From: a virus
DNA: 64,000 bases
Reading direction: 5' to 3' (one strand)
Virus record (IMG/VR): IMGVR_UViG_3300043774_001054
Coordinates: 1 to 64,000 of that record
This document shows positions 1-64,000 of the stretch, piece after piece. Position 1 is the stretch's first letter; each line of letters begins with the position of its first letter. The notes below the pieces were generated by a model that searched no databases, had not been told where the DNA came from, and saw nothing but the letters and a program-made list of their open reading frames with translations. Made by a program: the position numbers and the translations under genes.

Positions 1-3000
1 TAGCCCCACTGAAATAGTCCATATCCGAGAGAGAAACTCCAAAACCGCCAAACCAATCTGGCGCGAACCCATTATCGTGAAGAATGATCTTTCGGCCATT
101 ATAGGTGTTGTCAAACCTCAGAACGTGCCCACTTGAAGTTGAAGAGGAACCATATGGACTCGGATGAGCCGAAAAATTACCGATGAAGATATTCCCATCT
201 TCAACGTGCAGTTTAGCGGATGGACTCGTTGTACCAATGCCGACGTTGCCGCCTGCAGAAATTCTCATCCTCTCCAAAATAATATCAGCGGTTGATTGTG
301 TCCAAAAAGCCATTCCAGACACATTGCCACCTTCATTTACAGCATTAATTCTGCCATTGTTTCGTAATCCACCTCCCGTAATATTGCCGTAAAATAACAA
401 TGATGGGCCAAATCCGGCATCTACACCACCAGTGCCATTAACAGTAGTTGTATCAGCTTGAATCCGCAAAACATCAGCAGGCGCATTTCTTTGAGCAAAC
501 GTACCATAAATATCTGTTTTATACGATGGCCCCGTCGTCCCAATGCCGACGTTGCCGCTGCTCGTTGCAAAGTTGGCTCCTCCCGTGCTACTTAACGATG
601 TAAACGCATTTGTATTTGTCCAAGTATTTGCAGTTCCAAGAATTGATGCACCGCTAATACCTTGAATACCTTGAATACCTTGTGTGCCCTGAGAACCAAC
701 TGTTCCTTGAGACCCTACTGTACCCTGAGTTCCCTGCGCCCCTTGGATACCCTGTATTCCTTGAGCACCCTGAGTTCCTTGAACGCCTTGAATACCCTGG
801 ATACCTTGGATCGAACCTGGATTAACATCGACCCATTGCGACGATGTACCGTCATAATAGTAAATGCGCATCATGCCAACACTTGAGTCCCACCATAGGT
901 CACCGGCATTTGGAGATACCGGAGCAGTGTCGCTTGTGAGAACATTTGCATTCACGCCAGTGATACCTTGAACGCCCTGAGTGCCCTGAGTGCCCTGAGT
1001 TCCTCGAATACCTTGGATACCTTGGATACCCTGTACACCCTGGATACCTTGCGTACCTTGTACGCCTTGAATACCCTGTGTTCCTTGAGTACCTTGAATG
1101 CCTTGTGTTCCTTGAGTACCTTGCACGCCTTGTACGCCTTGTATACCCTGTGTCCCTTGGATACCTTGAATACCCTGTGTTCCTTGAGCGCCTTGAATTC
1201 CCTGGATACCCTGGGTTCCTTGTTGGCCCTGAGTGCCCTGAGTCCCTTGGATACCCTGACGACCTTGAGTTCCTTGTACACCTTGAGTTCCTTGAATACC
1301 AGTAATCCCTTGGATACCCTGTATACCCTGTGTACCTTGTGTACCTTGTGTGCCTTGTGCACCAGTTGCGCCTACGTCACCCGTACGAGCAAAAGTAATA
1401 ATAATGTCAAGAGCATTGGTAAAAGAAGTTGCACCGCTCAGGTAAGCTACCGGAACATTAAAATAATTGGAACCGTGAGAGTGAGCTCCGGTAATTGAGA
1501 ACAACGCAAAATTATTTGTGTCATTCTTCTGAGTGATCGTAAAGTGACCCTTGATTGTTGAGGTTGAGTCATCAATGGTCTGTAAGAAATTGTAAATTGA
1601 AACACTCAGGTCATCAGTATCATTAATGTAAAGAGCACTTGCCAGGCTTAGATCGGCATTACTGAGACGGAGCTTTCCGGTACCCGGATCCGCATTTGTC
1701 GTGGATGTATCAAAGGTGTAATCGAATGCTGCACCACCGAATGTTCCGGCAGTACCCTGCGAACCTGTAATACCCTGTGTGCCCTGCGTTCCTTGTACCC
1801 CTTGGATACCTTGAATACCCTGTGTCCCCTGAGCACCATTAATTCCTTGATAACCGGCAATACCTTGTACGCCTTGAATACCTTGAATACCCTGTGTTCC
1901 TTGAGCGCCTTGTACGCCTTGAATACCCTGTGTTCCTTGAGTACCTTGAATGCCTTGTGTTCCTTGAGTACCTTGAATACCCTGGATACCTTGAATCCCT
2001 TGGACACCTTGAATTCCTTGGATACCTTGAGTTCCTTGAATACCCTGGCGCCCTTGTGTTCCTTGCGTACCCTGTACGCCTTGAATACCTTGAGCCCCAT
2101 TCAGACCTTGAGCACCAGAAATACCCTGGACACCTTGAATACCTTGGAGACCTTGAGAACCTTGTGCTCCATTGAAACCTGATGCACCCTGAGTTCCATT
2201 GATACCTTGAGTACCCATTGTACCCTGAGCACCTTGAGGTCCAACAATACCCGATGATGTCGTGACCCATTGGTACGAATCACCATCATAATAATAGATC
2301 ATCAAAATACCTAGATCGGAATTCCACCAGAGGTCATCAACGGAAGGAGACTCGGGCGGAGTTGCCGATGAAGCAATTTCTGTTCCCTTTAACCCTTGAA
2401 TACCTTGGATGCCCTGGATTCCTTGGATACCTTGAATGCCTTGGATCCCTTGAACGCCTTGAATGCCCTGAATACCCTGAATGCCTTGCTCACCTTGAAT
2501 ACCTTGGGTACCCTGAGTGCCTTGAGTCCCCTGGATACCTTGTTCACCCTGAGCGCCCTGTGTTCCCTGCACACCTTGAATACCTTGGATGCCCTGGATT
2601 CCTTGCGTCCCCTGTGTACCTTGTGTTCCCTGTACTCCTTGAATACCCTGGATACCTTGAATTCCTTGTTCACCCTGAGTGCCCTGAGTTCCTTGGATAC
2701 CTTGCGTACCTTGAGTTCCGGTAATACCTTGAGAACCAGTGATACCTTGGATACCTTGTGTGCCCTGCGTTCCTTGAATGCCTTGAACACCTTGAATTCC
2801 TTGCTCACCCTGAGTACCTTGGATTCCCTGTTGTCCTTGAGTTCCCTGAGTTCCTTGGATACCTTGGATGCCCTGAATACCTTGAGTGCCCTGTGTTCCC
2901 TGTACTCCTTGAATACCCTGGATACCTTGAATACCTTGCTCACCCTGGGTGCCCTGAGTGCCTTGAATCCCTTGAATACCTTGAGTGCCCTGAGTTCCTT

Positions 3001-4711
3001 GGATGCCTTGCTGCCCTTGTGTTCCTTGTGTTCCCTGTACACCTTGAATACCCTGGGTGCCCTGAGTTCCTTGAATACCCTGTTCACCTTGTGTTCCTTG
3101 CGTACCCTGAGTTCCTTGAATTCCTTGAATACCTTGGATACCCTGTTCACCCTGAGCTCCTTGTGTACCTTGTACTCCTTGAATACCCTGAGTTCCTTGC
3201 GTTCCCTGTGTGCCTTGAATTCCTTGAATGCCCTGGATACCTTGCTCGCCTTGTGTTCCTTGAGTACCTTGAGCACCGGTTGCACCAATGTCACCCGAAC
3301 GAGCAAAGGTAATAATGATGTCTAAATCATCCGTAAATGATGTCGCACCAGAAAGATAGGAGACGGGTACCTGGAAATAATTCGTACCATGCGTATGATT
3401 TCCGGTAATCGCAAAGATTGCAAAGTTGTTTGCATTTGCCTTTTCCGAGATTGTAAAGTGACCTTTGATTGTTGATGTAGAATCGTCAATGGTCTGTAAG
3501 AAGTTGTAGATCGAAACACTGAGGTCATCAGTATCATTAATGTACAATGCAGAAGAAAGAGAAAGGTTGGCAGTATTGAGACGAAGAACGCCGGTGCCAG
3601 GATTTGAATTTGTAGTAGTTGTATCAAAGGTATAGTCGAATGCGGCACCGCCAAAGGTACCAGCAGGACCTTGAATACCCTGAGTTCCTTGTGTACCTTG
3701 CACGCCTTGAATTCCCTGGATACCTTGTGCTCCTTGAATACCTTGAATTCCCTGGATCCCTTGGATTCCTTGTTCACCCTGAGTACCCTGAGTTCCTTGA
3801 ATACCCTGCACGCCTTGGGTACCTTGGACGCCCTGAATACCCTGAGTGCCCTGAGTGCCTTGAACACCTTGGATACCTTGAGTTCCTTGAATTCCCTGTT
3901 CGCCCTGAGTTCCCTGTGTTCCTTGCACACCTTGAATACCTTGTGTACCCTGAGTCCCTTGAATACCTTGCTCACCTTGCGTACCCTGTGTTCCTTGTAC
4001 GCCTTGGATACCTTGAATGCCTTGAGTACCTTGTGTGCCTTGGATTCCTTGAATTCCCTGAGTTCCTTGGATGCCTTGCTCGCCTTGCGTACCCTGTGTT
4101 CCTTGCACACCTTGGATACCTTGAGTTCCTTGGATACCCTGGATACCTTGGATGCCTTGCGTGCCTTGAGCACCATCGGATCCAACGTAACCATCTGCAC
4201 CCTGAGCACCCTGAGTTCCCTGCACGCCTTGAATGCCTTGAATTCCTTGTTCACCCTGAGCACCCTGCGTACCTTGCACGCCTTGAATTCCCTGGATACC
4301 TTGCTCGCCCTGAGTACCTTGTGTTCCTTGTACACCTTGAATGCCTTGAATACCCTGGATACCTTGCTCGCCTTGTGTACCCTGATGTCCTTGGATACCT
4401 TGTGTTCCTTGAATACCTTGAATGCCCTGCAAGCCTTGAATACCCTGTGTACCTTGGATACCTTGGACTCCTTGAGTACCTTGTGTTCCCTGTGTGCCTT
4501 GGATTCCTTGAATGCCCTGGATACCTTGCTCGCCTTGGAGACCCTGTGTTCCCTGCACGCCTTGGATACCTTGAATGCCTTGGAGACCCTGAGCACCTTG
4601 CGCGCCGCCATTAACGGCGTTCCAGTATGATCCATTCCAGATCCAGCTACTGTTGTTAGCTGTATGAATGTAACCGTTGATCGGATTGGTTGGAAAATTA
4701 ATTACGGCCAT
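1..4711 (-). CDS. Collagen-like tail fibre protein (3' end outside window)
   Basis: The frame is open from ATG 4711 to the window edge (about 1,570 codons), so the C-terminus is missing. Order seen: a short N-terminal domain (MAVINFPTNPINGYIH), then Gly-X-Gln triplets such as GTQGIQG, interrupted by two kinds of globular insert. Module A (about 3660-3290 and 1740-1375) has YNFLQTIDDST and ITFARSGD. Module B (about 2395-2245 and 955-825) has DLWWNS and YYYDGDS. The last 650 bases encode GNVGIGTT and SAKLHVEDG, signatures of trimeric fibre tips before a chaperone domain. It likely forms a trimeric fibre or adhesin for host recognition. It lies directly downstream of another collagen-like fibre sharing modules A and B. 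Very long open frames on both strands here are by-products of the triplet repeats. Confidence 0.85.
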   Translation of the reverse strand, partial: MAVINFPTNPINGYIHTANNSSWIWNGSYWNAVNGGAQGAQGLQGIQGIQGVQGTQGLQGEQGIQGIQGIQGTQGTQGTQGVQGIQGTQGIQGLQGIQGIQGTQGIQGHQGTQGEQGIQGIQGIQGVQGTQGTQGEQGIQGIQGVQGTQGAQGEQGIQGIQGVQGTQGAQGADGYVGSDGAQGTQGIQGIQGIQGTQGIQGVQGTQGTQGEQGIQGTQGIQGIQGTQGTQGIQGIQGVQGTQGTQGEQGIQGTQGTQGIQGVQGTQGTQGEQGIQGTQGIQGVQGTQGTQGIQGVQGTQGVQGIQGTQGTQGEQGIQGIQGIQGIQGAQGIQGIQGVQGTQGTQGIQGPAGTFGGAAFDYTFDTTTTNSNPGTGVLRLNTANLSLSSALYINDTDDLSVSIYNFLQTIDDSTSTIKGHFTISEKANANNFAIFAITGNHTHGTNYFQVPVSYLSGATSFTDDLDIIITFARSGDIGATGAQGTQGTQGEQGIQGIQGIQGTQGTQGTQGIQGVQGTQGAQGEQGIQGIQGIQGTQGTQGTQGEQGIQGTQGTQGIQGVQGTQGTQGQQGIQGTQGTQGIQGIQGTQGTQGEQGIQGIQGIQGVQGTQGTQGIQGIQGIQGTQGTQGQQGIQGTQGEQGIQGVQGIQGTQGTQGIQGITGSQGITGTQGTQGIQGTQGTQGEQGIQGIQGIQGVQGTQGTQGTQGIQGIQGIQGVQGTQGAQGEQGIQGTQGTQGTQGIQGEQGIQGIQGIQGVQGIQGIQGIQGIQGIQGIQGLKGTEIASSATPPESPSVDDLWWNSDLGILMIYYYDGDSYQWVTTSSGIVGPQGAQGTMGTQGINGTQGASGFNGAQGSQGLQGIQGVQGISGAQGLNGAQGIQGVQGTQGTQGRQGIQGTQGIQGIQGVQGIQGIQGIQGTQGTQGIQGTQGTQGIQGVQGAQGTQGIQGIQGVQGIAGYQGINGAQGTQGIQGIQGVQGTQGTQGITGSQGTAGTFGGAAFDYTFDTSTTNADPGTGKLRLSNADLSLASALYINDTDDLSVSIYNFLQTIDDSTSTIKGHFTITQKNDTNNFALFSITGAHSHGSNYFNVPVAYLSGATSFTNALDIIITFARTGDVGATGAQGTQGTQGTQGIQGIQGITGIQGTQGVQGTQGRQGIQGTQGTQGQQGTQGIQGIQGAQGTQGIQGIQGTQGIQGVQGVQGTQGTQGIQGTQGTQGIQGVQGTQGIQGVQGIQGIQGIRGTQGTQGTQGVQGITGVNANVLTSDTAPVSPNAGDLWWDSSVGMMRIYYYDGTSSQWVDVNPGSIQGIQGIQGVQGTQGAQGIQGIQGAQGTQGTVGSQGTVGSQGTQGIQGIQGISGASILGTANTWTNTNAFTSLSSTGGANFATSSGNVGIGTTGPSYKTDIYGTFAQRNAPADVLRIQADTTTVNGTGGVDAGFGPSLLFYGNITGGGLRNNGRINAVNEGGNVSGMAFWTQSTADIILERMRISAGGNVGIGTTSPSAKLHVEDGNIFIGNFSAHPSPYGSSSTSSGHVLRFDNTYNGRKIILHDNGFAPDWFGGFGVSLSDMDYFSGA
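660..4605 (-). repeat. Collagen-like Gly-X-Gln coding repeats, fibre 1
   Basis: Tandem 9-base units encode Gly-X-Gln triplets with X mostly Ile or Thr, plus Val, Ala, Glu, Leu and Arg, in five blocks (about 660-820, 960-1365, 1745-2240, 2385-3280 and 3665-4605). Proline is almost absent, unlike animal collagen. The periodic sequence keeps other frames free of stops, giving spurious Leu/Thr- or Lys/Val-rich frames on both strands. Confidence 0.9.
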
Positions 4712-4724
4712 AATAGTATTGAGC

Positions 4725-4732
4725 TATTTATT
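4725..4732 (-). promoter_or_regulatory. Possible late promoter (AATAAATA)
   Basis: AATAAATA on the minus strand, one base from the T4 late box TATAAATA, lies 13 bases before the start of the first collagen-like fibre. With T4 spacing the RNA would start about 8 bases before the ATG. The gene could also be read from upstream, since its neighbour ends at 4743. Confidence 0.4.
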
Positions 4733-4742
4733 AAAATGATTC

Positions 4743-7700
4743 TTATTTCTTGATGAGGGCTTTTAATTCATCAATTTGCTTTTGTTGCTCTTTAATTGCT
4801 TCGATGAGGAGAGCAGTAATGTTACCGTAATCAACCGAAAGAGTGCCTTCTGCATCTTCCTTGTCTTGATGCAACATGACAACTTCTGGCACAACTTTTT
4901 GTACTTCCTGAGCGATGACACCCATCTTACGGGTTTTTGTTTCATCACGAATAAGAGTGTAATATACACCGCGAAGAGCTAAGGTCTTGTCAAGAGCACT
5001 TGTAACTGTTTCTACATTTTCTTTCAGCTTTGCATCGGAGTAAGCTGTAACATTACCAGCAGCCCAAATAGCTCCACCGAATGTGGCATTATTATTACTC
5101 AGGTCCCAATATACTGGCCAATATCCACCAACTTGGGACCAACTAGTGGTATCAACTCCACCTCTAAGAATATAGAAGAGGTTAGAGTTATTGTGCAGCA
5201 TCGCCGACATTTGATCGGCATCTTGAAAGTGCAATGTAGGTGAGCCGCCGCGAATAGTGATTTGATTTCCCCAGAATTTTGCAGTAGATAAACTAGAATC
5301 GCCGTTGGGATTGAGATAATAACTTGTATCATTACTATCCCTAAATTGGGTAGCATCAGCTATGTTGAAAGTTACGTTATTTCCTGTGCCTACGCTTTGG
5401 TTGATCGTGTAGGCGGTGATGTTGGCGGCATTACCCGTGACGGAGATGCCCCAGCTCCCGCTCGCACCGGAGCCGGTCAGTGACGGTGCCCATGTCGTAA
5501 AATTTTGGTTCGTCAAAACCCTGTTCCATGTCTGCCATTGAGATGCGCCAGATGCACGCCAGCCGCCACGGAACGCTAAGTCATTTCCTGCATGTGAAAC
5601 ATACACCTGAGCCTGAGCGTCAGAGTTCGCGTCAAAATTTATTAACGCTCCGTATTGGTATGCCACGGTCGGAGAGTTGCTACCGAAATCGGCTTGGTTT
5701 ACCTGCACAACGGTTTGAGAAACATCCCCGAGGGTATTCCAATTAGTTGAACTCGCCGGACCTATGCTCTTGAGCACTCGCCCGATTGCGTAACCCCCAA
5801 AAAGCGTTGAATTTGCCGCCGTCGTCGCCGTCGCCGCATTGCCGCTGATCGAACCAGTAATTGTATTACCTACAGTTAATCCAACAAGATTCGAAGTGCT
5901 TGCTGGGTCTGTATAGTAAACAGTATTGTTTGTATCATAAAAAATAGGAGCGCGAAGCGATCCATTACTATATGCGTAACCGTCGGTACAGTTAAAAGGA
6001 TTGTAGTCGGTGCCTCCGCTACTTGTCACGGAGAATATAATTGAATTGCCTTCATCGAAACGAATCATCTGTCCCGAGAGTCCGGTATTTGGTCTTGCAA
6101 AGGAAGAACCGGTATTGGATTTATTTCTTGCGATACCAGCGGCCGTCCAAGAAACGGCGGGTTCTGAGGTCCAAAGATAAAGATACGCATTTCCGGTCCC
6201 AGCGCCGTTATTTCCGGCTGGAAGACCAAAGGCGGTACTCATTCCATGAGTATAATTAAATGTATTGGTTCCCGTCCATGTATTTGTATTACCGAGAATG
6301 GTCGCACCCGAAGTTCCTTGCGTACCTTGAGCACCCGTCACACTTGTACCAATCGTACCCTGAGCGCCAGTGCTACCAGTTGATCCTGTATTGCCAGTCG
6401 CACCAGTAATACCTTGACGACCCTGGATACCCTGAGTTCCCTGCGAACCCATTGCGCCTTGAGCACCAGTTGAACCTGTGATGCCTTGAGTTCCCTGGAT
6501 ACCTTGGATACCTTGAGTTCCCTGCGAACCAAATGTTCCCTGCGCACCCTGAGTTCCTTGAATCCCTTGGATGCCCTGAGTACCCTGAGTGCCTTGAGTC
6601 CCTTGAATACCTTGGCGACCTTGGATACCCTGCGTACCTTGAATACCCTGAATACCTTGAATACCCTGTGTTCCCTGAGTTCCTTGAATTCCTTGAATAC
6701 CCTGTGTTCCCTGAGTTCCTTGAACACCTTGAATGCCCTGAGTACCTTGAAGACCCTGAGCGCCTTGAGTTCCGATTGCTCCTTGAATACCTGTAATACC
6801 TTGGATCCCTTGAATGCCTTGAGTTCCCTGTGCACCGACATCGCCGGTACGTGCAAAGGTAATTATAATATCGGCATTCGATGCAAAAGATGTAGCACCC
6901 GCAAGATACGATGCAGGAACGCCGAAGTAATTCGTGTTATGAGTATGAGCCCCCGTGATTGCAAATAGCGCAAATACATCTGGATTGCCTTTGATTGAAA
7001 TTGTGAAGTGACCCTTAATAACAGATGTCGAATCATCAATTGTCTGTAAGAAATTATAGTTCGAGTTATTTAAATCGTCCAACTCGTTAATGTAAAGAGC
7101 ATCGGCGAGCGAAAGATTTGCATTATTGAGCCGTAGCTTTCCGGCTCCGGGATTGGAATTTACAGTAGATGTATCAAATGTGTAATCGAACGCTGCACCG
7201 CCAAAGGTGCCTGCGGTACCTTGAATACCTTGGATACCTGTAAGACCCTGAATGCCTTGAGTACCTTGAGCTCCAGTAATACCAGATGTTGCGGAAACCC
7301 ATTGAGATGAGTCACCGTCAAAATAGTAAATCATGAGCATACCGCCAACAGAATTCCACCAAAGATCATTTACCTCTGGAGAAGTTGGTGCAGTGTCGCT
7401 AATAGAAATTTCTGTACCCTTGAACCCTTGAATACCTTGAAGACCCTGTGTTCCTTGTGTACCTTGGACGCCTTGAATACCTTGGATGCCCTGCTCACCC
7501 TGAGTGCCTTGTGTCCCTTGGATGCCCTGGATTCCTTGAATACCCTGGATGCCTTGTTCGCCCTGTGTCCCTTGAGTCCCTTGGATACCTTGAGCACCTT
7601 CGGTTCCCTGTGTTCCCTGAGTGCCTTGGACGCCTTGCGTTCCCTGCACGCCTTGAATACCTTGAATGCCTTGGATTCCCTGCTCACCCTGAGTGCCTTG

Positions 7701-8594
7701 TATCCCTTGAATGCCCTGGATACCTTGGGTACCTTGTGTCCCTTGGATACCTTGCGTACCTTGTGGTCCAAGTTGGGTATACATTACCTGCGTTGCCGTC
7801 AGAATAATCGACGGTGTTCTTGGGCGATTATCATTACCCGCAATTGTTTCTAACGTAACATTAGCACTATTTGTTTCCCAGAAAAGTTGAATGTAATCAT
7901 TTGCCGCCAATGACAATACAAAATTCACCGTCAATATATTAGATGAGTATGCACCTCCTTGTTTATCCGGAACATCATAATGGGAATTTGTATCTACAAG
8001 AACTGTTCCATTCTTCTTAAGGAAGAACTGAGTTGCACCATTCGCCGTGCTTCGATTTGTTAATTGAACGGAAAATGTGATGCTATAAACACCTTGATTT
8101 GTAAAGGTTACCCGGCTTCCAGAAACCACAGAAACCGCATTACTATCGGTGTCATAGCTATCCAGTGTTACAGCTTGAGGAGTGTTAAGAGCTACTGCCG
8201 TTTGATTTGTGGTATCCCAGAATGAACCCCAATAACCAATTGCACCACCGGTGCCAGGAGCTCCGGAGATACCTTGGATACCCTGACGACCTTGGGTACC
8301 TTGAGTGCCCTGAGTACCTTGGACACCTTGAATTCCTTGGATACCCTGAGTTCCTTGAATACCCTGGCGCCCCTGTGTTCCTTGCGTACCCTGTACGCCT
8401 TGAATACCTTGTATACCCTGAGTGCCTTGTGTTCCACCACCCTGATAATAGAATGTCCCGTCTGTATCCGATACTAAGAAACGAGTGAGCCCCTGGGTAC
8501 TTTGGATACCTTGGACTGCGATTGTTCCAGTTACGGTTGCGTTACCGGCTACATCTAAGCCGTTTTTGACTTTAAAGTTTTTATCTATAGACAT
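4743..8594 (-). CDS. Collagen-like tail fibre with C1q-like and S74 chaperone domains
   Basis: 1,283 residues. Order: N-terminal domain, short collagen stretch, a C1q/TNF-like jelly-roll at about residues 115-270 (VTFTNQGVYSITFSVQL, then FFLKKNG), long Gly-X-Gln stretches, module B near 395-445 (NDLWWNS), module A near 465-590, more collagen, a variable beta-rich shaft, and a C-terminal peptidase S74 intramolecular chaperone from about residue 1185. The S74 catalytic pair is visible in SDAKLK (Ser1186, Lys1191), followed by MGVIAQEVQKVVPEV and a coiled-coil end. In this family the chaperone trimerises the fibre and then cuts itself off. A Shine-Dalgarno AAGGAAA precedes the start. Likely a receptor-binding fibre or side fibre. 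Confidence 0.9.
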   Translation of the reverse strand: MSIDKNFKVKNGLDVAGNATVTGTIAVQGIQSTQGLTRFLVSDTDGTFYYQGGGTQGTQGIQGIQGVQGTQGTQGRQGIQGTQGIQGIQGVQGTQGTQGTQGRQGIQGISGAPGTGGAIGYWGSFWDTTNQTAVALNTPQAVTLDSYDTDSNAVSVVSGSRVTFTNQGVYSITFSVQLTNRSTANGATQFFLKKNGTVLVDTNSHYDVPDKQGGAYSSNILTVNFVLSLAANDYIQLFWETNSANVTLETIAGNDNRPRTPSIILTATQVMYTQLGPQGTQGIQGTQGTQGIQGIQGIQGTQGEQGIQGIQGIQGVQGTQGVQGTQGTQGTEGAQGIQGTQGTQGEQGIQGIQGIQGIQGTQGTQGEQGIQGIQGVQGTQGTQGLQGIQGFKGTEISISDTAPTSPEVNDLWWNSVGGMLMIYYFDGDSSQWVSATSGITGAQGTQGIQGLTGIQGIQGTAGTFGGAAFDYTFDTSTVNSNPGAGKLRLNNANLSLADALYINELDDLNNSNYNFLQTIDDSTSVIKGHFTISIKGNPDVFALFAITGAHTHNTNYFGVPASYLAGATSFASNADIIITFARTGDVGAQGTQGIQGIQGITGIQGAIGTQGAQGLQGTQGIQGVQGTQGTQGIQGIQGTQGTQGIQGIQGIQGTQGIQGRQGIQGTQGTQGTQGIQGIQGTQGAQGTFGSQGTQGIQGIQGTQGITGSTGAQGAMGSQGTQGIQGRQGITGATGNTGSTGSTGAQGTIGTSVTGAQGTQGTSGATILGNTNTWTGTNTFNYTHGMSTAFGLPAGNNGAGTGNAYLYLWTSEPAVSWTAAGIARNKSNTGSSFARPNTGLSGQMIRFDEGNSIIFSVTSSGGTDYNPFNCTDGYAYSNGSLRAPIFYDTNNTVYYTDPASTSNLVGLTVGNTITGSISGNAATATTAANSTLFGGYAIGRVLKSIGPASSTNWNTLGDVSQTVVQVNQADFGSNSPTVAYQYGALINFDANSDAQAQVYVSHAGNDLAFRGGWRASGASQWQTWNRVLTNQNFTTWAPSLTGSGASGSWGISVTGNAANITAYTINQSVGTGNNVTFNIADATQFRDSNDTSYYLNPNGDSSLSTAKFWGNQITIRGGSPTLHFQDADQMSAMLHNNSNLFYILRGGVDTTSWSQVGGYWPVYWDLSNNNATFGGAIWAAGNVTAYSDAKLKENVETVTSALDKTLALRGVYYTLIRDETKTRKMGVIAQEVQKVVPEVVMLHQDKEDAEGTLSVDYGNITALLIEAIKEQQKQIDELKALIKK
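6310..8435 (-). repeat. Collagen-like Gly-X-Gln coding repeats, fibre 2
   Basis: Same 9-base triplet code as in the neighbouring fibre, in blocks at about 6310-6835, 7205-7290, 7410-7770 and 8265-8435, separated by modules A and B and the C1q-like domain. Repeated nine-base units make this stretch prone to recombination with the neighbouring gene. Confidence 0.88.
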
Positions 8595-8640
8595 TCTGTT
8601 TCCTTATTCCACAGAAGGTTGAACACCGACGTTGAATGTC

Positions 8641-8648
8641 TATTTATA
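8641..8648 (-). promoter_or_regulatory. Late promoter TATAAATA
   Basis: Exact TATAAATA on the minus strand, 46 bases before the ATG of the collagen/C1q fibre. This is the T4 late -10 box, read by the sigma factor gp55 with the co-activator gp33, which is encoded at 44201-44434. This one leaves a normal leader with a Shine-Dalgarno. Confidence 0.7.
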
Positions 8649-8668
8649 ATAAATTAGTTCACAGGACT

Positions 8669-10216
8669 TTAAAAGCCCAAATACTTCTGACGAATGAAGC
8701 GAAGATCGTAGGACGTGTAACTAATCGGACGGTTCTCGAATGGAAGTTTGCTTGGAGCACACCATCTCCATTCCTTACCCCATTTATGAGTCATGTAGTC
8801 CATGTTCATGAGATTCACTCGGTCCAATTTCTCTTTGAGTACCGGATCGCTCTTGCCCGTCTGACTTCCATGAACATGATATTCGTTCTTCTTGCCCTCG
8901 CCGTGATAGTAATCGCTTTGAAGATTCATCATCTTGCGGATTGGACTGTGGATGAACCGTAGGAAGTAATCGGCGTCCTCGTTGTACGCGGGATACAGAT
9001 TCTCATCAAAGAGACCGTAATCGGCAACAATATGATCTCGAAGTAGGAAAAGGTCCCAGCTACCGACATTATGGTCGCCTTCGTAGCCGTGAATGATACC
9101 GAGCGAAGGATCACGCATAGTTGCAGCATACATTTCCGCAAGGAAACCACGACCAAACGCAACATCATCATTTACAATGATCCAGTACGGAGCCTTCAGA
9201 TAGGATTTAATCATAAGGTTCCATGAGCCCGGAACACCTAGATTTGCCGGCATATGAACCACTTTAATCTTACGAATGTAGGGATGCGGAGTTGCAGCAA
9301 TCGCATCCAATTCGGCATCAATCTCTCCGCGTCCGTTGTTATTGATGATGCAGAACTCCTTGACGGGAAAATCAACACTCTCAACAAGGCGTTTTACCCA
9401 TTTTGGATTTGTGACCACTGCCGTTCCGATCATAGGAATGATGGGAGTCGGCACTGGCTTCTTCATAATGGATTCCAGTGATGCTGTGGGACCATTCTGT
9501 TGCCACCACGTTGTGACGTACTTCTCGGAAAGAGCATTGTATTCCTTGACCTTCTTGGTATCGTTACTATAGAAGGTCGACGAGAATGTATTCTTTTCAG
9601 TGAAGAGCGGGATACTGTACGACTTTGGTTCTCCCGGGAAATACACGAGGTTCTCTACGATGGGCTGGCACTGTTTGTCATTCTGAACAATGAGACGGAA
9701 ACGACCATCAATAAAGTAATCATCAATCAGCTGTTTGGCGTATGATCGTTTGATCAGATACGCAGTGACGCACCAGTCGGAAGCAATGCGTGGACGGAAG
9801 CCAATATCATTAATTTCATCCGACCGAATCTGAGCCAACTGTACATTCTTCCAGTCCGAAGGAAGCGATGCAAAGAACTCTGACCACGTGAAACTCCAGT
9901 TCTCGCAGTTCTCAAGGTTCACATCATCTTCCAAGAATAACGCAACATCGGTTTCGGAAGTATCGTACCAATACTTGATCATTGTGAGGTGACCCATTGC
10001 ACACGCAATATCGGTCGACTTCATAATGTCAAAGTAAATGCCAGTGACGACATCTCCTTTCTTGCGATAATCCGTTACGCGACCATCAAAACCATCAATG
10101 CGAGTATGCTTGCCGATGCCGTACTTGGCAAACTGGTCATTAATGCACTTATGTCTGTCGGGCTGGTCGGGAAGTGTGAGCCAATAGACGGGAGGAAAAT
10201 TATCCAGTTTGCTCAT
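8669..10216 (-). CDS. Two-domain glycosyltransferase (GT25-like plus GT2-like)
   Basis: 515 residues. The N-terminal half (1-235) resembles family GT25 (LPS and collagen galactosyltransferases): an opening WLTLPDQPDR strand, ACAMGHLTMIKYW near 71-83 and the metal/nucleotide motif LEDDV at 95-99. The C-terminal half (260-515) is a GT-A fold of GT2 type, with INNNGRG near 291, HMPANLGVPGSWN near 321 and NDDV at 349-352. It should transfer two sugars in sequence from nucleotide-sugar donors in the cytoplasm. It overlaps the upstream methyltransferase by 4 bases (ATGA) and forms a three-gene cassette inside the fibre cluster. The acceptor could be phage fibres, host lipopolysaccharide or DNA; the location favours fibres. 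Confidence 0.85.
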   Translation of the reverse strand: MSKLDNFPPVYWLTLPDQPDRHKCINDQFAKYGIGKHTRIDGFDGRVTDYRKKGDVVTGIYFDIMKSTDIACAMGHLTMIKYWYDTSETDVALFLEDDVNLENCENWSFTWSEFFASLPSDWKNVQLAQIRSDEINDIGFRPRIASDWCVTAYLIKRSYAKQLIDDYFIDGRFRLIVQNDKQCQPIVENLVYFPGEPKSYSIPLFTEKNTFSSTFYSNDTKKVKEYNALSEKYVTTWWQQNGPTASLESIMKKPVPTPIIPMIGTAVVTNPKWVKRLVESVDFPVKEFCIINNNGRGEIDAELDAIAATPHPYIRKIKVVHMPANLGVPGSWNLMIKSYLKAPYWIIVNDDVAFGRGFLAEMYAATMRDPSLGIIHGYEGDHNVGSWDLFLLRDHIVADYGLFDENLYPAYNEDADYFLRFIHSPIRKMMNLQSDYYHGEGKKNEYHVHGSQTGKSDPVLKEKLDRVNLMNMDYMTHKWGKEWRWCAPSKLPFENRPISYTSYDLRFIRQKYLGF

Positions 10217-11379
10217 ACTTCGGCTTTCATGAACTTAAGGTTATTCAGAACAGCACCCTTATGAGTAGGATCCAGTTGATAGTTCTTATGAAGGTCGATG
10301 AACATATTCTTTGAATCTTCACAGAGACCCACCCACCATGCGCTTACGGCTTTTTCAAATAGCATACCATAATAACCAGGATATTCTACCCAGGTCCGAA
10401 GAGGTCCGCAATTAAAATCACAAATCTCCAGCGCCATTGACGCATAGGTATAACAGTTTACCCAGCTCTCAACCGTGCTTTCGCGTTCATGATACCGAGC
10501 AAGGAGGAAGTACGCCTCAGGACGCGTTGGTAGAATCGAGATTGCGCGTTGAAGCAATCCACGAACCGAAAGACCTCGGGTACCTTGTTTCTGGAAGCAG
10601 AGTGCCGCACGAATCAGGCACTCATATTGATAGAACGGAATATCACTGCGTTCGGCGGCACGAATGTAATAGGAGATGGCAGAAGCCGTCTGGCCGATAT
10701 TGTCGTACCAAAGAGCAAGAACGTAGTTATTGTATTCGTTGGATGGGTCGCCAACATAGGCATTCATCATCTCATTAAAACCAATACCATGAGCCCACGT
10801 ATGGAAGTCAACAAGATTCAACCACTTTTTGCGGTTCTTCTCAAGGTTCTCATATGTAAGTTCTTCCTTTACCTCGAGGAATTCAATATCCGTAAAATTA
10901 TGCTTAAGACTAAGGATACCGCAACCATGGTCGACATCGACGACGTTCACATCAAAAAGATACTCTTTTTTACGGAATTCAACAAGAGCTTTCCAGCAAT
11001 CTCCGTTCCACATACCCTGTCCAGAATATGGAATCTCCTGAGCCCGTTGAGTCAATGGATTCATATCATGGCACACAATGTAACCATTCGGATTCAGACA
11101 CTCTGCGGCATTCTTGAGGTCCTTAAAGACCTGATCGGCATGATGAAGCCCATCAATAAAGATCACATCAAACTTCTCGGTATTCTGAGCAAAGAATTCA
11201 TCCGAAGTCATGACCTTACAGAGTTCCGGGTTCTTTAATTTCTCCGGAGACGGGTCAACACCAACACGTTTAGGGCAAACAATATTGTCAAAGTTATGCC
11301 CATTCCATACGCCAATCTCAAGATAGGATTGAGCTTTGCACTTGGCAATTAGATAATTAATGATTGTGGTGCGGTTCAT
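10213..11379 (-). CDS. Class I SAM methyltransferase with C-terminal TPR-like repeats
   Basis: 388 residues. The N-terminal 1-200 is a Rossmann methyltransferase of the Methyltransf_24 kind: motif I SYLEIGVWNGHNF (18-30), acidic strand-2 VGVDPS and the post-strand-4 motif FIDGLHHADQ. Residues about 210-340 form helical pairs like tetratricopeptides (ALWYDNIGQTASAISYYIRA, then PEAYFLLARYHERES), common in glycosyltransferase clusters. It likely methylates a sugar or other small acceptor made by its neighbours. It overlaps both neighbours by 4 bases, so the three genes are translationally coupled. Substrate not visible from sequence. Confidence 0.8.
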   Translation of the reverse strand: MNRTTIINYLIAKCKAQSYLEIGVWNGHNFDNIVCPKRVGVDPSPEKLKNPELCKVMTSDEFFAQNTEKFDVIFIDGLHHADQVFKDLKNAAECLNPNGYIVCHDMNPLTQRAQEIPYSGQGMWNGDCWKALVEFRKKEYLFDVNVVDVDHGCGILSLKHNFTDIEFLEVKEELTYENLEKNRKKWLNLVDFHTWAHGIGFNEMMNAYVGDPSNEYNNYVLALWYDNIGQTASAISYYIRAAERSDIPFYQYECLIRAALCFQKQGTRGLSVRGLLQRAISILPTRPEAYFLLARYHERESTVESWVNCYTYASMALEICDFNCGPLRTWVEYPGYYGMLFEKAVSAWWVGLCEDSKNMFIDLHKNYQLDPTHKGAVLNNLKFMKAEV

Positions 11380-12374
11380 TTGTTATTCTCCTCAATGAAG
11401 TTCATGATTGTAGAAATCGGGCAACGGAACACATAGGCTGCATTATCCTGGAAGCCAAAAGTAATTGCGACATTCTTTTCATCGACCAAGCACATTCCAA
11501 TTGCAAATTCAACCTGTGCGTCAAGAAAGAAGAACTCTTTGGAGTATTTTACAATGTTCCAGTTCTCATCCCACATGACCCAACGGTGATGATACACCGC
11601 GTCCTTGCGACCGACATCGGATTTAAAGAGGTCGACCTCGTGAGTGATTGCAACATAATGATTGCCAATCTTGACGGCTTGAGTACCACCTCGGAGGTCA
11701 CGTCGGAGTTCGGCATGGTTTTGAGCCAACAGTACTCGTTCGCAACCCTGTGTTTCTGGAATTGCTTTTACAATCTCCGTGGGTCCGCACCATTTAATGA
11801 AGTGATATGGTTTGTCAAGGATTGGCATCCAGTTCTTTTCACAATATGAATTCGGATCGATCGGCGTCGGAATACGGAAGCGAGATACTTCCTTTACGGT
11901 ATCATTCGAGACCTGAATCTCCGAAAGTTCCATGCGACCCTGACCGTTGGTCGTGGTATCTCTACGGACGCCAGTAATAAACAGTTTGCCGTCCCAACGA
12001 ACGAGTCTTGCATCCTCAAGACCCACAAATTCCCATTTGGGCTCATAGGTATCACCGAAACTCATATCAATCTTTGTGACTCGGGTGAGGTTAAGATCAT
12101 TCGAGTTGTCCAACTCGCCGTAGTAGTTTTCCGTACGGAGATGCTGGTCGTTCTCGGGATGTAGATAGGTCAGTGGACCCCAAGGATGCAAGAACAGTTT
12201 GTTCTCGGAATGATAGAAGGTATAATTCACGTGGCGAATTACAACCTTAAGTTTACCACCATCATTAAAGATGGATGGATTCATAAGTCCAGTACCCTTC
12301 GTGAGGTTTGCTGGAACAATTAATGGCTTGATGGCACCGCCATCCTGCAAAGCAGATTTTACAAAGTTTTTCAT
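11376..12374 (-). CDS. GH130-like five-bladed beta-propeller protein
   Basis: 332 residues. Repeated strand motifs and FVGLEDARLVRWDGKLFITG (about residues 115-135), with the Glu-Asp-x-Arg signature, resemble GH130 mannoside phosphorylases and GH32/43/62-like propellers. GTGLMNPSIF near the N-terminus and GGTQAVKIGNHYVAITHEV later fit propeller blades. Family members split or rearrange sugar linkages, but the substrate here is unknown and a binding-only role is possible. It is the first gene of the sugar cassette and has its own early-type promoter just upstream, set apart from the fibre genes around it. Confidence 0.65.
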   Translation of the reverse strand: MKNFVKSALQDGGAIKPLIVPANLTKGTGLMNPSIFNDGGKLKVVIRHVNYTFYHSENKLFLHPWGPLTYLHPENDQHLRTENYYGELDNSNDLNLTRVTKIDMSFGDTYEPKWEFVGLEDARLVRWDGKLFITGVRRDTTTNGQGRMELSEIQVSNDTVKEVSRFRIPTPIDPNSYCEKNWMPILDKPYHFIKWCGPTEIVKAIPETQGCERVLLAQNHAELRRDLRGGTQAVKIGNHYVAITHEVDLFKSDVGRKDAVYHHRWVMWDENWNIVKYSKEFFFLDAQVEFAIGMCLVDEKNVAITFGFQDNAAYVFRCPISTIMNFIEENNK

Positions 12375-12399
12375 AAGTAGTAACTCAATTAGCTACTAC

Positions 12400-12427
12400 T
12401 ATATATCAACCCTTTTTAAAAGTAAAC
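12400..12427 (-). promoter_or_regulatory. Early-type sigma-70 promoter for the sugar cassette
   Basis: Minus strand: GTTTAC at 12427-12422 and TATATA at 12405-12400 (16-base spacer; TATAGT with an 18-base spacer is an alternative). It belongs to the same GTTTAC family found in front of the early genes. The leader of about 20 bases can fold into a small hairpin (TAGTA/TACTA) before the ATG at 12374. Confidence 0.6.
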
Positions 12428-12428
12428 C

Positions 12429-12932
12429 TTAAACCGCTACACCCGTACGAAAACCTTTCACTATTGTATTCGTAAATGTCGGGCTCACTCGGAGCTTTAC
12501 AAGACCGCCTTCGATAATCGAAGAAAAAACACCTAAACTTAGATCAGTTTGAATTACGGCGTATTCTGTAGTGTAAACTGTTGTACCATCTTGAAGCAAC
12601 AGCAACTCGGTCGAGTGGAAGTCTGCTCCGTATGATAGCTGGAGAACGTATTTAATTGTACGGTATTCCGTAACCGGAAAGCTATCAATTAATTGATTCG
12701 CGGAACTCAGAATTAGTCCCTTTTCAAATGAGAAATTCTCTCCGGACCCCGAAAGAGAACTCGCGCGGAGTCTTACAACCTCGTCAATTGCAAGACCCGT
12801 ATCCTTACGACGCAAATAAACATAACCGTCTGCTGTATTAAGTGCCAATTCGCCAAGAGAAAGGTCTCCGATACTCGGAACCGCATCTCTTGTTGAACTT
12901 CTTCTGTGTTTTAGAATTGTGCCGACAGCCAT
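12429..12932 (-). CDS. Small fibre/structural protein with GELALN motif
   Basis: 167 residues. The opening ILKHRRSSTRDAVP followed by LSLGELALNTADGYVYLR is the short N-terminal module often found at the start of T4-like cyanophage tail-fibre proteins (an RR...GELAxN...DGxxY pattern). The rest is beta-rich with no recognised domain. It sits alone between a strong terminator and the sugar cassette. It could be an adaptor, a small fibre or a detached N-terminal module; function is inferred only from motif and position. Confidence 0.6.
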   Translation of the reverse strand: MAVGTILKHRRSSTRDAVPSIGDLSLGELALNTADGYVYLRRKDTGLAIDEVVRLRASSLSGSGENFSFEKGLILSSANQLIDSFPVTEYRTIKYVLQLSYGADFHSTELLLLQDGTTVYTTEYAVIQTDLSLGVFSSIIEGGLVKLRVSPTFTNTIVKGFRTGVAV

Positions 12933-12953
12933 GGTATTGTATTATGTATAATG

Positions 12954-12986
12954 AAAAAATTGGGTCCCGCCGCGTGACGGGACCCA
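12954..12986 (-). terminator. Rho-independent terminator
   Basis: Minus strand: a 9-bp perfect stem (TGGGTCCCG/CGGGACCCA, 12986-12978 with 12969-12961), an 8-base loop, then a run of six T at 12959-12954. It follows the stop codon of the 12997-14835 gene and separates the upstream structural operon from the genes below 12932. Confidence 0.9.
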
Positions 12987-12996
12987 GTGGGAAACC

Positions 12997-14835
12997 TTAG
13001 TAGGTTCCGCCGTCAATAATGTCGGAAACTTCTGGATGACCTTCAGCATTAATCTGAAGGATACCAACACTTCCATTAACGGACGTGTAGGTAACAAAGT
13101 CCAGAGCCGGAGCAACGCCGGTAGAACCTTCCGTAGTAATTACGAAGGCATTACCAGTAAGAGCATCGAGTCCGGTACCGCCAGAGGTAACCTCGAGCGG
13201 AGTAGTGCTGAGGGTAAGAGTTCCATCAACAGTAAGGTTACCACTTACGGTAACATTTGTTGTGGCTGCCCAACCTGCACTACCATTGGTAATACCGAAT
13301 ACAATTTCGCCGGTGTCGGAATTAACAATTAGATCACCAGTAGTTGTGGTGATTGTATTGAGTGTACCGTCGCCGCCAAGTTTAATGTTTCCAACTTCGG
13401 AAACAACAACATAGAGGCCATTAAATTCTGCATCACCCCAAGGTGTAGTGAATTCATTTACGCCGGAGCCTGAGGTGCCGCTTGAACCGGTTTCAGTTTG
13501 AAATACAAAGCGTTTGCTTTGCATATCCATACCGAAGAAGCCTTCCTTCACTACGCCACCTTGGCCATAGTAGAAAGCAATACCGCGGTCATTTGCATCG
13601 CCACCAGCAGTTGCATTTGAAGCAAGTTCCATTACCGGATCGGTAAGGGTGGTGACGGTTGTATTTACCTGAGTTGTGCTACCATTGACGGTAAGGTTAC
13701 CAGCAACAATAAGGTTATGGTTAACAACGGTATCACCGGTGCCGGCACCGATGCTGATAGAAGTGGCTGCACCGAAGGCGCTTACCGCGGTCGCCGTATC
13801 ATTGAATAGATCAATTTGTGCGGTACCAGCAACGATTGCGTCATTGATTGTTGGGCTATTGTTGAATACAAGCTTTGCACCAGAGTTGTCGGTATCGTAA
13901 CCGGTCTCATCGGTAATAACTCCTGCAAGTTCTGCAGAAGATGTGGCAGTAAAGAAATCAAGTTTGTCGGCGTCTGTTGCAACAGTTTCATCAATTGCGA
14001 CTGAAACATTTACATTGCCGCCACTGTCGAGAGCAATAGTGACATCAATACCGTCGCCGCCAATGAAGTCAAGTGACTTATTGAGGATGTCGAGGCTTGC
14101 GGTTGATGCAAAGTCTCCGTTGATTTCAATTGCGGTAGAAACCGATACGGTATGAATTGCGGTAACAAGACCCTTTTCGTTAACAGTAATAACCGGAATT
14201 GCACCAGCATTACCGTATTCGCCTGCTGCGGTACCAAGTACAGTCGCAAGAGTCAGTTCGCCGGTATTGTCAATTGTGGCATCGCCGTCAATTGATTGAT
14301 TCTTCCATTGTTCGGCACCGTTGTCGTAAATGAGAACCTGTGCATCACCAAGACCGCTACCATTAATTTGAACATCTCCGAGGTTATTGAGGAAAATGTT
14401 TGAACCATCGGTAATAGCATCGAAGACAGCTCTTGCTGTTGGAAGTTCGGTGTCAAGTGATTGATAATCAAGACCCGAGGTAATGATTGCCGTTACGGTT
14501 TGGTTAGAATTACCAGTGGTACCAAGTTGAAGACCTCCCGTCTTGATATTAGTAACCCAGCTGTTAACATCAACAAGGATTGCAGAATCCGCGGTAAGGG
14601 TACCACGGGTATGATCCATCATGTCGGTAAAATACTTACCGCCGATGACTACCGGATCGACATTAGGAGTTCCGAAGCCGATGTAGAGTTTATCGCCACC
14701 AGCGCCAAGACCAGAATCGGTATGAGCTAGGAATGAATAAGCTAATTCACCTTGTTTAAGTACGTTTGTACCTGGTTGACCATTAGCGGTACTGTAACGT
14801 GTGAGGAGTGTTGTTCCTTTAACTGGAGTTGACAT
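12997..14835 (-). CDS. Tail fibre-like structural protein
   Basis: 612 residues. The N-terminus contains VLKQGELAYSF and GDKLYIGFG, the module that opens many T4-like marine phage fibres. The middle has LDFFTATSSAELAGVITDETG-type residues, a repeated phage-fibre signature, and long Thr/Val/Gly beta strands with GNLTVNGST and NVTVSGNLTVDG, typical of beta-helical shafts. No chaperone domain or enzymatic motif is seen. Probably a virion fibre or tail-surface protein. It is followed by a strong terminator and preceded by two short structural genes in the same direction. Confidence 0.7.
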   Translation of the reverse strand: MSTPVKGTTLLTRYSTANGQPGTNVLKQGELAYSFLAHTDSGLGAGGDKLYIGFGTPNVDPVVIGGKYFTDMMDHTRGTLTADSAILVDVNSWVTNIKTGGLQLGTTGNSNQTVTAIITSGLDYQSLDTELPTARAVFDAITDGSNIFLNNLGDVQINGSGLGDAQVLIYDNGAEQWKNQSIDGDATIDNTGELTLATVLGTAAGEYGNAGAIPVITVNEKGLVTAIHTVSVSTAIEINGDFASTASLDILNKSLDFIGGDGIDVTIALDSGGNVNVSVAIDETVATDADKLDFFTATSSAELAGVITDETGYDTDNSGAKLVFNNSPTINDAIVAGTAQIDLFNDTATAVSAFGAATSISIGAGTGDTVVNHNLIVAGNLTVNGSTTQVNTTVTTLTDPVMELASNATAGGDANDRGIAFYYGQGGVVKEGFFGMDMQSKRFVFQTETGSSGTSGSGVNEFTTPWGDAEFNGLYVVVSEVGNIKLGGDGTLNTITTTTGDLIVNSDTGEIVFGITNGSAGWAATTNVTVSGNLTVDGTLTLSTTPLEVTSGGTGLDALTGNAFVITTEGSTGVAPALDFVTYTSVNGSVGILQINAEGHPEVSDIIDGGTY

Positions 14836-14854
14836 AATTTTTAAGAATTAAAGA

Positions 14855-15073
14855 TTAAAAGTAACCACCGCTAACGATTGTGTTAGGGTTGTTGGCTTCT
14901 GTTGTAGCTACGAATTTGTGGCGGGTGCCGTTGTAAATGAGCAGGGCTCCATCCGATGCTTGGGATAGATCCATGTCAGATAGTTCTGCGAGCGAGATAG
15001 GTTTGCCGAGGGCTACAACTTTAGCTTGTATACCCGGATTAAGTGCAACTGTTGCTCTGATTGGTTGACTCAT
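14855..15073 (-). CDS. Small structural-cluster protein, unknown
   Basis: 72 residues, with LAELSDMDLSQASDGALLIY, a short motif often seen in marine phage fibre proteins (AELxDVD...DGxxLxY). It ends only 19 bases before the next fibre gene and begins 1 base after its upstream neighbour. It may be a small fibre subunit or a linker domain encoded separately. No further function can be supported. Confidence 0.55.
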   Translation of the reverse strand: MSQPIRATVALNPGIQAKVVALGKPISLAELSDMDLSQASDGALLIYNGTRHKFVATTEANNPNTIVSGGYF

Positions 15074-15074
15074 G

Positions 15075-15419
15075 TTAGACTATTGGTTGAGTGACTCCTG
15101 GAGTAATTTCCACTTGTCCTTCTACTACACGTGTAACACTACCCGAAACATCATGAACAATCTCTACGTCATAAACGTAGCGACCAGGCTTCATTATCCG
15201 CGTCTGTTCGTTTGTTAATGAAATTATAAGTGTGCCGGATTCTTCGGATTGAACTGCAGCTTCAAAATCTATTGCAGTGAGCGAAGTATATGTCTTCCGG
15301 ATCTGTCCTCTGGCGCTGTAACCATCAAGATTCACGACTAAACCATCTCCGCCTTCAACGGTAATAGTAGAAGAAAAGTCGGAACCCTGATCGATTGAAA
15401 TGTTTGCAAATACTGCCAT
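15075..15419 (-). CDS. Conserved beta-sandwich structural protein of T4-like phages
   Basis: 114 residues. The pattern is an N-terminal strand ISIDQGSDFSSTITV, then YSARGQIRKTYTS, GTLIISLTNEQT, and PGRYVYDVEIVHDVSG near the end. This layout recurs in small proteins next to tail-fibre genes of T4-like phages and is probably an Ig-like or beta-sandwich domain. A late promoter box lies 10 bases before its ATG. Role in the virion (baseplate or fibre attachment) is inferred from position. Confidence 0.6.
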   Translation of the reverse strand: MAVFANISIDQGSDFSSTITVEGGDGLVVNLDGYSARGQIRKTYTSLTAIDFEAAVQSEESGTLIISLTNEQTRIMKPGRYVYDVEIVHDVSGSVTRVVEGQVEITPGVTQPIV

Positions 15420-15429
15420 GGATTGCTTC

Positions 15430-15437
15430 TATTTATA
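15430..15437 (-). promoter_or_regulatory. Late promoter TATAAATA
   Basis: Exact T4-type late box on the minus strand, ending 10 bases before the ATG at 15419. T4 spacing would start the RNA about 5 bases before the codon, leaving no room for a ribosome-binding site. Confidence 0.65.
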
Positions 15438-15456
15438 TTAATAATTTATTGATCAA

Positions 15457-16422
15457 TTAGAACGTAATACTGCCCGAACCACTTGTCCATTTGTAGATTT
15501 TTCTACCATTGGCAATGGTGAGAGTAAATGATCCAGATACCGATGCTGCATTCGAATATTGTTGAGGATATGATATAATCACAACACCGGCTGCACCGCT
15601 ACTTCCGAGGACGAGACCATCACCTTCTTGACCAGGCGCTCCACCGCCACCGCCGCCTTGATTTGCAAATGGTGTGCCCGCCGCGGCGCCCGCCCCGGCG
15701 CCGCTTCCTCCGCTACCACCACCCGCGCCGCCGCTGTTACTATAACCACCGCCACCGCCGCCACCGCCGTATGTTAGCGATGTTCCACTAATACTCGTAA
15801 CTAATCCGTTGCCACCATTTCCTCCTAATGTCGTTCCATATTCTATGAAAGAAGCAGCAGAAGTTGCTCCGCCACCACCGCCGGCAGCAAAACCAGTCCC
15901 AGCGGCACCATTGTTACCTTGACCCGGAGTACCCAGACCTCCTGGGAACTGAAAAAGTGCAGTGCCGCCGCCCGAGCCACCATCTATTCCGCCGTCATTT
16001 CCGAAAGAACCAGCGCCACCACCAATTGTCACAATTGATGCAAAGCTTGAATTTTGTCCAGAAGTCGCATTGACCTCTGGAACAGCTGTCGCACGAGTAC
16101 CTCCGCCACCGACGGTTATATTATAGGTAGTACCAGCCGATACCGAATAATCGGAAGTATATATGACACCACCACCGCCACCACCGCCGCCAGCAAAACT
16201 GGATCTGCCTGCGCCTCCGCCGCCGCCTGCAACAACCAAGACATCAAACAACGGTGTTCTATTACTCTTTCCGAGTAATTCAGAAAACTTAACATCTCCT
16301 GTCGGTTGTCCGGCTAATGTTCGTACGGCGTCCGATAACATTGAAATAGACAAATTTGACGCTATACCAAGTTCATCACGAATCTCAAATGCCGAAAGAG
16401 GAAATTGTGTGCGTAGTGCCAT
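15457..16422 (-). CDS. Glycine-rich tail adhesin-like protein
   Basis: 321 residues. After an N-terminal 55-residue module (ALRTQFPLSAFEIRDELG) comes FDVLVVAGGGGGAG and about 200 residues of repeated poly-Gly tracts separated by short hydrophobic strands (YSVSAGTTYNITVGGGG). This is the glycine-rich fibre-tip domain seen in many phages and comparable to the poly-Gly sandwich of gp38-type adhesins. It ends with a beta strand region. It probably forms a receptor-contacting tip. The coding DNA is locally GC-rich because of the Gly codons. It starts 1 base before the end of the S74 fibre gene upstream. Confidence 0.75.
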   Translation of the reverse strand: MALRTQFPLSAFEIRDELGIASNLSISMLSDAVRTLAGQPTGDVKFSELLGKSNRTPLFDVLVVAGGGGGAGRSSFAGGGGGGGGVIYTSDYSVSAGTTYNITVGGGGTRATAVPEVNATSGQNSSFASIVTIGGGAGSFGNDGGIDGGSGGGTALFQFPGGLGTPGQGNNGAAGTGFAAGGGGGATSAASFIEYGTTLGGNGGNGLVTSISGTSLTYGGGGGGGGYSNSGGAGGGSGGSGAGAGAAAGTPFANQGGGGGGAPGQEGDGLVLGSSGAAGVVIISYPQQYSNAASVSGSFTLTIANGRKIYKWTSGSGSITF

Positions 16423-16423
16423 A

Positions 16424-19400
16424 TTACTTCTTTAATTGAGCTTCAAGACTTTCAACTTTTGCGTTGAGACCTTTGATCGCTTCAATGAGAAGCGGAACCA
16501 TCTTGGCATAATCAACCGTCATATACGATTCATCAACCGGAGCATCCCTAATAACTTCCGGAAGAACCTTAAGAACTTCTTGAGCAGAAACACCAACTCG
16601 TTGACCTTTATTTACAAGACCCAATTGTTGAGCAGTCTTGTTGTGTGTATAATAGAATCCATTGAGTTGAAGAACTTTATTCAGAGCATCAGGAATGTTC
16701 CCAAAACGAGTCTTGAGTCGATCATCCGAAGTTCCAGCAGTAATGTCACCAACCGCGGTAATATAACCTCCGCAAACAATATTGCTACTTGTATTAACAG
16801 TAGTTGCACTTACAGTTCCGCCGCTTTGATTTGTTGCGGTTCCGGCAGATGTTGCAAATGTGCAAGATCCGGCAGATGTGATAAATCCTGAAGGGTTTGT
16901 GCTATTGTAAGGAGTGTAACCAAGTGCAGAAGTTACATTTCCGCTTGTAATACCTGAAATATAACCGTTTGGATTGGTGCTATTGTAAGGAGTGAAACCA
17001 AGCGCCGTTGTAACATTACCGCTTGTAATACCTGAAATATAGCCGTTTGGATTTGTGTTATTGTAAGGGGTGAAACCAAGTGCAGAAGTTACATTTCCGC
17101 TTGTGATACCTGTGATGTAACCTCTTGTAGTTACATAGGTTTCAGTTGCATAGCCTCTTGTAGTTACATAGGTTTCAGTTGCATAACCCGCAAGAGCTGC
17201 AGAACTAATATAACCGTTTGGATTGGTGCTATTGTAAGGAGTGTAACCAAGCGCCGTTGTAATCGATGAAAAAGTTTGAGCCGGAACTTGAGCAGCAGTA
17301 ATGTAACCTCTTGAAGTTACATATGACTCTGTTGCATAAGGTAATGCAGAAGTACCGACCGCCGTCACGTGCCCGAAAGCATCAACAGTAATCGAGCTAA
17401 TACCGTTACCGCCCTGAGCGCCACTCAAAGTCGAAGTAGAACTGTGTGATATGGTAATGGCGCCCGTAGATGTATTTACTGAAATGCCGGTACCACCAGC
17501 AGCCGAAGTAACGCCTGCATTTGTAAGGGTAACAGAACCACCCAGTGATACAGCTCCGCCGCCGCTAAGACCTGTACCAGCCGATACGGTAACAGAACTA
17601 TTTGTCAATTTGCTGTTAGCAATTGAACCAGCCAACATCGCATTCGTAACAGTTTGAGAATCACCAGTTGTTACAACAGTTCCTGTAGTTGCTGGAAGAG
17701 TAATAACAACGCCGGAACCTGCTGCAGCAGTTGCCTTAAGATTCAGTTGACCACTCGACGAACCGGAGAAATTTGCCCCTGCGCCGCCAATTAATGGAGT
17801 GGTAAGCGAAGGTGACGTAAGAGGAAGATTAGCTCTTGCTGTGGTACCGACCGACGCGGTATATGTACCAGCTGCCAACTCTGCCAATGTTACAGATGCG
17901 GTACCGGTCACATCGCCCGTAAGAGTTACCGTAACAACTGGAGAAGGTTTACCCGTAATACCCGACCAAGCAGGAACATAATTTGTTGAAGTAATATCAG
18001 TAACACCTTCAATTTTAAGATTACCTTTAATCACAACATCACCCGATGATGCATCATACGTGAATGCCTTATTTACGGGACTAGTGGGACCAGCAGTAAA
18101 ATTACCCGTGGAACTTAAGGTTCCAGAAAATACACCATTGGTTGCAGTAATAGAAGAAGCTCCTAAATTAATGCCAGTAGCCGATAAGGTTCCTGCAACA
18201 ACGGTATCACCAGTCGAAGCGTTAACAGTAAATTTATTAGAGCCAACAACAAAATTACCAGTCGAGGTTAATGCAGTGGAAACTGTAATTAAACCGTTTG
18301 TTACGGTTAATCTAGACCACTCAACAGTTGCCGCATTATTCGTGAATTGGATAAGTGCTGCAGCATTTGTTGAATCGGCGGCTGCTCTTAAAGCAAAACC
18401 ATTAGCCAATACTGTTGTACCTTGTAACCCCGTCGAAAAGGATCCTATACCACTTACCGATAGAGTTCCATTAACAGATGTATTTCCGGCAGATACTGTT
18501 CCAGAAAATACACCACTTGTCGCAGATAAAGCTGCAATCGTTGATTGGCCAGTAACTCCTAAAGTACCAGAAAATGTACCACTCGTTGCGGATAGAGCTC
18601 CAATGGTTGTTTGACCAGTAACACCCAAGGTTCCGGCAATAAGAGTATTACCACTTGAGGCGGCAACCGTAAATTTATTAGTATTGACCGCAATATTACT
18701 TGTAGAACCTAATGTGAGTAAACCGCCCAGAGTTGTATTACCGGAAATGCCTACGGTACCACTGAATAACGTATTACCAGAAAATGTTTTGTTTCCGTTA
18801 AATGTGATGCTATCATCCTTTAATTCATTTACGGCATTTACTAAAATCTTTGAAGAAGTAACAAGGTTTTCGACAATACCAATATCAGACTGATGTTCAT
18901 TTAAAGAAGCAACGACATCTCTGTTAAAACTCTTTAATTGTTTTGATACTGATGGAGAAGCCTGGACAATATTTTCACCGGAATCCGATGAGTTATTTAA
19001 AATGACTCCGATTAATTGGCGGGTTGTTCCACCCTGAACAATATTTTCTGGAGGAGAAGATTGAAATGCACTGGTAATGTTATAGATTACCAGGGTGCTA
19101 TCAACGGAATTGAATGAAAATACCTTTGCGGTTGCTCCTGAAATTGAACCTGTAATTGTGGCTCCTGGAGTATAGGATCCAGAACCATTCACGACCGACA
19201 TATAGGACTTCTGAACACTACGATCAATAAAGGTACCAGCAGAAACATTTTTAACAGTCAGAATTGTACCATTAATAGAAACAACGGTGGCTGTTACACC
19301 AGATAGCGAACCAGTAACAACCTGACCAGCCACATAATTGCCGGTTTCAGTAAGAGTGATTGTCTTGTTAATTAGGTTTGAATCAAGTGCCGAAGTCGTA

Positions 19401-19477
19401 CCAATATCGGCAGAAATGGTATTGCTTTTTTGGCGCCATGTTTCAAATGTATCTGTGCGTAGGACTTCGGTTGGCAT
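16424..19477 (-). CDS. Tail fibre with S74 intramolecular chaperone
   Basis: 1,017 residues. N-terminus MPTEVLRTDTFETWRQK matches the opening of many T4-like marine phage fibres. The shaft has GNTLFSGTVGISGNTTLGG-type beta repeats and tandem LGFTPYN / NPNGYIS units. The C-terminal S74 chaperone begins at SDDRLK (Ser917, Lys922 as the catalytic pair), followed by GVSAQEVLKVLPEV and a terminal coiled coil. The domain drives trimerisation and then self-cleaves. It lies between the small coiled-coil gene and the glycine-rich adhesin, so it is likely a long fibre or its distal part. Confidence 0.88.
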   Translation of the reverse strand: MPTEVLRTDTFETWRQKSNTISADIGTTSALDSNLINKTITLTETGNYVAGQVVTGSLSGVTATVVSINGTILTVKNVSAGTFIDRSVQKSYMSVVNGSGSYTPGATITGSISGATAKVFSFNSVDSTLVIYNITSAFQSSPPENIVQGGTTRQLIGVILNNSSDSGENIVQASPSVSKQLKSFNRDVVASLNEHQSDIGIVENLVTSSKILVNAVNELKDDSITFNGNKTFSGNTLFSGTVGISGNTTLGGLLTLGSTSNIAVNTNKFTVAASSGNTLIAGTLGVTGQTTIGALSATSGTFSGTLGVTGQSTIAALSATSGVFSGTVSAGNTSVNGTLSVSGIGSFSTGLQGTTVLANGFALRAAADSTNAAALIQFTNNAATVEWSRLTVTNGLITVSTALTSTGNFVVGSNKFTVNASTGDTVVAGTLSATGINLGASSITATNGVFSGTLSSTGNFTAGPTSPVNKAFTYDASSGDVVIKGNLKIEGVTDITSTNYVPAWSGITGKPSPVVTVTLTGDVTGTASVTLAELAAGTYTASVGTTARANLPLTSPSLTTPLIGGAGANFSGSSSGQLNLKATAAAGSGVVITLPATTGTVVTTGDSQTVTNAMLAGSIANSKLTNSSVTVSAGTGLSGGGAVSLGGSVTLTNAGVTSAAGGTGISVNTSTGAITISHSSTSTLSGAQGGNGISSITVDAFGHVTAVGTSALPYATESYVTSRGYITAAQVPAQTFSSITTALGYTPYNSTNPNGYISSAALAGYATETYVTTRGYATETYVTTRGYITGITSGNVTSALGFTPYNNTNPNGYISGITSGNVTTALGFTPYNSTNPNGYISGITSGNVTSALGYTPYNSTNPSGFITSAGSCTFATSAGTATNQSGGTVSATTVNTSSNIVCGGYITAVGDITAGTSDDRLKTRFGNIPDALNKVLQLNGFYYTHNKTAQQLGLVNKGQRVGVSAQEVLKVLPEVIRDAPVDESYMTVDYAKMVPLLIEAIKGLNAKVESLEAQLKK
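16880..17125 (-). repeat. 78-bp tandem repeats in fibre gene
   Basis: Three near-identical 78-base units, each encoding 26 residues with the core ALGFTPYN and NPNGYISGI, in tandem. A partial copy lies near 17210-17265, and a short tandem of TYVTTRGY units lies near 17130-17185. ALGxTPxN is the known phage fibre repeat. Confidence 0.85.
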
Positions 19478-19485
19478 GATGTTCT

Positions 19486-19707
19486 TTATCTTAAAGCTAT
19501 AAGGGAATTAACAAGTTCTTTGAGCGCCTGAACTTCAGATTTTAGGGTCTGAAGTTCTTCTTCTTTTTTCTTACTTGCATTTTTATATGCAAGACGTTTT
19601 GAGTATTCTGTATGGTTTCTATTTATTACAGCCTTTGTTGACATATCCCGCTCAAACATGGGATTGTCAATAACCGTAGCACGAGTTGCAGATGAAGGTT
19701 TATTCAT
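19486..19707 (-). CDS. Small coiled-coil protein, unknown
   Basis: 73 residues. The second half (KKKEEELQTLKSEVQALKEL) is a clear heptad coiled coil. The start overlaps the upstream stop as TAATG, so translation is coupled to the giant DUF4815 gene, and the stop is 8 bases before the S74 fibre gene. It may be a fibre-attachment or assembly factor. No homologue is recognised with confidence. Confidence 0.6.
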   Translation of the reverse strand: MNKPSSATRATVIDNPMFERDMSTKAVINRNHTEYSKRLAYKNASKKKEEELQTLKSEVQALKELVNSLIALR

Positions 19708-22700
19708 TAGGTAACTGCAACCGCTCTGAAGTCACGAAGGGTTGGAATTTGAGACGAATTAGATGAGATGAATACGACCTTAATTGCAAAGGCAGTAAAG
19801 TTACCGTCGAGTTCATCTACATTGTCGCCGATCGTGTATTCGATTTCAAGATAATTATTTGGATCATCGGATATTGGAATTTCAGCATCAGGCTGTCCTT
19901 CCTTCCACCCAAGGGCTTCAAAGTCCACGTCAGGGTGATATGCGACCTTATAATATACCTTAATGTCGGATGCTGCCGGACGATTTGCCAAGAAATAGAT
20001 CTTGAGGGCGGAAGCCGGATCATTCAGTTCAACCTTACGGGTAATGTACTTTGCAAGTGCCGAACCGCCAACCGAAGTTTCTTCGGAGATTGGGTTACGG
20101 ACCTCATTTTCATCATCGCCCAGGGTGCTTCCGCTGCTTGGGATATATGGGTTGTCAATACGGTTTGAAATCGTAATGAGTGATAGACGATCAAGGTCAA
20201 TCACCGGAGAAATGTTATTTCTGAGACTTACCAGAGTGCCCTCCAGAATAAAACTGTTATTGAGACCTGGTATATTGGTTCTTTCTGGTTCGGATAGAAT
20301 GACCCGTGGTGTAGTAAAGAATGTATTATCGTTTACCTTAACGTAAGGTGCATCTTCTGAGGCTACCAATTCGCCGAATGATTCACCACCGGCAAGGGAT
20401 TTACCCTGGGTCGTCTGAACACTCCAGTAAAGATCGGTATCGGGAAGAATGAGTTGTTGTACAATAGGATTCAGAACATCGAACATTCTGTTTTCTGTTG
20501 CGACAACTGCCGATCCGCCGGAAAGCCCACTTGAGGTAGCGGAAGTTGTCGCGACGGTAATGACGTAACTGTCAATTTCAACATCGCTTACGGTGTGTGT
20601 TTTATTTAATTCAATGATAGGAATACCATTGACCGCAGATGTAATCCCAGAAATCGTCACCTTTGAACCATTTGTGTGCCCGTGGTTCTTATGGAATACA
20701 ATAACATCTCTGCTTGAGCTTGTTGTGGTCAATGGATTTACCTTTAATGCTCTCGATGGAAGCGGTAATTCATTCAGAACAACAGTGCCGGTCGAATAGA
20801 ATACAGCACGATTCATTACGAATTTGATGTCTCTTGTTTGATCCGGTGTCCATGTTGAAGCATTTTGGGACTTAAACATAACACCCAAATGCGGTTGGCT
20901 TGTAATACGGAAGGCTGGATTTGTAATATCATATCCACCAACTTCCGATACCCAAACTTTATATTTGTCCGAGTTGGAGATAAGAACGAAACAGTATTCA
21001 ACACCCTGAAGAAGATGAACCGGAGCTTCAAAATTAAAGCGTGTCGGTACAGTTGCATCTTCCGAAACAAGAATATTATCTGCAGAAGCCTTTACAACTG
21101 AGAAAGGTACAACCCGTGGGGTCGGAATACCATTCTCCATAACTCTAATGTCGAGAGTAATAGGGAGATTTTCATCTTTATCCTTAAAGTATAGATCCAG
21201 AGATGTAATAAATGCGCCACCTTGAAGGTCAATGAGGAAACTCTGTGCAAGAGGATCGACCCACTTAATTTGGTGTGCATCCTGACTAAACACATCCCAA
21301 ACCCATGGTTCCGATGGCGGAACTAGAGTTGTTTCGGTCGGAGTATTATCTTCCTCGACAACTGGAATTACAATCGCTTCGGGTGGTGAGATAAGAGATT
21401 CCGTATCCGGTGGGACCTCGGTATAATCGGTATAAGTTGTTTCACCCGGAGGAACGGTCTCATCGACAATAACCGATGGAGCTCCGACCGAATTATCCAA
21501 CCAAGGCGGGGCTAAAAGCCACGTCCATGGTGCAGGAGGTGGTTGTACCTCTGGCGATGGTCCCACATTTGGTGTAGTTGTATTAGTATCTACCGGTGAA
21601 ACAATTGTCGCGGGCGGTAAAGGTGATCTTTGAATATCAGTCTCCGACGATGTAGTCGAACGAGACGTATTTGAGACCGTACGATTTTCACCAATTTGAG
21701 TTCGGGTAATGCGCGGAACCCGTGTTGAAACAACTACATTTTCTTTGGTTTCGAGAAGACCACGAGCATCGTAAACGGCTTCTGCGCCTGTCGATTCTTT
21801 GACTCTATCGTTTGTTTCGCTATCGGTAAGACGGAAAATACGAACTCCAGTCTTAAATTTGACCGAACTTGTGCTCGGAATAATAAATGAACCGGCTATT
21901 CTTCCTGCTTCATCCGTTTCAAGGAGTGTGCCGGTTACATAATCGGGGTGTTGAGTCGCATTAATGTAATTGGTATTATCGGTGCGTGAAGAATAAACTT
22001 GATATGCCTCCTCGTGGACATATTGGTCGACAAGAGTATTGTCAAAAAATGCATGTAGCTTTGTATTCGGCTTTAAACCGTCCGCTCTGAAGTAAATCAT
22101 GCGGGAACGAATAAAAGGAACAAAGTTGATTTCAACCGTACGGTCACCCATATCTGTTGTAACTGTATCCGGAACAACCGAGGTACGGATACCGCTGCGA
22201 GCCTGTTCGGTGCGAGTGGTTGTAGTAAGTGTGGTTGTTGAAGTTCTCTTGTACGAATTGTAATCGTTATCAATATTTGTAATTGCGGATTCCGAAGATA
22301 CGCCGGTCCAATTATCCTGCCATTCGTTCCATACCGTACCGATGACACCATCTTCTTCTGCTCCGTAACGGAGAGAATCATATGTTCCCGATTGGTCAAT
22401 TACAACTTCCGGACGACGTTGGGTTTCCTTCCATTCATCTGATTCCGGAGAAAGTGTCATGTCGCCCTTCCACGTAAATACATTGTATGGATTTACAAAT
22501 TCTGCCATAGAAGCATATGGCTGAGAGATAAGAGCTTGCTGAGTGTAATCAAGTGTAATTAATGAACTTGATTTTCTTACATTTGTTGTATTGCTCAGAG
22601 GAGATGAATTCCATGTAAGACGGACATTGTCCTGATGGAATGATGGGCGGAGACGACCGTTTGCTTTATCAATAGAGCAACGGTAGTCTGGATGAGTTAC

Positions 22701-25403
22701 GGCACCAATGCTGTGACCATAGAAGCTATCAACGACAAAACCATTCTTATACCGTTGAGCGATACCATCATTTGCAAGAATCTGGCGGTCGGTCGTATCC
22801 TTCTCGAGGAGTGACAGAGAGGTATAGTATTCCAGTTTTGAAACACGTTTCTCGATTTTACCAATATCACGCATTGTATAGCGTTTATTGTCCACCATTG
22901 TAGGAATGATGTCTTCACCGCCAAAGGTATATGCACCAAGACGAATGGTATAAAGAACCATTGAATCGTTTGGATCCTGTGGAGGTGTTGGAGAAATTGC
23001 TGAAATACCTTCGACAACTCCAAAATTACCCTTCTTATCCACAAAGATTTTATCTACGCGAGAGAGATAATAGTCAAGGTCTGCTTCGAACAGACTGTTT
23101 GGGCTTACCATTGATGTTAGATCGCCACCAGCGAAGGTAGTTTCATCTGCACCGTTCTTGGAAGGACGGAAATCAATTGCATCGCGGAGCTGAATTAAGC
23201 CCTTCGACGATTGAAATGCAGGAATCAAAGAATAATCGATCAAATATGAATTGCGGCTGAAATAGTCACCAGCACTATGAGTAAAATGCTTAAACTCAAT
23301 TCGAAGTTTTCCTGTAGGAGCGGAAGCGGTTGCTTTTAATTGAATTTTTGCTACATCATAAAAATTGTCGCGCTGACCATTATCTACAATATAGTTTTCG
23401 GTAACATTTTTGCTTAAAGTAGTTGCGTTTTGAGTTGGATTTTCGGAATCGTAAATTGCCGTTACCTCAAATAGATCCGTAACCCCAAGAGAAATTGTGT
23501 TTGACGGAGAGGTGATATTTAACGGCTCTGGTGTAGTAAGAGTCTTTACCTTTCTGGCTTTTCTGCGACGAGCAAGAGCAATGACTCTTACGGTATGACC
23601 GTTTGTTGCACTATTAAATGTAAGAGTAAGTGTATTATTGCGGGTAGTCGGATGTTCAGCACCCGCGCTGGGCGCCGTCGAGGGAGTATAACGTAGACCT
23701 GTAGTAGTATCTACTGCAATATAATCGGCTGCATCACCCTGAGGGAAAAACTCATTGGTGTCGCCTGATTTAGTCCATGTTCCAGAACTTACAACGTCGT
23801 CGTATGATCTAAGGGTATAATAGGCAACATCGCTTACATCATCAACAACGTCAACGGGCAGTTTAAAGAGAAGTGAATTATTCGCGGTTTCTTGAAGAAT
23901 TGCAGAGCCAGAAATGTTACCAGAGAAGTCATACCCATCGACAGAACTTTCAAGAGTTGCCGTTGAGCTGAATGACTGCCCAGCGTTCATCTGAATATCA
24001 AATAGATATAAACGATAAACACCGACGCCAGAAGGCGTCATGGCACGAGCACGAGCAAATCCAATAGTTGTGGATCCAGAATTTTTAAGTGTGATTCTAG
24101 TGAAACCGTTAATGTCTGGAAGACCAGAATTTGTAGCAAGAGTAATGTAAACGTAATTACCAACAAGAGCATTTAAAACTGCGCCGTCAAAGGTATCCTT
24201 TTCGCGGGCTTTCGGAACCTCAACGTATTTAGTATCCAGAAGTTCAATACGGTAGCCATTTACATAAGCAATAGATGGTTCAATGCCAACAGCCAAACGC
24301 TTTTCACCATACGCAGCAGCCGTGAGACCGCCAAGATTGCGTACATTTGAACCAATCTGGTCCGCAGTATAGAGACCGCCATTTGAATTTGCATTTAGAT
24401 ATTGGCGAATATTGATTTGGAATGGTCGTACTGTATAATTTCCGGATTCCTCAAATGTTCGTTGAGCAAGAATATCACCAAGTTCCGAATATTGAGTACG
24501 GGCTTTAGATACTACTCTACCGTCTTTAATAACCATCAATTGAATGATGTTATTTTCTGTGCGGTCGGCAAACTGATATGGCTGCACCTGGAGCTCAAGT
24601 GAAATCTGATAACGATCGGCACCTGGAGCCGCAGTATTTGGAGTGCCAATAGAATTATCAAAAAGTGAAGATGCTTCACCTTCGCCGGCTGTAACAATAC
24701 CTTCGGTGACTGCATAAACAATACGACCCGAACCAACCGGATTGTATTTTGAAAGAATTACTGAGCTTTGTGGCGTGTAAACAAAATTACCGGATACAAA
24801 GAATACGCCTTCCGATACTGTAACGCGGGTACCTTTACCAATAGGGAGTGTATTTGCGGCTTTTACTTTTACACGGAATGGCTCATCGGCAGCAGCAATT
24901 TCTTCTGGAGTTTGAGAAAGAACCAGAACTTCCTGAGCGTAAAATGATTTGTCAATACCAGCAGCATTTAAAGTCGTTTCGGAATTCGACGAGGTATAAT
25001 GAATGTAAAGAGTTAATGGATTATTTTCGTCGATGTACGGAGTGTAATCAATGACGGTAGCAGTAATTCCAGTGAACTCGCCGGTAAGGGTTCTTCCGAT
25101 AAAGTTACCGTTTGCCGATTGAGTTACCGAATCATATGGTAAGCCAGAACTGTAATCAAAACCAGATTCAATTTTAACGAATGCAAATGCGGTATCCAAT
25201 GATGCCTCACCACCAATGACAGAGGAACCATCCTTAAATACGTGACGACCGAAACGGTCGATTTGTGCTTGGATGGATGTCTGAAGCTGGGTTAACTCTC
25301 TTGCTTGTATTGAATATCCAGGCTTGAAAAGAATTCTTTGATAATTCTTTTCCTGATTGAAATCATCATAATACGGAGCAAGTGGGAATACTTTAAGAGG
25401 CAT
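19707..25403 (-). CDS. Giant DUF4815 baseplate/fibre structural protein
   Basis: 1,898 residues, the largest complete protein here. The N-terminus (APYYDDFNQEKNYQRILF, then GYSIQARELTQLQTSIQAQI) is the DUF4815 signature of T4-like cyanophage structural proteins. The central part is beta-rich with a Thr/Ser-rich region near residue 1080. Residues about 1250-1370 form a Pro-rich hinge (PPATIVSPVD, VQPPPAPWTW, VPPGETTY). The C-terminal 500 residues are again beta-rich (WVDPLAQSFLIDLQGGAFIT near 1380, a motif shared by cyanophage tail-surface proteins). It lies between gp8 and the fibres, as expected for a protein linking baseplate and fibres. Confidence 0.8.
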   Translation of the reverse strand: MPLKVFPLAPYYDDFNQEKNYQRILFKPGYSIQARELTQLQTSIQAQIDRFGRHVFKDGSSVIGGEASLDTAFAFVKIESGFDYSSGLPYDSVTQSANGNFIGRTLTGEFTGITATVIDYTPYIDENNPLTLYIHYTSSNSETTLNAAGIDKSFYAQEVLVLSQTPEEIAAADEPFRVKVKAANTLPIGKGTRVTVSEGVFFVSGNFVYTPQSSVILSKYNPVGSGRIVYAVTEGIVTAGEGEASSLFDNSIGTPNTAAPGADRYQISLELQVQPYQFADRTENNIIQLMVIKDGRVVSKARTQYSELGDILAQRTFEESGNYTVRPFQINIRQYLNANSNGGLYTADQIGSNVRNLGGLTAAAYGEKRLAVGIEPSIAYVNGYRIELLDTKYVEVPKAREKDTFDGAVLNALVGNYVYITLATNSGLPDINGFTRITLKNSGSTTIGFARARAMTPSGVGVYRLYLFDIQMNAGQSFSSTATLESSVDGYDFSGNISGSAILQETANNSLLFKLPVDVVDDVSDVAYYTLRSYDDVVSSGTWTKSGDTNEFFPQGDAADYIAVDTTTGLRYTPSTAPSAGAEHPTTRNNTLTLTFNSATNGHTVRVIALARRRKARKVKTLTTPEPLNITSPSNTISLGVTDLFEVTAIYDSENPTQNATTLSKNVTENYIVDNGQRDNFYDVAKIQLKATASAPTGKLRIEFKHFTHSAGDYFSRNSYLIDYSLIPAFQSSKGLIQLRDAIDFRPSKNGADETTFAGGDLTSMVSPNSLFEADLDYYLSRVDKIFVDKKGNFGVVEGISAISPTPPQDPNDSMVLYTIRLGAYTFGGEDIIPTMVDNKRYTMRDIGKIEKRVSKLEYYTSLSLLEKDTTDRQILANDGIAQRYKNGFVVDSFYGHSIGAVTHPDYRCSIDKANGRLRPSFHQDNVRLTWNSSPLSNTTNVRKSSSLITLDYTQQALISQPYASMAEFVNPYNVFTWKGDMTLSPESDEWKETQRRPEVVIDQSGTYDSLRYGAEEDGVIGTVWNEWQDNWTGVSSESAITNIDNDYNSYKRTSTTTLTTTTRTEQARSGIRTSVVPDTVTTDMGDRTVEINFVPFIRSRMIYFRADGLKPNTKLHAFFDNTLVDQYVHEEAYQVYSSRTDNTNYINATQHPDYVTGTLLETDEAGRIAGSFIIPSTSSVKFKTGVRIFRLTDSETNDRVKESTGAEAVYDARGLLETKENVVVSTRVPRITRTQIGENRTVSNTSRSTTSSETDIQRSPLPPATIVSPVDTNTTTPNVGPSPEVQPPPAPWTWLLAPPWLDNSVGAPSVIVDETVPPGETTYTDYTEVPPDTESLISPPEAIVIPVVEEDNTPTETTLVPPSEPWVWDVFSQDAHQIKWVDPLAQSFLIDLQGGAFITSLDLYFKDKDENLPITLDIRVMENGIPTPRVVPFSVVKASADNILVSEDATVPTRFNFEAPVHLLQGVEYCFVLISNSDKYKVWVSEVGGYDITNPAFRITSQPHLGVMFKSQNASTWTPDQTRDIKFVMNRAVFYSTGTVVLNELPLPSRALKVNPLTTTSSSRDVIVFHKNHGHTNGSKVTISGITSAVNGIPIIELNKTHTVSDVEIDSYVITVATTSATSSGLSGGSAVVATENRMFDVLNPIVQQLILPDTDLYWSVQTTQGKSLAGGESFGELVASEDAPYVKVNDNTFFTTPRVILSEPERTNIPGLNNSFILEGTLVSLRNNISPVIDLDRLSLITISNRIDNPYIPSSGSTLGDDENEVRNPISEETSVGGSALAKYITRKVELNDPASALKIYFLANRPAASDIKVYYKVAYHPDVDFEALGWKEGQPDAEIPISDDPNNYLEIEYTIGDNVDELDGNFTAFAIKVVFISSNSSQIPTLRDFRAVAVT

Positions 25404-25420
25404 AGTAGTACAGAATTAAA

Positions 25421-26803
25421 TTAGAATTCAATGATGATCTTTACGTCTTCGATCTGAGATAAGGTGCGATTAATGGCCTTTCTGTTTTCAAGGAATAGAA
25501 TCTCGCCGCTAAATCTTTGTACTTCGGGATTTCCAAGAGAAACAATTTCAGCTTCACCGACGTCGCCAGTTCCATTAACAAATTCATCTACCATAAATGC
25601 GGTGTAACCGGTTTTATCATTTTGGTGATACTTTAACTGGCCTGATGGCACGTCATATGCATCAACAAATGCAATTGCACCAGAATCTTGCCCAACGATA
25701 TAATCTGTTACCTGAATACCAGTGTCAACAGTGCTACCAAAAGTCATTGTTTTTAATGCGGAATATGTTTGTTCGGTTGCTGCAGCACCTGCAATCGTCT
25801 TTGGATTCTTGATGATACCAATCTGTCTGAAGCTATTTTCAACAATAAAGTCACCGGAGCCGTCATCCTCTTCAAGACGAACATTAATACCAATAAAGAA
25901 GGCTCCAAGTTCTTTTACTGGATCCGAACCGTGACCCTGAGCCGGAGAAAGAACAGGTTGAATGATTGCACCACTGCCGCCATATACGCCCGTGTTTAAC
26001 TCGACAAATGCTACCGTATAACCGGATCCCGCATTACCCTCAAATGTACCGCTCGAGGTTCTTACCCTTACATCGGTAATAACACCACTTGAATCCACTG
26101 TTGCTGTGGCTGCAGCTGCAGTTCCATTGCCACGAATAATTACTGTTGGTGGATTGGCTTGGCTATAACCGGCACCGCCATTTAGAACTTTGTAACGGTA
26201 GATTTTACCATTTAGGTTGGCAATACTTTGTTGCTGATTAGTAAATTTAATTTGATCTTCATCATTTAAATCGCCATCATCAATAACGGTTTTTACTGGA
26301 ATATAGAAATTTGTAAGGAATTTAGAACCATCGGAAAGAGAGATGGTGAACATATACTTCCAAAGGTATCCATCGGCTTCAAATTGTGGATACAGTTCGG
26401 TATGTGTTGGTTTGTTTACAGAGGCACCAGTACCGGCGCGAATGCACTTGTAAACCTTAAATTCATCGGTAATGGCATAGAACTCTTTAGTAAAAATGTC
26501 ATTATCACCGTCATCCCACGGAGTATAACCAAGACCCGATGTCCAATTGTGACGCGGCGAAAGATTAATGATCTGACTGGAGTTCACCTTTTTCATGGCA
26601 ATCATATTCTGCCACGCATCATTTATCTCGGAAATCGTATCCAGCGGAGTCGTAGCAGCGCTATCGGTATTAATGTCTTTAGAAGTAGACCATGCGTCCG
26701 ACTTACCAATAAAGACATATACGCTGTTGGATACATCGGCTGTTGAAGCAATAAAATTGTTTGCGTTTTCCAGACGGAATTGTGAGGTAATGATTGCTGA
26801 CAT
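25421..26803 (-). CDS. 8: Baseplate wedge protein gp8
   Basis: 460 residues; T4 gp8 has 334. The N-terminal layout follows gp8: IITSQFRLENANNF, YVFIGKSDAWS, a DAWQNMIAMKKV helix, LSPRHNW, a YKCIRAG strand, then GYLWKYMFTISLSD. In T4, dimeric gp8 binds gp10, gp7 and gp6 in the wedge. The C-terminal 250 residues are longer than in T4, with strands such as INVRLEEDDGSGDF. It sits between the gp7-position gene and the DUF4815 protein, matching T4 order 6-7-8. A late promoter box lies 55 bases upstream, inside the previous gene. Confidence 0.8.
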   Translation of the reverse strand: MSAIITSQFRLENANNFIASTADVSNSVYVFIGKSDAWSTSKDINTDSAATTPLDTISEINDAWQNMIAMKKVNSSQIINLSPRHNWTSGLGYTPWDDGDNDIFTKEFYAITDEFKVYKCIRAGTGASVNKPTHTELYPQFEADGYLWKYMFTISLSDGSKFLTNFYIPVKTVIDDGDLNDEDQIKFTNQQQSIANLNGKIYRYKVLNGGAGYSQANPPTVIIRGNGTAAAATATVDSSGVITDVRVRTSSGTFEGNAGSGYTVAFVELNTGVYGGSGAIIQPVLSPAQGHGSDPVKELGAFFIGINVRLEEDDGSGDFIVENSFRQIGIIKNPKTIAGAAATEQTYSALKTMTFGSTVDTGIQVTDYIVGQDSGAIAFVDAYDVPSGQLKYHQNDKTGYTAFMVDEFVNGTGDVGEAEIVSLGNPEVQRFSGEILFLENRKAINRTLSQIEDVKIIIEF

Positions 26804-26811
26804 AGAAGAAA

Positions 26812-29292
26812 TTAGTAGAGTTCGATCGAGGATCCGACGTTATTCCAGTTTATTGAATTATTTATATCATTTCCGATGACGTAATCTGAGTAATCGGAAA
26901 TTGGTGTTTCATCAAAGAATTTAAGCTGTTTTGAATAATTTGATTTTAGTATGCCTCTTTGATTTGAATTTTGGGCTACAAGTTGAAGGATAAGAACAAT
27001 ATCCGTCCAATCCCATGTTGCTTTACCGCTGTGCATCGTACGATATGCGCCGGTAAAGTAATCATCAACGGTATGTGACGCATATGATTTTTGCCCCTCG
27101 ATGCTATCCGCAGAGGTAATGGTACCGTCTAAATCTTCAATTGCAAGGGATTTTGTCGTATAGTTATAGGCTCTCACTTTGGCTCTTGCAACTCTGGTCT
27201 CACCGTCATAAAGGGTAACATATTCGCCTGGACGGTAGCGTTTTACATTGGAACCGCTTAGATCAAGGTAGTAGGTCTGAATCGGCGCATCCGATTGAAT
27301 TCCAGAAGTAATGACCTTAGAAGTCCCCGAAGTCTGACCGATTAGAGTCTCACCTTCATAGAAGTCCTTAATGCCGAGAGAATTCGCACTTACATTACGG
27401 AGAACAGTATGCCCGTACTTACGTTTAACATATAGCGTTTCACCATTTACAATTTCAGTACCAATACGATCTTGATCGCCGACAGTGGTATAATACTTGA
27501 TAGATTCAAACATCTGTACCTCGGCAGTAACACCGGAGGTCTGACCCACAACAATCTCGCCAGGGATAAAGAATGCATTATCCGAAAGAGTTTCCGCGGT
27601 AATAATGTAATTGATGTCTCTAATTACCTGTGAAAGGACCAGGAGAGGAATATCTTCAAGACCGATGAGGCCTGGTTGATATTTTGTCATCTTTGAAGCC
27701 AACCACTCTCTTAAAAGATTCGGATCGGTGACATCGGCATCGGTGGCATCGGCGAGTGGTAACATCTCGCCGGTTTCGGGATCCTTTAAACGGTTTTGTT
27801 TAATTACCTGATAAGTTTCGCCATCATTCAAGAGTTTTAGAAGGATCAGAACCTCTCCGAAGAAAATAAATCCGGCTGGGTGGACAAGACGATTAAATTC
27901 ATTTCTCCATGCACTTACAGTCTGACCAGTTCTAATAACATAGGAGAATTGTTGATAGAAATAAGAATCTTGTAGCTTCTTAATATCGGAAAGAAAGCCA
28001 TTACTATCTAGATACTTTCCAGGAGTGTAAATTGATATGAAATTTCTGTTGTCATCTTCACCAACTAATTGATCTAATATGTTAAAATTACCCGATGGGT
28101 TTTTAACTACAAGAGTATTTGTGGTAGAGTTATACGCCGTAACAGTTGCAAAGGACTCCGAGACGCTTCCAGTAATTCTTTCTCCGATGGTATAAAATCC
28201 TGGGTTCGGAGAGTCAGCCAATTCAAACTGAATTAGAATGTTGCCGTCCTGGTAGATTGAAAGTATGGCACCGGAATTTATTTCGGCACTTATGAACGAA
28301 CGGTTTTCACCCGGCATATCATGTCGGGTATTAATATCATTCGGATCGCTTTGGATCGTCGTAACTCTGCTTGAAACAACTGAATCGGCGCCCGTCAGGC
28401 CCGTACCAATACCACTATCTGCTGTAATGATTCTGCAAGCCAAAATATCATCAGAGAAACTTACGACATACGCAGTTGCTATTTGATTGTCGGAACTATC
28501 CTTGATTGAAACAGTTTCTCCCGCGTGATAATAACCATAATACTCAACGCCGCTATCGGGGTGCGTCCATGGGGTGCCTGGGGCAACTGTAATATAGGTA
28601 TAATTTCCAGAAACCGTTTCACCTTTTATGAATCCGTTTGTAAGAGATGGATCATATCCCGCCGGAATTCTAATACCTTTTAAGGTGAGAACGTCACCCA
28701 CATAGGAATCAACAATTGCTGTTACACCAATCTCGGAACCCGTAACTGTTTCACCTTTAGTGAATGAATTCATTGAACCCGTTACGCTTTCTAAAACAAC
28801 ACTAAATTTCATCAGTTGTTTTTGGTCGAACAACTTTACTTTAGCCGGTCTACGAGATATTGTATCCCATGTACCGGATGAAGGAACCAACATATCTTCA
28901 CGAGGATAATATACCTCAACGTTGTCGGAGAACAGAATCTTAAAAAACAATTCGACTGAATCCGTAGAACCGCGGATCGTATAATACCGCATTAGGTTCT
29001 TATACAATTTAACCTTATCGGCAACAACTGTACGAGGAACTGAAAATGCAATTTCCCTTTGAATTAGATCCAAATACTCATAATCGGCACTATCAATGTC
29101 GCGGACGTCATTAATTGAATCAATTTCGTAGCTCGGCATCCCGCGCTCATTCATATGTTCATAGTAATCTTTTAAAAGATCAATAAGAACCTTAGAATTT
29201 TCACGTAGTTCATCGGGAAAGAGAGATTCAATACGAACCGTCTCTTTTGTCTTTTTACGCGTGCTGGCAATACTTTCGACGGTATGTAGCAT
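26812..29292 (-). CDS. Baseplate wedge protein, gp7 position
   Basis: 826 residues; T4 gp7 is 1,032. The N-terminal helical part (FPDELRENSKVLIDLLKDYY, then RTVVADKVKLYKNLMRYYTI and RGSTDSVELFFKILF) is characteristic of the protein between gp6 and gp8 in marine T4-like phages. The rest contains repeated GETVTGSEIGVTA and GQTSGVTAEV strand units. Assignment as gp7 rests mainly on gene order (6, this gene, 8), so the symbol is left empty. It starts 5 bases after gp6 ends. It should act as the wedge clamp between inner and outer baseplate. Confidence 0.65.
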   Translation of the reverse strand: MLHTVESIASTRKKTKETVRIESLFPDELRENSKVLIDLLKDYYEHMNERGMPSYEIDSINDVRDIDSADYEYLDLIQREIAFSVPRTVVADKVKLYKNLMRYYTIRGSTDSVELFFKILFSDNVEVYYPREDMLVPSSGTWDTISRRPAKVKLFDQKQLMKFSVVLESVTGSMNSFTKGETVTGSEIGVTAIVDSYVGDVLTLKGIRIPAGYDPSLTNGFIKGETVSGNYTYITVAPGTPWTHPDSGVEYYGYYHAGETVSIKDSSDNQIATAYVVSFSDDILACRIITADSGIGTGLTGADSVVSSRVTTIQSDPNDINTRHDMPGENRSFISAEINSGAILSIYQDGNILIQFELADSPNPGFYTIGERITGSVSESFATVTAYNSTTNTLVVKNPSGNFNILDQLVGEDDNRNFISIYTPGKYLDSNGFLSDIKKLQDSYFYQQFSYVIRTGQTVSAWRNEFNRLVHPAGFIFFGEVLILLKLLNDGETYQVIKQNRLKDPETGEMLPLADATDADVTDPNLLREWLASKMTKYQPGLIGLEDIPLLVLSQVIRDINYIITAETLSDNAFFIPGEIVVGQTSGVTAEVQMFESIKYYTTVGDQDRIGTEIVNGETLYVKRKYGHTVLRNVSANSLGIKDFYEGETLIGQTSGTSKVITSGIQSDAPIQTYYLDLSGSNVKRYRPGEYVTLYDGETRVARAKVRAYNYTTKSLAIEDLDGTITSADSIEGQKSYASHTVDDYFTGAYRTMHSGKATWDWTDIVLILQLVAQNSNQRGILKSNYSKQLKFFDETPISDYSDYVIGNDINNSINWNNVGSSIELY
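26859..26866 (-). promoter_or_regulatory. Late promoter TATAAATA
   Basis: Exact late box on the minus strand inside the last codons of the gp7-position gene, 55 bases before the gp8 start. It would allow gp8, the DUF4815 protein and the fibres to be transcribed apart from the rest of the baseplate operon. Confidence 0.55.
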
Positions 29293-29297
29293 AATAA

Positions 29298-31196
29298 TTA
29301 ACGGTGGCGAGAGGTTGTGGTGTAATTAATAGCTCCCGCAGTACCGGCAACAGCGATTGTATCAATTTCACCTGTTACGGATGTTGCCGCCATAGAAACC
29401 TGTAATAGTTGATTTCTCTTTGGGGCTAGATCGTTCGAGTTTGGTGTTGCCGTAATACGAATTGGTGTTGCGGAATCTGGAATAAAATTGTCAATAATAA
29501 CTCTACCTTCGGAAAGATAAATTTTGCCGGCGTCGCGGATTCTTATCTTATTGCCAGAAACTAAACGGTAGATATACACGGTACGGTCTCCGTATTCGAC
29601 ACGTTTTGTTGGATCTGTATTTGTTGTAGGTGAATCTGAAAAATAGTATTCGATACCATTTTGTAGGAATGATGTTGATTCGATTACTTCCTCGGAGGTA
29701 CTTGATTTGTAAATAGGAGCAGAGAAATCAAGAGTTACAGAATTTAGTTTTCCAACGACCGGAGTAAAATCCCTGTACATATACACGCGGATTAAAGAAT
29801 TTAGGATTGATGGATCGGCCGAATCAATGTTCTTCGATAACTGAGAATATCTAAATACACCGTCGAATTTATTCAGATTGTCATCATTATAGTCGCTAAT
29901 GGTCTGGCGTACTAATGACTGTAATTCAATCTTAGTGCGGTCGGTTAAATTTGGATTGTACTTAAAAAACACTTCCAATTTAAGATATGAGTATTCAGGA
30001 TCAACGATGACGGGAGTAATGGAAACAACATTCTTACCCTTCAGAATCGTAGAAATGATTTGGGTCCTCTGAACTTCATTGAGTACCGTACCGTCCGGAC
30101 CGTTTGGTTTGACCGAAATAAATACCTTGCCGTAGTTTGGTATAATAGAATCCTCACCACCCCAAACAGAAATTGAACTGATACCGCCAAATTCTTTTAG
30201 AATAATTGCACGGTAATCATCGGCGGTTACGGCACGATTTTGAGATACAAAGGTAATTGGGGCATTGAATTTGATTGATTCAATTGATTCTCTCTGTGCG
30301 CCCCCGTATGTAAGAGGTGTGGCGGCGAGTAGTGTTGTTGCAACATACTCTTTTGAATAACCTTGGAATGTACCATAAGCTCCCACATTATCGTATGCAT
30401 TTACTACGGAGCCATTGTTTGCTGCATCACCACTGGTATAAATGTATTCAACCTCGACAATCTGATTTGATTGTGGTCTATTTCCAAGAGTATCATCCCC
30501 GAAATAGATTTCATATTTTCCAGCGGCATTTTCTTGAATAAAATAGATAAGAGATTCCGGACCAATGTTCAGAAGAGTGCTGAATTTAGTATAGATTGTG
30601 TAATCGTTGGATGTTTCGTTGGCTTTAAGACGGACGCGGAGTGTGGTAGTATCAATGTTAGTGTCCGGAATCTCAAATTTTTGCGATGGTAATGATGTAT
30701 CCACGCGATACAACATTCTCTTTAAAGTGCCTTCCTTCAAGGTAACCTCGTCGAATACATACTTGTTATCCGAGTTACGTGCAGTTGTAAGAGGTTCTAA
30801 ATTTACAAAGTTATATTTGGTAGAATCAATAATTGAAGTAAAACGAGTACCGCGATTCAGTTGAAGCTCTGCCGGTGCATTTAATAGATTTGATGGCGAT
30901 ACGACGACCCTAACCTTTGCAGTTGTAGCAAGAGTGGAACGAGGCGTGTATCCCAACAGTTTGGCGTGTGAGACTACGTTGCCACGAATCTGTGCGGTAT
31001 CTAAAAAGGTCTCATTCATTGAGAAGTGAGCCAGCATCGCATTGTAATGCGTGTTATATGCCAGAACGTCTAAAAGCACCGACAGACCCGACCCCTCAAA
31101 GTTCCAGTCATTGTACTTTGACTGAAGTTTAAAGTGCTCCTTGATGTTTGCTTTGATTTTATCAAAGTCTAGTTCGGTTACATTAAATTGTGCCAT
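29298..31196 (-). CDS. 6: Baseplate wedge protein gp6
   Basis: 632 residues, close to T4 gp6 (660). The N-terminus has the family hallmark: LDFDKIKANIKEHFK, a FEGSGLSVLLDVLAYNTHYN helix, NETFLDTAQIRGNVVSHAK, and LGYTPRS. Central strands VEYIYTSGD and the RAVTADDYRAIILKEFGGI segment are also typical of gp6/BaseplateJ-type proteins. In T4, gp6 dimers form the inner iris ring of the baseplate that opens during sheath contraction. It lies directly downstream of gp25 with an 11-base gap, as in T4-like phages. No Shine-Dalgarno is obvious before the ATG. Confidence 0.92.
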   Translation of the reverse strand: MAQFNVTELDFDKIKANIKEHFKLQSKYNDWNFEGSGLSVLLDVLAYNTHYNAMLAHFSMNETFLDTAQIRGNVVSHAKLLGYTPRSTLATTAKVRVVVSPSNLLNAPAELQLNRGTRFTSIIDSTKYNFVNLEPLTTARNSDNKYVFDEVTLKEGTLKRMLYRVDTSLPSQKFEIPDTNIDTTTLRVRLKANETSNDYTIYTKFSTLLNIGPESLIYFIQENAAGKYEIYFGDDTLGNRPQSNQIVEVEYIYTSGDAANNGSVVNAYDNVGAYGTFQGYSKEYVATTLLAATPLTYGGAQRESIESIKFNAPITFVSQNRAVTADDYRAIILKEFGGISSISVWGGEDSIIPNYGKVFISVKPNGPDGTVLNEVQRTQIISTILKGKNVVSITPVIVDPEYSYLKLEVFFKYNPNLTDRTKIELQSLVRQTISDYNDDNLNKFDGVFRYSQLSKNIDSADPSILNSLIRVYMYRDFTPVVGKLNSVTLDFSAPIYKSSTSEEVIESTSFLQNGIEYYFSDSPTTNTDPTKRVEYGDRTVYIYRLVSGNKIRIRDAGKIYLSEGRVIIDNFIPDSATPIRITATPNSNDLAPKRNQLLQVSMAATSVTGEIDTIAVAGTAGAINYTTTSRHR

Positions 31197-31207
31197 AAGA
31201 AAAAGGT

Positions 31208-31675
31208 TTAGCGAAGACGTACTAAATAAACTGAAATGTTGACTTCCGTATCGATGGTAATAACTCTGAAGCCGATTGTAACATTATACCGATTGCGGTC
31301 GGAATCATCTATAATTTGAATTGTTACCGAATCAACGCGAGGCTCGTACTGAGTAATTACTCGTTTAATTGATTCTCTGATGGCAATTGCCGTGAGCCGG
31401 TCGGCTGGTTCAAACAGTAGCGATCTTAAATTGGAACCGAGTTTCGGCTGAAAAGGACGCTCATTATAGTTTGTAAGAACTAGGTTCTTTACGGCCGCTC
31501 TTACGGCATCAATATCTATCAATGGAACAATATCACCAAGCTGTCCTTCTTCTCTCACAATCGGATATATCTGTAAGGATAGATCCAAGTCGGTATATTG
31601 ACGATTCTTGGAGACAATCGCGGCTCTCCGAGCCAATACCGATTTATCTGAAAGAGGGTCTTGTAATATAGCCAT
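31208..31675 (-). CDS. 25: Baseplate wedge protein gp25
   Basis: 155 residues (T4 gp25: 132). It shows the gp25-like fold pattern: DLDLSLQIYPIV early, NYNERPFQPKLGSNLRSLLF in the middle, then IKRVITQYEPRVD with the conserved Glu-Pro-Arg, and a C-terminal strand pair. In T4 gp25 joins the wedge core to the sheath initiator site. It is adjacent to gp6 and PAAR, the standard order. A late promoter box lies 8 bases before its ATG. Confidence 0.92.
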   Translation of the reverse strand: MAILQDPLSDKSVLARRAAIVSKNRQYTDLDLSLQIYPIVREEGQLGDIVPLIDIDAVRAAVKNLVLTNYNERPFQPKLGSNLRSLLFEPADRLTAIAIRESIKRVITQYEPRVDSVTIQIIDDSDRNRYNVTIGFRVITIDTEVNISVYLVRLR

Positions 31676-31683
31676 GAGTTACC

Positions 31684-31691
31684 TATTTATA
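31684..31691 (-). promoter_or_regulatory. Late promoter TATAAATA
   Basis: Exact late box on the minus strand, 8 bases from the gp25 ATG. T4 spacing gives a predicted leader of about 3 bases. It lies between the PAAR stop codon (31697) and gp25. Confidence 0.65.
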
Positions 31692-31696
31692 AGTAT

Positions 31697-31954
31697 TTAC
31701 CCACAATTAACCGTTGCGGTAGATGCTGCAACGTGACCGCAGGACGCCTTATCTCCCGACCGAGAAACACCCTTACCACCAATAAAAACCTTGGTCGATT
31801 TTTCTATCATCTTGGCGCTTGAATGGACTCCGGCACCATGAGAAGCTATTGGATCTTGATCCACAACAATTGCTTTACCATTTGCAAAAACAGTGGATTG
31901 GGTTGCTGTAACCTTACCTCCGACAATGCTTTGATCTAATAATACTGCTGGCAT
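31697..31954 (-). CDS. PAAR-repeat spike tip protein
   Basis: 85 residues from the ATG at 31954. A longer frame to 32062 overlaps the previous gene and begins with an unrelated basic stretch, so the internal start is preferred. It shows the PAAR pattern: MPAVLLDQSIVGG, VDQDPIASHGAGVHS, VFIGGKGVSRSGDKASCGHV and a short end. PAAR proteins form the sharp zinc-bound cone on the gp5-type needle, puncturing the outer membrane. Histidine and cysteine residues that could bind the metal are present. It sits next to gp5 and gp25, as usual. Confidence 0.88.
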   Translation of the reverse strand: MPAVLLDQSIVGGKVTATQSTVFANGKAIVVDQDPIASHGAGVHSSAKMIEKSTKVFIGGKGVSRSGDKASCGHVAASTATVNCG

Positions 31955-31955
31955 A

Positions 31956-33008
31956 TTATGCAGATTTTTTGTTTTGCTGGTAATCCGAATGATTAAGAAC
32001 CAACACTTTATTACGGTTGAGCAGTAATTCCGTAAGAACGATATAATCCGAATAGTTTCCAAATTCGGGATTCATATTTAATTTGTTTTTCTCGACCACA
32101 AATGCTTCGTTATTTGGATTTATTAAATACTGTTCATAAATTTTACGCCAAGCAACTATAGAACCAATTGCTTGAACCTTGTCAAGATAGATCTTCTGAT
32201 GGGTTTTGTGTGTACTGTTTACAGCAATTTCTTCGGCTGTAAGTAGACCTGCTGCCTCTAATTGGTCCGAACTCATTCCAAAACTTTTCATTTTGTTTCC
32301 AAAAACGCCAGTTGGAGTCTTACCACTTACATTTGTGTCAAATTGTTTTTCGGCTATTTTGATTTCTTTAATTAAAGGCGTATGAATTTCATCTTGATAA
32401 GATTTTTCCACCTCGGTTGCATAATCGGTTACAACTGTATAACTAAACCCCGAATTGCTTATTGTAGTGTCCGAAGTTTTATCGACTATCGTAGGAACCA
32501 CAGAAACCGCAATAGGAGGACTTTCATTCGGAATAATTGCAGCCTTAGATTCAATGGAAATTGCACCTGTTTCAGGATTAATCTTGATGTTTGGTAGGTC
32601 TTGGCAATAGTCCAATGGAGTTTTACTGAATAGATCGGTTGCCCTTGTGATGTACCCTTCAAGATCCGGAACCTTTCCTTTCCAGCGATTCAGTATTGCA
32701 GCAATTGTTGCGGGCGATGGGTTGTTCTGAAGCGAAGCTAGATCGGATTGGAAGGAATAAAACTCTTCGATCTTTGGCTGAATTGCCAACAGTTTTTCAT
32801 TTGCGGTATTGATTAAAGTTCCCAATGTACCGAGTGCGCCCTTACCACTGGCAAGTTCATCCTTAATTTTGTTTTGAATCAATGTTAAAGCATCGAGTGC
32901 TGGATTCTGACCGCACGGAAGATTCACCGAAACTATACTTGTCGGAATACTCGGAAATTGTGGTACCGATGGGATTGACGGGATGGATATATTCTGTAAT
33001 GTAGCCAT
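31956..33008 (-). CDS. Baseplate-associated protein, unknown
   Basis: 350 residues. The N-terminus is unusually rich in Pro, Ser and Ile (ISIPSIPSVPQFPSIPTSIV), then helical (LDALTLIQNKIKDELASG, LINTANEKLLAIQPKIEEFY). It lies between gp5 and PAAR, 1 base from each, so it is part of the hub/spike block. Similar Pro-rich proteins occur at this spot in marine T4-like phages, but I cannot name a T4 counterpart. A role in spike assembly or as a hub accessory is inferred from position only. Confidence 0.55.
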   Translation of the reverse strand: MATLQNISIPSIPSVPQFPSIPTSIVSVNLPCGQNPALDALTLIQNKIKDELASGKGALGTLGTLINTANEKLLAIQPKIEEFYSFQSDLASLQNNPSPATIAAILNRWKGKVPDLEGYITRATDLFSKTPLDYCQDLPNIKINPETGAISIESKAAIIPNESPPIAVSVVPTIVDKTSDTTISNSGFSYTVVTDYATEVEKSYQDEIHTPLIKEIKIAEKQFDTNVSGKTPTGVFGNKMKSFGMSSDQLEAAGLLTAEEIAVNSTHKTHQKIYLDKVQAIGSIVAWRKIYEQYLINPNNEAFVVEKNKLNMNPEFGNYSDYIVLTELLLNRNKVLVLNHSDYQQNKKSA

Positions 33009-33009
33009 T

Positions 33010-34323
33010 TTAGTTCAGATTAATTGTCGAACCATTAATTGTTACGGCGCCCGAAGCGGTAACTCCGATTGTGGATGAACCATTTACAGAAATTGCTCCG
33101 GAGACCGTAGTGTTCTGGGTCGAACCGAATGTCTCAGTTACGGCACCATCAATTGTCATATTCAGTGTTGAAAGAGATTCGATCTTCATATATTCCTTTG
33201 ATACGAAAACCAAATGGCCATTGGTGGTTAGTTCGAGATGAGAGCCCGTGAACTCCTGTCTCTTACCCACAACGATATGACTATCGTCTCCTCCCACAAA
33301 TAAATCTAAATTACCGCCTACGGTCTCCGCCTTATTCTTGTCAATAAGTATTGTTGCATTACCACCGATGCGTTCAATTGAATTGGAGGTAATGTTGGAA
33401 GCAAACTCTTGGCCAATTTCGATTTGTTCCGATTTACCAATTTTAGACTGACGCGAGCCTTTAATGTATTCAGTTTTGTTACCTTCAACCTCAAGATGAT
33501 AGTTACCCTTTACAAGATGCCTAAAATCACCATCAACCGTAAGATTTGCCGATCCTTTAATGTAGATATTGTCGGCGCCTATAATAACGGTATAGTTATC
33601 ACCCACAATTGTTGTGGTCTTATTACCGGCATAATCAATTTCATAATAGGTACCCGACTTATGCATCTCAAATAGGCGTTCCGCTCCGGAAGTGTCATCC
33701 ATTTCTTTCACATGACCCGATTCGCTATGAAACGAGTGGTTACTTGGATAGATAGGATTTACTATGGTATCAACATCCCAATTGCTCCAGGTGTTTCGGG
33801 TATAATATGAACTTGCTTCCGGTACCGCGACGGAAGATAGTTTACCCGGAACCGCAGTTTCAATCTTTTCCTGGCGCAGTTGTTTCCGTTTTATGTAGCT
33901 TTCGGTCTTGGAAAACTCGCTTCTAGATTCTTTGGGTAGATCAATGGTACCTGGATTCTTAGGATGAACATTACTTGGATCCGAAAAACCCTTTAGTGGA
34001 TTACCACCCATTGTCATTGATGGAACTGTACCCATCACAATTGGATCCTGTGCAGATTTACCGTCACGAAAGAAACCTATTACCCATGAACCTCGAAGAA
34101 CACCCGTTGCCGATTGGCCAATACCGCTCATACCCGCGGAGGTAACGGGAGTCATTACTAATGCCCAAGGGAGTGATTCTGTCGGAATTTCCGCTTTGTC
34201 ATCGGTATGGTAACCAAAGCAACGGACCCGAACTCTACCCATTTGCATAGGGTCAATAATGTCCTCAACCACACCGGTAAACCAAGCAAACTCACCGCCA
34301 ATATATTGATCAAGACTGTTCAT
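33010..34323 (-). CDS. 5: Baseplate central spike protein gp5, lacking lysozyme domain
   Basis: 437 residues (T4 gp5: 575). Residues 1-120 are the OB-fold of gp5/VgrG spikes (FTGVVEDIIDPMQMGRVRVR, SLPWALVMTPVTS, GSWVIGFFRDGKSAQDPIVM). After a charged linker, residues 190-437 are the triple beta-helix needle (NYTVIIGADNIYIKG, ANLTVDGDFRHLVKGNYHL). The lysozyme domain that T4 gp5 has between these parts is absent. It overlaps the upstream hub gene by 4 bases. The needle should pierce the outer membrane with the PAAR tip at its end. Confidence 0.9.
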   Translation of the reverse strand: MNSLDQYIGGEFAWFTGVVEDIIDPMQMGRVRVRCFGYHTDDKAEIPTESLPWALVMTPVTSAGMSGIGQSATGVLRGSWVIGFFRDGKSAQDPIVMGTVPSMTMGGNPLKGFSDPSNVHPKNPGTIDLPKESRSEFSKTESYIKRKQLRQEKIETAVPGKLSSVAVPEASSYYTRNTWSNWDVDTIVNPIYPSNHSFHSESGHVKEMDDTSGAERLFEMHKSGTYYEIDYAGNKTTTIVGDNYTVIIGADNIYIKGSANLTVDGDFRHLVKGNYHLEVEGNKTEYIKGSRQSKIGKSEQIEIGQEFASNITSNSIERIGGNATILIDKNKAETVGGNLDLFVGGDDSHIVVGKRQEFTGSHLELTTNGHLVFVSKEYMKIESLSTLNMTIDGAVTETFGSTQNTTVSGAISVNGSSTIGVTASGAVTINGSTINLN

Positions 34324-35687
34324 ATACGAATTGTTCTAAATGAAAACGGTAATGAATCCTTCTTTATTTTAAGGTCCATTGTATATTCTTCCGAGAATTT
34401 ATGCGCAACCGCGGTTACCACATACTTACCCGAGAAGAATTTATCCTGCATTTTATCACCTTTACTGTTATCGTTCTGTACGGTTGCTTCAGGATCAATC
34501 GAGGGTGCAATGCTTAGATTGATTGCAATACCTGAATTGACCTTAAAATCACCAGCCAACGATATATCATGGATGATCGAATCCAAGTTTTCAATATGAG
34601 CCTGTGCTTTATTGATGGATCCATCCAGAGTCGGAGCATGGTAATTACCTTCCACACCATTAAATGCATTGTGGTTGGTCGATACAAAATTAATTTTAGA
34701 GTTCGGATAGTTTGCCATCGTTTCGGAAGTATCTTCTGGCCAAAAGAAAGGTGACAGAATTTCATTGGCGTCCACCGAACTCATTTTCTTAAATTCATTC
34801 TCATAGTTAAACACACTACGAGTAAGAGTCTTTGTTGAAAGATCAAGATAGTTTGTGGTGGAAGCATATGCACCATTGGAGCCAGCAATGTATTTTGACA
34901 TTCTAAAGTCGGAACTCATCGTCATAATTCTCCTTGCGCGTTCTTTATAATCGGCTTTTATATGCGCATCATTCTGTCTGTCCGACTCGAGAAATTTACC
35001 ATCTCTGTATTCTCGGTATGGTTGCTTTAATGCCATATCCGTCTGAGCATCCAAACGTATATCACCATTTAATGTCTGATAGCAATAGAATGGACTGCCG
35101 CTTCCATCATAGGCTCTCCGTAATGCCCAAAAGATAGCGTCCAATGGGTTCATATTCGGAACAATAAACTTAGCAGAAACTGTGGCTGCACTAGAAATAA
35201 TGACCTTTTTAGGATCGACTCCGAGGTCGGTAATAAGAACACCCTTCACAAAGTCTCCGATATTTCCCGAATATGCACGGGAAATACGTTTCAGTTTTGA
35301 GATAAATGCAAATGGTGAAATACCTGTAATGCTATACACCTGCAAACGGTTATTCATTTTACCGAGAAGAGGGTATTCGCTTACATAGAAATTTAAATTA
35401 ATAATCTCCTCGTCATTGGATCCAAAGTCTTTTCGGGCAAGAATAACGTTGATCTTTTCTTGGCCCGTAAATTGGTATTCTTCAACTAAATTTACTGGGT
35501 CCTTTACATTCATTGTAAGCACCAGAGATGATCTATAGATGCTTTCAGTAATTGTAAAATCGGTTACTAATGACCGAATATCAGCCTGGTCACCCGAATG
35601 ATTCGTAATTGTGACCTCTTGTAAAGAATACGCCGTAGGCAATAATGCCACCGACGAATTAATTGAAATGCCTGTAATATTAGCCAT
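34320..35687 (-). CDS. Baseplate hub protein, probable gp27 counterpart
   Basis: 455 residues. It starts with two beta strands and TNHSGDQADIRSLVTDFTIT, followed by SSLVLTMNVKDPVNLVEEYQ and a YSITGISPFAFISKLKRISR segment. Later MNPLDAIFWALRRAY resembles hub proteins in which gp27/gp44-type domains bind the spike. Length and location directly before gp5 fit gp27 (T4: 391). Identity is inferred from position and general fold pattern, so the symbol is left empty. It overlaps gp53 by 8 bases and gp5 by 4. Confidence 0.6.
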   Translation of the reverse strand: MANITGISINSSVALLPTAYSLQEVTITNHSGDQADIRSLVTDFTITESIYRSSLVLTMNVKDPVNLVEEYQFTGQEKINVILARKDFGSNDEEIINLNFYVSEYPLLGKMNNRLQVYSITGISPFAFISKLKRISRAYSGNIGDFVKGVLITDLGVDPKKVIISSAATVSAKFIVPNMNPLDAIFWALRRAYDGSGSPFYCYQTLNGDIRLDAQTDMALKQPYREYRDGKFLESDRQNDAHIKADYKERARRIMTMSSDFRMSKYIAGSNGAYASTTNYLDLSTKTLTRSVFNYENEFKKMSSVDANEILSPFFWPEDTSETMANYPNSKINFVSTNHNAFNGVEGNYHAPTLDGSINKAQAHIENLDSIIHDISLAGDFKVNSGIAINLSIAPSIDPEATVQNDNSKGDKMQDKFFSGKYVVTAVAHKFSEEYTMDLKIKKDSLPFSFRTIRI

Positions 35688-36564
35688 TTAACAGATTCTT
35701 GTATGCCTGCGCAAACTGATAAATTGCTTTTGGACGAACTACTCGGATTTTTGATCTTTCTTCATTCAGAGTTGTTTCATGCTGAAAATTAGAAATTGCC
35801 GTAAGGTCTCCGTCTGTGGTTCCGGGTTGTACTCCGGGTCCGCCATTATCTATGGTTTTACTTTCATCAATGTTTAAGGCATTATATGAAATAAGACCAT
35901 TCGCATCTTCGTAGTGGTGCGGAGCATCACGATGAGAATATACCTCATACGTTGAAACAATATCACCTGATAAGTTACCTCTGATGTTTTCGGAGATTAA
36001 CTGATTGGGATTTCTTGTATCGGCAAGAAAGGTACCCGTTACACTTCTTAGTACCAATTGACACATCTGAACATTCTTTTCTTTTAGAATACCAGTGGCT
36101 CCCGAAGTCATACCAACAATAGTCTCACCCCGGAAATATGAATGTGATGCCACATCAAATCTGTCAATAAGGTTGAATCTATCTGCCAGAGAATTTGCAA
36201 CCTGGGCGATCAGACCATCTCCCGTGACAACGTATTTTGGACGAGTCTGAATAACTGTGCCACCATATTCAAGATTCATATAGTCTTCAAACTGAGTTCC
36301 CGTCATCGGCCAACCGGAAAGACCATTCTTTAAGTGATCGTTACAAAGAAAAAAGGTCCAATAGTATTCTGGGGTACCGTAAAGAGCATTTGATACGATG
36401 TCGGGACGGTCGCCGTCCTTAATGTCGTAATACTCATATGTTGCAAGGTCATCAAAAAAGGTCTCATCAATTTTGATAAAACGAAATAAATCAACGATTG
36501 TTGTATCTATTCCATTCTGTTCAAAATCATAGGTGGTTTTCGGAAACTGTCTGAAGAAGGCCAT
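35680..36564 (-). CDS. 53: Baseplate wedge protein gp53
   Basis: 294 residues from ATG 36564; an in-frame ATG at 36591 would overlap the upstream gene and precedes the conserved start MAFFRQFP, so it is not used. The gp53 pattern is clear: FRFIKIDETFFDDLATYEYYDIK, DGDRPDIVSNALYGTPEYYW and FFLCNDHLKNGLSGWP. T4 gp53 (196 residues) is the LysM-like wedge protein that helps wedges join around the hub. The C-terminus here is longer, with a FRGETIVGMTSGATG-type strand insert also found in neighbouring baseplate proteins. Confidence 0.88.
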   Translation of the reverse strand: MAFFRQFPKTTYDFEQNGIDTTIVDLFRFIKIDETFFDDLATYEYYDIKDGDRPDIVSNALYGTPEYYWTFFLCNDHLKNGLSGWPMTGTQFEDYMNLEYGGTVIQTRPKYVVTGDGLIAQVANSLADRFNLIDRFDVASHSYFRGETIVGMTSGATGILKEKNVQMCQLVLRSVTGTFLADTRNPNQLISENIRGNLSGDIVSTYEVYSHRDAPHHYEDANGLISYNALNIDESKTIDNGGPGVQPGTTDGDLTAISNFQHETTLNEERSKIRVVRPKAIYQFAQAYKNLLNG

Positions 36565-36568
36565 TGTA

Positions 36569-37339
36569 TTATTTTGTTGAGAGCGCTGCAATTTCCTGAC
36601 GGGTCAGAGCTTTAATCTCTTGGAATTGAATGGCAACATCAACCTCAAGAGGGCTTCCATCATCATGGAACATATTAGTCGAAGAATTAAATGTAGTGGT
36701 AAGACCCGTAAGGTATGAAGTATAAATTCCTGGAATGTGTTTATTATTTTCAATACCTTTACCGTCAAAAAATTTAATCGACCAGGTAGGAGGATATGCC
36801 ATGATCACGTCGGTACCGATCGGATACATTTTTTCTTGAAATGTCCGTATAATTTCTCTGGCGGCATACGAATCTTTTAAGGTTCTGCTTACCAACTTAA
36901 AATTAAATTGGAATGAACGTATATTAGAATTTTGAAAGGTCGTATTAGTATTTGGAGCAATTACTTGCTTATTTGCAAAATCAATCACGTTTGCGACCTG
37001 TTCTTGTCTAAGAAGCTGTCGTGCGGCAATTGATGCTGCTGCCGCTACATTTGCACTTTTAGCTTTTGCTAAAAGTTCATTTCCCGCGGTTTTAGCCCCT
37101 GCCCCAATTGCGTTTGCTAGATTACCCTCTCCAGCAGCAGCAACCATACCCTTTGCCGCAACATCGCCTAAAATTCCTAAATCAATCGTCGAATACGTCA
37201 TCGAATCGGAGAAAGTAAGACCCTGTGGGATGGGAAAAAAGATAGGTTTAGCATCATTATCCGCACACGTAAAATTGACACAGGGCCAAGCCTTAAAATC
37301 ATCTCGGAGTTCTTGGGGGAATGCTAGAATAGAAGACAT
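36569..37339 (-). CDS. 48: Baseplate tail-tube cap gp48-like protein
   Basis: 256 residues (T4 gp48: 364). After an Ala-rich helical N-terminal half, the C-terminal part fits gp48/gp54 tube-initiator proteins: FQFNFKLVSRTLKDSYAARE, IIRTFQEKMYP, YPPTWSIKFFDG, and MFHDDGSPLEVDVAIQFQEI. These proteins cap the hub and start tail-tube growth. It is the first gene of the minus-strand baseplate operon, divergent from gene 4. The closeness to gp54 means gp54 cannot be excluded. Confidence 0.75.
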   Translation of the reverse strand: MSSILAFPQELRDDFKAWPCVNFTCADNDAKPIFFPIPQGLTFSDSMTYSTIDLGILGDVAAKGMVAAAGEGNLANAIGAGAKTAGNELLAKAKSANVAAAASIAARQLLRQEQVANVIDFANKQVIAPNTNTTFQNSNIRSFQFNFKLVSRTLKDSYAAREIIRTFQEKMYPIGTDVIMAYPPTWSIKFFDGKGIENNKHIPGIYTSYLTGLTTTFNSSTNMFHDDGSPLEVDVAIQFQEIKALTRQEIAALSTK

Positions 37340-37345
37340 AAATAT
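37338..37345 (+). promoter_or_regulatory. 4: Late promoter (CATAAATA) for gene 4
   Basis: CATAAATA on the plus strand, 8 bases before the ATG of gene 4 (37354). With T4 spacing the RNA starts about 3 bases before the ATG. It overlaps the start codon of the divergent gp48 gene. Confidence 0.5.
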
Positions 37346-37346
37346 C

Positions 37347-37354
37347 TATTTATA
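37347..37354 (-). promoter_or_regulatory. Late promoter TATAAATA for the baseplate operon
   Basis: Exact late box on the minus strand, 7 bases before the gp48 ATG at 37339. Together with the plus-strand box it forms a near palindrome (ATAAATATCTATTTAT) spanning the whole divergent gap, so two late operons start within 15 bases of one another. Confidence 0.6.
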
Positions 37355-37794
37355 TGACATATAAGGGCACCTTCACACCTAAGAATCCATCCAAATATCG
37401 AGGCAATGTGTCGAACATTGTCTATCGTTCTCTCTGGGAGCGACAGCTCTTTAGATGGCTCGACGAACAGTCATTCATTGCGTCATGGTGCTCGGAAGAG
37501 GTTGTGGTACCGTACCGCTGTAAGACGGACGGACGGATTCATCGGTACTTTGTCGATGTCAAGTTTGAATTTACCGATGGGCGCGTAATGTTGATCGAGG
37601 TAAAACCCAAGAAAGAAGTGAGTCCACCCAAGAATCCTGGTAAAAAGACTAAGAGATACATTACCGAGGTCATGACATATGCAAAAAACATCTCTAAATG
37701 GGAAGCGGCAACCGAGTACGCGAGCGACCGAGGGTGGATTTTTGAGATTTGGGACGAAGACATGCTCCGTAAGTTGGGCATTAAGATACTCTAA
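37354..37794 (+). CDS. 4: Head completion nuclease gp4
   Basis: 146 residues (T4 gp4: about 150). Strong match to the T4 gp4/gp50 head-completion family: SNIVYRSLWERQLFRWLDEQ, WCSEEVVVPYRCKTDGRIHR, YFVDVKFEF, VMLIEVKPKKE and RYITEVMTYAKNISKW. The acidic and lysine residues (E..., D in YFVDV, EVK) make a PD-(D/E)XK nuclease core. It trims or seals packaged DNA heads before tail joining. It is divergent from the baseplate operon. No Shine-Dalgarno precedes the start. Confidence 0.93.
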   Translation: MTYKGTFTPKNPSKYRGNVSNIVYRSLWERQLFRWLDEQSFIASWCSEEVVVPYRCKTDGRIHRYFVDVKFEFTDGRVMLIEVKPKKEVSPPKNPGKKTKRYITEVMTYAKNISKWEAATEYASDRGWIFEIWDEDMLRKLGIKIL

Positions 37795-37799
37795 ACACA

Positions 37800-37807
37800 T
37801 ATAAATA
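37800..37807 (+). promoter_or_regulatory. Late promoter TATAAATA
   Basis: Exact late box on the plus strand, 6 bases before ATG 37814. T4 spacing would start the RNA 1 base before the ATG, a leaderless message. Confidence 0.6.
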
Positions 37808-37813
37808 GAACTA

Positions 37814-38413
37814 ATGCCAGTCTCACTCTTCACAACACTTGAAAAAGAATTCAACTCCACGGGGTTTGAAAAGCGTTCGATTGAGGCAAAGGATTGGTTC
37901 ATTCAGAGAGTAAAGGAGCTAAATGGTAGAATCAATCGTAGGGCGCTCCTCAACGACGATAAGGTGCAACAGCGTTCAAAGGCAATTTGGGGCAATATGT
38001 ACATGTTTGCCTATGATCCTAAGTTCAAAGAGGAACTTCCGTATTACGATAGATTTCCGTTGGTTTTAGTAATCGGTCCCGCGACCGGAGGTTTCCTTGG
38101 TCTCAACCTACACTACCTACATCCAAAGATCCGGGCCAAATTTCTTGATAAACTGCTTGGCACCCTTTCCGATGATAAACTTACAGAGAAAACTCGGCTC
38201 AAGATTCGTTATAGCCTCCTTGCAAGTGCCCGAAGACTCCGTGAATTTGCACCTTGCCTCAAGCACTATCTTACGGGTCATATGAAAACCCGCCCATCTC
38301 AGGTATTCGCACCCGACTGGGAAACAGCAATCTTCCTACCAACCGAACACTTTAAAGGTGGCACAAAGACTCAGATTTGGTTGGACTCTCGCAAACAGTA
38401 TTCCGCGCGATAA
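37814..38413 (+). CDS. Conserved T4-like morphogenesis protein
   Basis: 199 residues. Recognisable conserved parts are IWGNMYMFAYDPKFK, LPYYDRFPLVLVIGPATGGF, LGLNLHYLHPKIRAKFLDKL and a C-terminal WETAIFLPTEHFKG. I recognise this as a protein widely kept in T4-like phages next to gene 4. Some annotations of such proteins use DNA end protector (gp2), but I cannot confirm that from sequence, so no symbol is given. Predicted alpha/beta cytoplasmic or virion-core protein. It is 3 bases upstream of the tube-like gene. Confidence 0.65.
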   Translation: MPVSLFTTLEKEFNSTGFEKRSIEAKDWFIQRVKELNGRINRRALLNDDKVQQRSKAIWGNMYMFAYDPKFKEELPYYDRFPLVLVIGPATGGFLGLNLHYLHPKIRAKFLDKLLGTLSDDKLTEKTRLKIRYSLLASARRLREFAPCLKHYLTGHMKTRPSQVFAPDWETAIFLPTEHFKGGTKTQIWLDSRKQYSAR

Positions 38414-38416
38414 TTT

Positions 38417-38938
38417 ATGTCATCAATTAACGACTTAAAATCCCAGTTAATTAAAAGAAGCGGTCCTGCTCATCAGAATCGGTTTAAGCTCATGGCCACG
38501 CTACCACCGGCGGTGAGGTCACTTACAAACTCAGAGGATCTAAATATCCTATGTGAGAATTGTACACTTCCGGGAAGACAGATCAATACCTTCGACTATC
38601 AGCTATTGAGACAGTCTATTAAAATTCCGAATGGATACATTAACGAAGATGTAAATTTTACTTTTCTTCTTACAAACGACTACCACATTAAAAAGGTATT
38701 TGATCTTTGGTCTTCAAGCACCATTGATTTTTCAACATACCGAGCCAAGTACCTTGATAGTTACGCTGGCACATTTGAAATTTGGCAATTGGATAAAAAT
38801 GACAGAAAGGTTTATGGTGTTCGTTTAAATAATGCATTTCCTATTTCTCTGACGGGTATTGGTCTTGACAATAATGCAGAGAATACCATTCAGAAATTTA
38901 ATGTAACAGTAGCATACGAGGACTTTGCTACAATCTAA
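38417..38938 (+). CDS. Tail tube-like protein (gp19 fold)
   Basis: 173 residues. It follows the gp19 tube fold: NRFKLMATLPP at the start, ENCTLPGRQI where gp19 has its CKATALP loop, KIPNGYINEDVNFTFLLTND, VFDLWSS, then a closing ENTIQKFNVTVAYEDF strand like the gp19 end. T4 gp19 is 163 residues. It may be the tube protein or a tube-initiator version (gp54-type) because it lies beside the hub chaperones and tape measure rather than next to a sheath gene. It acts in the tail tube lumen. Confidence 0.75.
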   Translation: MSSINDLKSQLIKRSGPAHQNRFKLMATLPPAVRSLTNSEDLNILCENCTLPGRQINTFDYQLLRQSIKIPNGYINEDVNFTFLLTNDYHIKKVFDLWSSSTIDFSTYRAKYLDSYAGTFEIWQLDKNDRKVYGVRLNNAFPISLTGIGLDNNAENTIQKFNVTVAYEDFATI

Positions 38939-38980
38939 TTAGTCCTCATTGAGTGAATCACTCTACAAAATCATAATACT

Positions 38981-39688
38981 ATGGCACTACCAATCATTGA
39001 AACACCGAAATATGAAACAAAACTTCCTTCCAGCGGAAAGAAGTTGGTCTACCGTCCGTATCTGGTAAAGGAAGAAAAGATCCTAATGATGGCGATTGAA
39101 TCTGAGGATCAAAAGCAGATTATGCAGGCAATGAAGGATACTATTGCTTCCTGCACCTTTGGTAAAATTGATCCCAATACCCTACCGATTTTTGACCTGG
39201 AATACATTTTTCTAAAACTACGTTCAAAATCCGTGGGCGAAGTTGCCAAAATTGGTATCAAGTGCACAAGTTGTGAAAAATCAACTGTGAATGAAGTAAA
39301 TCTTGATGAAATCGCTGTGAATACAGAGAACGCTCCGTCCAATAAAATTAAACTGAATGACAAAATCGGAGTTATCATGCGTTGGCCCGATGTAAATTTC
39401 ATTACGGAAATGACGGGCAAATCAAAGGTCGAACAAAAAGCTGCGGCATATGACGTGCTTGTTCATTGTATTGAATCCATTTTTGATGACAAAAAGGTAT
39501 ATCCAACCTCAGAACAGTCTCGGGAAGAGGTTATTACCTTCATTGAATCATTGAATCAGGTCCAATTCCAGAAGATTCAAGAATTCATTGAGGCAATGCC
39601 AAAGCTTGAACATGAAGTTTCTTTTACCTGCAAACACTGCCAACATGAAAACAAGGTAATGCTCAGAGGACTCCAGAATTTTTTCTAA
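38981..39688 (+). CDS. 26: Baseplate hub/tail assembly chaperone gp26
   Basis: 235 residues (T4 gp26: 208). It opens with TPKYETKLPSSGKKLVYRPY and LVKEEKILMMAIES, the gp26 family start. A zinc-ribbon-like pair is seen: CTSC near residue 99 and CKHC near the end. EEVITFIESLNQVQFQKIQ is also typical. In T4 it is needed for hub assembly. The gene ends at a TTTTTTC slippery heptamer immediately before its stop, and gp51-like sequence continues in the -1 frame. It is followed by the tape measure, just where tail assembly chaperones occur in other tailed phages. Confidence 0.88.
   Translation: MALPIIETPKYETKLPSSGKKLVYRPYLVKEEKILMMAIESEDQKQIMQAMKDTIASCTFGKIDPNTLPIFDLEYIFLKLRSKSVGEVAKIGIKCTSCEKSTVNEVNLDEIAVNTENAPSNKIKLNDKIGVIMRWPDVNFITEMTGKSKVEQKAAAYDVLVHCIESIFDDKKVYPTSEQSREEVITFIESLNQVQFQKIQEFIEAMPKLEHEVSFTCKHCQHENKVMLRGLQNFF
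39679..39685 (+). promoter_or_regulatory. Probable -1 ribosomal frameshift site TTTTTTC
   Basis: T TTT TTC sits in the correct X XXY YYZ phase of the gene 26 frame, directly before its TAA (39686-39688). Slipping back one base reads TTT TTT CTA ATA GCC and continues into the gp51-like frame to 39873 without a stop. The gp51 frame has no ATG, GTG or TTG start before 39739, while its similarity begins upstream of that codon. Confidence 0.75.
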
Positions 39689-39873
39689 TAGCCCTCTCCC
39701 ACGATACACTGGTTAACCACTATCAAACGAACTTTGCAATGATGCAACATCATAAATACAGTCTTACAGAACTTGATCATATGATGCCTTGGGAGAGGGA
39801 AATCTACGTTTCACTATTAGTTGAGCATATCAAGGAAGAAAACGAAAGAGCTAGAAAGAAATCTCAAAAATAA
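39685..39873 (+). CDS. 51: Hub assembly protein gp51, probably made as gp26-51 frameshift fusion
   Basis: 62 codons in the -1 frame after gene 26: LIALSHDTLVNHYQTNFAMM, then YSLTELDHMMPWEREIYVSL and a charged helical end with HIKEENERARKK. This is the small gp51 type of marine T4-like phages. The only ATG starts (39739 and 39742) would leave just 44 residues and drop the conserved N-terminal part, so expression by -1 frameshifting from gene 26 (a fusion of about 297 residues) is preferred. The fusion and gp26 alone would resemble the G and GT tail chaperones of other phages. A non-ATG start at ATA 39688 cannot be ruled out. Confidence 0.8.
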   Translation, partial: LIALSHDTLVNHYQTNFAMMQHHKYSLTELDHMMPWEREIYVSLLVEHIKEENERARKKSQK

Positions 39874-39881
39874 CAACACCC

Positions 39882-42068
39882 ATGGCCGACGATAAAGACA
39901 GCACATTTAAAGATATTCTATATCAACTTCAGGTTGCGAATGAAGGCATGTTTGATAATATCTCGGTACTCAATAAGATTGAAAAACTTCTTGATGTGGG
40001 AAATATGCAGTCGTTGGCTTTCCAAACCGCCGAAAAAGAGGGTCCGAAAACTGAAACATCGGACGTCGGCGATAATAAGGAGGTTGTTGCGGGATTGAGT
40101 TTTCTGGCTGATATAGGCACCTCAAGTCTAAAAACTCTAAACAGAATAGACTTTGCATCAGATATTACGATGCAAAGAATTGTGGAAATGACGGATGCAG
40201 CAAAAGCAAGCGGTCTTCAGGCATTAGAAAATAATAGGGAGATGTTTGAAGTATTTGAAAAAATTCAAGAAGCTCTAAAAAACAAACCAGAAAACCCAGA
40301 GAAACCAGACAAATCAGATAAACCAGAAATGAGTTGGGCCACATGGGCAGTTGCCGTGGGTGCAGCTCTATTGGGTTTTGTCGAAGGCTTTGTGGCAGAA
40401 TTGGCAATTCAAGCCAAAGCTCTATTCACTAGACTCACTAAACTTTTAGACTTTGGTCCTCTATTAGCAAAAATTAAAGGTTCAAAGTTTGTTCTTACGA
40501 TAACAAGAGCATTTGAATCCATTGTTTTATTTGGCGAACGTCTTGGTGCCAAAATGGGTGACTTGTTTAAGATGTTCAAAAACTCGAACTTTGTTACGAA
40601 AATTACCGAAGGATTCACCAAGGTTTTAGATATCGGTAAGGACTTTGGTGCAAAGGTTAAAGGTATTTTTACCTCAGTTAAGAGTTTCTTTACTAATATA
40701 ATACTAAAAATTAAAAATATTGCAACAGGTATTTCTACGGCATTTGCTCCGGTAAGAGCTGCATTTGATGCGGTAATGAAATCTTTAGGGTTTGTGGATG
40801 AAGGAGCAAAATCAGTAGGTTTCTTTGGAAGAGCCATTAAAAGTATATCGGAAAAATTCGGGTTCTTAAAAAATATTGCAACTAAATTTTTTGGATTGGG
40901 CAAAGCATTTGGATCATTTCTAGGAAAATTCATGAAATTCATTCCTGGCATAGGAGCTGTTGTAGCAGTTATTGTGGGTATATTTGATTCAATTACAGGC
41001 TTCATCGATGGGTTTACAAAAACCGAAGGCAGTCTTATTGATAAGATTGTGGGCGGACTTAAAGGTGGTTTAACCGGACTTGTTAACGGTTTAATTGGAG
41101 GTCTCCTTGATATGCTCAAGGGTGCAGTTTCATGGATTGCAAAGGCTCTTGGTTTTGACGGTATTGCGGCAGCCCTGGACAGCTTTAGTTTTAGTGAAAT
41201 TCTCGGTAAACTAATCGGCAATCTTGTCGATGGTGTTGTAGGATTCTTTACCGATCAATTTGCGGTATTTAAAGTTCTATTCGATAACATTAAAAAGATG
41301 TTTAGCGGAGAGATTGATTTTAAAACGCTATTCCTTGAACTAATGGGTGGTATCATTAGAACCTTATTGGCACCAGTAAATGCCATTGGCAAATTAGCTG
41401 GGTTCGACATTACCAAGAAGGCTCTGAGTCTATTGGGCCTTCCAGATACAGGAAGAACCGATGTTGGTGGTACTCCTAAAGCTCCAAAGGTTAAAGCCGA
41501 TGCAGAAGTAAAGCCGGGAGAAAATGCTACTGAAACAAATACCGTAACAACTTCTACATCCGAAAGCATTTCTCTATCCGACAGAGAACGTCTTGAAAAA
41601 GAAGCACTCACTTCTACATCTGCGCTAGTAACAAATAATTCTATAATTGCCGCGCCGGGACAAGTTCAAACCTTGGTTGCACCAGCAGACATTAATTTAA
41701 CACCAATTGCAAATGTTAATGCGCCGATGGTCGGTAGCGATGCCGAAGTTCTAAATCGCTATGCCGAAACTGCTGAACTTGAGGCTCCGATGGTCGGTAG
41801 CGATGCCGCAGTTCTAAGTCGCTATGCCGAAACTGCTGAACTTGAAGCAATTGATAGTCCTATTGTCGGCGCCGAAATGAATGCACTTCAGTCAGACACG
41901 GCTCAAGCAGAAGCAGAACGTGCATCTACTCCTATTGTGATTCCTGCACCTGCATCGGGTCGAGGTGGCGACCGTAAGGTTATCAATAACTCACAGGCAA
42001 TTACCTACAACTCCAATAATATGCCCGACCGTACGGGCTGGATGTTGACTCCACAATTCGGGTACTAA
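39882..42068 (+). CDS. Tail tape measure protein (gp29 role)
   Basis: 728 residues. An N-terminal helical part (DILYQLQVANEGMF, LNKIEKLLDVGNMQ) and a Pro/Lys-rich link near 140 (ENPEKPDKSDKP) lead to a long hydrophobic helical region with repeated Phe/Lys/Gly motifs (KLLDFGPLLAKIKGSKF, then FFGRAIKSISEKFGF) and a likely membrane-active segment FIPGIGAVVAVIVGIFDSI. The low-complexity C-terminus carries a tandem repeat. Size and the position right after the 26/51 chaperones indicate the tape measure, which sets tail length and enters the cell envelope. Sequence similarity to T4 gp29 is not obvious. Confidence 0.75.
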   Translation: MADDKDSTFKDILYQLQVANEGMFDNISVLNKIEKLLDVGNMQSLAFQTAEKEGPKTETSDVGDNKEVVAGLSFLADIGTSSLKTLNRIDFASDITMQRIVEMTDAAKASGLQALENNREMFEVFEKIQEALKNKPENPEKPDKSDKPEMSWATWAVAVGAALLGFVEGFVAELAIQAKALFTRLTKLLDFGPLLAKIKGSKFVLTITRAFESIVLFGERLGAKMGDLFKMFKNSNFVTKITEGFTKVLDIGKDFGAKVKGIFTSVKSFFTNIILKIKNIATGISTAFAPVRAAFDAVMKSLGFVDEGAKSVGFFGRAIKSISEKFGFLKNIATKFFGLGKAFGSFLGKFMKFIPGIGAVVAVIVGIFDSITGFIDGFTKTEGSLIDKIVGGLKGGLTGLVNGLIGGLLDMLKGAVSWIAKALGFDGIAAALDSFSFSEILGKLIGNLVDGVVGFFTDQFAVFKVLFDNIKKMFSGEIDFKTLFLELMGGIIRTLLAPVNAIGKLAGFDITKKALSLLGLPDTGRTDVGGTPKAPKVKADAEVKPGENATETNTVTTSTSESISLSDRERLEKEALTSTSALVTNNSIIAAPGQVQTLVAPADINLTPIANVNAPMVGSDAEVLNRYAETAELEAPMVGSDAAVLSRYAETAELEAIDSPIVGAEMNALQSDTAQAEAERASTPIVIPAPASGRGGDRKVINNSQAITYNSNNMPDRTGWMLTPQFGY
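41721..41846 (+). repeat. Two 63-bp direct repeats in the tape measure gene
   Basis: Two tandem 63-base copies (41721-41783 and 41784-41846) differ at a few bases and encode 21 residues each, beginning APMVGSDA and ending ETAELE. A third degenerate start (SPIVGAEM) follows. They lie in the non-helical C-terminal tail. Confidence 0.85.
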
Positions 42069-42096
42069 AAAGAGGGTCCCCTTTCGAGGACCCTCT
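42067..42096 (-). terminator. Terminator between tape measure and gp32
   Basis: A 9-bp stem (AGAGGGTCC at 42071-42079 with GGACCCTCT at 42088-42096) between convergent genes. On the minus strand it is followed by TTTT, so it best serves gp32. On the plus strand no T-run follows, though the hairpin may still mark the 3' end of the tape measure RNA. Confidence 0.75.
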
Positions 42097-42127
42097 CATC
42101 ATAATATAAAGATCAAGCCGATACGGA

Positions 42128-43057
42128 TTAGTCTTCCTTTGCTAGCTTGGCAAAGTAACTAAGGGTGTCCCCTGTATCTTCTTCATCATCGCTGCCTGCC
42201 TCAACAGGCTTAAATGCTTCTCTTGGAGCAGCCGCTTCAACAGTGGCCTTTCGCGGAGCCGGTTGGGATTCGCTCAATTCAACCGCTTCCGCAGTTGTAA
42301 GGACCTGACCTTCTTCACCGAGAACTTCATACAATTTACGTTTGAGTTCGGCGTATGACTTGTAGTTCTTAGGATCAACAAAGTCCTTAAGTGCGTGCAT
42401 TGAGTTGTAGATGGCTTCCAACTTAGCTTCATCTCCACCGAAGAGAGGAGCCGCAGGAGCAAACTCCGATTTGTCGTAGTTGCGGTAACCCTCAACATTA
42501 CGAATCTTGAGCTTAAAATCGGCACCCGACCAGAAGTCAAATGGATTCACCGGCTTCTCATCTTGGAAGGCTGGTTGCATTACATCCAGCATCTTATCGA
42601 AGATTTTCTTGCCGAATTTATAGAGGAATACCTTACCTTCGTTGGCTGGATTTGCTGGGTCGGAAATCACGAGGATGTTTGAAACATAGTGAAGACGGCG
42701 TTTCTGAGTACGAGCGACTTCCTTATCCTTCTCATCACCAGAATTCCAGAGCTTGGAGTTGAGTTCACCAACGGGGTCTTGCTGACCAATTGAACTGAGA
42801 GAGTTCTCGATGTACCAACGTCCGGTTGGACCCTTGAAGCCATGGTCCCAGTAACGGACCCATGGAAGTTCCTCACCAGCCTTAGCCGGAAGGAAACGAA
42901 TAACTGCATAACCGTTACCAGCTTTGTCTACAATAGGAGCCCAGAGGCGGTCGTCCGTGTAGGATTTCTTCTCGCCGCCACCGGCGACTTTTTGAGCAGC
43001 CGCTGTGAGGCTACTGATTGCATTATTGCGATTATTTTTGAGTGCTGCGAATGACAT
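42128..43057 (-). CDS. 32: Single-stranded DNA-binding protein gp32
   Basis: 309 residues (T4: 301). It shows the gp32 pattern: helical basic N-terminus (FAALKNNRNNAISSL), core WAPIVDKAGNGYAVIRFLPA, WVRYWDHGFKGPTGRWYIEN, RRLHYVSNILVISDPANPAN, VFLYKFGKKIFDKM, and a strongly acidic tail (DDEEDTGDTLSYF). The zinc-binding cysteines of T4 gp32 are not seen. It coats single-stranded DNA and organises replication and recombination proteins. It is the first gene after an early-type promoter, with gp59 upstream as in T4. Confidence 0.93.
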   Translation of the reverse strand: MSFAALKNNRNNAISSLTAAAQKVAGGGEKKSYTDDRLWAPIVDKAGNGYAVIRFLPAKAGEELPWVRYWDHGFKGPTGRWYIENSLSSIGQQDPVGELNSKLWNSGDEKDKEVARTQKRRLHYVSNILVISDPANPANEGKVFLYKFGKKIFDKMLDVMQPAFQDEKPVNPFDFWSGADFKLKIRNVEGYRNYDKSEFAPAAPLFGGDEAKLEAIYNSMHALKDFVDPKNYKSYAELKRKLYEVLGEEGQVLTTAEAVELSESQPAPRKATVEAAAPREAFKPVEAGSDDEEDTGDTLSYFAKLAKED

Positions 43058-43092
43058 AGTATTTTAGTATGGTTGTATGATTGACGTATATG

Positions 43093-43121
43093 ATAATATC
43101 CTTTATTCCCTATTTGTAAAC
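43093..43121 (-). promoter_or_regulatory. 32: Early/middle-type promoter of gp32
   Basis: Minus strand GTTTAC at 43121-43116 and TATTAT at 43098-43093 with a 17-base spacer, overlapping the end of the gp59 gene. The leader is about 29 bases, longer than at the other promoters of this family. No MotA box was recognised. Confidence 0.65.
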
Positions 43122-43723
43122 CTCAAAAGTACGATTTCTCGTAACTTTTTTATGTCTACCTTCTGTCTTAGGAATGGCTTGAACTTTAGAACTTTCTTGG
43201 AAAACTCGGGCCATAGAATGGTCTCCGTAATCTTCGAGCGTTTCATAAAGCCCACCATAATGTCGAGAACTACCAAGGTTTCAAGCTCAATAGTTTTGTC
43301 CATCACCAGTGTGGCAATTCGTGGATGAGCTCCATTCTCCGACTTGAATAAGTCATCAAATGAAATCCCACTACCCCTACAGTGCTCCACCAGTCTGTCT
43401 ACTTGATCGCCAAAGAAATAACTCATTGACTCTATCCGTTTGAGATAGAACTTGTAGTTATCGTCTGCCGATTGTTCAACTAGATTGCCTGCCCAGCACT
43501 TACCCGTATCCAAGGATGCAAAGTTCGCAACCAGGAAGTCAATCAAAATTTGTTTGTCGGGATACTTCTTGGCCAATTTAGCAAAGAAGTATTTGTCCTT
43601 ACGTTGAAAGAACGACTTCTGGGTCGCAGAAGTTTTAAAACTGTATTTGAGTGCGTCATAAGAATCGCTCTCAAAGTGCAGTTTAACACTAGTATATATC
43701 AAATATGAGTCCCAGGGCTGCAT
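43103..43723 (-). CDS. 59: Replicative helicase loader gp59
   Basis: 206 residues (T4 gp59: 217). The N-terminal half shows YDALKYSFKTSATQKSFF and RKDKYFFAKLAKKYPDKQ, equivalent to the T4 region containing DKYFFQKLSEKY. FYLKRIESMSYFF and the C-terminal helical part (PEFSKKVLKFKPFLRQK) also fit. gp59 loads helicase gp41 on gp32-coated DNA and controls leading-strand start. It overlaps the upstream unknown gene by 25 bases and lies 45 bases before gp32. Confidence 0.85.
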   Translation of the reverse strand: MQPWDSYLIYTSVKLHFESDSYDALKYSFKTSATQKSFFQRKDKYFFAKLAKKYPDKQILIDFLVANFASLDTGKCWAGNLVEQSADDNYKFYLKRIESMSYFFGDQVDRLVEHCRGSGISFDDLFKSENGAHPRIATLVMDKTIELETLVVLDIMVGFMKRSKITETILWPEFSKKVLKFKPFLRQKVDIKKLREIVLLRFTNRE

Positions 43724-44199
43724 TTTAATTTGTCAATTTCCTGTTTAATATGATCCCTTAGCCTGCATTCAAGGTCAGACGCAAGGTTAATGATTTTGTT
43801 ATCGATGTAGTGTTTAAGACTGGTCTCATAGGAATTATTACACTCCTTAACATACATCTGTTCCAAAATCGGAACATGATTTTCTAGAACGGATTGGGCA
43901 ATCTTTTCCACATACTTATCTAAGGGGTATATACCCGAAACTGTTCCTCTTGTGGCTTGAACTTGAATATGATCCTCGCTATAGGTAACACGTTGCGTGG
44001 TTGTTGAATTCCACGTGGAGGGAAACGAAAGACTATTAGCTCCAACAGAATATAGCGATGAGGCGCCGTTAGCCCAATCATTGGTCATCTGAATCGCCGG
44101 CGACTGAACTGCAACGGCTGGAGGCTCTTCCTTTACAGGCTTGGGCTTCGGATATAGCTCCTCAAGTTTTTCAATGAGACTGTCACTGATTGTATTCAT
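43699..44199 (-). CDS. Unknown protein between gp33 and gp59
   Basis: 166 residues. It has a Pro-rich linker near 18-40 (KPKPVKEEPPAVAV), a low-complexity middle and a helical C-terminal half (YVEKIAQSVLENHVP, LECRLRDHIKQEIDKL). No family recognised. It is translated from a start 1 base after the gp33 gene ends and overlaps gp59 by 25 bases, so it is probably coupled to both. A role in replication or late transcription is suggested only by position. Confidence 0.6.
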   Translation of the reverse strand: MNTISDSLIEKLEELYPKPKPVKEEPPAVAVQSPAIQMTNDWANGASSLYSVGANSLSFPSTWNSTTTQRVTYSEDHIQVQATRGTVSGIYPLDKYVEKIAQSVLENHVPILEQMYVKECNNSYETSLKHYIDNKIINLASDLECRLRDHIKQEIDKLKCSPGTHI

Positions 44200-44200
44200 A

Positions 44201-44434
44201 TTACATGAAGGAATCTAATGAGTTGCTTTTGGGTAATAGATTGCGTGTCATTGCTTCGGCTTCAATCTTTGATTTAATGACGGGAGAGATGAGTTTACCA
44301 ATGTCCAATGGGTCAATTTGCTTCTCTTCACAATAATGAAGAACTGCTTCCATATAGGTCATCTTTTCATCAATAACCAATTTTTCAATGATGGTTGCAA
44401 GACTTTGTTTCGTGAGGATATTATCGAGGAGCAT
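44201..44434 (-). CDS. 33: Late transcription co-activator gp33
   Basis: 77 residues (T4 gp33: 112). The conserved core is visible: IIEKLVIDEKMTYMEAVLHY, CEEKQIDPLDIGKLISP, IKSKIEAEAMTRNLL and the end NSLDSFM, matching in order the T4 segments around IEKMVEEFGMSYLEA and AIDENLL. gp33 joins host RNA polymerase beta-flap to the sliding clamp for late transcription. Its presence fits the TATAAATA boxes in this window. The N-terminal extension of T4 gp33 is missing. Confidence 0.85.
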   Translation of the reverse strand: MLLDNILTKQSLATIIEKLVIDEKMTYMEAVLHYCEEKQIDPLDIGKLISPVIKSKIEAEAMTRNLLPKSNSLDSFM

Positions 44435-44441
44435 GGTGGTA

Positions 44442-44789
44442 TTAACGGTGGAGTTCTACGCGTTGAATACGGTAGTTAATGACCGTTTCAGGAAGGTTCA
44501 TGTCCTTTACAATTTTGGCACGTTCGGGAGAATTGTCAGTTTCATAGTAGTACATGATACCATATACAAAATGGCTGTTCTTGTACTTATTAAAGTTGAG
44601 TAACTTTTCAATCTGCGCCTCGAACGGCATATCCGAATAGAATTTTGGTGACGGATTCGTCTCACTCTTGACTTCAAGAGGATATAATTCATTCAGTTTA
44701 TCTAAGACGGATTTCTTGCTTCCGATGATGACGGTGCTCATGCGAGCAATCGCCATTACATCTGTTGGTTCTTTTACTGGAGTGTCCAT
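44442..44789 (-). CDS. Unknown protein upstream of gp33
   Basis: 115 residues. The middle contains VLDKLNELYPLEV, which echoes LIEKLEELYPKPK at the start of the 43699-44199 product, and a helical region FEAQIEKLLNFNKYKNSHFV. No known family. Genes here are spaced 7-8 bases apart, so it belongs to the gp33-gp59 operon. It may share a short interaction motif with the other LYP-containing protein. Confidence 0.55.
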   Translation of the reverse strand: MDTPVKEPTDVMAIARMSTVIIGSKKSVLDKLNELYPLEVKSETNPSPKFYSDMPFEAQIEKLLNFNKYKNSHFVYGIMYYYETDNSPERAKIVKDMNLPETVINYRIQRVELHR

Positions 44790-44795
44790 AATTTT

Positions 44796-45173
44796 TTAGA
44801 TTGATACTAACTTGTACTTCTTACCGTCGATCTCAACAACCTTGCCTTCGCAAGATGGTTTGGGTTTAGTGTATTCGTTGAACTCTTTTTCGGACATTAG
44901 TTCACCATTAACCCACCATTCTTTATAACTATTAGCCCATTCAATAGCTGGTCCATCAAGGCGATGACGTTTATCATTCACATACCATTCTTTATCACCA
45001 TCGGCGCATTCGATAGCGGGACCATCTAACCGATGTAATTTATCATTTACCCACCATTCTCTATCGCCGTTAGCGCCTTCAAAGGCGGGTCCGTCAAGGC
45101 GGTGCCGTTCCTCTTTATCGTTGAACCATTGAATGTTTTTACCACAGTCGACCGTTACTTTATATGTTTGCAT
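44796..45173 (-). CDS. MORN-like repeat protein, copy 1
   Basis: 125 residues from ATG 45173. A longer frame to 45266 runs into the upstream gene and lacks the conserved start MQTYKVTVD. It contains three to four repeats of the form NDKxHRLDGPAxExANGxxEWWV, found in phage and giant-virus proteins and thought to form beta-hairpin stacks. It ends with a short domain shared with its paralogue (SEKEFNEYTKPKP, then CEGKVVEIDGKKYKLV). Function unknown; protein binding is the usual guess. A second copy is at 46892-47275. Confidence 0.75.
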   Translation of the reverse strand: MQTYKVTVDCGKNIQWFNDKEERHRLDGPAFEGANGDREWWVNDKLHRLDGPAIECADGDKEWYVNDKRHRLDGPAIEWANSYKEWWVNGELMSEKEFNEYTKPKPSCEGKVVEIDGKKYKLVSI

Positions 45174-45177
45174 AATT

Positions 45178-46425
45178 TTAAAGGATTCTGAGGAGCACAA
45201 TGTCACCATTGATGCGCCCATTTGGTTTTGCAATCTTTGTGGTGAGTTTTTCCCACGCTTTTTCAAGTTGTTTCTCTGTGCTTCCTACGGCAATAGGAAT
45301 AAATTCATCGGGCTTGCGGAGACGAATGCAGCGGGAAGACACCTCATCATAGTTCTGGATAGTGGTACCCTTGATAGTAAACCCAGTGGTTACCGTGCAA
45401 ACATAGTCAAACAGTACCCGGGTCTTCACATTAAAGGCAAGGAGACGATAGGCTCCGACAATCCGAATAGGATTGATGGAGGTAATCTTAAACTCCTCAC
45501 TGTGCTTGAGGTACTGGAGCTTGGCAATCTGCTTTGTGGCAGCCGTGGGTTTCTTCTCACGTGGAGCCTTTGCCGCTTTGACACTCGTCTTAAACATCGT
45601 TAGATCGTCGACCATCGATGATAGTGCATCAATACGTGCGAGCATCTGCTTCTTGGTATAACAGCTGTAGGCTTCAGCAAGATACTCGCTGGCACCGGTC
45701 TGGGCATCGCTCATTTCCTTAAGTACGTCTTGAAGGTATTCTTCCACAAAGGTACACGCAGCCGCAGGGAGTTCATAGTGCTGCATTGATTTGTAGATGG
45801 ATAAACACTTTACCTCATCACCCGACTTGCACCATTCATCCATAAGCAGCTCAAGGTCCATAATGATGGTCTTGTTGCACTTTGCCCGAAGACGATCCAT
45901 GGGAGAAATACCACTTGGTTTTTCGGCTACGATAGTTTGCACGGTATCCTTTTGCTTTGTTTTCTTACCTTCGATGATGGCGTTTGCAATGGCTTCTTTT
46001 ACAAAGATATCGCAGGGTTCAACCTTAGCCGCATCCTCGCGAAGTGTCTTAAGATACTCATTGATACCAGGATGAATTGTTGGCATACCTTTATTGAGAC
46101 ACGTGCAAAGTGCACCGGTGGTCATACCAGGAAAGTAGTCGGGTGCAGCTTTTACTGCTGAAATATCTTCCTTGGTATAGCCATTGTTACCCATCCATTC
46201 CAGAACGGCGGGCTTGGTGTCCTTTGCCGTTAGGTAATAGTTGTAGAAATTAAACAACCGAGAATACTCCTTCCAGAATTGTTCCACTGGCCAGGTCTCC
46301 CAACCATCCCAGATTGGTTCTTCGCCGGTATAACGAGAGTCGACCGCAGCAACGCCATTTCCCGACTTGCGCCCTTTCTTGCGGTTCTTTGCCGCAGCAG
46401 CTTTCAGAATGTGTTCGACAGACAT
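45178..46425 (-). CDS. Unknown 415-residue protein
   Basis: 415 residues from ATG 46425; the longer frame to 46509 overlaps the upstream gene and is not used. It begins MSVEHILKAAAAKNRKKGRK, a basic N-terminus, followed by WDGWETWPVEQFWKEYSRLF and mostly helical sequence with a Lys-rich segment near 300 (KAAKAPREKKPTAATKQ) and a C-terminal beta-rich part (VCTVTTGFTIKGTTIQNYDE). I recognise no family. Its basic and helical nature might suit nucleic-acid binding. It sits 1 base from the SH3-like gene and 4 bases from the MORN-like gene. Confidence 0.6.
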   Translation of the reverse strand: MSVEHILKAAAAKNRKKGRKSGNGVAAVDSRYTGEEPIWDGWETWPVEQFWKEYSRLFNFYNYYLTAKDTKPAVLEWMGNNGYTKEDISAVKAAPDYFPGMTTGALCTCLNKGMPTIHPGINEYLKTLREDAAKVEPCDIFVKEAIANAIIEGKKTKQKDTVQTIVAEKPSGISPMDRLRAKCNKTIIMDLELLMDEWCKSGDEVKCLSIYKSMQHYELPAAACTFVEEYLQDVLKEMSDAQTGASEYLAEAYSCYTKKQMLARIDALSSMVDDLTMFKTSVKAAKAPREKKPTAATKQIAKLQYLKHSEEFKITSINPIRIVGAYRLLAFNVKTRVLFDYVCTVTTGFTIKGTTIQNYDEVSSRCIRLRKPDEFIPIAVGSTEKQLEKAWEKLTTKIAKPNGRINGDIVLLRIL

Positions 46426-46426
46426 A

Positions 46427-46684
46427 TTAGAGGGTCTCAATAGAGGTAACCGAATCAACTCGGAACGAGCGCCAACCATCATTCTCAATGTCGTAGACGC
46501 GAACGGCATCTTCCGACAGATTTAGCTTCTTCTCACCCTTGGGCCAATGGTCCTCTGGAATAAAACGAGCATCCAGAGTTCCGCGGAGTGCCCGAGCCGT
46601 ACCATCAACCTTAGTAAAGTTGATCAGCACCAGCTTATTATTTTGCAGCGTATCCTTGATTTCAGCGTATGTGTATTTTTTCAT
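46427..46684 (-). CDS. SH3-like barrel protein (WYL_2/DUF2693 type)
   Basis: 85 residues. The pattern LVLINFTKVDGTARALRGTL followed by VRVYDIENDGWRSFRVDSV is that of the small SH3-fold phage proteins labelled WYL_2 or DUF2693, where the last part resembles the WYL ligand-binding segment. Their function is unknown, perhaps binding nucleic acid or a nucleotide. It is first in its operon with an early-type promoter whose -10 lies 9 bases before the ATG. Confidence 0.75.
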   Translation of the reverse strand: MKKYTYAEIKDTLQNNKLVLINFTKVDGTARALRGTLDARFIPEDHWPKGEKKLNLSEDAVRVYDIENDGWRSFRVDSVTSIETL

Positions 46685-46693
46685 TATGTAGAT

Positions 46694-46723
46694 ATATTAA
46701 AGTGAAGTCGGTCGAATGTAAAC
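46694..46723 (-). promoter_or_regulatory. Early-type promoter
   Basis: Minus strand GTTTAC at 46723-46718 and TAATAT at 46699-46694 (18-base spacer). The -10 ends 9 bases before ATG 46684. The -35 is directly behind the arm of the inverted repeat at 46728-46853. Confidence 0.65.
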
Positions 46724-46727
46724 AACA

Positions 46728-46853
46728 AAAGCATCGTTTCAAAGGAGCCTACTCAAAGAAGATTCTTTATAAAAGATAAACCACCATAAGTGGTCGTAAT
46801 TGATCGATGATCTACTTCTGAGTGAAAGTAAGCTCTTTTGAAACGATGCTTTC
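46728..46853. repeat. Long imperfect inverted repeat, possible ncRNA or terminator
   Basis: AAAGCATCGTTTCAAA at 46728-46743 is inversely repeated as TTTGAAACGATGCTTT near 46837-46852, and the arms continue inward with a few mismatches for about 26 bp. The 75-base interior holds a small hairpin ACCAC/GTGGT (46780-46784 with 46790-46794). No gene is present between 46684 and 46892. On the minus strand the outer arm is followed by TTTTGTTGTTT, so termination is possible, but the long loop is unusual for that. Confidence 0.7.
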
Positions 46854-46891
46854 AGAGGTTATTTATTACTTTAGGTTTTTGTAATCTGATA

Positions 46892-47275
46892 TTAGGCCAT
46901 TACTAGCCGATATTTCACACCATCTACCTCAACAAACTTACCTTCACAAGATGATTTTGGCTTGGGTTTAGTGTATTCGTTGAACTCTTTTTCGGTCATT
47001 TTTTTATCATCCACCCACCACGCTTTATAACCATTGGCACATTCAATAGCTGGTCCATCAAGGCGATGGAGTTTACCATCAATATACCATGATTTAGAGC
47101 CATCGGCACATTCAACAGCAGGACCATCAAGGCGATGACGTTCGCCATCAACATACCATTCTTTAGAGCCATTAGGCCATTCAAAAGCTGGACCATCAAG
47201 GCGATGAAGTTCCTCTTTATCGTTATACCAACGAATGTTTTTATTTTCGTCAACAGTTACTTTATAAGTTTGCAT
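46892..47275 (-). CDS. MORN-like repeat protein, copy 2
   Basis: 127 residues with four NDKxxLHRLDGPAxE/ANGxKxWYxDGK-type repeats and the same C-terminal module as the first copy (TEKEFNEYTKPKPK, then CEGKFVEVDGVKYRL). Both proteins start MQTYKVTVD. The two copies flank the SH3-like and unknown genes, suggesting duplication of a cassette. The gene starts 8 bases after the transglycosylase stop, probably read from the early promoter at 47731-47759. Confidence 0.75.
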   Translation of the reverse strand: MQTYKVTVDENKNIRWYNDKEELHRLDGPAFEWPNGSKEWYVDGERHRLDGPAVECADGSKSWYIDGKLHRLDGPAIECANGYKAWWVDDKKMTEKEFNEYTKPKPKSSCEGKFVEVDGVKYRLVMA

Positions 47276-47283
47276 TTTATAGA

Positions 47284-47721
47284 TTATTTAAGGTTTTTGT
47301 AGACCTTGGCCCAATAGGCTTCCAGATTCTTTTGCTTGGTGTCCGAAATCGGAGCCGCCACACGGCGCCAAGAACTACCGCCACCGTTCCAAATAAAACC
47401 AAGCTCTTTTTCGGTTGCTTTACGGTTCATGGTTTTTTCAATGTGTTTTGAGTAGAAATTCAGAACGCCTCTGGCGACCTCCCGAGAGGTAATTTCGTCG
47501 AACATGTCAGCATGTCTGTAATTCTTACCGGTGATACGGTTAAAGTCCTTGACCATCACATCATGAATCTGAAGGATTCCAAAGGCCTTACCGCGGTCAC
47601 CGATGGCAGCGGCATTGCCGTTACTTTCGGTACGAACGAGGGCTTCCACCAAGCGGTCGATATTTTGACCCGAAACAGTCGCGGTAAGAGCAAGAATTGC
47701 CAAGATGTGTTTGACTTTCAT
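47284..47721 (-). CDS. Secreted lytic transglycosylase-like endolysin
   Basis: 145 residues. Residues 1-18 (MKVKHILAILALTATVSG) are a signal peptide or signal anchor. The mature part is a lysozyme-like SLT domain: ALVRTESNGNAAAIGD with the catalytic Glu32, GKAFGILQIHDVMVKDF, ITGKNYRHADMFDE, and FYSKHIEKTM. It would cut peptidoglycan glycan strands in the periplasm. Since gp5 here lacks the lysozyme domain, this is the only peptidoglycan hydrolase seen in the window. A promoter of early type precedes it. Confidence 0.82.
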   Translation of the reverse strand: MKVKHILAILALTATVSGQNIDRLVEALVRTESNGNAAAIGDRGKAFGILQIHDVMVKDFNRITGKNYRHADMFDEITSREVARGVLNFYSKHIEKTMNRKATEKELGFIWNGGGSSWRRVAAPISDTKQKNLEAYWAKVYKNLK

Positions 47722-47730
47722 TATGATACA

Positions 47731-47759
47731 ATCATAAACAAAACCACGCGGAAGTAAAT
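47731..47759 (-). promoter_or_regulatory. Early-type promoter with near-leaderless start
   Basis: Minus strand ATTTAC at 47759-47754 and TATGAT at 47736-47731, spacer 17. The -10 ends 9 bases before ATG 47721. Upstream on the minus strand is the shared block ATCAATCGCTTAGGAC (about 47785-47770). Confidence 0.75.
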
Positions 47760-47803
47760 CAAATAGATTGTCCTAAGCGATTGATTAGCAACAACCGTTG
47801 TTT

Positions 47804-48016
47804 TTAGTTACGATCAAAGCCGGTGAAAGCCTGAACCATAGGGTTCCAACACACATCCATCTTCATCTGAGCAAATTCTAATTGAAAGGTCACCGTCCAA
47901 GTATTGAATCTTGGGTTGCTGAGTTTGCCTTTTCGAATGACTGTGGCCTTGACGTCGTCACCCATAGAGTAAACAGTAATTATGTCGCCGACATTTGGAT
48001 TTGGTACGTTATTCAT
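47804..48016 (-). CDS. Small unknown early protein
   Basis: 70 residues, NVGDIITVYSMGDDVKATVI and a Trp-containing strand WTVTFQLEFAQMKMDV, probably a small beta barrel of SH3 type. No family recognised. It has its own early-type promoter with a 9-base gap to the ATG, and the first three codons share a 34-base identical block with the gene at 62563-62748. Expression is probably early. Confidence 0.6.
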   Translation of the reverse strand: MNNVPNPNVGDIITVYSMGDDVKATVIRKGKLSNPRFNTWTVTFQLEFAQMKMDVCWNPMVQAFTGFDRN

Positions 48017-48025
48017 TATGATACA

Positions 48026-48054
48026 ATCCTACAACATTCCAGCTAAAAGTAAAT
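48026..48054 (-). promoter_or_regulatory. Early-type promoter with near-leaderless start
   Basis: Minus strand ATTTAC at 48054-48049 and TAGGAT at 48031-48026, spacer 17, ATG 9 bases downstream. Bases 48008-48041 are identical to 62740-62773 in front of another gene. Upstream block AATCACTTAGG lies about 48077-48067. Confidence 0.75.
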
Positions 48055-48089
48055 CAAATAGAATGACCTAAGTGATTACCAATCAACAA

Positions 48090-50129
48090 TCATTTAGAAT
48101 TTGCACGGAAAACACCATCCCAGAGCGGTCCAGGATCGGCTTTTTCGAGGTCATCTATACGTTCTATCATCATGTCGTAGTAATCACTTAGAAAAGTCAT
48201 ATGTGATTTTAGATCAACGGCTAATGCACGTGCCTTGGTCCATTCTCTGGCACGGTAGAAATCGAGAAATTTGTCGTGGGAATCTGAATAGACGCGCGTA
48301 CCCTTATCAAATACGGTATAAATCTTCACGCCTTCCTTCTTACCCTTTACCGCGATGCAATCAAGTTCCAGCGTGGGATACACGTCCTTCACATATTCTC
48401 GGGTGATGGGACCAATTACAAATTTCACGCCGTACGGTTTCGACTGACCTTCCAGGCGAGAGGCAAGATTCACCGAATCTCCGAGGCAGGTATAGTCGAA
48501 GCGTTGAGTCGAGCCCATATTACCCACAACAACGGTACCAGTATTCACGCCAAGACCCATTCCGAATGCCGGGATACCTTCCTTCATTACCTCATCGTTG
48601 AATGCCTTGAGACTTCCCAGCATTGTAAGACCCGTTTCAACTGCGTGTAAAGCATGGTCCTTATCATCAAGTGGTGCGTTCCAGAAAGCCATCTGAGCAT
48701 CACCAATGTACTTATCCAGGGTCCCTTGGCTATCCAGAATGGCCTGTGTCATTGCCGTCATATACCGATTCATAATCTTCGTGAGACCCTGAACGTCTTT
48801 TCCGTAGTGTTCGGAGATTGCGGTAAAGCCACGAACATCGGTAAACATAATGGATAGTTCTCTTGACTCACCACCCAGTTGTAGAAGGTCGGGATTCTTT
48901 TGCAGTTTCTCAACCATGGCCGGAGATAGGTACGTGCCAAACTGTTTCTTGATCTGCTGTTTTAATTTAAACTCCATGACGAACCGCATGAAGAGTGAAC
49001 CTGCCCATACAAGGGATGACGTACCCACAATCCAGGTATAGTCGGCAAGGAGTCCTTTATCGAATAAATGAAAGCCGTAATACACTGGAAGGCATACGGC
49101 AATAAGATAGATGCCAAGATTCAAGGCATAGCCCAAAAAGGAGATTGCTCCGATTAGAATAAGTGCTGCGCCTACGCCGATTGCAATTTCATATAGATCA
49201 AATTCTGCGCGGCGTTCAAGTCGGTTACCATCAAGAAGCATCTGAAGAGTCTGAAGGCTGAGTTCGTGTCCGTACGCCGTACCCAATGGAGTCGCAACGG
49301 TATTTGCAAGCCCCTCGGCCGTAAGGGCGATCACTACAATCTTGTCCTTCACGTGCCATTCATCATCGGTGTATGGAACTGATTTAAAGGTATATTTAAA
49401 ATTGATCCAGACCCGACCATTGCCATCGGTCTTAATTGGAGAGGTACCCGGAACTCGAATGGCAGACACACCCGATTCTGTAACCTTGACCTGGAAGCTG
49501 GGTTGATCGCCAAAGACGCGGAGAATTTCCAGTGGCATTGTGGGATACTTTTCCTTTTCAATCTGAATCATGAGCGGTAATCTACGCACCACACCATCAA
49601 GCTCCGGAGCCGTCAGCAACATACCCACGCCCGCGGAAGCCTCACCGATTTCCTTTAAAGGTCCGATCGCCGCTGGGTAATCAAATAGCCAGTCATCCGT
49701 GGTGCCGCCGATTGTTGCAACGCCTCTTGGAATTGGAACGCCCTTACCCTTTAATGAAGCTGATTGGCCTGTAATGACGGGCGACTGACTCAGCATCTCA
49801 ACGAATTCTTTATCTCCACCCAAACGGTCGGGCTCAGCAAAAATGATGGGTAACACAACACCGGTGGCGCCTGACTCCATGGCTTTTCTGATTGCGCCTG
49901 CCAGTTCGGTACGCTTCCATGGCCACTGTCCGTTCTTTTCCAGCGCCTTTTCATCAATTTCCACGATTACAATGTTATCCGATACCACCTTGTCCTGCTC
50001 TCGTTGATAGTAATCCAGACCCTTGAGACGCATTACCTCAATGGGATATGGGTTGGTAATACGGAGACCCACAGCAACCGTGAGAAGCATAAGACCAACA
50101 AGAAGGATTCTGAATGTGTGTTTGTTCAT
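48090..50129 (-). CDS. CHASE2-domain class III adenylate cyclase
   Basis: 679 residues. A membrane anchor (about 8-24), a periplasmic CHASE2 sensor (about 30-300; GLDYYQREQD, IVIVEIDEKALEKNGQWPW, PLEILRVFGD), three hydrophobic helices (about 314-380), then a class III cyclase (about 425-605). Catalytic residues are all present: metal Asp431 (FTDVRGF) and Asp477 (YIGD), adenine-selecting Lys473 and Thr547, transition-state Asn554 and Arg558 (SVNLASR), and Lys597. It should make cAMP from ATP in response to an envelope signal. It overlaps the FecR gene by 4 bases. FecR-CHASE2 cyclase pairs occur in bacteria; a phage copy next to curli export genes is unusual. Confidence 0.93.
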   Translation of the reverse strand: MNKHTFRILLVGLMLLTVAVGLRITNPYPIEVMRLKGLDYYQREQDKVVSDNIVIVEIDEKALEKNGQWPWKRTELAGAIRKAMESGATGVVLPIIFAEPDRLGGDKEFVEMLSQSPVITGQSASLKGKGVPIPRGVATIGGTTDDWLFDYPAAIGPLKEIGEASAGVGMLLTAPELDGVVRRLPLMIQIEKEKYPTMPLEILRVFGDQPSFQVKVTESGVSAIRVPGTSPIKTDGNGRVWINFKYTFKSVPYTDDEWHVKDKIVVIALTAEGLANTVATPLGTAYGHELSLQTLQMLLDGNRLERRAEFDLYEIAIGVGAALILIGAISFLGYALNLGIYLIAVCLPVYYGFHLFDKGLLADYTWIVGTSSLVWAGSLFMRFVMEFKLKQQIKKQFGTYLSPAMVEKLQKNPDLLQLGGESRELSIMFTDVRGFTAISEHYGKDVQGLTKIMNRYMTAMTQAILDSQGTLDKYIGDAQMAFWNAPLDDKDHALHAVETGLTMLGSLKAFNDEVMKEGIPAFGMGLGVNTGTVVVGNMGSTQRFDYTCLGDSVNLASRLEGQSKPYGVKFVIGPITREYVKDVYPTLELDCIAVKGKKEGVKIYTVFDKGTRVYSDSHDKFLDFYRAREWTKARALAVDLKSHMTFLSDYYDMMIERIDDLEKADPGPLWDGVFRANSK

Positions 50130-51280
50130 TTCTGAATGATGTTTACTTTAAGTTTGTCTCCGAAGTTGAGTGGGTATACCGTTGTCCCATTGGAGTCGGT
50201 AATCTTAAATGTTGCGCTTGTGTCGGCTTTTAATTTATACTGAATAGTCCCTTTGGATGTCGAGAGATTCATTATAGCGTTTGTACCGTCGGTTGTAAAT
50301 CCATTATTGACGGTGGCGGTGACAATAAGAGTGGGTAATGTATTTGTCGGTGTTGCAACGGTGACCTCTGGATTCTTGGAGATAACCTCTGCTACGGCTT
50401 GCAGTATTTCTGGTTGCATTGCCTTTACATCAATAATGGCGGTTTTAGTTTCCTCAATAGGGCTTTCTTCAGCCTTAACCTGAGTAGCCGCACTAGGCTC
50501 GACCTGAGAAACCGCAGTAGGGGAATCGCTCTTGCCGCTTGATTTTTTGTTTGGTTTATCATCTACGGAATCCGATGTATTTGCCTGTGTCTGTTTCTTT
50601 GCTTCTTTGACGGCACCAGTGACGGGTTTTGGAGTTTCAACGAGAATTAGATTATTGATTTTGCTTTCATCCTGGAAATTAAGTACAACGGGATTTGTAG
50701 GAACGGACTGCATTGACGCGATAAAGGTCGCCTGATATGCCTGAGTCATAAGGACACTACCCGCTGCATTTGAAACCTCGATTACACCTACGATGCCCGG
50801 TGTCGCGCTATACTCGGGGCGTGAAGGTAACAGAATGACAAGACTCTTACCATCCTCCGAAACCGTCATTGAGAAGTCGGTACCGCGAACAGAAATCTTT
50901 GCCGTAGGAGTTTGGACCTTAATGTTTTCTCTGCTGTTCTTTGCAATCATGCCCGACGCATAACGAACGGTACCAAACGCCGTCTTCATTCCGACCTTAC
51001 CCTTACCACTTGCAGGATCATATACAAACTCATCAATCTTGAGCTTCGAGAACTCGGTTATCTGCATCAATGTATTATCTTCAAATGTAATGGATACCCG
51101 AGCCTTTAATGTCTCAATGGTATCATACTGTTCTATCTCGGTTCCGATCTTACCTTCCAGCCTATCATTACCACGAACAATCTGAGTGGGTCCGGTAACC
51201 TCGGTCAGTTTTCCGACCGAGGCACCGGCTTCAGATACAAAAATAGCCGCAATCAAAAACAGTACTGCGGCTATGCGCAT
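50126..51280 (-). CDS. Secreted FecR-domain protein
   Basis: 384 residues. Signal peptide 1-20 (MRIAAVLFLIAAIFVSEAGA), then a FecR domain (about 40-185) with QYDTIETLKARVSITFEDNT, FGTVRYASGMIA and VQTPTAKISVRGTDFSMTV, the core FecR motif. Residues about 225-290 are a Ser/Lys/Glu-rich linker. The C-terminal part is beta-rich (GTIQYKLKADTSATFKITD). FecR-type domains sense or bind envelope polymers, and in bacteria stand-alone versions are often paired with CHASE2 cyclases, as here. It likely works in the periplasm as the sensor partner of the downstream cyclase. Confidence 0.88.
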   Translation of the reverse strand: MRIAAVLFLIAAIFVSEAGASVGKLTEVTGPTQIVRGNDRLEGKIGTEIEQYDTIETLKARVSITFEDNTLMQITEFSKLKIDEFVYDPASGKGKVGMKTAFGTVRYASGMIAKNSRENIKVQTPTAKISVRGTDFSMTVSEDGKSLVILLPSRPEYSATPGIVGVIEVSNAAGSVLMTQAYQATFIASMQSVPTNPVVLNFQDESKINNLILVETPKPVTGAVKEAKKQTQANTSDSVDDKPNKKSSGKSDSPTAVSQVEPSAATQVKAEESPIEETKTAIIDVKAMQPEILQAVAEVISKNPEVTVATPTNTLPTLIVTATVNNGFTTDGTNAIMNLSTSKGTIQYKLKADTSATFKITDSNGTTVYPLNFGDKLKVNIIQK

Positions 51281-51283
51281 ACA

Positions 51284-52084
51284 TTAGGGAGTCGGAGGCG
51301 AGATGGTCGCAGTTGGATTTGCTGCACCATAGTTTGATGTACCCGTGGTCATAATCGGAGCAGCAGCCGTTGTGGTCTGGATAATCTTAACGGTATTGTT
51401 GCTACCAGTTAAGCTATAGACAAGGGTCTGTTGTTCCACACCAGCCTGATAGACGGTGAGGTTGTTCGTGCTACCCAGGATGGTAATATCTTGAAAATGC
51501 CCACCTTTCTGAGTCGACGCGCCGACGCTTCCGATCTGAGTAGATTTAACAATGTTTGAATTACCAGTAATGTTGTAATCAATCCAGTTGTATGAAGCAT
51601 TCTCGAATCCTAATTTCAGTGTATTTGAGTTACCAACTACGTCGATGGTCACATCGCTGTTCGCAATGGTCGCCTTCGATGTATTGTTATCGGAGGTGTG
51701 ATCAACGCTTACATCCTTATTCACGGTGAGTGAATTTGTGTTTCCGACCAATGACACATTGAATGTATTGCTGGCACCGTCCATGAAGTATTTCTGGGTG
51801 TTCGCATTACCGGTAACAACTGAAAGTAAGCTCAGATTGTTGGCTCCGATAATAGAGAAATCAGTATTGTTGTTGTCTCCCATCTGGCGTGTTTCAAAGG
51901 TGATATTGTCACCCGTAATGTTGCTTGGTGTTCCAGACGAGCCAATTTTATTCAGGCTACCGACCTGAATAAGGGTTGTGGTACCCGCGGTTGTGATCTG
52001 ATTGACATAGATTTGATTCTGAGCAAAGGCTGGAGTGAATAGCATAAGCCCAAGAATGAATCCTAGTATTAGTTTTGTTTTCAT
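51284..52084 (-). CDS. Curlin-like secreted protein, likely CsgG export substrate
   Basis: 266 residues. Signal peptide 1-21 (MKTKLILGFILGLMLFTPAF). The mature region has at least eight GxxN units about 17-25 residues apart (GANNLSL, GNANTQK, GASNTFN, GNTNSLT, GNSNTLK, GNSNIVK, GSTNNLT, GSNNTVK), with Gln/Asn and hydrophobic alternation as in curlin repeats (SxxxxxGxxNxxxxxQ). No Cys. It overlaps the CsgG gene by 4 bases, as an exported partner would. It may form an amyloid-like fibre or surface coat. Identity as a true curlin is inferred; a beta-helical adhesin is an alternative. Confidence 0.75.
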   Translation of the reverse strand: MKTKLILGFILGLMLFTPAFAQNQIYVNQITTAGTTTLIQVGSLNKIGSSGTPSNITGDNITFETRQMGDNNNTDFSIIGANNLSLLSVVTGNANTQKYFMDGASNTFNVSLVGNTNSLTVNKDVSVDHTSDNNTSKATIANSDVTIDVVGNSNTLKLGFENASYNWIDYNITGNSNIVKSTQIGSVGASTQKGGHFQDITILGSTNNLTVYQAGVEQQTLVYSLTGSNNTVKIIQTTTAAAPIMTTGTSNYGAANPTATISPPTP

Positions 52085-52896
52085 TTCTTTTTAGCGTTAT
52101 TGTTGGTTGCGTCTTTGAATTGCCAAAGACCTGCTGTTTGCCCCTGCTTAATAATTTCAATTACTGCCTGATCAATAGCGCTCCGTACGGCAATGCCATT
52201 CGGTTCATTTGCAGTGAGACCAAGTTCTGACTCAATCGGGGTTGTTCCGTGATCATAAAATTTAAATAAATTGCCCGAGAGGGCAATACTCGTAATGGTT
52301 TTAGTAACAGCCACGCTCAGTAGGACCTCTCCTGTTTGAACGCTTACAAGCCTCAGTGACACTGTTACTACGTCCTTACGATATTGAGTGCTACCGGAGA
52401 TACCAAGAACACTGGCGCCCGCGCCTCCCGTAAGGATATTGCTATCATATCCGATGATGCCGCCTTGCGCTATAATGCCGGCAAATAACATCGGAGTGAG
52501 TTTCTCGGCGTCTTTACCGAGGAAAGTTTCTCTTGTCTGTGAAATGAGTTGGCGTTCCTTAATAATGTCATCAAGGCTTGCACGTTCAAGTACCTGAAAC
52601 CACGTGCCATTACTTGCAAGACGTAATGCATCGATGAGCCAACTCTCCGCGCCCTGCGTGACGGCAGAAGAGAATGTGGCATACGCGTCTGCGGTCTTTC
52701 TCTGTCCCGTCTTATCCGCAAAGCCATAGACTGCAATTGTCATCCGAGGACCATCAATTGGTGGAAGCTCCGATAGCTGCTTTGCCAATGGGGATATCTG
52801 GACCTTGGGTATCTCGAGGATGGTGGGCTTGGATGGTACCGAAGCACAACCCCCGAACAACAGAGACAGTAAGAGTATGGAAATAAATTTTACCAT
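52081..52896 (-). CDS. csgG: Curli secretion channel CsgG homologue
   Basis: 271 residues (E. coli CsgG: 277). A lipoprotein signal ends at LLFGGC (Cys17). Conserved CsgG parts follow in order: MTIAVYGFADKTGQ, FSSAVTQGAESWLI, WFQVLERASLDDIIKER, LTPMLFAGIIAQGGIIGYDS, GGAGASVLGI, YRKDVVTVSLRLVSVQTGEV, TKTITS, and GLWQFKD. The Phe in TFSSAV fits the channel constriction. CsgG forms a nonameric outer-membrane pore that exports curli subunits. It is followed by the curlin-like gene and preceded by csgF, so the export unit looks complete. Confidence 0.95.
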   Translation of the reverse strand: MVKFISILLLSLLFGGCASVPSKPTILEIPKVQISPLAKQLSELPPIDGPRMTIAVYGFADKTGQRKTADAYATFSSAVTQGAESWLIDALRLASNGTWFQVLERASLDDIIKERQLISQTRETFLGKDAEKLTPMLFAGIIAQGGIIGYDSNILTGGAGASVLGISGSTQYRKDVVTVSLRLVSVQTGEVLLSVAVTKTITSIALSGNLFKFYDHGTTPIESELGLTANEPNGIAVRSAIDQAVIEIIKQGQTAGLWQFKDATNNNAKKK

Positions 52897-52899
52897 TGA

Positions 52900-53358
52900 T
52901 TAGCCGCCGGCGGGTTTCAATGTTCCCACAGGAACCTGAATCGTCGTAGTATTACCGGTTGCAGGATCAACAATGTAAAGAGTCACCATATCACCATTTT
53001 TTTGCCAGGTGACTGTCGATCCGCCCTGAAGATTAATGATACCAAAGTTGGCTCCATCCGAGTTAAAGATGGCATCCGTGACCTGAGATGCTAGTTGAGA
53101 ATAGATTCGAGCCTGCAGGTTATTAATGAATGCATTGAGCGGTGTATTTTGCGCCGCCACTTTTGCAGTTTCAGCGTCTGCTTTTGCTTGATCTTTGAAT
53201 GATTGCTTTCGGGTGCGTGCAAGGTTTTCAATGGTGATTTGATGAGAAGAAAATCCAACGCCGTTAAACATTGGAGACTTAAAACCATGCACCATATCCG
53301 ATGCAAAGACAACCTTAAACAGGAGGGCGAGGAGTAGGAATAGTAGCAGGTTTTTCAT
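52900..53358 (-). CDS. csgF: Curli assembly factor CsgF homologue
   Basis: 152 residues from ATG 53358 (a longer frame to 53385 adds residues before the signal peptide). Signal peptide MKNLLLFLLLALLFKVVF, then mature start DMVHGFKSPMFNGVGFSSHQ, equivalent to the CsgF segment TFQFRNPNFGGNPNNG that plugs the CsgG constriction. The C-terminal half (QIYS-like helix, VTLYIVDPATGNTTTIQVPV) fits the CsgF end. It overlaps the upstream membrane-protein gene by 44 bases. In bacteria CsgF guides nucleation at the pore. Confidence 0.88.
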   Translation of the reverse strand: MKNLLLFLLLALLFKVVFASDMVHGFKSPMFNGVGFSSHQITIENLARTRKQSFKDQAKADAETAKVAAQNTPLNAFINNLQARIYSQLASQVTDAIFNSDGANFGIINLQGGSTVTWQKNGDMVTLYIVDPATGNTTTIQVPVGTLKPAGG

Positions 53359-53629
53359 TGGTGATTGATGCGGTTGGTACGACATGCGGACCTCCGCGTT
53401 GCATTTCGATGGCTGTATTAATCTTTTGCTCCAATCTAATTAGATCATTATCAAGCATACGAATTCGGTCAATCAACGCAATCATAGTTTTCTTTGCTTC
53501 CGACAGCTCAGAATTAATGTTCTCCGTCACAAATTTCCAAACAAAGTAAATAAAGTAGCCCATACCAGCGGCAGCCATCATTGGCATACCGTACTGGTTG
53601 ATCATCTGTTTTAATTCAATAGGATCCAT
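53315..53629 (-). CDS. One-helix membrane protein, paralogue 1
   Basis: 104 residues. N-terminal membrane helix at about 15-34 (PMMAAAGMGYFIYFVWKFV), then a coiled coil (IALIDRIRMLDNDLIRLEQK) and a Pro-rich end (PATIPTPRPP). It resembles the next gene upstream in plan and in the NDLIR motif, so the two are paralogues. Small membrane proteins of this plan can be holins or scaffolds. Being in the same operon as CsgF/CsgG it might assist export or inner-membrane gating. Confidence 0.7.
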   Translation of the reverse strand: MDPIELKQMINQYGMPMMAAAGMGYFIYFVWKFVTENINSELSEAKKTMIALIDRIRMLDNDLIRLEQKINTAIEMQRGGPHVVPTASITNEKPATIPTPRPPV

Positions 53630-53632
53630 AGT

Positions 53633-53917
53633 TTAATCCTTTCTGGCATCCGTCTTACCATCACTGCGTGCCAGACGTTCAAGGTCGACGCGTAATCCGA
53701 AACGTGATGAGATGAGTGCATCAATACGAATAAGGTCATTATTCATTGTGCGCACACGGTTGTTCAACATACCGGCAAGACCATTTAATGATTTCACATC
53801 ATCCACAACTCCCGCAAGGATATACTTGAGGAGAATGACGATGAAGACGCCGCCAGCAATAACTGCTGCAACAGAGAATCCAAGGTCCGCAAATGATTTC
53901 AGTGTTTCAAAACTCAT
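53633..53917 (-). CDS. One-helix membrane protein, paralogue 2
   Basis: 94 residues. Membrane helix about 12-37 (LGFSVAAVIAGGVFIVILLK), then a soluble part with MNNDLIRIDALISSRFGL, matching LDNDLIRLEQKINTAIEM of its neighbour. Charged C-terminus. Its start overlaps the stop of the upstream gene as TAATG. No family name is certain. Holin-like, or a component of the envelope operon. Confidence 0.7.
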   Translation of the reverse strand: MSFETLKSFADLGFSVAAVIAGGVFIVILLKYILAGVVDDVKSLNGLAGMLNNRVRTMNNDLIRIDALISSRFGLRVDLERLARSDGKTDARKD

Positions 53918-54180
53918 TATCCATTTACAATCTTAGAAATCTTAGATTCAAACTCTTCGATCTTTTTAATACGGTTGGGCCATTTAATGTATTCCTTCTC
54001 TGGGTTCTTCTTCAGATTCTGAAGGAGTGGAAGGATTGCTTGGTATAATCGATTCAGTTTATCTTCGTGATACGCAGCAGCCTTCTCGGCTACGTCAACT
54101 TGTTTTGTTACGTCAAGTTCGTCTTCGGCGATCGTTGTGAAACCAAAGTCAAAGGGGTCTATAGAATTATTTGTGGCCAT
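53917..54180 (-). CDS. Conserved small protein of T4-like phages, first in curli operon
   Basis: 87 residues. It has an acidic N-terminus with DPFDFGFTTIAEDEL and a helical end with LLQNLKKNPEKEYIKWPNRI. This pattern is familiar from small proteins of marine T4-like phages. Function unknown. Upstream lie a terminator-like hairpin, a TATAAATA box and an early-type promoter, so its operon may be controlled by read-through. Confidence 0.7.
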   Translation of the reverse strand: MATNNSIDPFDFGFTTIAEDELDVTKQVDVAEKAAAYHEDKLNRLYQAILPLLQNLKKNPEKEYIKWPNRIKKIEEFESKISKIVNG

Positions 54181-54197
54181 TGTAATAAGAGTGTAAA

Positions 54198-54235
54198 TAA
54201 AAATGCTACCTCATCAATAAAGACAAGGTAGCATT
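54198..54235 (-). terminator. Terminator-like hairpin in the leader of the curli operon
   Basis: Minus strand: a perfect 10-bp stem (AATGCTACCT at 54202-54211 with AGGTAGCATT at 54226-54235), a 14-base loop, then five T at 54203-54199. It lies downstream of both promoters at 54245-54252 and 54317-54345 but before ATG 54180, so transcripts of the curli operon must pass it. Confidence 0.75.
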
Positions 54236-54244
54236 CAGTATTGC

Positions 54245-54252
54245 TATTTATA
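54245..54252 (-). promoter_or_regulatory. Late promoter TATAAATA upstream of the curli operon
   Basis: Exact late box on the minus strand, 64 bases from ATG 54180. Predicted RNA start is near 54239, just before the terminator-like hairpin. Confidence 0.55.
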
Positions 54253-54316
54253 AAATAAACAGTTTGTAGTATTACGGTATTTGAATCCTATGAGACATTA
54301 TGTTGAATAGAGATAC

Positions 54317-54345
54317 ATTATAACGTATCTAAGCAGAATGTAAAC
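54317..54345 (-). promoter_or_regulatory. Early-type promoter upstream of the curli operon
   Basis: Minus strand GTTTAC at 54345-54340 and consensus TATAAT at 54322-54317, spacer 17. The best -10 match in the window. The leader to ATG 54180 is about 130 bases and includes the late box and the terminator-like hairpin. Confidence 0.75.
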
Positions 54346-54362
54346 AATAAAGCGCCGTCGTA

Positions 54363-54947
54363 TTACTTAGTTTTAATGAATGAGCCAGCTTCTACAGGTT
54401 TGAATATGTTCTTGATACCGCGTGTTTGAATGGCGCGAAAAACGAAATATGGCCACCAGATAATTTTTGGAATCTTGACGACCTTAATGTTGGAGTCGGT
54501 AATCACAGGAACCTCAGCGTCCCAGACTTTCAGCACAAGCGGTTCGCCGCTCACAGAGTTGGTGAGGTTGATTTTACCGTTACGTGTTGGCGGGCGACCG
54601 ATGTACCAATAGTTGTCGTATTGACCGAATTCAATATCGCAGTCGGAGCCCGATGTGACAAACGATACCTCATTAATTGAGTAACCATTGACTGAACCCT
54701 TGATGGTGATGCCATTCTTGCGTGGAGCCAGGACGGTATTGTTGAACGTATAGTTTGAACCTCTTACGGCATCGATGCAGTCTTCCTTGCCGCCTTCAAT
54801 GGTGCAACCATCGACAACGACATTGGTGCAATTGGAGAATTTAAGGACATCGGAGGTTTGAGTCCAATCATCCGGCGCAATGACCCGATTGGAAATTACT
54901 GTTCCGTCCTCACCAGCGTAGGACTCTAGGTTTTTATCGGCGGCCAT
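54363..54947 (-). CDS. Right-handed beta-helix protein
   Basis: 194 residues. Parallel beta-helix steps are visible: LKFSNCTNVVVDGCTIEGG, EDCIDAVRGSNYTFNNTVL, KNGITIKGSVNGYSINEVSF. It resembles pectate lyase-like or phage depolymerase helices but is short, with no obvious catalytic set. The C-terminus has hydrophobic IIWWPYFVFRAI. Similar proteins occur in T4-like marine phages. It may be a virion-surface decoration or a helix-type spike. It starts 2 bases before the previous stop. Confidence 0.65.
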   Translation of the reverse strand: MAADKNLESYAGEDGTVISNRVIAPDDWTQTSDVLKFSNCTNVVVDGCTIEGGKEDCIDAVRGSNYTFNNTVLAPRKNGITIKGSVNGYSINEVSFVTSGSDCDIEFGQYDNYWYIGRPPTRNGKINLTNSVSGEPLVLKVWDAEVPVITDSNIKVVKIPKIIWWPYFVFRAIQTRGIKNIFKPVEAGSFIKTK

Positions 54948-54949
54948 GT

Positions 54950-55204
54950 TTAGAATGATACGGCGACCATACGGATTGTTGCACTACCGAAGATGTTTTC
55001 GGCTGGTAGTTTTCTGACAAATGCCGTTTCATATGCGCGAAGGGTAAAGCTACCAGTAGTGACTACTGCAGCATCTTTTACAAGAACAGAAACGTCTGAA
55101 GCAGTATTGTTGTATACGCGGATCAGAGTCTTTCCGCTGAAATTGTTACCGCCCGTTCCTACTGCGGCTTCTTCGCCTAATACTTTGAGGATTGTTGAGA
55201 CCAT
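54950..55204 (-). CDS. Small beta-sandwich protein, unknown
   Basis: 84 residues. Strand pattern GKTLIRVYNNTASDVSVLV, GSFTLRAYETAFVRKLPAEN and a final VAVSF. Proteins of this plan are common in T4-like cyanophages, often near structural genes, function unknown. It is directly upstream of the beta-helix gene and downstream of a TATAAATA box, suggesting late expression and a virion role. Confidence 0.65.
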   Translation of the reverse strand: MVSTILKVLGEEAAVGTGGNNFSGKTLIRVYNNTASDVSVLVKDAAVVTTGSFTLRAYETAFVRKLPAENIFGSATIRMVAVSF

Positions 55205-55233
55205 AGAATTAATTGTTTGAGGTTAAGTCTATC

Positions 55234-55241
55234 TATTTATA
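55234..55241 (-). promoter_or_regulatory. Late promoter TATAAATA (leftward)
   Basis: Exact late box on the minus strand, 29 bases before ATG 55204. It is part of a divergent pair with the plus-strand box at 55255-55262. Confidence 0.65.
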
Positions 55242-55254
55242 AACATCGGTCGGT

Positions 55255-55262
55255 TATAAATA
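55255..55262 (+). promoter_or_regulatory. Late promoter TATAAATA (rightward)
   Basis: Exact late box on the plus strand, 5 bases before ATG 55268. T4 spacing puts the RNA start on the A of the ATG, a fully leaderless message. Confidence 0.6.
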
Positions 55263-55267
55263 GGGTT

Positions 55268-56227
55268 ATGCGTTTTGTCGTTTCATTATTATTTGTAATG
55301 AGTCTGACTGGTTGCACCATGCTCGGTGGGTTAAAGATGCCCAGTCTTGGCGGAGGTAAAACCGGAGACTCTGCCGGATCCGTAGCTGCTGCTCAAAACA
55401 CTGCGGAAGCCGTCGACCGTATGGCAGAGATTAGTAAACGGAATGAGGAAGCACGCAAAGCAATGGAAATAGAGTACGCTAAGTTCCGTGAACAATTGAC
55501 GGCAGCCTACGCCAACCGTGAAAGGCTGGACAACGAAAATTTTGACCGCATCTCCGAGATCAACTATGGTATCTTTAAAGCCACAGAGGATGTTACCAAA
55601 CTGGATGCTCGGGTACTGATTGCAAATTTAAAGTCAAAGGAAAACATGGCTCGTTTAATGCCGATTGGTGAAGCCAAGAAGAAAGAGATCATTGCCGAGC
55701 TTGAAGGCGACCGTAAAAAGCTCGAGGCTGAAATCGTAAAGAAGTACGAAGTTAGGATCAAGGAAGGCGAAGCCGCTGCTGCCGCCTACGAGGAAGCCGA
55801 TAAACAGGTCAAACTCAAAGAGGCCGAGAAAGGTAAATTACGCGATCAGCAAGCAACCATCCTTGAAAAGCTAAGAGCCGATCAGGAAGCCGAAAGAGAA
55901 AAGCTCCGTAAAGAAGCAGCAGATGCTGTCGCCATTGCCAAAGAGAAACAACGCCTCGAGATGGTTGGCTGGATTGTAAAGGCTCTATTGGGTGTCGGAA
56001 TTGTAATCCTAGTGATTGGCTTCCTCATGAAATCTCCAACCTTTATTGTGTCGGGCATTGCAATGCTCGGACTCGCCTACGTTGCGGCAACCATTCCATT
56101 CTGGGTCGTGGCAAGTATTATGGGTGTCTTTGTAATCGTGATGGTAATGATGGACCCAAAGACGGGCAAGATTTCATTACCAGGCAAAAAGAAAGCGGAG
56201 TCAATTACGACTCCGCCTGCTCCTTAA
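55268..56227 (+). CDS. Long coiled-coil lipoprotein with C-terminal membrane helices
   Basis: 319 residues from ATG 55268; the frame is open upstream to 55217 but the added residues have no signal. Lipobox LTGC gives a lipid-modified Cys16. Residues about 45-235 are a continuous charged coiled coil (EIIAELEGDRKKLEAEIV, EAEREKLRKEAADAVAIA). Residues about 240-305 hold two or three membrane helices (WIVKALLGVGIVILVIGFL; WVVASIMGVFVIVMVMM). The end is basic and Pro-rich. A lipoprotein joined to an inner-membrane helix by a coiled coil is the plan of u-spanins, which fuse the two membranes in lysis, but this one is much longer. Other envelope-bridging roles are possible. Confidence 0.7.
   Translation: MRFVVSLLFVMSLTGCTMLGGLKMPSLGGGKTGDSAGSVAAAQNTAEAVDRMAEISKRNEEARKAMEIEYAKFREQLTAAYANRERLDNENFDRISEINYGIFKATEDVTKLDARVLIANLKSKENMARLMPIGEAKKKEIIAELEGDRKKLEAEIVKKYEVRIKEGEAAAAAYEEADKQVKLKEAEKGKLRDQQATILEKLRADQEAEREKLRKEAADAVAIAKEKQRLEMVGWIVKALLGVGIVILVIGFLMKSPTFIVSGIAMLGLAYVAATIPFWVVASIMGVFVIVMVMMDPKTGKISLPGKKKAESITTPPAP
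56186..56216 (-). terminator. Terminator inside the 3' coding end of the lipoprotein gene
   Basis: An 8-bp perfect stem (GCGGAGTC at 56195-56202 with GACTCCGC at 56209-56216), loop of 6, followed on the minus strand by TTTCTTTTT. It would end leftward transcription of the early gene cluster that stops at 56248, while coding on the plus strand for the last residues of the lipoprotein. Confidence 0.75.
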
Positions 56228-56247
56228 TAGCCAGTAACGGCTGAGGG

Positions 56248-56517
56248 TCACTCCAGGTCGTCAAGAACGACTTTGGCTGGGTTTGTTCCTCCTACAATTA
56301 CACAATTGCGGTATTGCTCCAATGCCTCCCGCAGCTTTACATTTTTTCCAATAAGATCATCGGCGTGCTGCGAGTGATGATCCACCCAGTTTTGTGCAAT
56401 GCGAAGTTCAGCCTCGGCTTTCTCGGCACGAATCAGAGCGGCGTCACGTTGCTTCATTAACTCGGCTACTTTCTCTTCCGCAGTAATGAGATTTTTACTA
56501 TAGTTTGATGCGTACAT
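56248..56517 (-). CDS. Small coiled-coil early protein
   Basis: 89 residues from ATG 56517 (the frame to 56556 overlaps the upstream gene). Coiled coil at about 12-45 (EEKVAELMKQRDAALIRAEK) and a second helical part (KNVKLREALEQYRNCVIV). Similar RAEKAEAELR segments occur in other small phage proteins, including the 61618-62178 product. Function unknown. Last gene of the early cluster, ending in a terminator within the convergent gene. Confidence 0.55.
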   Translation of the reverse strand: MYASNYSKNLITAEEKVAELMKQRDAALIRAEKAEAELRIAQNWVDHHSQHADDLIGKNVKLREALEQYRNCVIVGGTNPAKVVLDDLE

Positions 56518-56521
56518 AAAT

Positions 56522-56737
56522 TTAAATAATATAAGGTCCACAATTCGCAAAATCATTAGGAGACATAACTTTTGGGTTAACTATATCTATAGCACCAAGA
56601 GAAAATACCCTATCATACGATTCGTTATGTATTTTCTTGCTATGTTCACGCACATAATCCCCCATCTCCATATGATTCATTTCTGATTTAACAGCTACGG
56701 CTTTAAAACAATCTCCTTTGATAATGTATTGAAACAT
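56522..56737 (-). CDS. Small unknown early protein
   Basis: 71 residues from ATG 56737, chosen because a Shine-Dalgarno (GGAGGAAGGG) lies just upstream and the earlier ATG at 56761 falls inside the previous gene. Sequence MFQYIIKGDCFKAVAVKSEM, with a short central helix. No family recognised. It lies 5 bases before the next gene, in the dense early operon. Confidence 0.5.
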   Translation of the reverse strand: MFQYIIKGDCFKAVAVKSEMNHMEMGDYVREHSKKIHNESYDRVFSLGAIDIVNPKVMSPNDFANCGPYII

Positions 56738-56742
56738 AAATT

Positions 56743-57069
56743 TTACCCTTCCTCCTCCCATTTGCCAACCGTTTTCAAGAATGCCTCTGCGCGTTGGGCG
56801 GCGGTGGCGTTTGCAACGTGACCCACTTCATTACTTGTTAAATCCCACCAATACTTTTCACGATTTTCTAAGACAATACCGGAAAGATTTGCTGCAAATT
56901 GATTTACCTGTTCCGGCTCTAAGTGAGCCATAGCCTCGTGCATGGCGTTGAGGTCGTGGATGTAGTCGGGGATGAACTGCGCGACAAGTTGCCCCAATTC
57001 GTGCGAGTCTTCGCTACATTTCCATCCACACGCTTCCGCGATGGCTATTCTTTGTTTTTCAGCTTTCAT
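56743..57069 (-). CDS. Phage ABA-sandwich-like early protein
   Basis: 108 residues. IAEACGWKCS near the start and FIPDYIHDLNAMHEAMAHLE in the middle are the pattern of the small phage proteins with an ABA-sandwich domain. It ends AAQRAEAFLKTVGKWEEE. Function unknown. It overlaps the upstream gene by 4 bases (ATGA). Confidence 0.7.
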   Translation of the reverse strand: MKAEKQRIAIAEACGWKCSEDSHELGQLVAQFIPDYIHDLNAMHEAMAHLEPEQVNQFAANLSGIVLENREKYWWDLTSNEVGHVANATAAQRAEAFLKTVGKWEEEG

Positions 57070-57545
57070 TTGTTATCAACTAAAGCAGCAACAATCTTCT
57101 CTGCATTCTCTTGAATAGAAGGATAGCAAAGAGTATTAAACGAGTCACCGTGTTTTGCAATGAATTTATCCCAGTCTTTCTTTTCTTCGGGAGTTAAGGC
57201 CATGTTAACTGGACGAGCCGCTGATGCCTCGCGAATAATTTTAATAAGTTTTTCTTCCATAAGACGAGCCGCAGCAGTAATTGCAGACTTCTCTGGGTGA
57301 ATTTGCTGACGAATAGAAGTGCATCCTTGTGTAATATGAATGAGCCAAAAGCCTTCGCGCAGACCATCATAAGCGTATGGGTCATTTACAGGAACAAACT
57401 TCTTGCCTACCTTACGGTAAAGGCGCTGGTCTTCTTTAGCAGCTGCGCTTGCAGTTACCGGATCAATCTGGAACTTATAGTTAAGCTGGAAACGAAGACG
57501 CTCGCATTCGTTCTTGTAATGTTCTAAATCTTTATTCTTTTTCAT
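57066..57545 (-). CDS. Conserved early protein, unknown
   Basis: 159 residues. DPYAYDGLREGFWLIHITQG and CTSIRQQIHPEKSAITAAAR, then a long helical C-terminal region with EKLIKIIREASAARPVNM. Related proteins with FWLxHxxxGxTSIR are seen in various phages. A coiled N-terminus (EHYKNECERLRFQLNYKF). Function unknown; early expression inferred from the operon. Confidence 0.6.
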   Translation of the reverse strand: MKKNKDLEHYKNECERLRFQLNYKFQIDPVTASAAAKEDQRLYRKVGKKFVPVNDPYAYDGLREGFWLIHITQGCTSIRQQIHPEKSAITAAARLMEEKLIKIIREASAARPVNMALTPEEKKDWDKFIAKHGDSFNTLCYPSIQENAEKIVAALVDNK

Positions 57546-57546
57546 T

Positions 57547-57801
57547 TTATTTAAAAGTTATTTTTTTAGGTTTCATAAAAATTGTTCCTCTATTGATATT
57601 TCCAAGAAGACAGTCGTAAGCATCAAATCGTCCTTCGTCTCGTCCTCGCTGAACATCATCTCGATGAAGATTGTTTTTATAAAGCATATTTAAAGCCCTT
57701 AAATGCTTCAACCATTTTACTAATTTCTTCTGATCAATCTTATAGTATGTGTCATTGGGGTCAACTACTTCGTCTTCCCAAGTTTTTACATATGTTTTCA
57801 T
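57547..57801 (-). CDS. Small unknown early protein
   Basis: 84 residues, KTYVKTWEDEVVDPNDTYYK then helical KKLVKWLKHLRALNMLYKNN and a final RGTIFMKPKKITF. No family recognised. It overlaps the upstream gene by 4 bases, so translation is coupled. Confidence 0.5.
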   Translation of the reverse strand: MKTYVKTWEDEVVDPNDTYYKIDQKKLVKWLKHLRALNMLYKNNLHRDDVQRGRDEGRFDAYDCLLGNINRGTIFMKPKKITFK

Positions 57802-58064
57802 TTTAAATCTTTTTCAATTTCAAAGGTGAATGGCTTAACCGGTTTCCCACCATCAAATCGTTTAATAAAAGTTTGCGCCTTTTTAGGCAGTGTGTATGTG
57901 TCCCATGAACATCCATTGCGATGAAGTATTCGTGTCGCGCCGATATTTAACCCAGTATGAGATGTTGGTTTAACTTCCCGTTTAACCGCATGAGCTATAG
58001 GGCAATCATAACAACTCCCTCTATATCCTTCTTCAATATCCTTAAGAGTAACTTTAATTTTCAT
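57798..58064 (-). CDS. Conserved phage early protein with Cys pair
   Basis: 88 residues from ATG 58064. KVTLKDIEEGYRGSCYDCPI contains CxxC, then HAVKREVKPTSHTGLNIGAT and a final FIKRFDGGKPVKPFTFEI. Short proteins with this CPIA...FD.G..VKPF ending occur in many phage genomes; a structural zinc site is possible. Function unknown. First gene of its transcript, with the -10 box 9 bases before the ATG. Confidence 0.7.
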   Translation of the reverse strand: MKIKVTLKDIEEGYRGSCYDCPIAHAVKREVKPTSHTGLNIGATRILHRNGCSWDTYTLPKKAQTFIKRFDGGKPVKPFTFEIEKDLK

Positions 58065-58073
58065 TATGATACA

Positions 58074-58102
58074 ATCATACACCAAACCATGCAAAAGTAA
58101 AT
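58074..58102 (-). promoter_or_regulatory. Early-type promoter with near-leaderless start
   Basis: Minus strand ATTTAC at 58102-58097 and TATGAT at 58079-58074, spacer 17, ATG 9 bases after the -10. The upstream shared block is weaker here (AGTTTAGGACG). Confidence 0.75.
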
Positions 58103-58145
58103 CAAATTGATCGTCCTAAACTATTCATGTCCAACATCAATCTTA

Positions 58146-58355
58146 TTAAGTAAAAATTGGCATTTTCGAGGGGTCATAATCATTCGGACCCTTAATGTAA
58201 GGTTCGTGCAGAGGAGTTATAACAGGTGTGCTGTATGTAATTACAGATATCTTACCGAGTTCTTCTCTTAAAATATCGGTTTCCTTCGTGCAAAGGTATT
58301 CTTTGCCAGCAATAAAACCGCGGAGCCAATAAATGAATTGTTCTTGTGACATCAT
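58146..58355 (-). CDS. Small conserved phage protein
   Basis: 69 residues. MMSQEQFIYWLRGFIAGKEY matches the EQFxYWLxGF start of a widespread group of short phage proteins of unknown function. Shine-Dalgarno ACGGAGG lies 10 bases before the ATG. The start overlaps the upstream gene by 4 bases. Confidence 0.6.
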   Translation of the reverse strand: MMSQEQFIYWLRGFIAGKEYLCTKETDILREELGKISVITYSTPVITPLHEPYIKGPNDYDPSKMPIFT

Positions 58356-58573
58356 TTTAAGTTACCTCCGTAATAGTCGAATACTTCCTCCATGGCATTT
58401 AAAGCTACAATAAGTTCGGCCAATTCACGTTTTTGGTAATCTTGGAGTTTCCTTGTTTTCTTAAGGACGGTAATGTCTTCGCGAAGGTATTCAATCGTTT
58501 GTTTTACGGAAGCACGGACAATACCGTCGGCTGTTTCTGGGTCAATTTCTACATTCATATTTTTAATTTTCAT
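58352..58573 (-). CDS. Small helical early protein
   Basis: 73 residues from ATG 58573; the earlier ATG 58648 lies within the upstream gene. KNMNVEIDPETADGIVRASV, then EYLREDITVLKKTRKLQDYQ and AELIVALNAMEEVFDYYGG. Helical, common among T4-like phages in outline. Function unknown. Confidence 0.6.
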   Translation of the reverse strand: MKIKNMNVEIDPETADGIVRASVKQTIEYLREDITVLKKTRKLQDYQKRELAELIVALNAMEEVFDYYGGNLK

Positions 58574-58574
58574 A

Positions 58575-58850
58575 TTAATTCCAAGTTCTGTGTTTTTCAG
58601 CAATCCATTCGTCCCCGTCGTATTCTTGAATCTGCCATTGGACATCATCGGGAATCTTTACAACTTTAAGTTCAGCAAATTCACCGTTGGCAGCTTCACC
58701 AAGTTGTTCCACAATTTCTACTAGAATAGGATTGTTGCGCTTGATGTCATCTTCATTGGTAATAATCGCACCGGCACGTTCATTAAAAAGAGCAAGAGCA
58801 GTCTTAGAAAGCCCAAAGGCACCGTGGCAATCATTAATTACAATTTTCAT
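58575..58850 (-). CDS. Conserved phage protein (IVINDCHGAFGLS family)
   Basis: 91 residues. MKIVINDCHGAFGLSKTALA, ELKVVKIPDDVQWQIQEYDG and EWIAEKHRTW at the end are a clear pattern of small proteins present in many phages and some bacteria. Function unknown. It overlaps its upstream neighbour by 17 bases. Confidence 0.75.
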   Translation of the reverse strand: MKIVINDCHGAFGLSKTALALFNERAGAIITNEDDIKRNNPILVEIVEQLGEAANGEFAELKVVKIPDDVQWQIQEYDGDEWIAEKHRTWN

Positions 58851-59175
58851 TTTTTATTGAGTACAACTGAACAGCTGATTTTATCGCGAGTGCAGCCGCG
58901 CACGGAAACTGTTCGCCTTTCTTAAAAGAAAGTTTGTTAAGTTTAAATGGTTTTAGAACTATATCTCCGTTCCAATACGTAGGTTCGACGGAGATGTAAC
59001 CCAGCTCACAAAGCCTATTGCGCAACTTTGTAAATTCTGGATGATCCTTGCACGCATACGAATCTCCTTTTAAAATAATTTTGCCAACAAGATCGCTCAG
59101 AACCAGGTACTTCTCATCGGGTACCGAACTCAGGTATTCTTTCTTGAGTCTAAATTGTTTAATTGGTTTCTTCAT
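58834..59175 (-). CDS. Unknown early protein
   Basis: 113 residues. LVLSDLVGKIILKGDSYACK, LRNRLCELGYISVEPTYWNG, LSFKKGEQFPCAAALAIKSA. Mixed alpha/beta with no family recognised. It overlaps both neighbours (17 bases each side). A possible Shine-Dalgarno GGAG lies about 12 bases upstream. Confidence 0.5.
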   Translation of the reverse strand: MKKPIKQFRLKKEYLSSVPDEKYLVLSDLVGKIILKGDSYACKDHPEFTKLRNRLCELGYISVEPTYWNGDIVLKPFKLNKLSFKKGEQFPCAAALAIKSAVQLYSIKNENCN

Positions 59176-59761
59176 TTTTAGGAATCTCCGAGTAAGGAAT
59201 ATAGTTTTGCGTCGTTACATTGGTCTTTGCGAATTGTTTGTTCAGCGTCTTTAACCATCCACCAGACGAATGCAGTTCACCAAGTTGACCCGTCGCTTCA
59301 CAAGTTCTACCAGAAGCAGTTTCAGCAAAGTGAATGATACCCTCAATGTAATTATAAAACCGTTCATTAGCCTTTTCGATAGCAGGATACTTTTCAGTTT
59401 CTACTAGAGAGGTATTTTTTTCGTCAAGCTCAAACCTGTAATAAAACCGAAGTGTGCCGAACTTCTCTTTAACTTGCGTTGCGATCACTTGAGGTGGCCC
59501 TACTTTAAAGTAGTAGATAGCTTCTCCGTCCTTCTTGTTAATATACGGTGTGATACCAAGACGCTCACCATCTTCTTTATCCACCGGTACGCTGGTAGTA
59601 TAAGTGTGGGTAAGAGCTTCGCAAAGAATATCAATAAGATCGTACCAACCATCACCTACCTCAAGACCCCAGAACATACAGCTCTCGGTCTTTGGCTTGG
59701 TACGGTCGCCGAAAATCTTTGGATACTTCTCAAATAGTTTTTGTTCTAGTTCTGTTTTCAT
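59159..59761 (-). CDS. Conserved phage protein (GDGWYDLI family)
   Basis: 200 residues. CMFWGLEVGDGWYDLIDILC at about 28-47, VKEKFGTLRFYYRF near 118, ERFYNYIEGIIHFAETASGR, and CEATGQLGELHSSGGWLKTL are typical of proteins found in many phages, often with two Cys pairs (here only part of them is kept). Function unknown. It overlaps the membrane-protein gene upstream by 4 bases. Confidence 0.75.
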   Translation of the reverse strand: MKTELEQKLFEKYPKIFGDRTKPKTESCMFWGLEVGDGWYDLIDILCEALTHTYTTSVPVDKEDGERLGITPYINKKDGEAIYYFKVGPPQVIATQVKEKFGTLRFYYRFELDEKNTSLVETEKYPAIEKANERFYNYIEGIIHFAETASGRTCEATGQLGELHSSGGWLKTLNKQFAKTNVTTQNYIPYSEIPKNEETN

Positions 59762-59958
59762 TCGAATAATGTGGTGGCATTTAAAAATTTAGCAAGAGGT
59801 TTAATCCAAAATGGAAGAGCCAGTATAAAAAGCCAGATCATTTGAATAACGATAATATCTGTAAACCTATAGATGAATCCGTTATAGAGACCTACACAAA
59901 GGTACACGAACGTAACCCAAACGGCGTAATGGACTAAAGAGCGTTGAAATAGTTTCAT
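59758..59958 (-). CDS. Small two-helix membrane protein
   Basis: 66 residues with two membrane helices (about 9-30, HYAVWVTFVYLCVGLYNGFI, and about 34-52, IIVIQMIWLFILALPFWI) and a short basic start. No family recognised. Together with the next gene it forms a pair of small membrane proteins, possibly for early envelope changes or superinfection exclusion (inference). Confidence 0.55.
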   Translation of the reverse strand: MKLFQRSLVHYAVWVTFVYLCVGLYNGFIYRFTDIIVIQMIWLFILALPFWIKPLAKFLNATTLFE

Positions 59959-59962
59959 AAAA

Positions 59963-60163
59963 TTATTCTTTTGTCATCCAGCGATAAAATGGAGTTAGGA
60001 CTACCTTTAAAAATATGAAGCCCCATGGAATAGGACCACAAATGATAAAGAATACGAGTCTCTGAGGAAACCGATTTACCGAATCGTGTAGAACGATAAA
60101 TGCCAGAGTTCCAAGCCCCAACCAATACATAAGTACCGCATTAATAAATTCAGGCATTGTCAT
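59963..60163 (-). CDS. Small two-helix membrane protein
   Basis: 66 residues from ATG 60163 (frames starting earlier run into the upstream gene). Helices about 5-27 (INAVLMYWLGLGTLAFIVLH) and 36-57 (RLVFFIICGPIPWGFIFLKV). Ends FYRWMTKE. Function unknown; similar plan to its downstream neighbour, but no clear sequence match. Confidence 0.55.
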   Translation of the reverse strand: MTMPEFINAVLMYWLGLGTLAFIVLHDSVNRFPQRLVFFIICGPIPWGFIFLKVVLTPFYRWMTKE

Positions 60164-60167
60164 AAAG

Positions 60168-60380
60168 TTATTCTTCGACCTGATGAAGAGCATTTCCTGC
60201 TTCGGTGCGAATAGCTTGGGCAAGTTCTTCTACCGTTTTAAAACGATCGGTACCGTGCTTCAATATATTGCGACACACGGAATCAATTTCATACAATGAC
60301 GCCCAAGCTTGATTGCAATGAACGGCTCGCATATGTTCGTAATTATCATCGGGTAGGTTAAATTCCAGTATTGCTTTCAT
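60168..60380 (-). CDS. Small conserved phage protein
   Basis: 70 residues. MKAILEFNLPDDNYEHMRAV, LYEIDSVCRNILKHG and a closing EELAQAIRTEAGNAL are the pattern of very common small phage proteins (MKAxLEFNLPDD). Function unknown. It lies between the two-helix membrane protein and a lysine-rich gene. Confidence 0.7.
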   Translation of the reverse strand: MKAILEFNLPDDNYEHMRAVHCNQAWASLYEIDSVCRNILKHGTDRFKTVEELAQAIRTEAGNALHQVEE

Positions 60381-60384
60381 AAAG

Positions 60385-60651
60385 TTATTCCAGTTCGATC
60401 ATCCAATGTGAATTGTTGTAAATGTAGTCCCATACGATGGTATCTTCTGGTTCTTTACCCGAGAATCCCATGGACTCAATGAAACCATCAACAAGTTTAT
60501 CTTGCTCCGCGTGATGAGCAGCAATTACCTTGCGGATCTTTGCGATTTCCTTCTGCTGCTTTTTAGTGAATTTGACTTTTAGTTTATGGTCCATTGCTGA
60601 AACGGAATACATTTGGTCGATTGCTTTTTGCTGGTTTTTAGTGGTTTTCAT
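60385..60651 (-). CDS. Lysine-rich small early protein
   Basis: 88 residues. A basic first half (LKVKFTKKQQKEIAKIRKVI) with a Gln/Lys-rich start, then an acidic end. Possibly binds nucleic acid, not recognised. First gene after an early-type promoter whose -10 ends 6 bases before the ATG, so the message starts at or very near the codon. Confidence 0.5.
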   Translation of the reverse strand: MKTTKNQQKAIDQMYSVSAMDHKLKVKFTKKQQKEIAKIRKVIAAHHAEQDKLVDGFIESMGFSGKEPEDTIVWDYIYNNSHWMIELE

Positions 60652-60657
60652 AATACA

Positions 60658-60686
60658 ATCATATACTGAAAGTGCTGAAAGTAAAC
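60658..60686 (-). promoter_or_regulatory. Early-type promoter with near-leaderless start
   Basis: Minus strand GTTTAC at 60686-60681 followed by TTTC, and TATGAT at 60663-60658, spacer 17. It closely resembles the T4 early promoter. The -10 ends 6 bases before ATG 60651. Confidence 0.8.
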
Positions 60687-60693
60687 AACAAAG

Positions 60694-61059
60694 TTACTTC
60701 TTGGAGTTTTCAATGTATTGAATGATGTTTTGCTTACCAATAATGTTCATCGAATGAACCTCATAGTCGGGAAACTCAACGCCTTTTTCATGGCAGTAGT
60801 TCACTAGCCATTTAGCGCAGTCGTATCCAGTTTTCTCCTTATAGGAGTCATACGTCGGTTCGGTACCAGCAATGCCAGCGGCATAGTGTTCCTGTCCCAG
60901 GTCGTGATCAAAGGTCACGAATGAAGGTATACCAAGCCGTTCAATACATTCAACGAATTTTTTATAGCTTCGCACCGTGGTATAAGGTCCCAGGGGTAAT
61001 TGTACCCATTTTACCTGAGAGGGAAGGCGTTCGTCATCCAGAAATAGTTTGTAGCTCAT
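60694..61059 (-). CDS. Cyclic-phosphate processing receiver-like (cpRD) protein
   Basis: 121 residues from ATG 61059 (MSYKLFLDDERLP); the frame to 61092 overlaps the upstream gene. It keeps KLFLDDERLPS, TVRSYKKFVECI, SFVTFDHDLGQE, TGYDCAKWLVNYC and YEVHSMNIIGKQNI. The acidic DDE, DHDL and HS residues fit the cpRD family of receiver-fold proteins, proposed (not proven) to act on cyclic phosphate ends or cyclic nucleotides. It is 4 bases after a metallophosphoesterase gene, so the pair may process phosphate esters of RNA or signal nucleotides. Confidence 0.78.
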   Translation of the reverse strand: MSYKLFLDDERLPSQVKWVQLPLGPYTTVRSYKKFVECIERLGIPSFVTFDHDLGQEHYAAGIAGTEPTYDSYKEKTGYDCAKWLVNYCHEKGVEFPDYEVHSMNIIGKQNIIQYIENSKK

Positions 61060-61063
61060 ATAG

Positions 61064-61615
61064 TTATGTTGTGTGTGGACCGTGATGGTCAACGGGCTTA
61101 TAAGTTTTAGTCTTCATCTTATCCCGAAGCTGCTCCATAGATACTGGAAAGTAGTTCCAGCAATCTACACCAACATCACAGCTAAGAGTGGTAGGATCAT
61201 CCGGAAGAGTGCCGTGCGAGTGTCCGTAAAGTTGCCAGTGCCCTTTGTGGCTGCCGTTCCATACCTTCATGGCATAGTGACAGAGAATGATTTCTTGTTT
61301 GTCAACTGTTACTTCTCGAAGATGTGGTATATCAAACTCCCATCCAGAATCTAGGTAGCTCCGCATGAGCCGTTTATCATGGTTGCCCAAGCAGAATTGA
61401 ATTTTACCATTTAAACGCCGGAGATAGGGAGCGGCAGGACCGCCACCCACCGCAAAATCACCGAGATGGTACACGGTATCTTCTGGACGAACAATAGCGT
61501 TCCAATTATGAATGAGTGTATTGTCCATCTCTTCTACCGAGGCAAAAGGACGTTTACAGTATTTAATGATGTTTGCGTGCCCAAAATGGGTATCGCTTGT
61601 GAAGAATGTGTTCAT
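61064..61615 (-). CDS. Calcineurin-like metallophosphoesterase
   Basis: 183 residues. The metal-binding set is complete: FFTSDTHFGHANI (Asp8, His10), VYHLGDFAVGG, LGNHDKRLM, ILCHYAMKVW and YGHSHGTLPD. Members cut phosphodiesters of nucleic acids, cyclic nucleotides or nucleotides; the target is unknown. With an adenylate cyclase in the same genome, a cAMP role is conceivable but unsupported. It is 2 bases before the upstream gene's stop and followed by cpRD. Confidence 0.88.
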   Translation of the reverse strand: MNTFFTSDTHFGHANIIKYCKRPFASVEEMDNTLIHNWNAIVRPEDTVYHLGDFAVGGGPAAPYLRRLNGKIQFCLGNHDKRLMRSYLDSGWEFDIPHLREVTVDKQEIILCHYAMKVWNGSHKGHWQLYGHSHGTLPDDPTTLSCDVGVDCWNYFPVSMEQLRDKMKTKTYKPVDHHGPHTT

Positions 61616-61617
61616 AG

Positions 61618-62178
61618 TTAAAATACAATTCGGCGAGCCTCAGCAAGAATCTCATTGAGTCTCTTACCGTCCATTGCTCGACAGCTGCTGATTTTGTTGG
61701 GACGAAACTCGTTTCCAGAATCGCTTTCCTCGGTGATTTCCATTAGGGTAATGAACTCTTTCCAGAGACGCTCCGTTATCTGGGCGCATTGTTCGGCTAT
61801 GTCGGCACAAGCCGATTTATCTGCAGCAAACCGTGCCCAAGTTAAAGCTGAGGATTGCATATGTTTTAGATCAGCCTCGGCACGTTCGGCGCGGGCTACC
61901 TGTAAGCTGATGTGCTTTCCTGCGTCCCGGTAGTCGTCTTTATACCGCTCCACCTCGGCGCGAAGGCGGGAATTTTCTTCAAGCACAAACCTTAGCCTTT
62001 CGGCTCCCGTTGCATTTACGCTAAGTAGCTCCTCGCACTCCGCTTTCGCGGCGGTGAGTTCGCGTTCAAGCGTGCGACATAGAGCGGTATGCGCTTGGTC
62101 CTGCCTGTTGCCCCACTCGCATCCATTGAGCATGGCATCCGTGCGTGGCGTGTCGGTGGGTTGGTCGGGTGGGTTCAT
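61618..62178 (-). CDS. Coiled-coil protein of GC-rich island, copy with TPRTDA motif
   Basis: 186 residues, starts MNPPDQPTDTPRTDAML. The TPRTDA motif followed by an Arg/Glu/Ala coiled coil (LCRTLERELTAAKAECEELL, LRAEVERYKDDYRDAG) is common in phages and prophages. The DNA is visibly richer in G and C than flanking genes. Strong Shine-Dalgarno GGAGGAAAT. Function unknown. It overlaps the upstream gene by 4 bases. Confidence 0.6.
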   Translation of the reverse strand: MNPPDQPTDTPRTDAMLNGCEWGNRQDQAHTALCRTLERELTAAKAECEELLSVNATGAERLRFVLEENSRLRAEVERYKDDYRDAGKHISLQVARAERAEADLKHMQSSALTWARFAADKSACADIAEQCAQITERLWKEFITLMEITEESDSGNEFRPNKISSCRAMDGKRLNEILAEARRIVF

Positions 62179-62561
62179 TTGATTTCCTCCGTCGCGGCAA
62201 GGGCGGCAAGAAACGCCTGCTCATGTTTTGCGAAAACCGCTACCGAGTCGGGCGAGAGCTTGTCTCCCCAAACCATTTGCCAAGATCGCGCGATCATAAG
62301 GGATTCGACGCCGTGCTCCCTTAGCACGCGCACCCGCTCGCGCTCGGCGGTGAGGGCGGCAAGCGCGGCAGTCCCTTCGTCATGGTAAAGCGTCTCGCTC
62401 GCCTTGGTGTAGTTGAGTTCACTGCGTAGTTGAGCCACCGCCCACGCCTCGGAGTCGGCGATGAGTTGGGCGGCTGCGGTCAGGTCGCGGTTGTGAACCA
62501 TGCGGAAAACATCGGCGGCAAGTTGCTTGTGTGTCTCGCTCGGTTGATCGGGTGGGTTCAT
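62175..62561 (-). CDS. Helical protein of GC-rich island sharing N-terminus with next gene
   Basis: 128 residues from ATG 62561. It starts MNPPDQPSETHKQL, sharing its first seven residues with the downstream gene. Ala/Arg/Glu-rich helices (ALTAERERVRVLREHGVESL). The longer frame to 62648 overlaps the upstream gene and is not used. High-GC codons differ from neighbours. Function unknown. Confidence 0.55.
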   Translation of the reverse strand: MNPPDQPSETHKQLAADVFRMVHNRDLTAAAQLIADSEAWAVAQLRSELNYTKASETLYHDEGTAALAALTAERERVRVLREHGVESLMIARSWQMVWGDKLSPDSVAVFAKHEQAFLAALAATEEIK

Positions 62562-62562
62562 A

Positions 62563-62748
62563 TTAGTTTGGATTGGTTTTAGAGTATTCCTTGGCCAACT
62601 CATTGGCTCTAGCCAATTCTCTTTCAAGAAATTCTTCAAAGAGGCCATGGTTCGTAATTTCTACGCCTGGTATTGAAAAGCGATACTTGAAAGATTTGAT
62701 AGTGCCTTCAAGCACGCCGCATTTGTAAGCCAGATCGATGTTATTCAT
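62563..62748 (-). CDS. Small unknown early protein
   Basis: 61 residues (MNNIDLAYKCGVLEGTIKSF and a helical FEEFLERELARANELAKEYS). No family recognised. It starts 9 bases after a -10 box in a promoter cassette identical over 34 bases to that of the 47804-48016 gene. Confidence 0.5.
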   Translation of the reverse strand: MNNIDLAYKCGVLEGTIKSFKYRFSIPGVEITNHGLFEEFLERELARANELAKEYSKTNPN

Positions 62749-62757
62749 TATGATACA

Positions 62758-62786
62758 ATCCTACAACATTCCATCAAAAAGTAAAC
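62758..62786 (-). promoter_or_regulatory. Early-type promoter with near-leaderless start
   Basis: Minus strand GTTTAC at 62786-62781 and TAGGAT at 62763-62758, spacer 17, ATG 9 bases later. The upstream block ATCAATCACTTAGACC is at about 62813-62798. Confidence 0.78.
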
Positions 62787-62822
62787 CACAAAGATGTGGT
62801 CTAAGTGATTGATAGTCAACAC

Positions 62823-63914
62823 TCACTCATAATTTCTGATAGAAGTGACGTATGGAAACCGTGGAATACCGTATGGGCTGAGGTGGAAGAACTGGCACGT
62901 GGCTTTCTCACCGATGTATCGATCCTTGTTCTGGAATAGATCGGCAAGGAATTCGTGAGAACCCTTGATGTTGGAATTGAAGTTCTCACCCTTATCATTT
63001 TTGAGTACCATGAATCCAGCCATGCCCGTGCGGTTACCCGTACCCTCACCGATTTCAAGGATTTCATATTCGGCGTCCTGGAATTCTTTGCGCTTCAGCA
63101 GAGTCTTTGACCGTTTGCGTTCATAGAGACCATCCGTGCGAACCATCTGACCCTCATAACCGTCGCTCATATAGCTTTCATATTCGGTATCAAGGTCCTT
63201 TTTGTCGAAGGCGACCGAAGTTTCCACGAGGACAATGGTATCGTCTTCCGGAAGGTTTCCGCAAAGCCACTTACGACGGTCGCTAAATGTCTTATCGGTA
63301 TCAATGACATCATAGACCCAATACTGAATCACATTGGCAGATTCATCTAGATCAGCCTGAGTCGGCTTGGTCTTACGGACCAGCGATACAATCTTATTGA
63401 AATCATTATTTAACTTGTCGCAGTAAAGCTCACCGTCCAAAACGGCATCGGGAAACTCTTGAAAGAAGGACTCCAGAGCCTTAAGGACATGCGGAGCCGA
63501 TTTAAAAATCTTGCCCTGACGACTAAACATCGTCGTAGAAGTGCAGAGGCAACGAATGCCATCTAGCTTGGGCTGTGAAAAGACGGGGTATTTAAGGTCG
63601 TCTTCACGGTCCTCAAACTTCTGCGCCAGCATACAGTCGATCATCGTGGGCTTGTCGATGTTTTTAATGTCGAGATGGTAACCTGTTTCCTCACGTTTAC
63701 GGAAGATTGCATCGGCCTCAAAGCGCGCCTGCATTTCCGCATTACGTTCATTTGCGCGGCCGACATTGGTGGGCTGGGCATAGTACCATTCGGTCGTGGT
63801 TTTCTTACCATCGACCTGACCATAGATGGTGCGGTAACGACCGCCGTCAATTTCGATGGTCCAGGTCTGCGTGGCACCCGTAGAAGTGCGTGAATAAAGT
63901 GTTGGAAGTTTCAT
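62823..63914 (-). CDS. ATP-dependent DNA ligase with N-terminal WGR-like domain
   Basis: 363 residues from ATG 63914; the frame to 63992 runs through the end of the upstream gene and is rejected. Residues 1-80 look like a WGR domain (TLYSRTSTGATQTWTIEI, NVGRANERNAEMQARFEADA). The nucleotidyltransferase core begins near 95: motif I QPKLDGIR with Lys116 as the adenylation site, motif III DGELYC, motif IV YEGQMVR, motif V LLKRK, then an OB-fold. It seals nicks during phage replication. WGR-linked ligases occur in large phages and giant viruses. Confidence 0.9.
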   Translation of the reverse strand: MKLPTLYSRTSTGATQTWTIEIDGGRYRTIYGQVDGKKTTTEWYYAQPTNVGRANERNAEMQARFEADAIFRKREETGYHLDIKNIDKPTMIDCMLAQKFEDREDDLKYPVFSQPKLDGIRCLCTSTTMFSRQGKIFKSAPHVLKALESFFQEFPDAVLDGELYCDKLNNDFNKIVSLVRKTKPTQADLDESANVIQYWVYDVIDTDKTFSDRRKWLCGNLPEDDTIVLVETSVAFDKKDLDTEYESYMSDGYEGQMVRTDGLYERKRSKTLLKRKEFQDAEYEILEIGEGTGNRTGMAGFMVLKNDKGENFNSNIKGSHEFLADLFQNKDRYIGEKATCQFFHLSPYGIPRFPYVTSIRNYE

Positions 63915-63921
63915 GTTAAAA

Positions 63922-64000
63922 TTAAGCCGCGTAGGCATTCTGCAATTTATAGGGCGACTTGGTTGGCTCCTTGACGGAACCATACCACTCAACTTGCTGT
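63922..64000 (-). CDS. C-terminal end of an unidentified gene (5' part outside window)
   Basis: 26 codons are visible before the TAA at 63922-63924: QQVEWYGSVKEPTKSPYKLQ and NAYAA. The reading frame continues past the window. It ends 7 bases before the ligase ATG, so it is the upstream gene of the same transcript. Too short to identify. Confidence 0.5.
   Translation of the reverse strand, partial: QQVEWYGSVKEPTKSPYKLQNAYAA

Follow-up and report, generated by a model that had tools for sequence, protein, structure and literature searches.

Comparative evidence for programmed -1 ribosomal frameshifting at the 3' end of gene 26 in a virus genome

The DNA analysed here is a stretch of 64,000 nucleotides (the window) lying within a 73,457-base record of a T4-like virus (IMG/VR IMGVR_UViG_3300043774_001054), for which no close DNA relatives were found in the phage collection. 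The features considered in this work are the following:

38417-38938, plus strand: protein of the tail tube family, either tube or tube initiator, immediately 5' of gene 26; phrog_3629 E 6e-32, phrog_45 E 1e-31
38981-39688, plus strand: gene 26, zero-frame coding sequence, short product of 235 aa; stop codon TAA at 39686-39688
39649-39873, plus strand: open stretch of the -1 frame with the gp51 domain; coding after the shift 39685-39870 (62 aa), stop codon 39871-39873
39679-39685, plus strand: slippery heptamer T TTT TTC, aligned with the zero frame; identified by sequence and by conservation in relatives
39686-39691, plus strand: 6-nt spacer between heptamer and stem, which includes the zero-frame stop codon; read from the sequence, and in relatives a spacing of 5-8 nt is seen for the best stems
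39692-39701, plus strand: 5' arm of the putative stimulatory stem, CCCTCTCCCA; pairing and covariation
39790-39799, plus strand: 3' arm of the same stem, TGGGAGAGGG, 10 bp with an 88-nt loop; pairing and covariation
39882-42068, plus strand: putative tape measure protein, 728 aa, the next gene; weak PHROG matches and position

The product of gene 26 matched the PF12322 (T4_baseplate) profile far above the cut-off (E 3.7e-62, 210 bits, cut-off 24.5), and phrog_150, baseplate hub, with an E value of 3.9e-64. Its AlphaFold2 model is confident (pLDDT 89, pTM 0.82), and the C-terminal part is zinc-ribbon-like. The matches of the 728-aa ORF to tape-measure PHROGs were weak (E 3e-5 for the best and 1.5e-4), and its top PHROG match was to one named endolysin (E 8e-8), it is likely but not certain that this gene encodes the tape measure protein. 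At 37354-37794 the window encodes a T4 gp4-like head closure protein, for which Pfam gives a match to the N-terminal domain of a TnsA-like endonuclease (E 2e-15).

In the zero frame gene 26 ends with CAG AAT TTT TTC TAA. The heptamer at this place is the sole in-phase TTTTTTY in the 18,655 codons of the 53 window ORFs, and only one other in-phase XXXYYYZ site in the same ORFs is located not more than 30 nt from a stop codon. An A AAA AAT heptamer at 58834, in a minus strand ORF, lies 22 nt before a stop, has a 38-codon -1 extension, and is probably there by chance. Among the viral contigs that were first collected as relatives by means of gp26, all 79 loci reaching the junction have the heptamer in phase. 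Three scans with other gp26 queries, in which selection was blind to the -1 frame, provided 95 further loci, and 93 of these carry an in-phase TTTTTT[C/T/A/G] that precedes the stop by 7-16 nt and leads into a homologous -1 ORF. When the loci were reduced to 111 non-redundant representatives, xxT TTT TTN was kept in phase in every one of them, as compared to a single T TTT TTY among 93 other Phe-Phe pairs inside the same genes, which served as control. Nearly all members contain six or seven consecutive T, and the seventh base of the heptamer varies freely among relatives. The heptamer also occurs in annotated phages belonging to Kyanoviridae, Emdodecavirus, Pootjesviridae, Schizotequatrovirus and Busanvirus, and among the annotated phage records inspected none has gene 26 and the -1 ORF annotated as a joined CDS. 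The existence of the site, its phase and its conservation are direct observations.

Last-base variants include T TTT TTG in Rhizobium phage relatives and T TTT TTA in L181 (junctions L090, L184 and L181). A gp26 relative in a 164-kb virus record (L190, positions 2240-2450) has the junction AAT CAG ATT TTC ATT TAA, in which the heptamer is absent and the gp51-like -1 ORF is kept; this suggests that in this virus the shift happens at a different site, perhaps through slippage of a single tRNA on T TTC. We do not claim a Shine-Dalgarno-like stimulator upstream of the heptamer, because the signal, with mean z values of -1.2 and -1.4 of which few were significant in single loci, was weak and the window ORFs make little use of such sequences. 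A Shine-Dalgarno-like 4-mer was found upstream of 7 of 51 window ORFs (14%, background 8%), and the leaders are A-rich, which may hint that the host itself uses Shine-Dalgarno sequences little.

The open stretch of the -1 frame comprises 12 codons ahead of the shift and 62 codons past it. Its product matched phrog_634, baseplate hub assembly catalyst, with an E value of 2.3e-28, and a fold search with the -1 domain gave no match. The first ATG, GTG or TTG of the -1 frame after the heptamer is the ATG at 39739, and the conserved residues ALSHDxLxNHYxxNF start ahead of it, at about 39691; in the window and its closest relatives 18 conserved codons under selection precede this start. Among the 111 representatives pN/pS of the -1 frame was 0.28 from the stop region to the conserved ATG and 0.17 after the conserved ATG, and no stop codon was found in the -1 frame in any of them. 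The other two frames had pN/pS values of 1.2-4.4 and many stops. The -1 frame is thus under purifying selection. Because of the pN/pS of 0.28 and the lack of stops, the segment before the ATG at 39739 must be translated, and since it is translated, an internal start at 39739 cannot account for the constrained segment ahead of that ATG.

In the window the segments 39692-39701 and 39790-39799 are complementary without mismatch, and the stem formed by them starts 6 nt past the heptamer. This distal stem was more stable than synonymous-codon shuffles in 18 of the 24 representatives of the window's clade (mean z -2.4); it was not significant in the remaining six, and one group (L026) has lost the stem. 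Two of its third-codon-position pairs co-change from CG to UA, and one of these two, 39696/39795, has the highest corrected mutual information among 8385 column pairs. After adding five sequences 91.7% of the cells pair, and the covariation score was 0.198, as compared to 0.111 for shuffled alignments (no shuffle scored as high) and at most 0.112 for slid partners. The distal stem was rejected as a universal stimulator, being unsupported in the other set of relatives (mean z -0.1). Many of these relatives, cyanophages among them, have instead a local hairpin of 8-11 bp, whose 5' arm starts at nearly the same place; in P-SSM2 its arms are GTATGGCTCA and TGAGTCATAC. In P-SSM2-like cyanophage loci the local hairpin had a mean MFE z of -3.4 (38/45), with a covariation score of 0.201 against 0.139 in shuffles, and compensatory changes were present. 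A joint search detected a significant stem 5-8 nt past the heptamer in 73 of the 111 representatives; the misses were 32 of the 87 representatives of other clades and 6 of the 24 of the window's own clade. An Rfam scan of the region returned only one sub-threshold chance match. It must be noted that the null models for the stems were codon shuffles and letter shuffles, and that shared ancestry is not fully removed by these, nor by the mutual-information ranks. Within this limit, a covarying stem 3' of the heptamer at a nearly fixed spacing is a property that can be seen in the alignments.

We consider it very likely (probability about 0.9) that the last codons of gene 26 form a programmed -1 ribosomal frameshift site, from which gp26 and a gp26-gp51 fusion would be made. 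There are no protein or reporter data; the comparative evidence, inferred from sequence alone, is strong, and every comparative test was passed. The sequence-only reading of the locus had proposed a programmed -1 frameshift joining genes 26 and 51, and this is supported by the conservation of the heptamer, the coding constraint in the -1 frame and the covarying stem. Its more specific statements also held: gene 26 ends in T TTT TTC TAA, a slippery heptamer in the right phase, and the -1 frame is open between 39649 and 39873 and encodes the gp51 sequence. Its statement that the conserved part of gp51 precedes any usable start codon held for the window's clade, where 39739 comes after the conserved residues. 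Of the outcomes that it had named as refuting it, two were tested: an unconserved slippery site in relatives, which fails outright (111/111 representatives), and an independent start of gp51, which is not available in the window's clade.

In the proposed mechanism most ribosomes would read AAT TTT TTC TAA and terminate, yielding gp26 of 235 aa. A fraction of the ribosomes, aided by the stem 6 nt downstream, would slip back one base on T_TTT_TTC and continue for 62 codons, yielding a gp26-gp51 fusion of 235 + 62 = 297 aa. Slippage itself and its rate are inferred, no frameshift product has been measured. During tail and hub assembly the short and the long form would then serve the tape measure protein as chaperones, in the manner of G/GT. 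In T4-type phages the corresponding two forms would come from a pair of paralogous genes, the short one from 26 and the long one from 51.

The proteins of phage T4 belong to the same family, and the C-terminus of T4 gp51 is homologous to the -1 product of the window. T4 differs in that its genes 26 and 51, although adjacent, are separate and divergently transcribed, there is no frameshift, and gp51 has its own gp26-like domain. Both T4 proteins match PF12322 (E 8.8e-64 for gp26 and 3.9e-52 for gp51), and the C-terminus of gp51 matches phrog_634. In hhalign profile comparisons the -1 products matched T4-type gp51 over its last 46 residues (E 2.4e-8, probability 95%), and gp26 matched the remainder of gp51 (E 1.2e-11). 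On the basis of these matches gp51 consists of a gp26-like domain and the domain which the window encodes in the -1 frame. T4 gp26 and gp51 are thus paralogues by sequence homology, with gp51 carrying the "-1" domain in frame.

The copy number of PF12322 follows the same division: each of the 26 records examined that contain the 26/-1-ORF cassette has a single copy, and each of ten T4-type records (T4, phiAS4, avDM2, 44RR, QL01, G5211, Kpn6N, EC-F2, ZZ1 and Campylobacter CJLB-14) has two. The test included partial contigs, among them the window's own 73-kb record, and the count of 26 includes L190, which lacks the heptamer, and the isolate ACP17 twice. The three PF12322 pieces of ZZ1 were counted as two genes, one of them split; in this Acinetobacter phage (L193) the deposited gp51 is in two overlapping pieces, due either to a sequencing error or to a real break. 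In the tree of PF12322 domains T4-type gp26 and gp51 fall together on one side of a branch (support 98/99), and the frameshifters, together with two long-branch Campylobacter copies, fall on the opposite side. As the tree is unrooted, the direction of change is unproven. Most simply, though without proof, the frameshift would have been replaced in the T4 lineage when the gene was duplicated; the tree favours one duplication only, and the Campylobacter phages may possibly represent a second case.

It is interesting to compare the window with systems in which tail assembly chaperone frameshifting is known. As in lambda G/GT and HK97 gp13/gp14, a -1 frameshift in the last part of a small gene, which lies just ahead of the tape measure gene (putative in the window), would give short and C-extended forms; the HK97 record is annotated with a tail assembly chaperone frameshift. 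The window protein differs from these in its family (PF12322, without sequence similarity to HK97 gp13), in its larger size and in its C-terminal zinc-ribbon-like part. In the contractile-tail phages P2 (E/E+E') and 186 (orf51/orf52), too, the tape measure gene is preceded by a -1 frameshift, and the site of phage 186, GGT TTT TTG, is of the same T_TTT_TT type as that of the window. In a Foldseek search of the PDB with the gp26 model the only matches listed with raised probability were the HK97 tail assembly chaperone 2ob9 (probability 0.44, E 1.7, about 55 residues) and the uncharacterised protein 3fgx (probability 0.41), and neither is significant (E 1.7-2.5). No sequence homologues were found in the PDB, hhalign profile comparison detected no relation to HK97 gp13, and the -1 product of phage 186 showed no significant profile similarity to that of the window. 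Since the fold matches are not significant and the profiles find no relation to known chaperones, a chaperone function can only be inferred. We think that gp26/gp51 are likely G/GT-like tail assembly chaperones, an analogy that rests on architecture and on T4 genetics and remains unproven. The sequence-only reading, which came to the same role by G/GT logic, held in part: the architecture fits, the role is inferred. Also partly right was its claim that the tape measure follows directly, as the next gene, at 39882, is confirmed and its identity is only probable. Its label "T4-type" was misleading, because T4 itself has no frameshift here and its gp26 and gp51 are products of separate paralogous genes.

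The alternative that survives best is that the frameshift is real, but its products are baseplate-hub assembly factors mechanistically unrelated to G/GT chaperones. In its favour, T4 gp26 and gp51 are genetically known as hub assembly factors, where they are listed as hub assembly chaperones, gp51 being essential and required yet absent from the particle, with a function described as unknown (PMC3004832); the negative profile comparisons with HK97 gp13 and with the -1 product of phage 186 also speak for it. Against it stands the G/GT anatomy of the locus, one N-terminal domain made in a short and in an extended version (at this point a prediction at the sequence level only) encoded between a tube-family gene, maybe of a tube initiator, and the putative tape measure gene with its weak matches. 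In addition, the T4 tape measure protein gp29 is itself a hub component (PMC3004832), and the highest-probability PDB folds include the HK97 chaperone, though not significantly. On balance we rate this alternative as less likely than the chaperone interpretation.

A second alternative, that gp51 is a separate small protein made by termination-reinitiation or from an internal start without frameshifting, is very unlikely. It can be supported by the ATG located 15 nt after the heptamer start in 54 of the 111 representatives, mostly P-SSM2-like, from which gp51 of P-SSM2 is annotated, and a missing Shine-Dalgarno sequence is no argument against it, because the window ORFs use such sequences little. 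However, it is contradicted by the late first start in the window and its closest relatives, leaves the retention of the in-phase heptamer in all 111 loci unexplained, and does not fit with the same domain being part of a fused gp51 in T4-type phages. Transcriptional slippage on the T run, for which only the presence of six or seven T in nearly all members could be cited (T6 is short for slippage by bacterial RNA polymerase), is likewise very unlikely, as it would not require phase, yet the run is always in phase with a free seventh base, and the covarying RNA stem at nearly fixed spacing suits a ribosome stimulator.

Returning to ribosomal frameshifting with a G/GT-like chaperone pair, a bolder reading can be offered, which taken as a whole we favour only by a narrow margin: the T4 superfamily would share a G/GT frameshift in gene 26, from which T4-type phages escaped via duplication into 26 (short) and 51 (long), so that gp51, the "hub assembly catalyst", would be the GT-type chaperone isoform; the 5' arm of the stimulator would have stayed near a fixed distance, while its pairing partner moved between lineages. 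A review by Atkins et al. (2016) described G-T frameshifting as conserved in long-tailed phages "except T4" (PMC5009743). We found no report of a gene 26/51 frameshift in the open-access literature searched; subscription papers were not covered, thus a prior mention cannot be excluded. Relatives of T4 appear to have the frameshift and T4 a paralogous pair instead, which may explain why T4 was listed as an exception, and a concrete, testable role is offered for T4 gp26 and gp51. The annotation of many cyanophage genomes can be corrected: P-SSM2, S-WAM1 and others share the heptamer and the -1 ORF with the window, differing in that many have the local hairpin and not the distal stem, and their records show two genes or lack gp51, none of those inspected having them joined. 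As a natural series, the family would let one follow a single recoding site that persists under a changing RNA stimulator, and also the apparent replacement of recoding by gene duplication.
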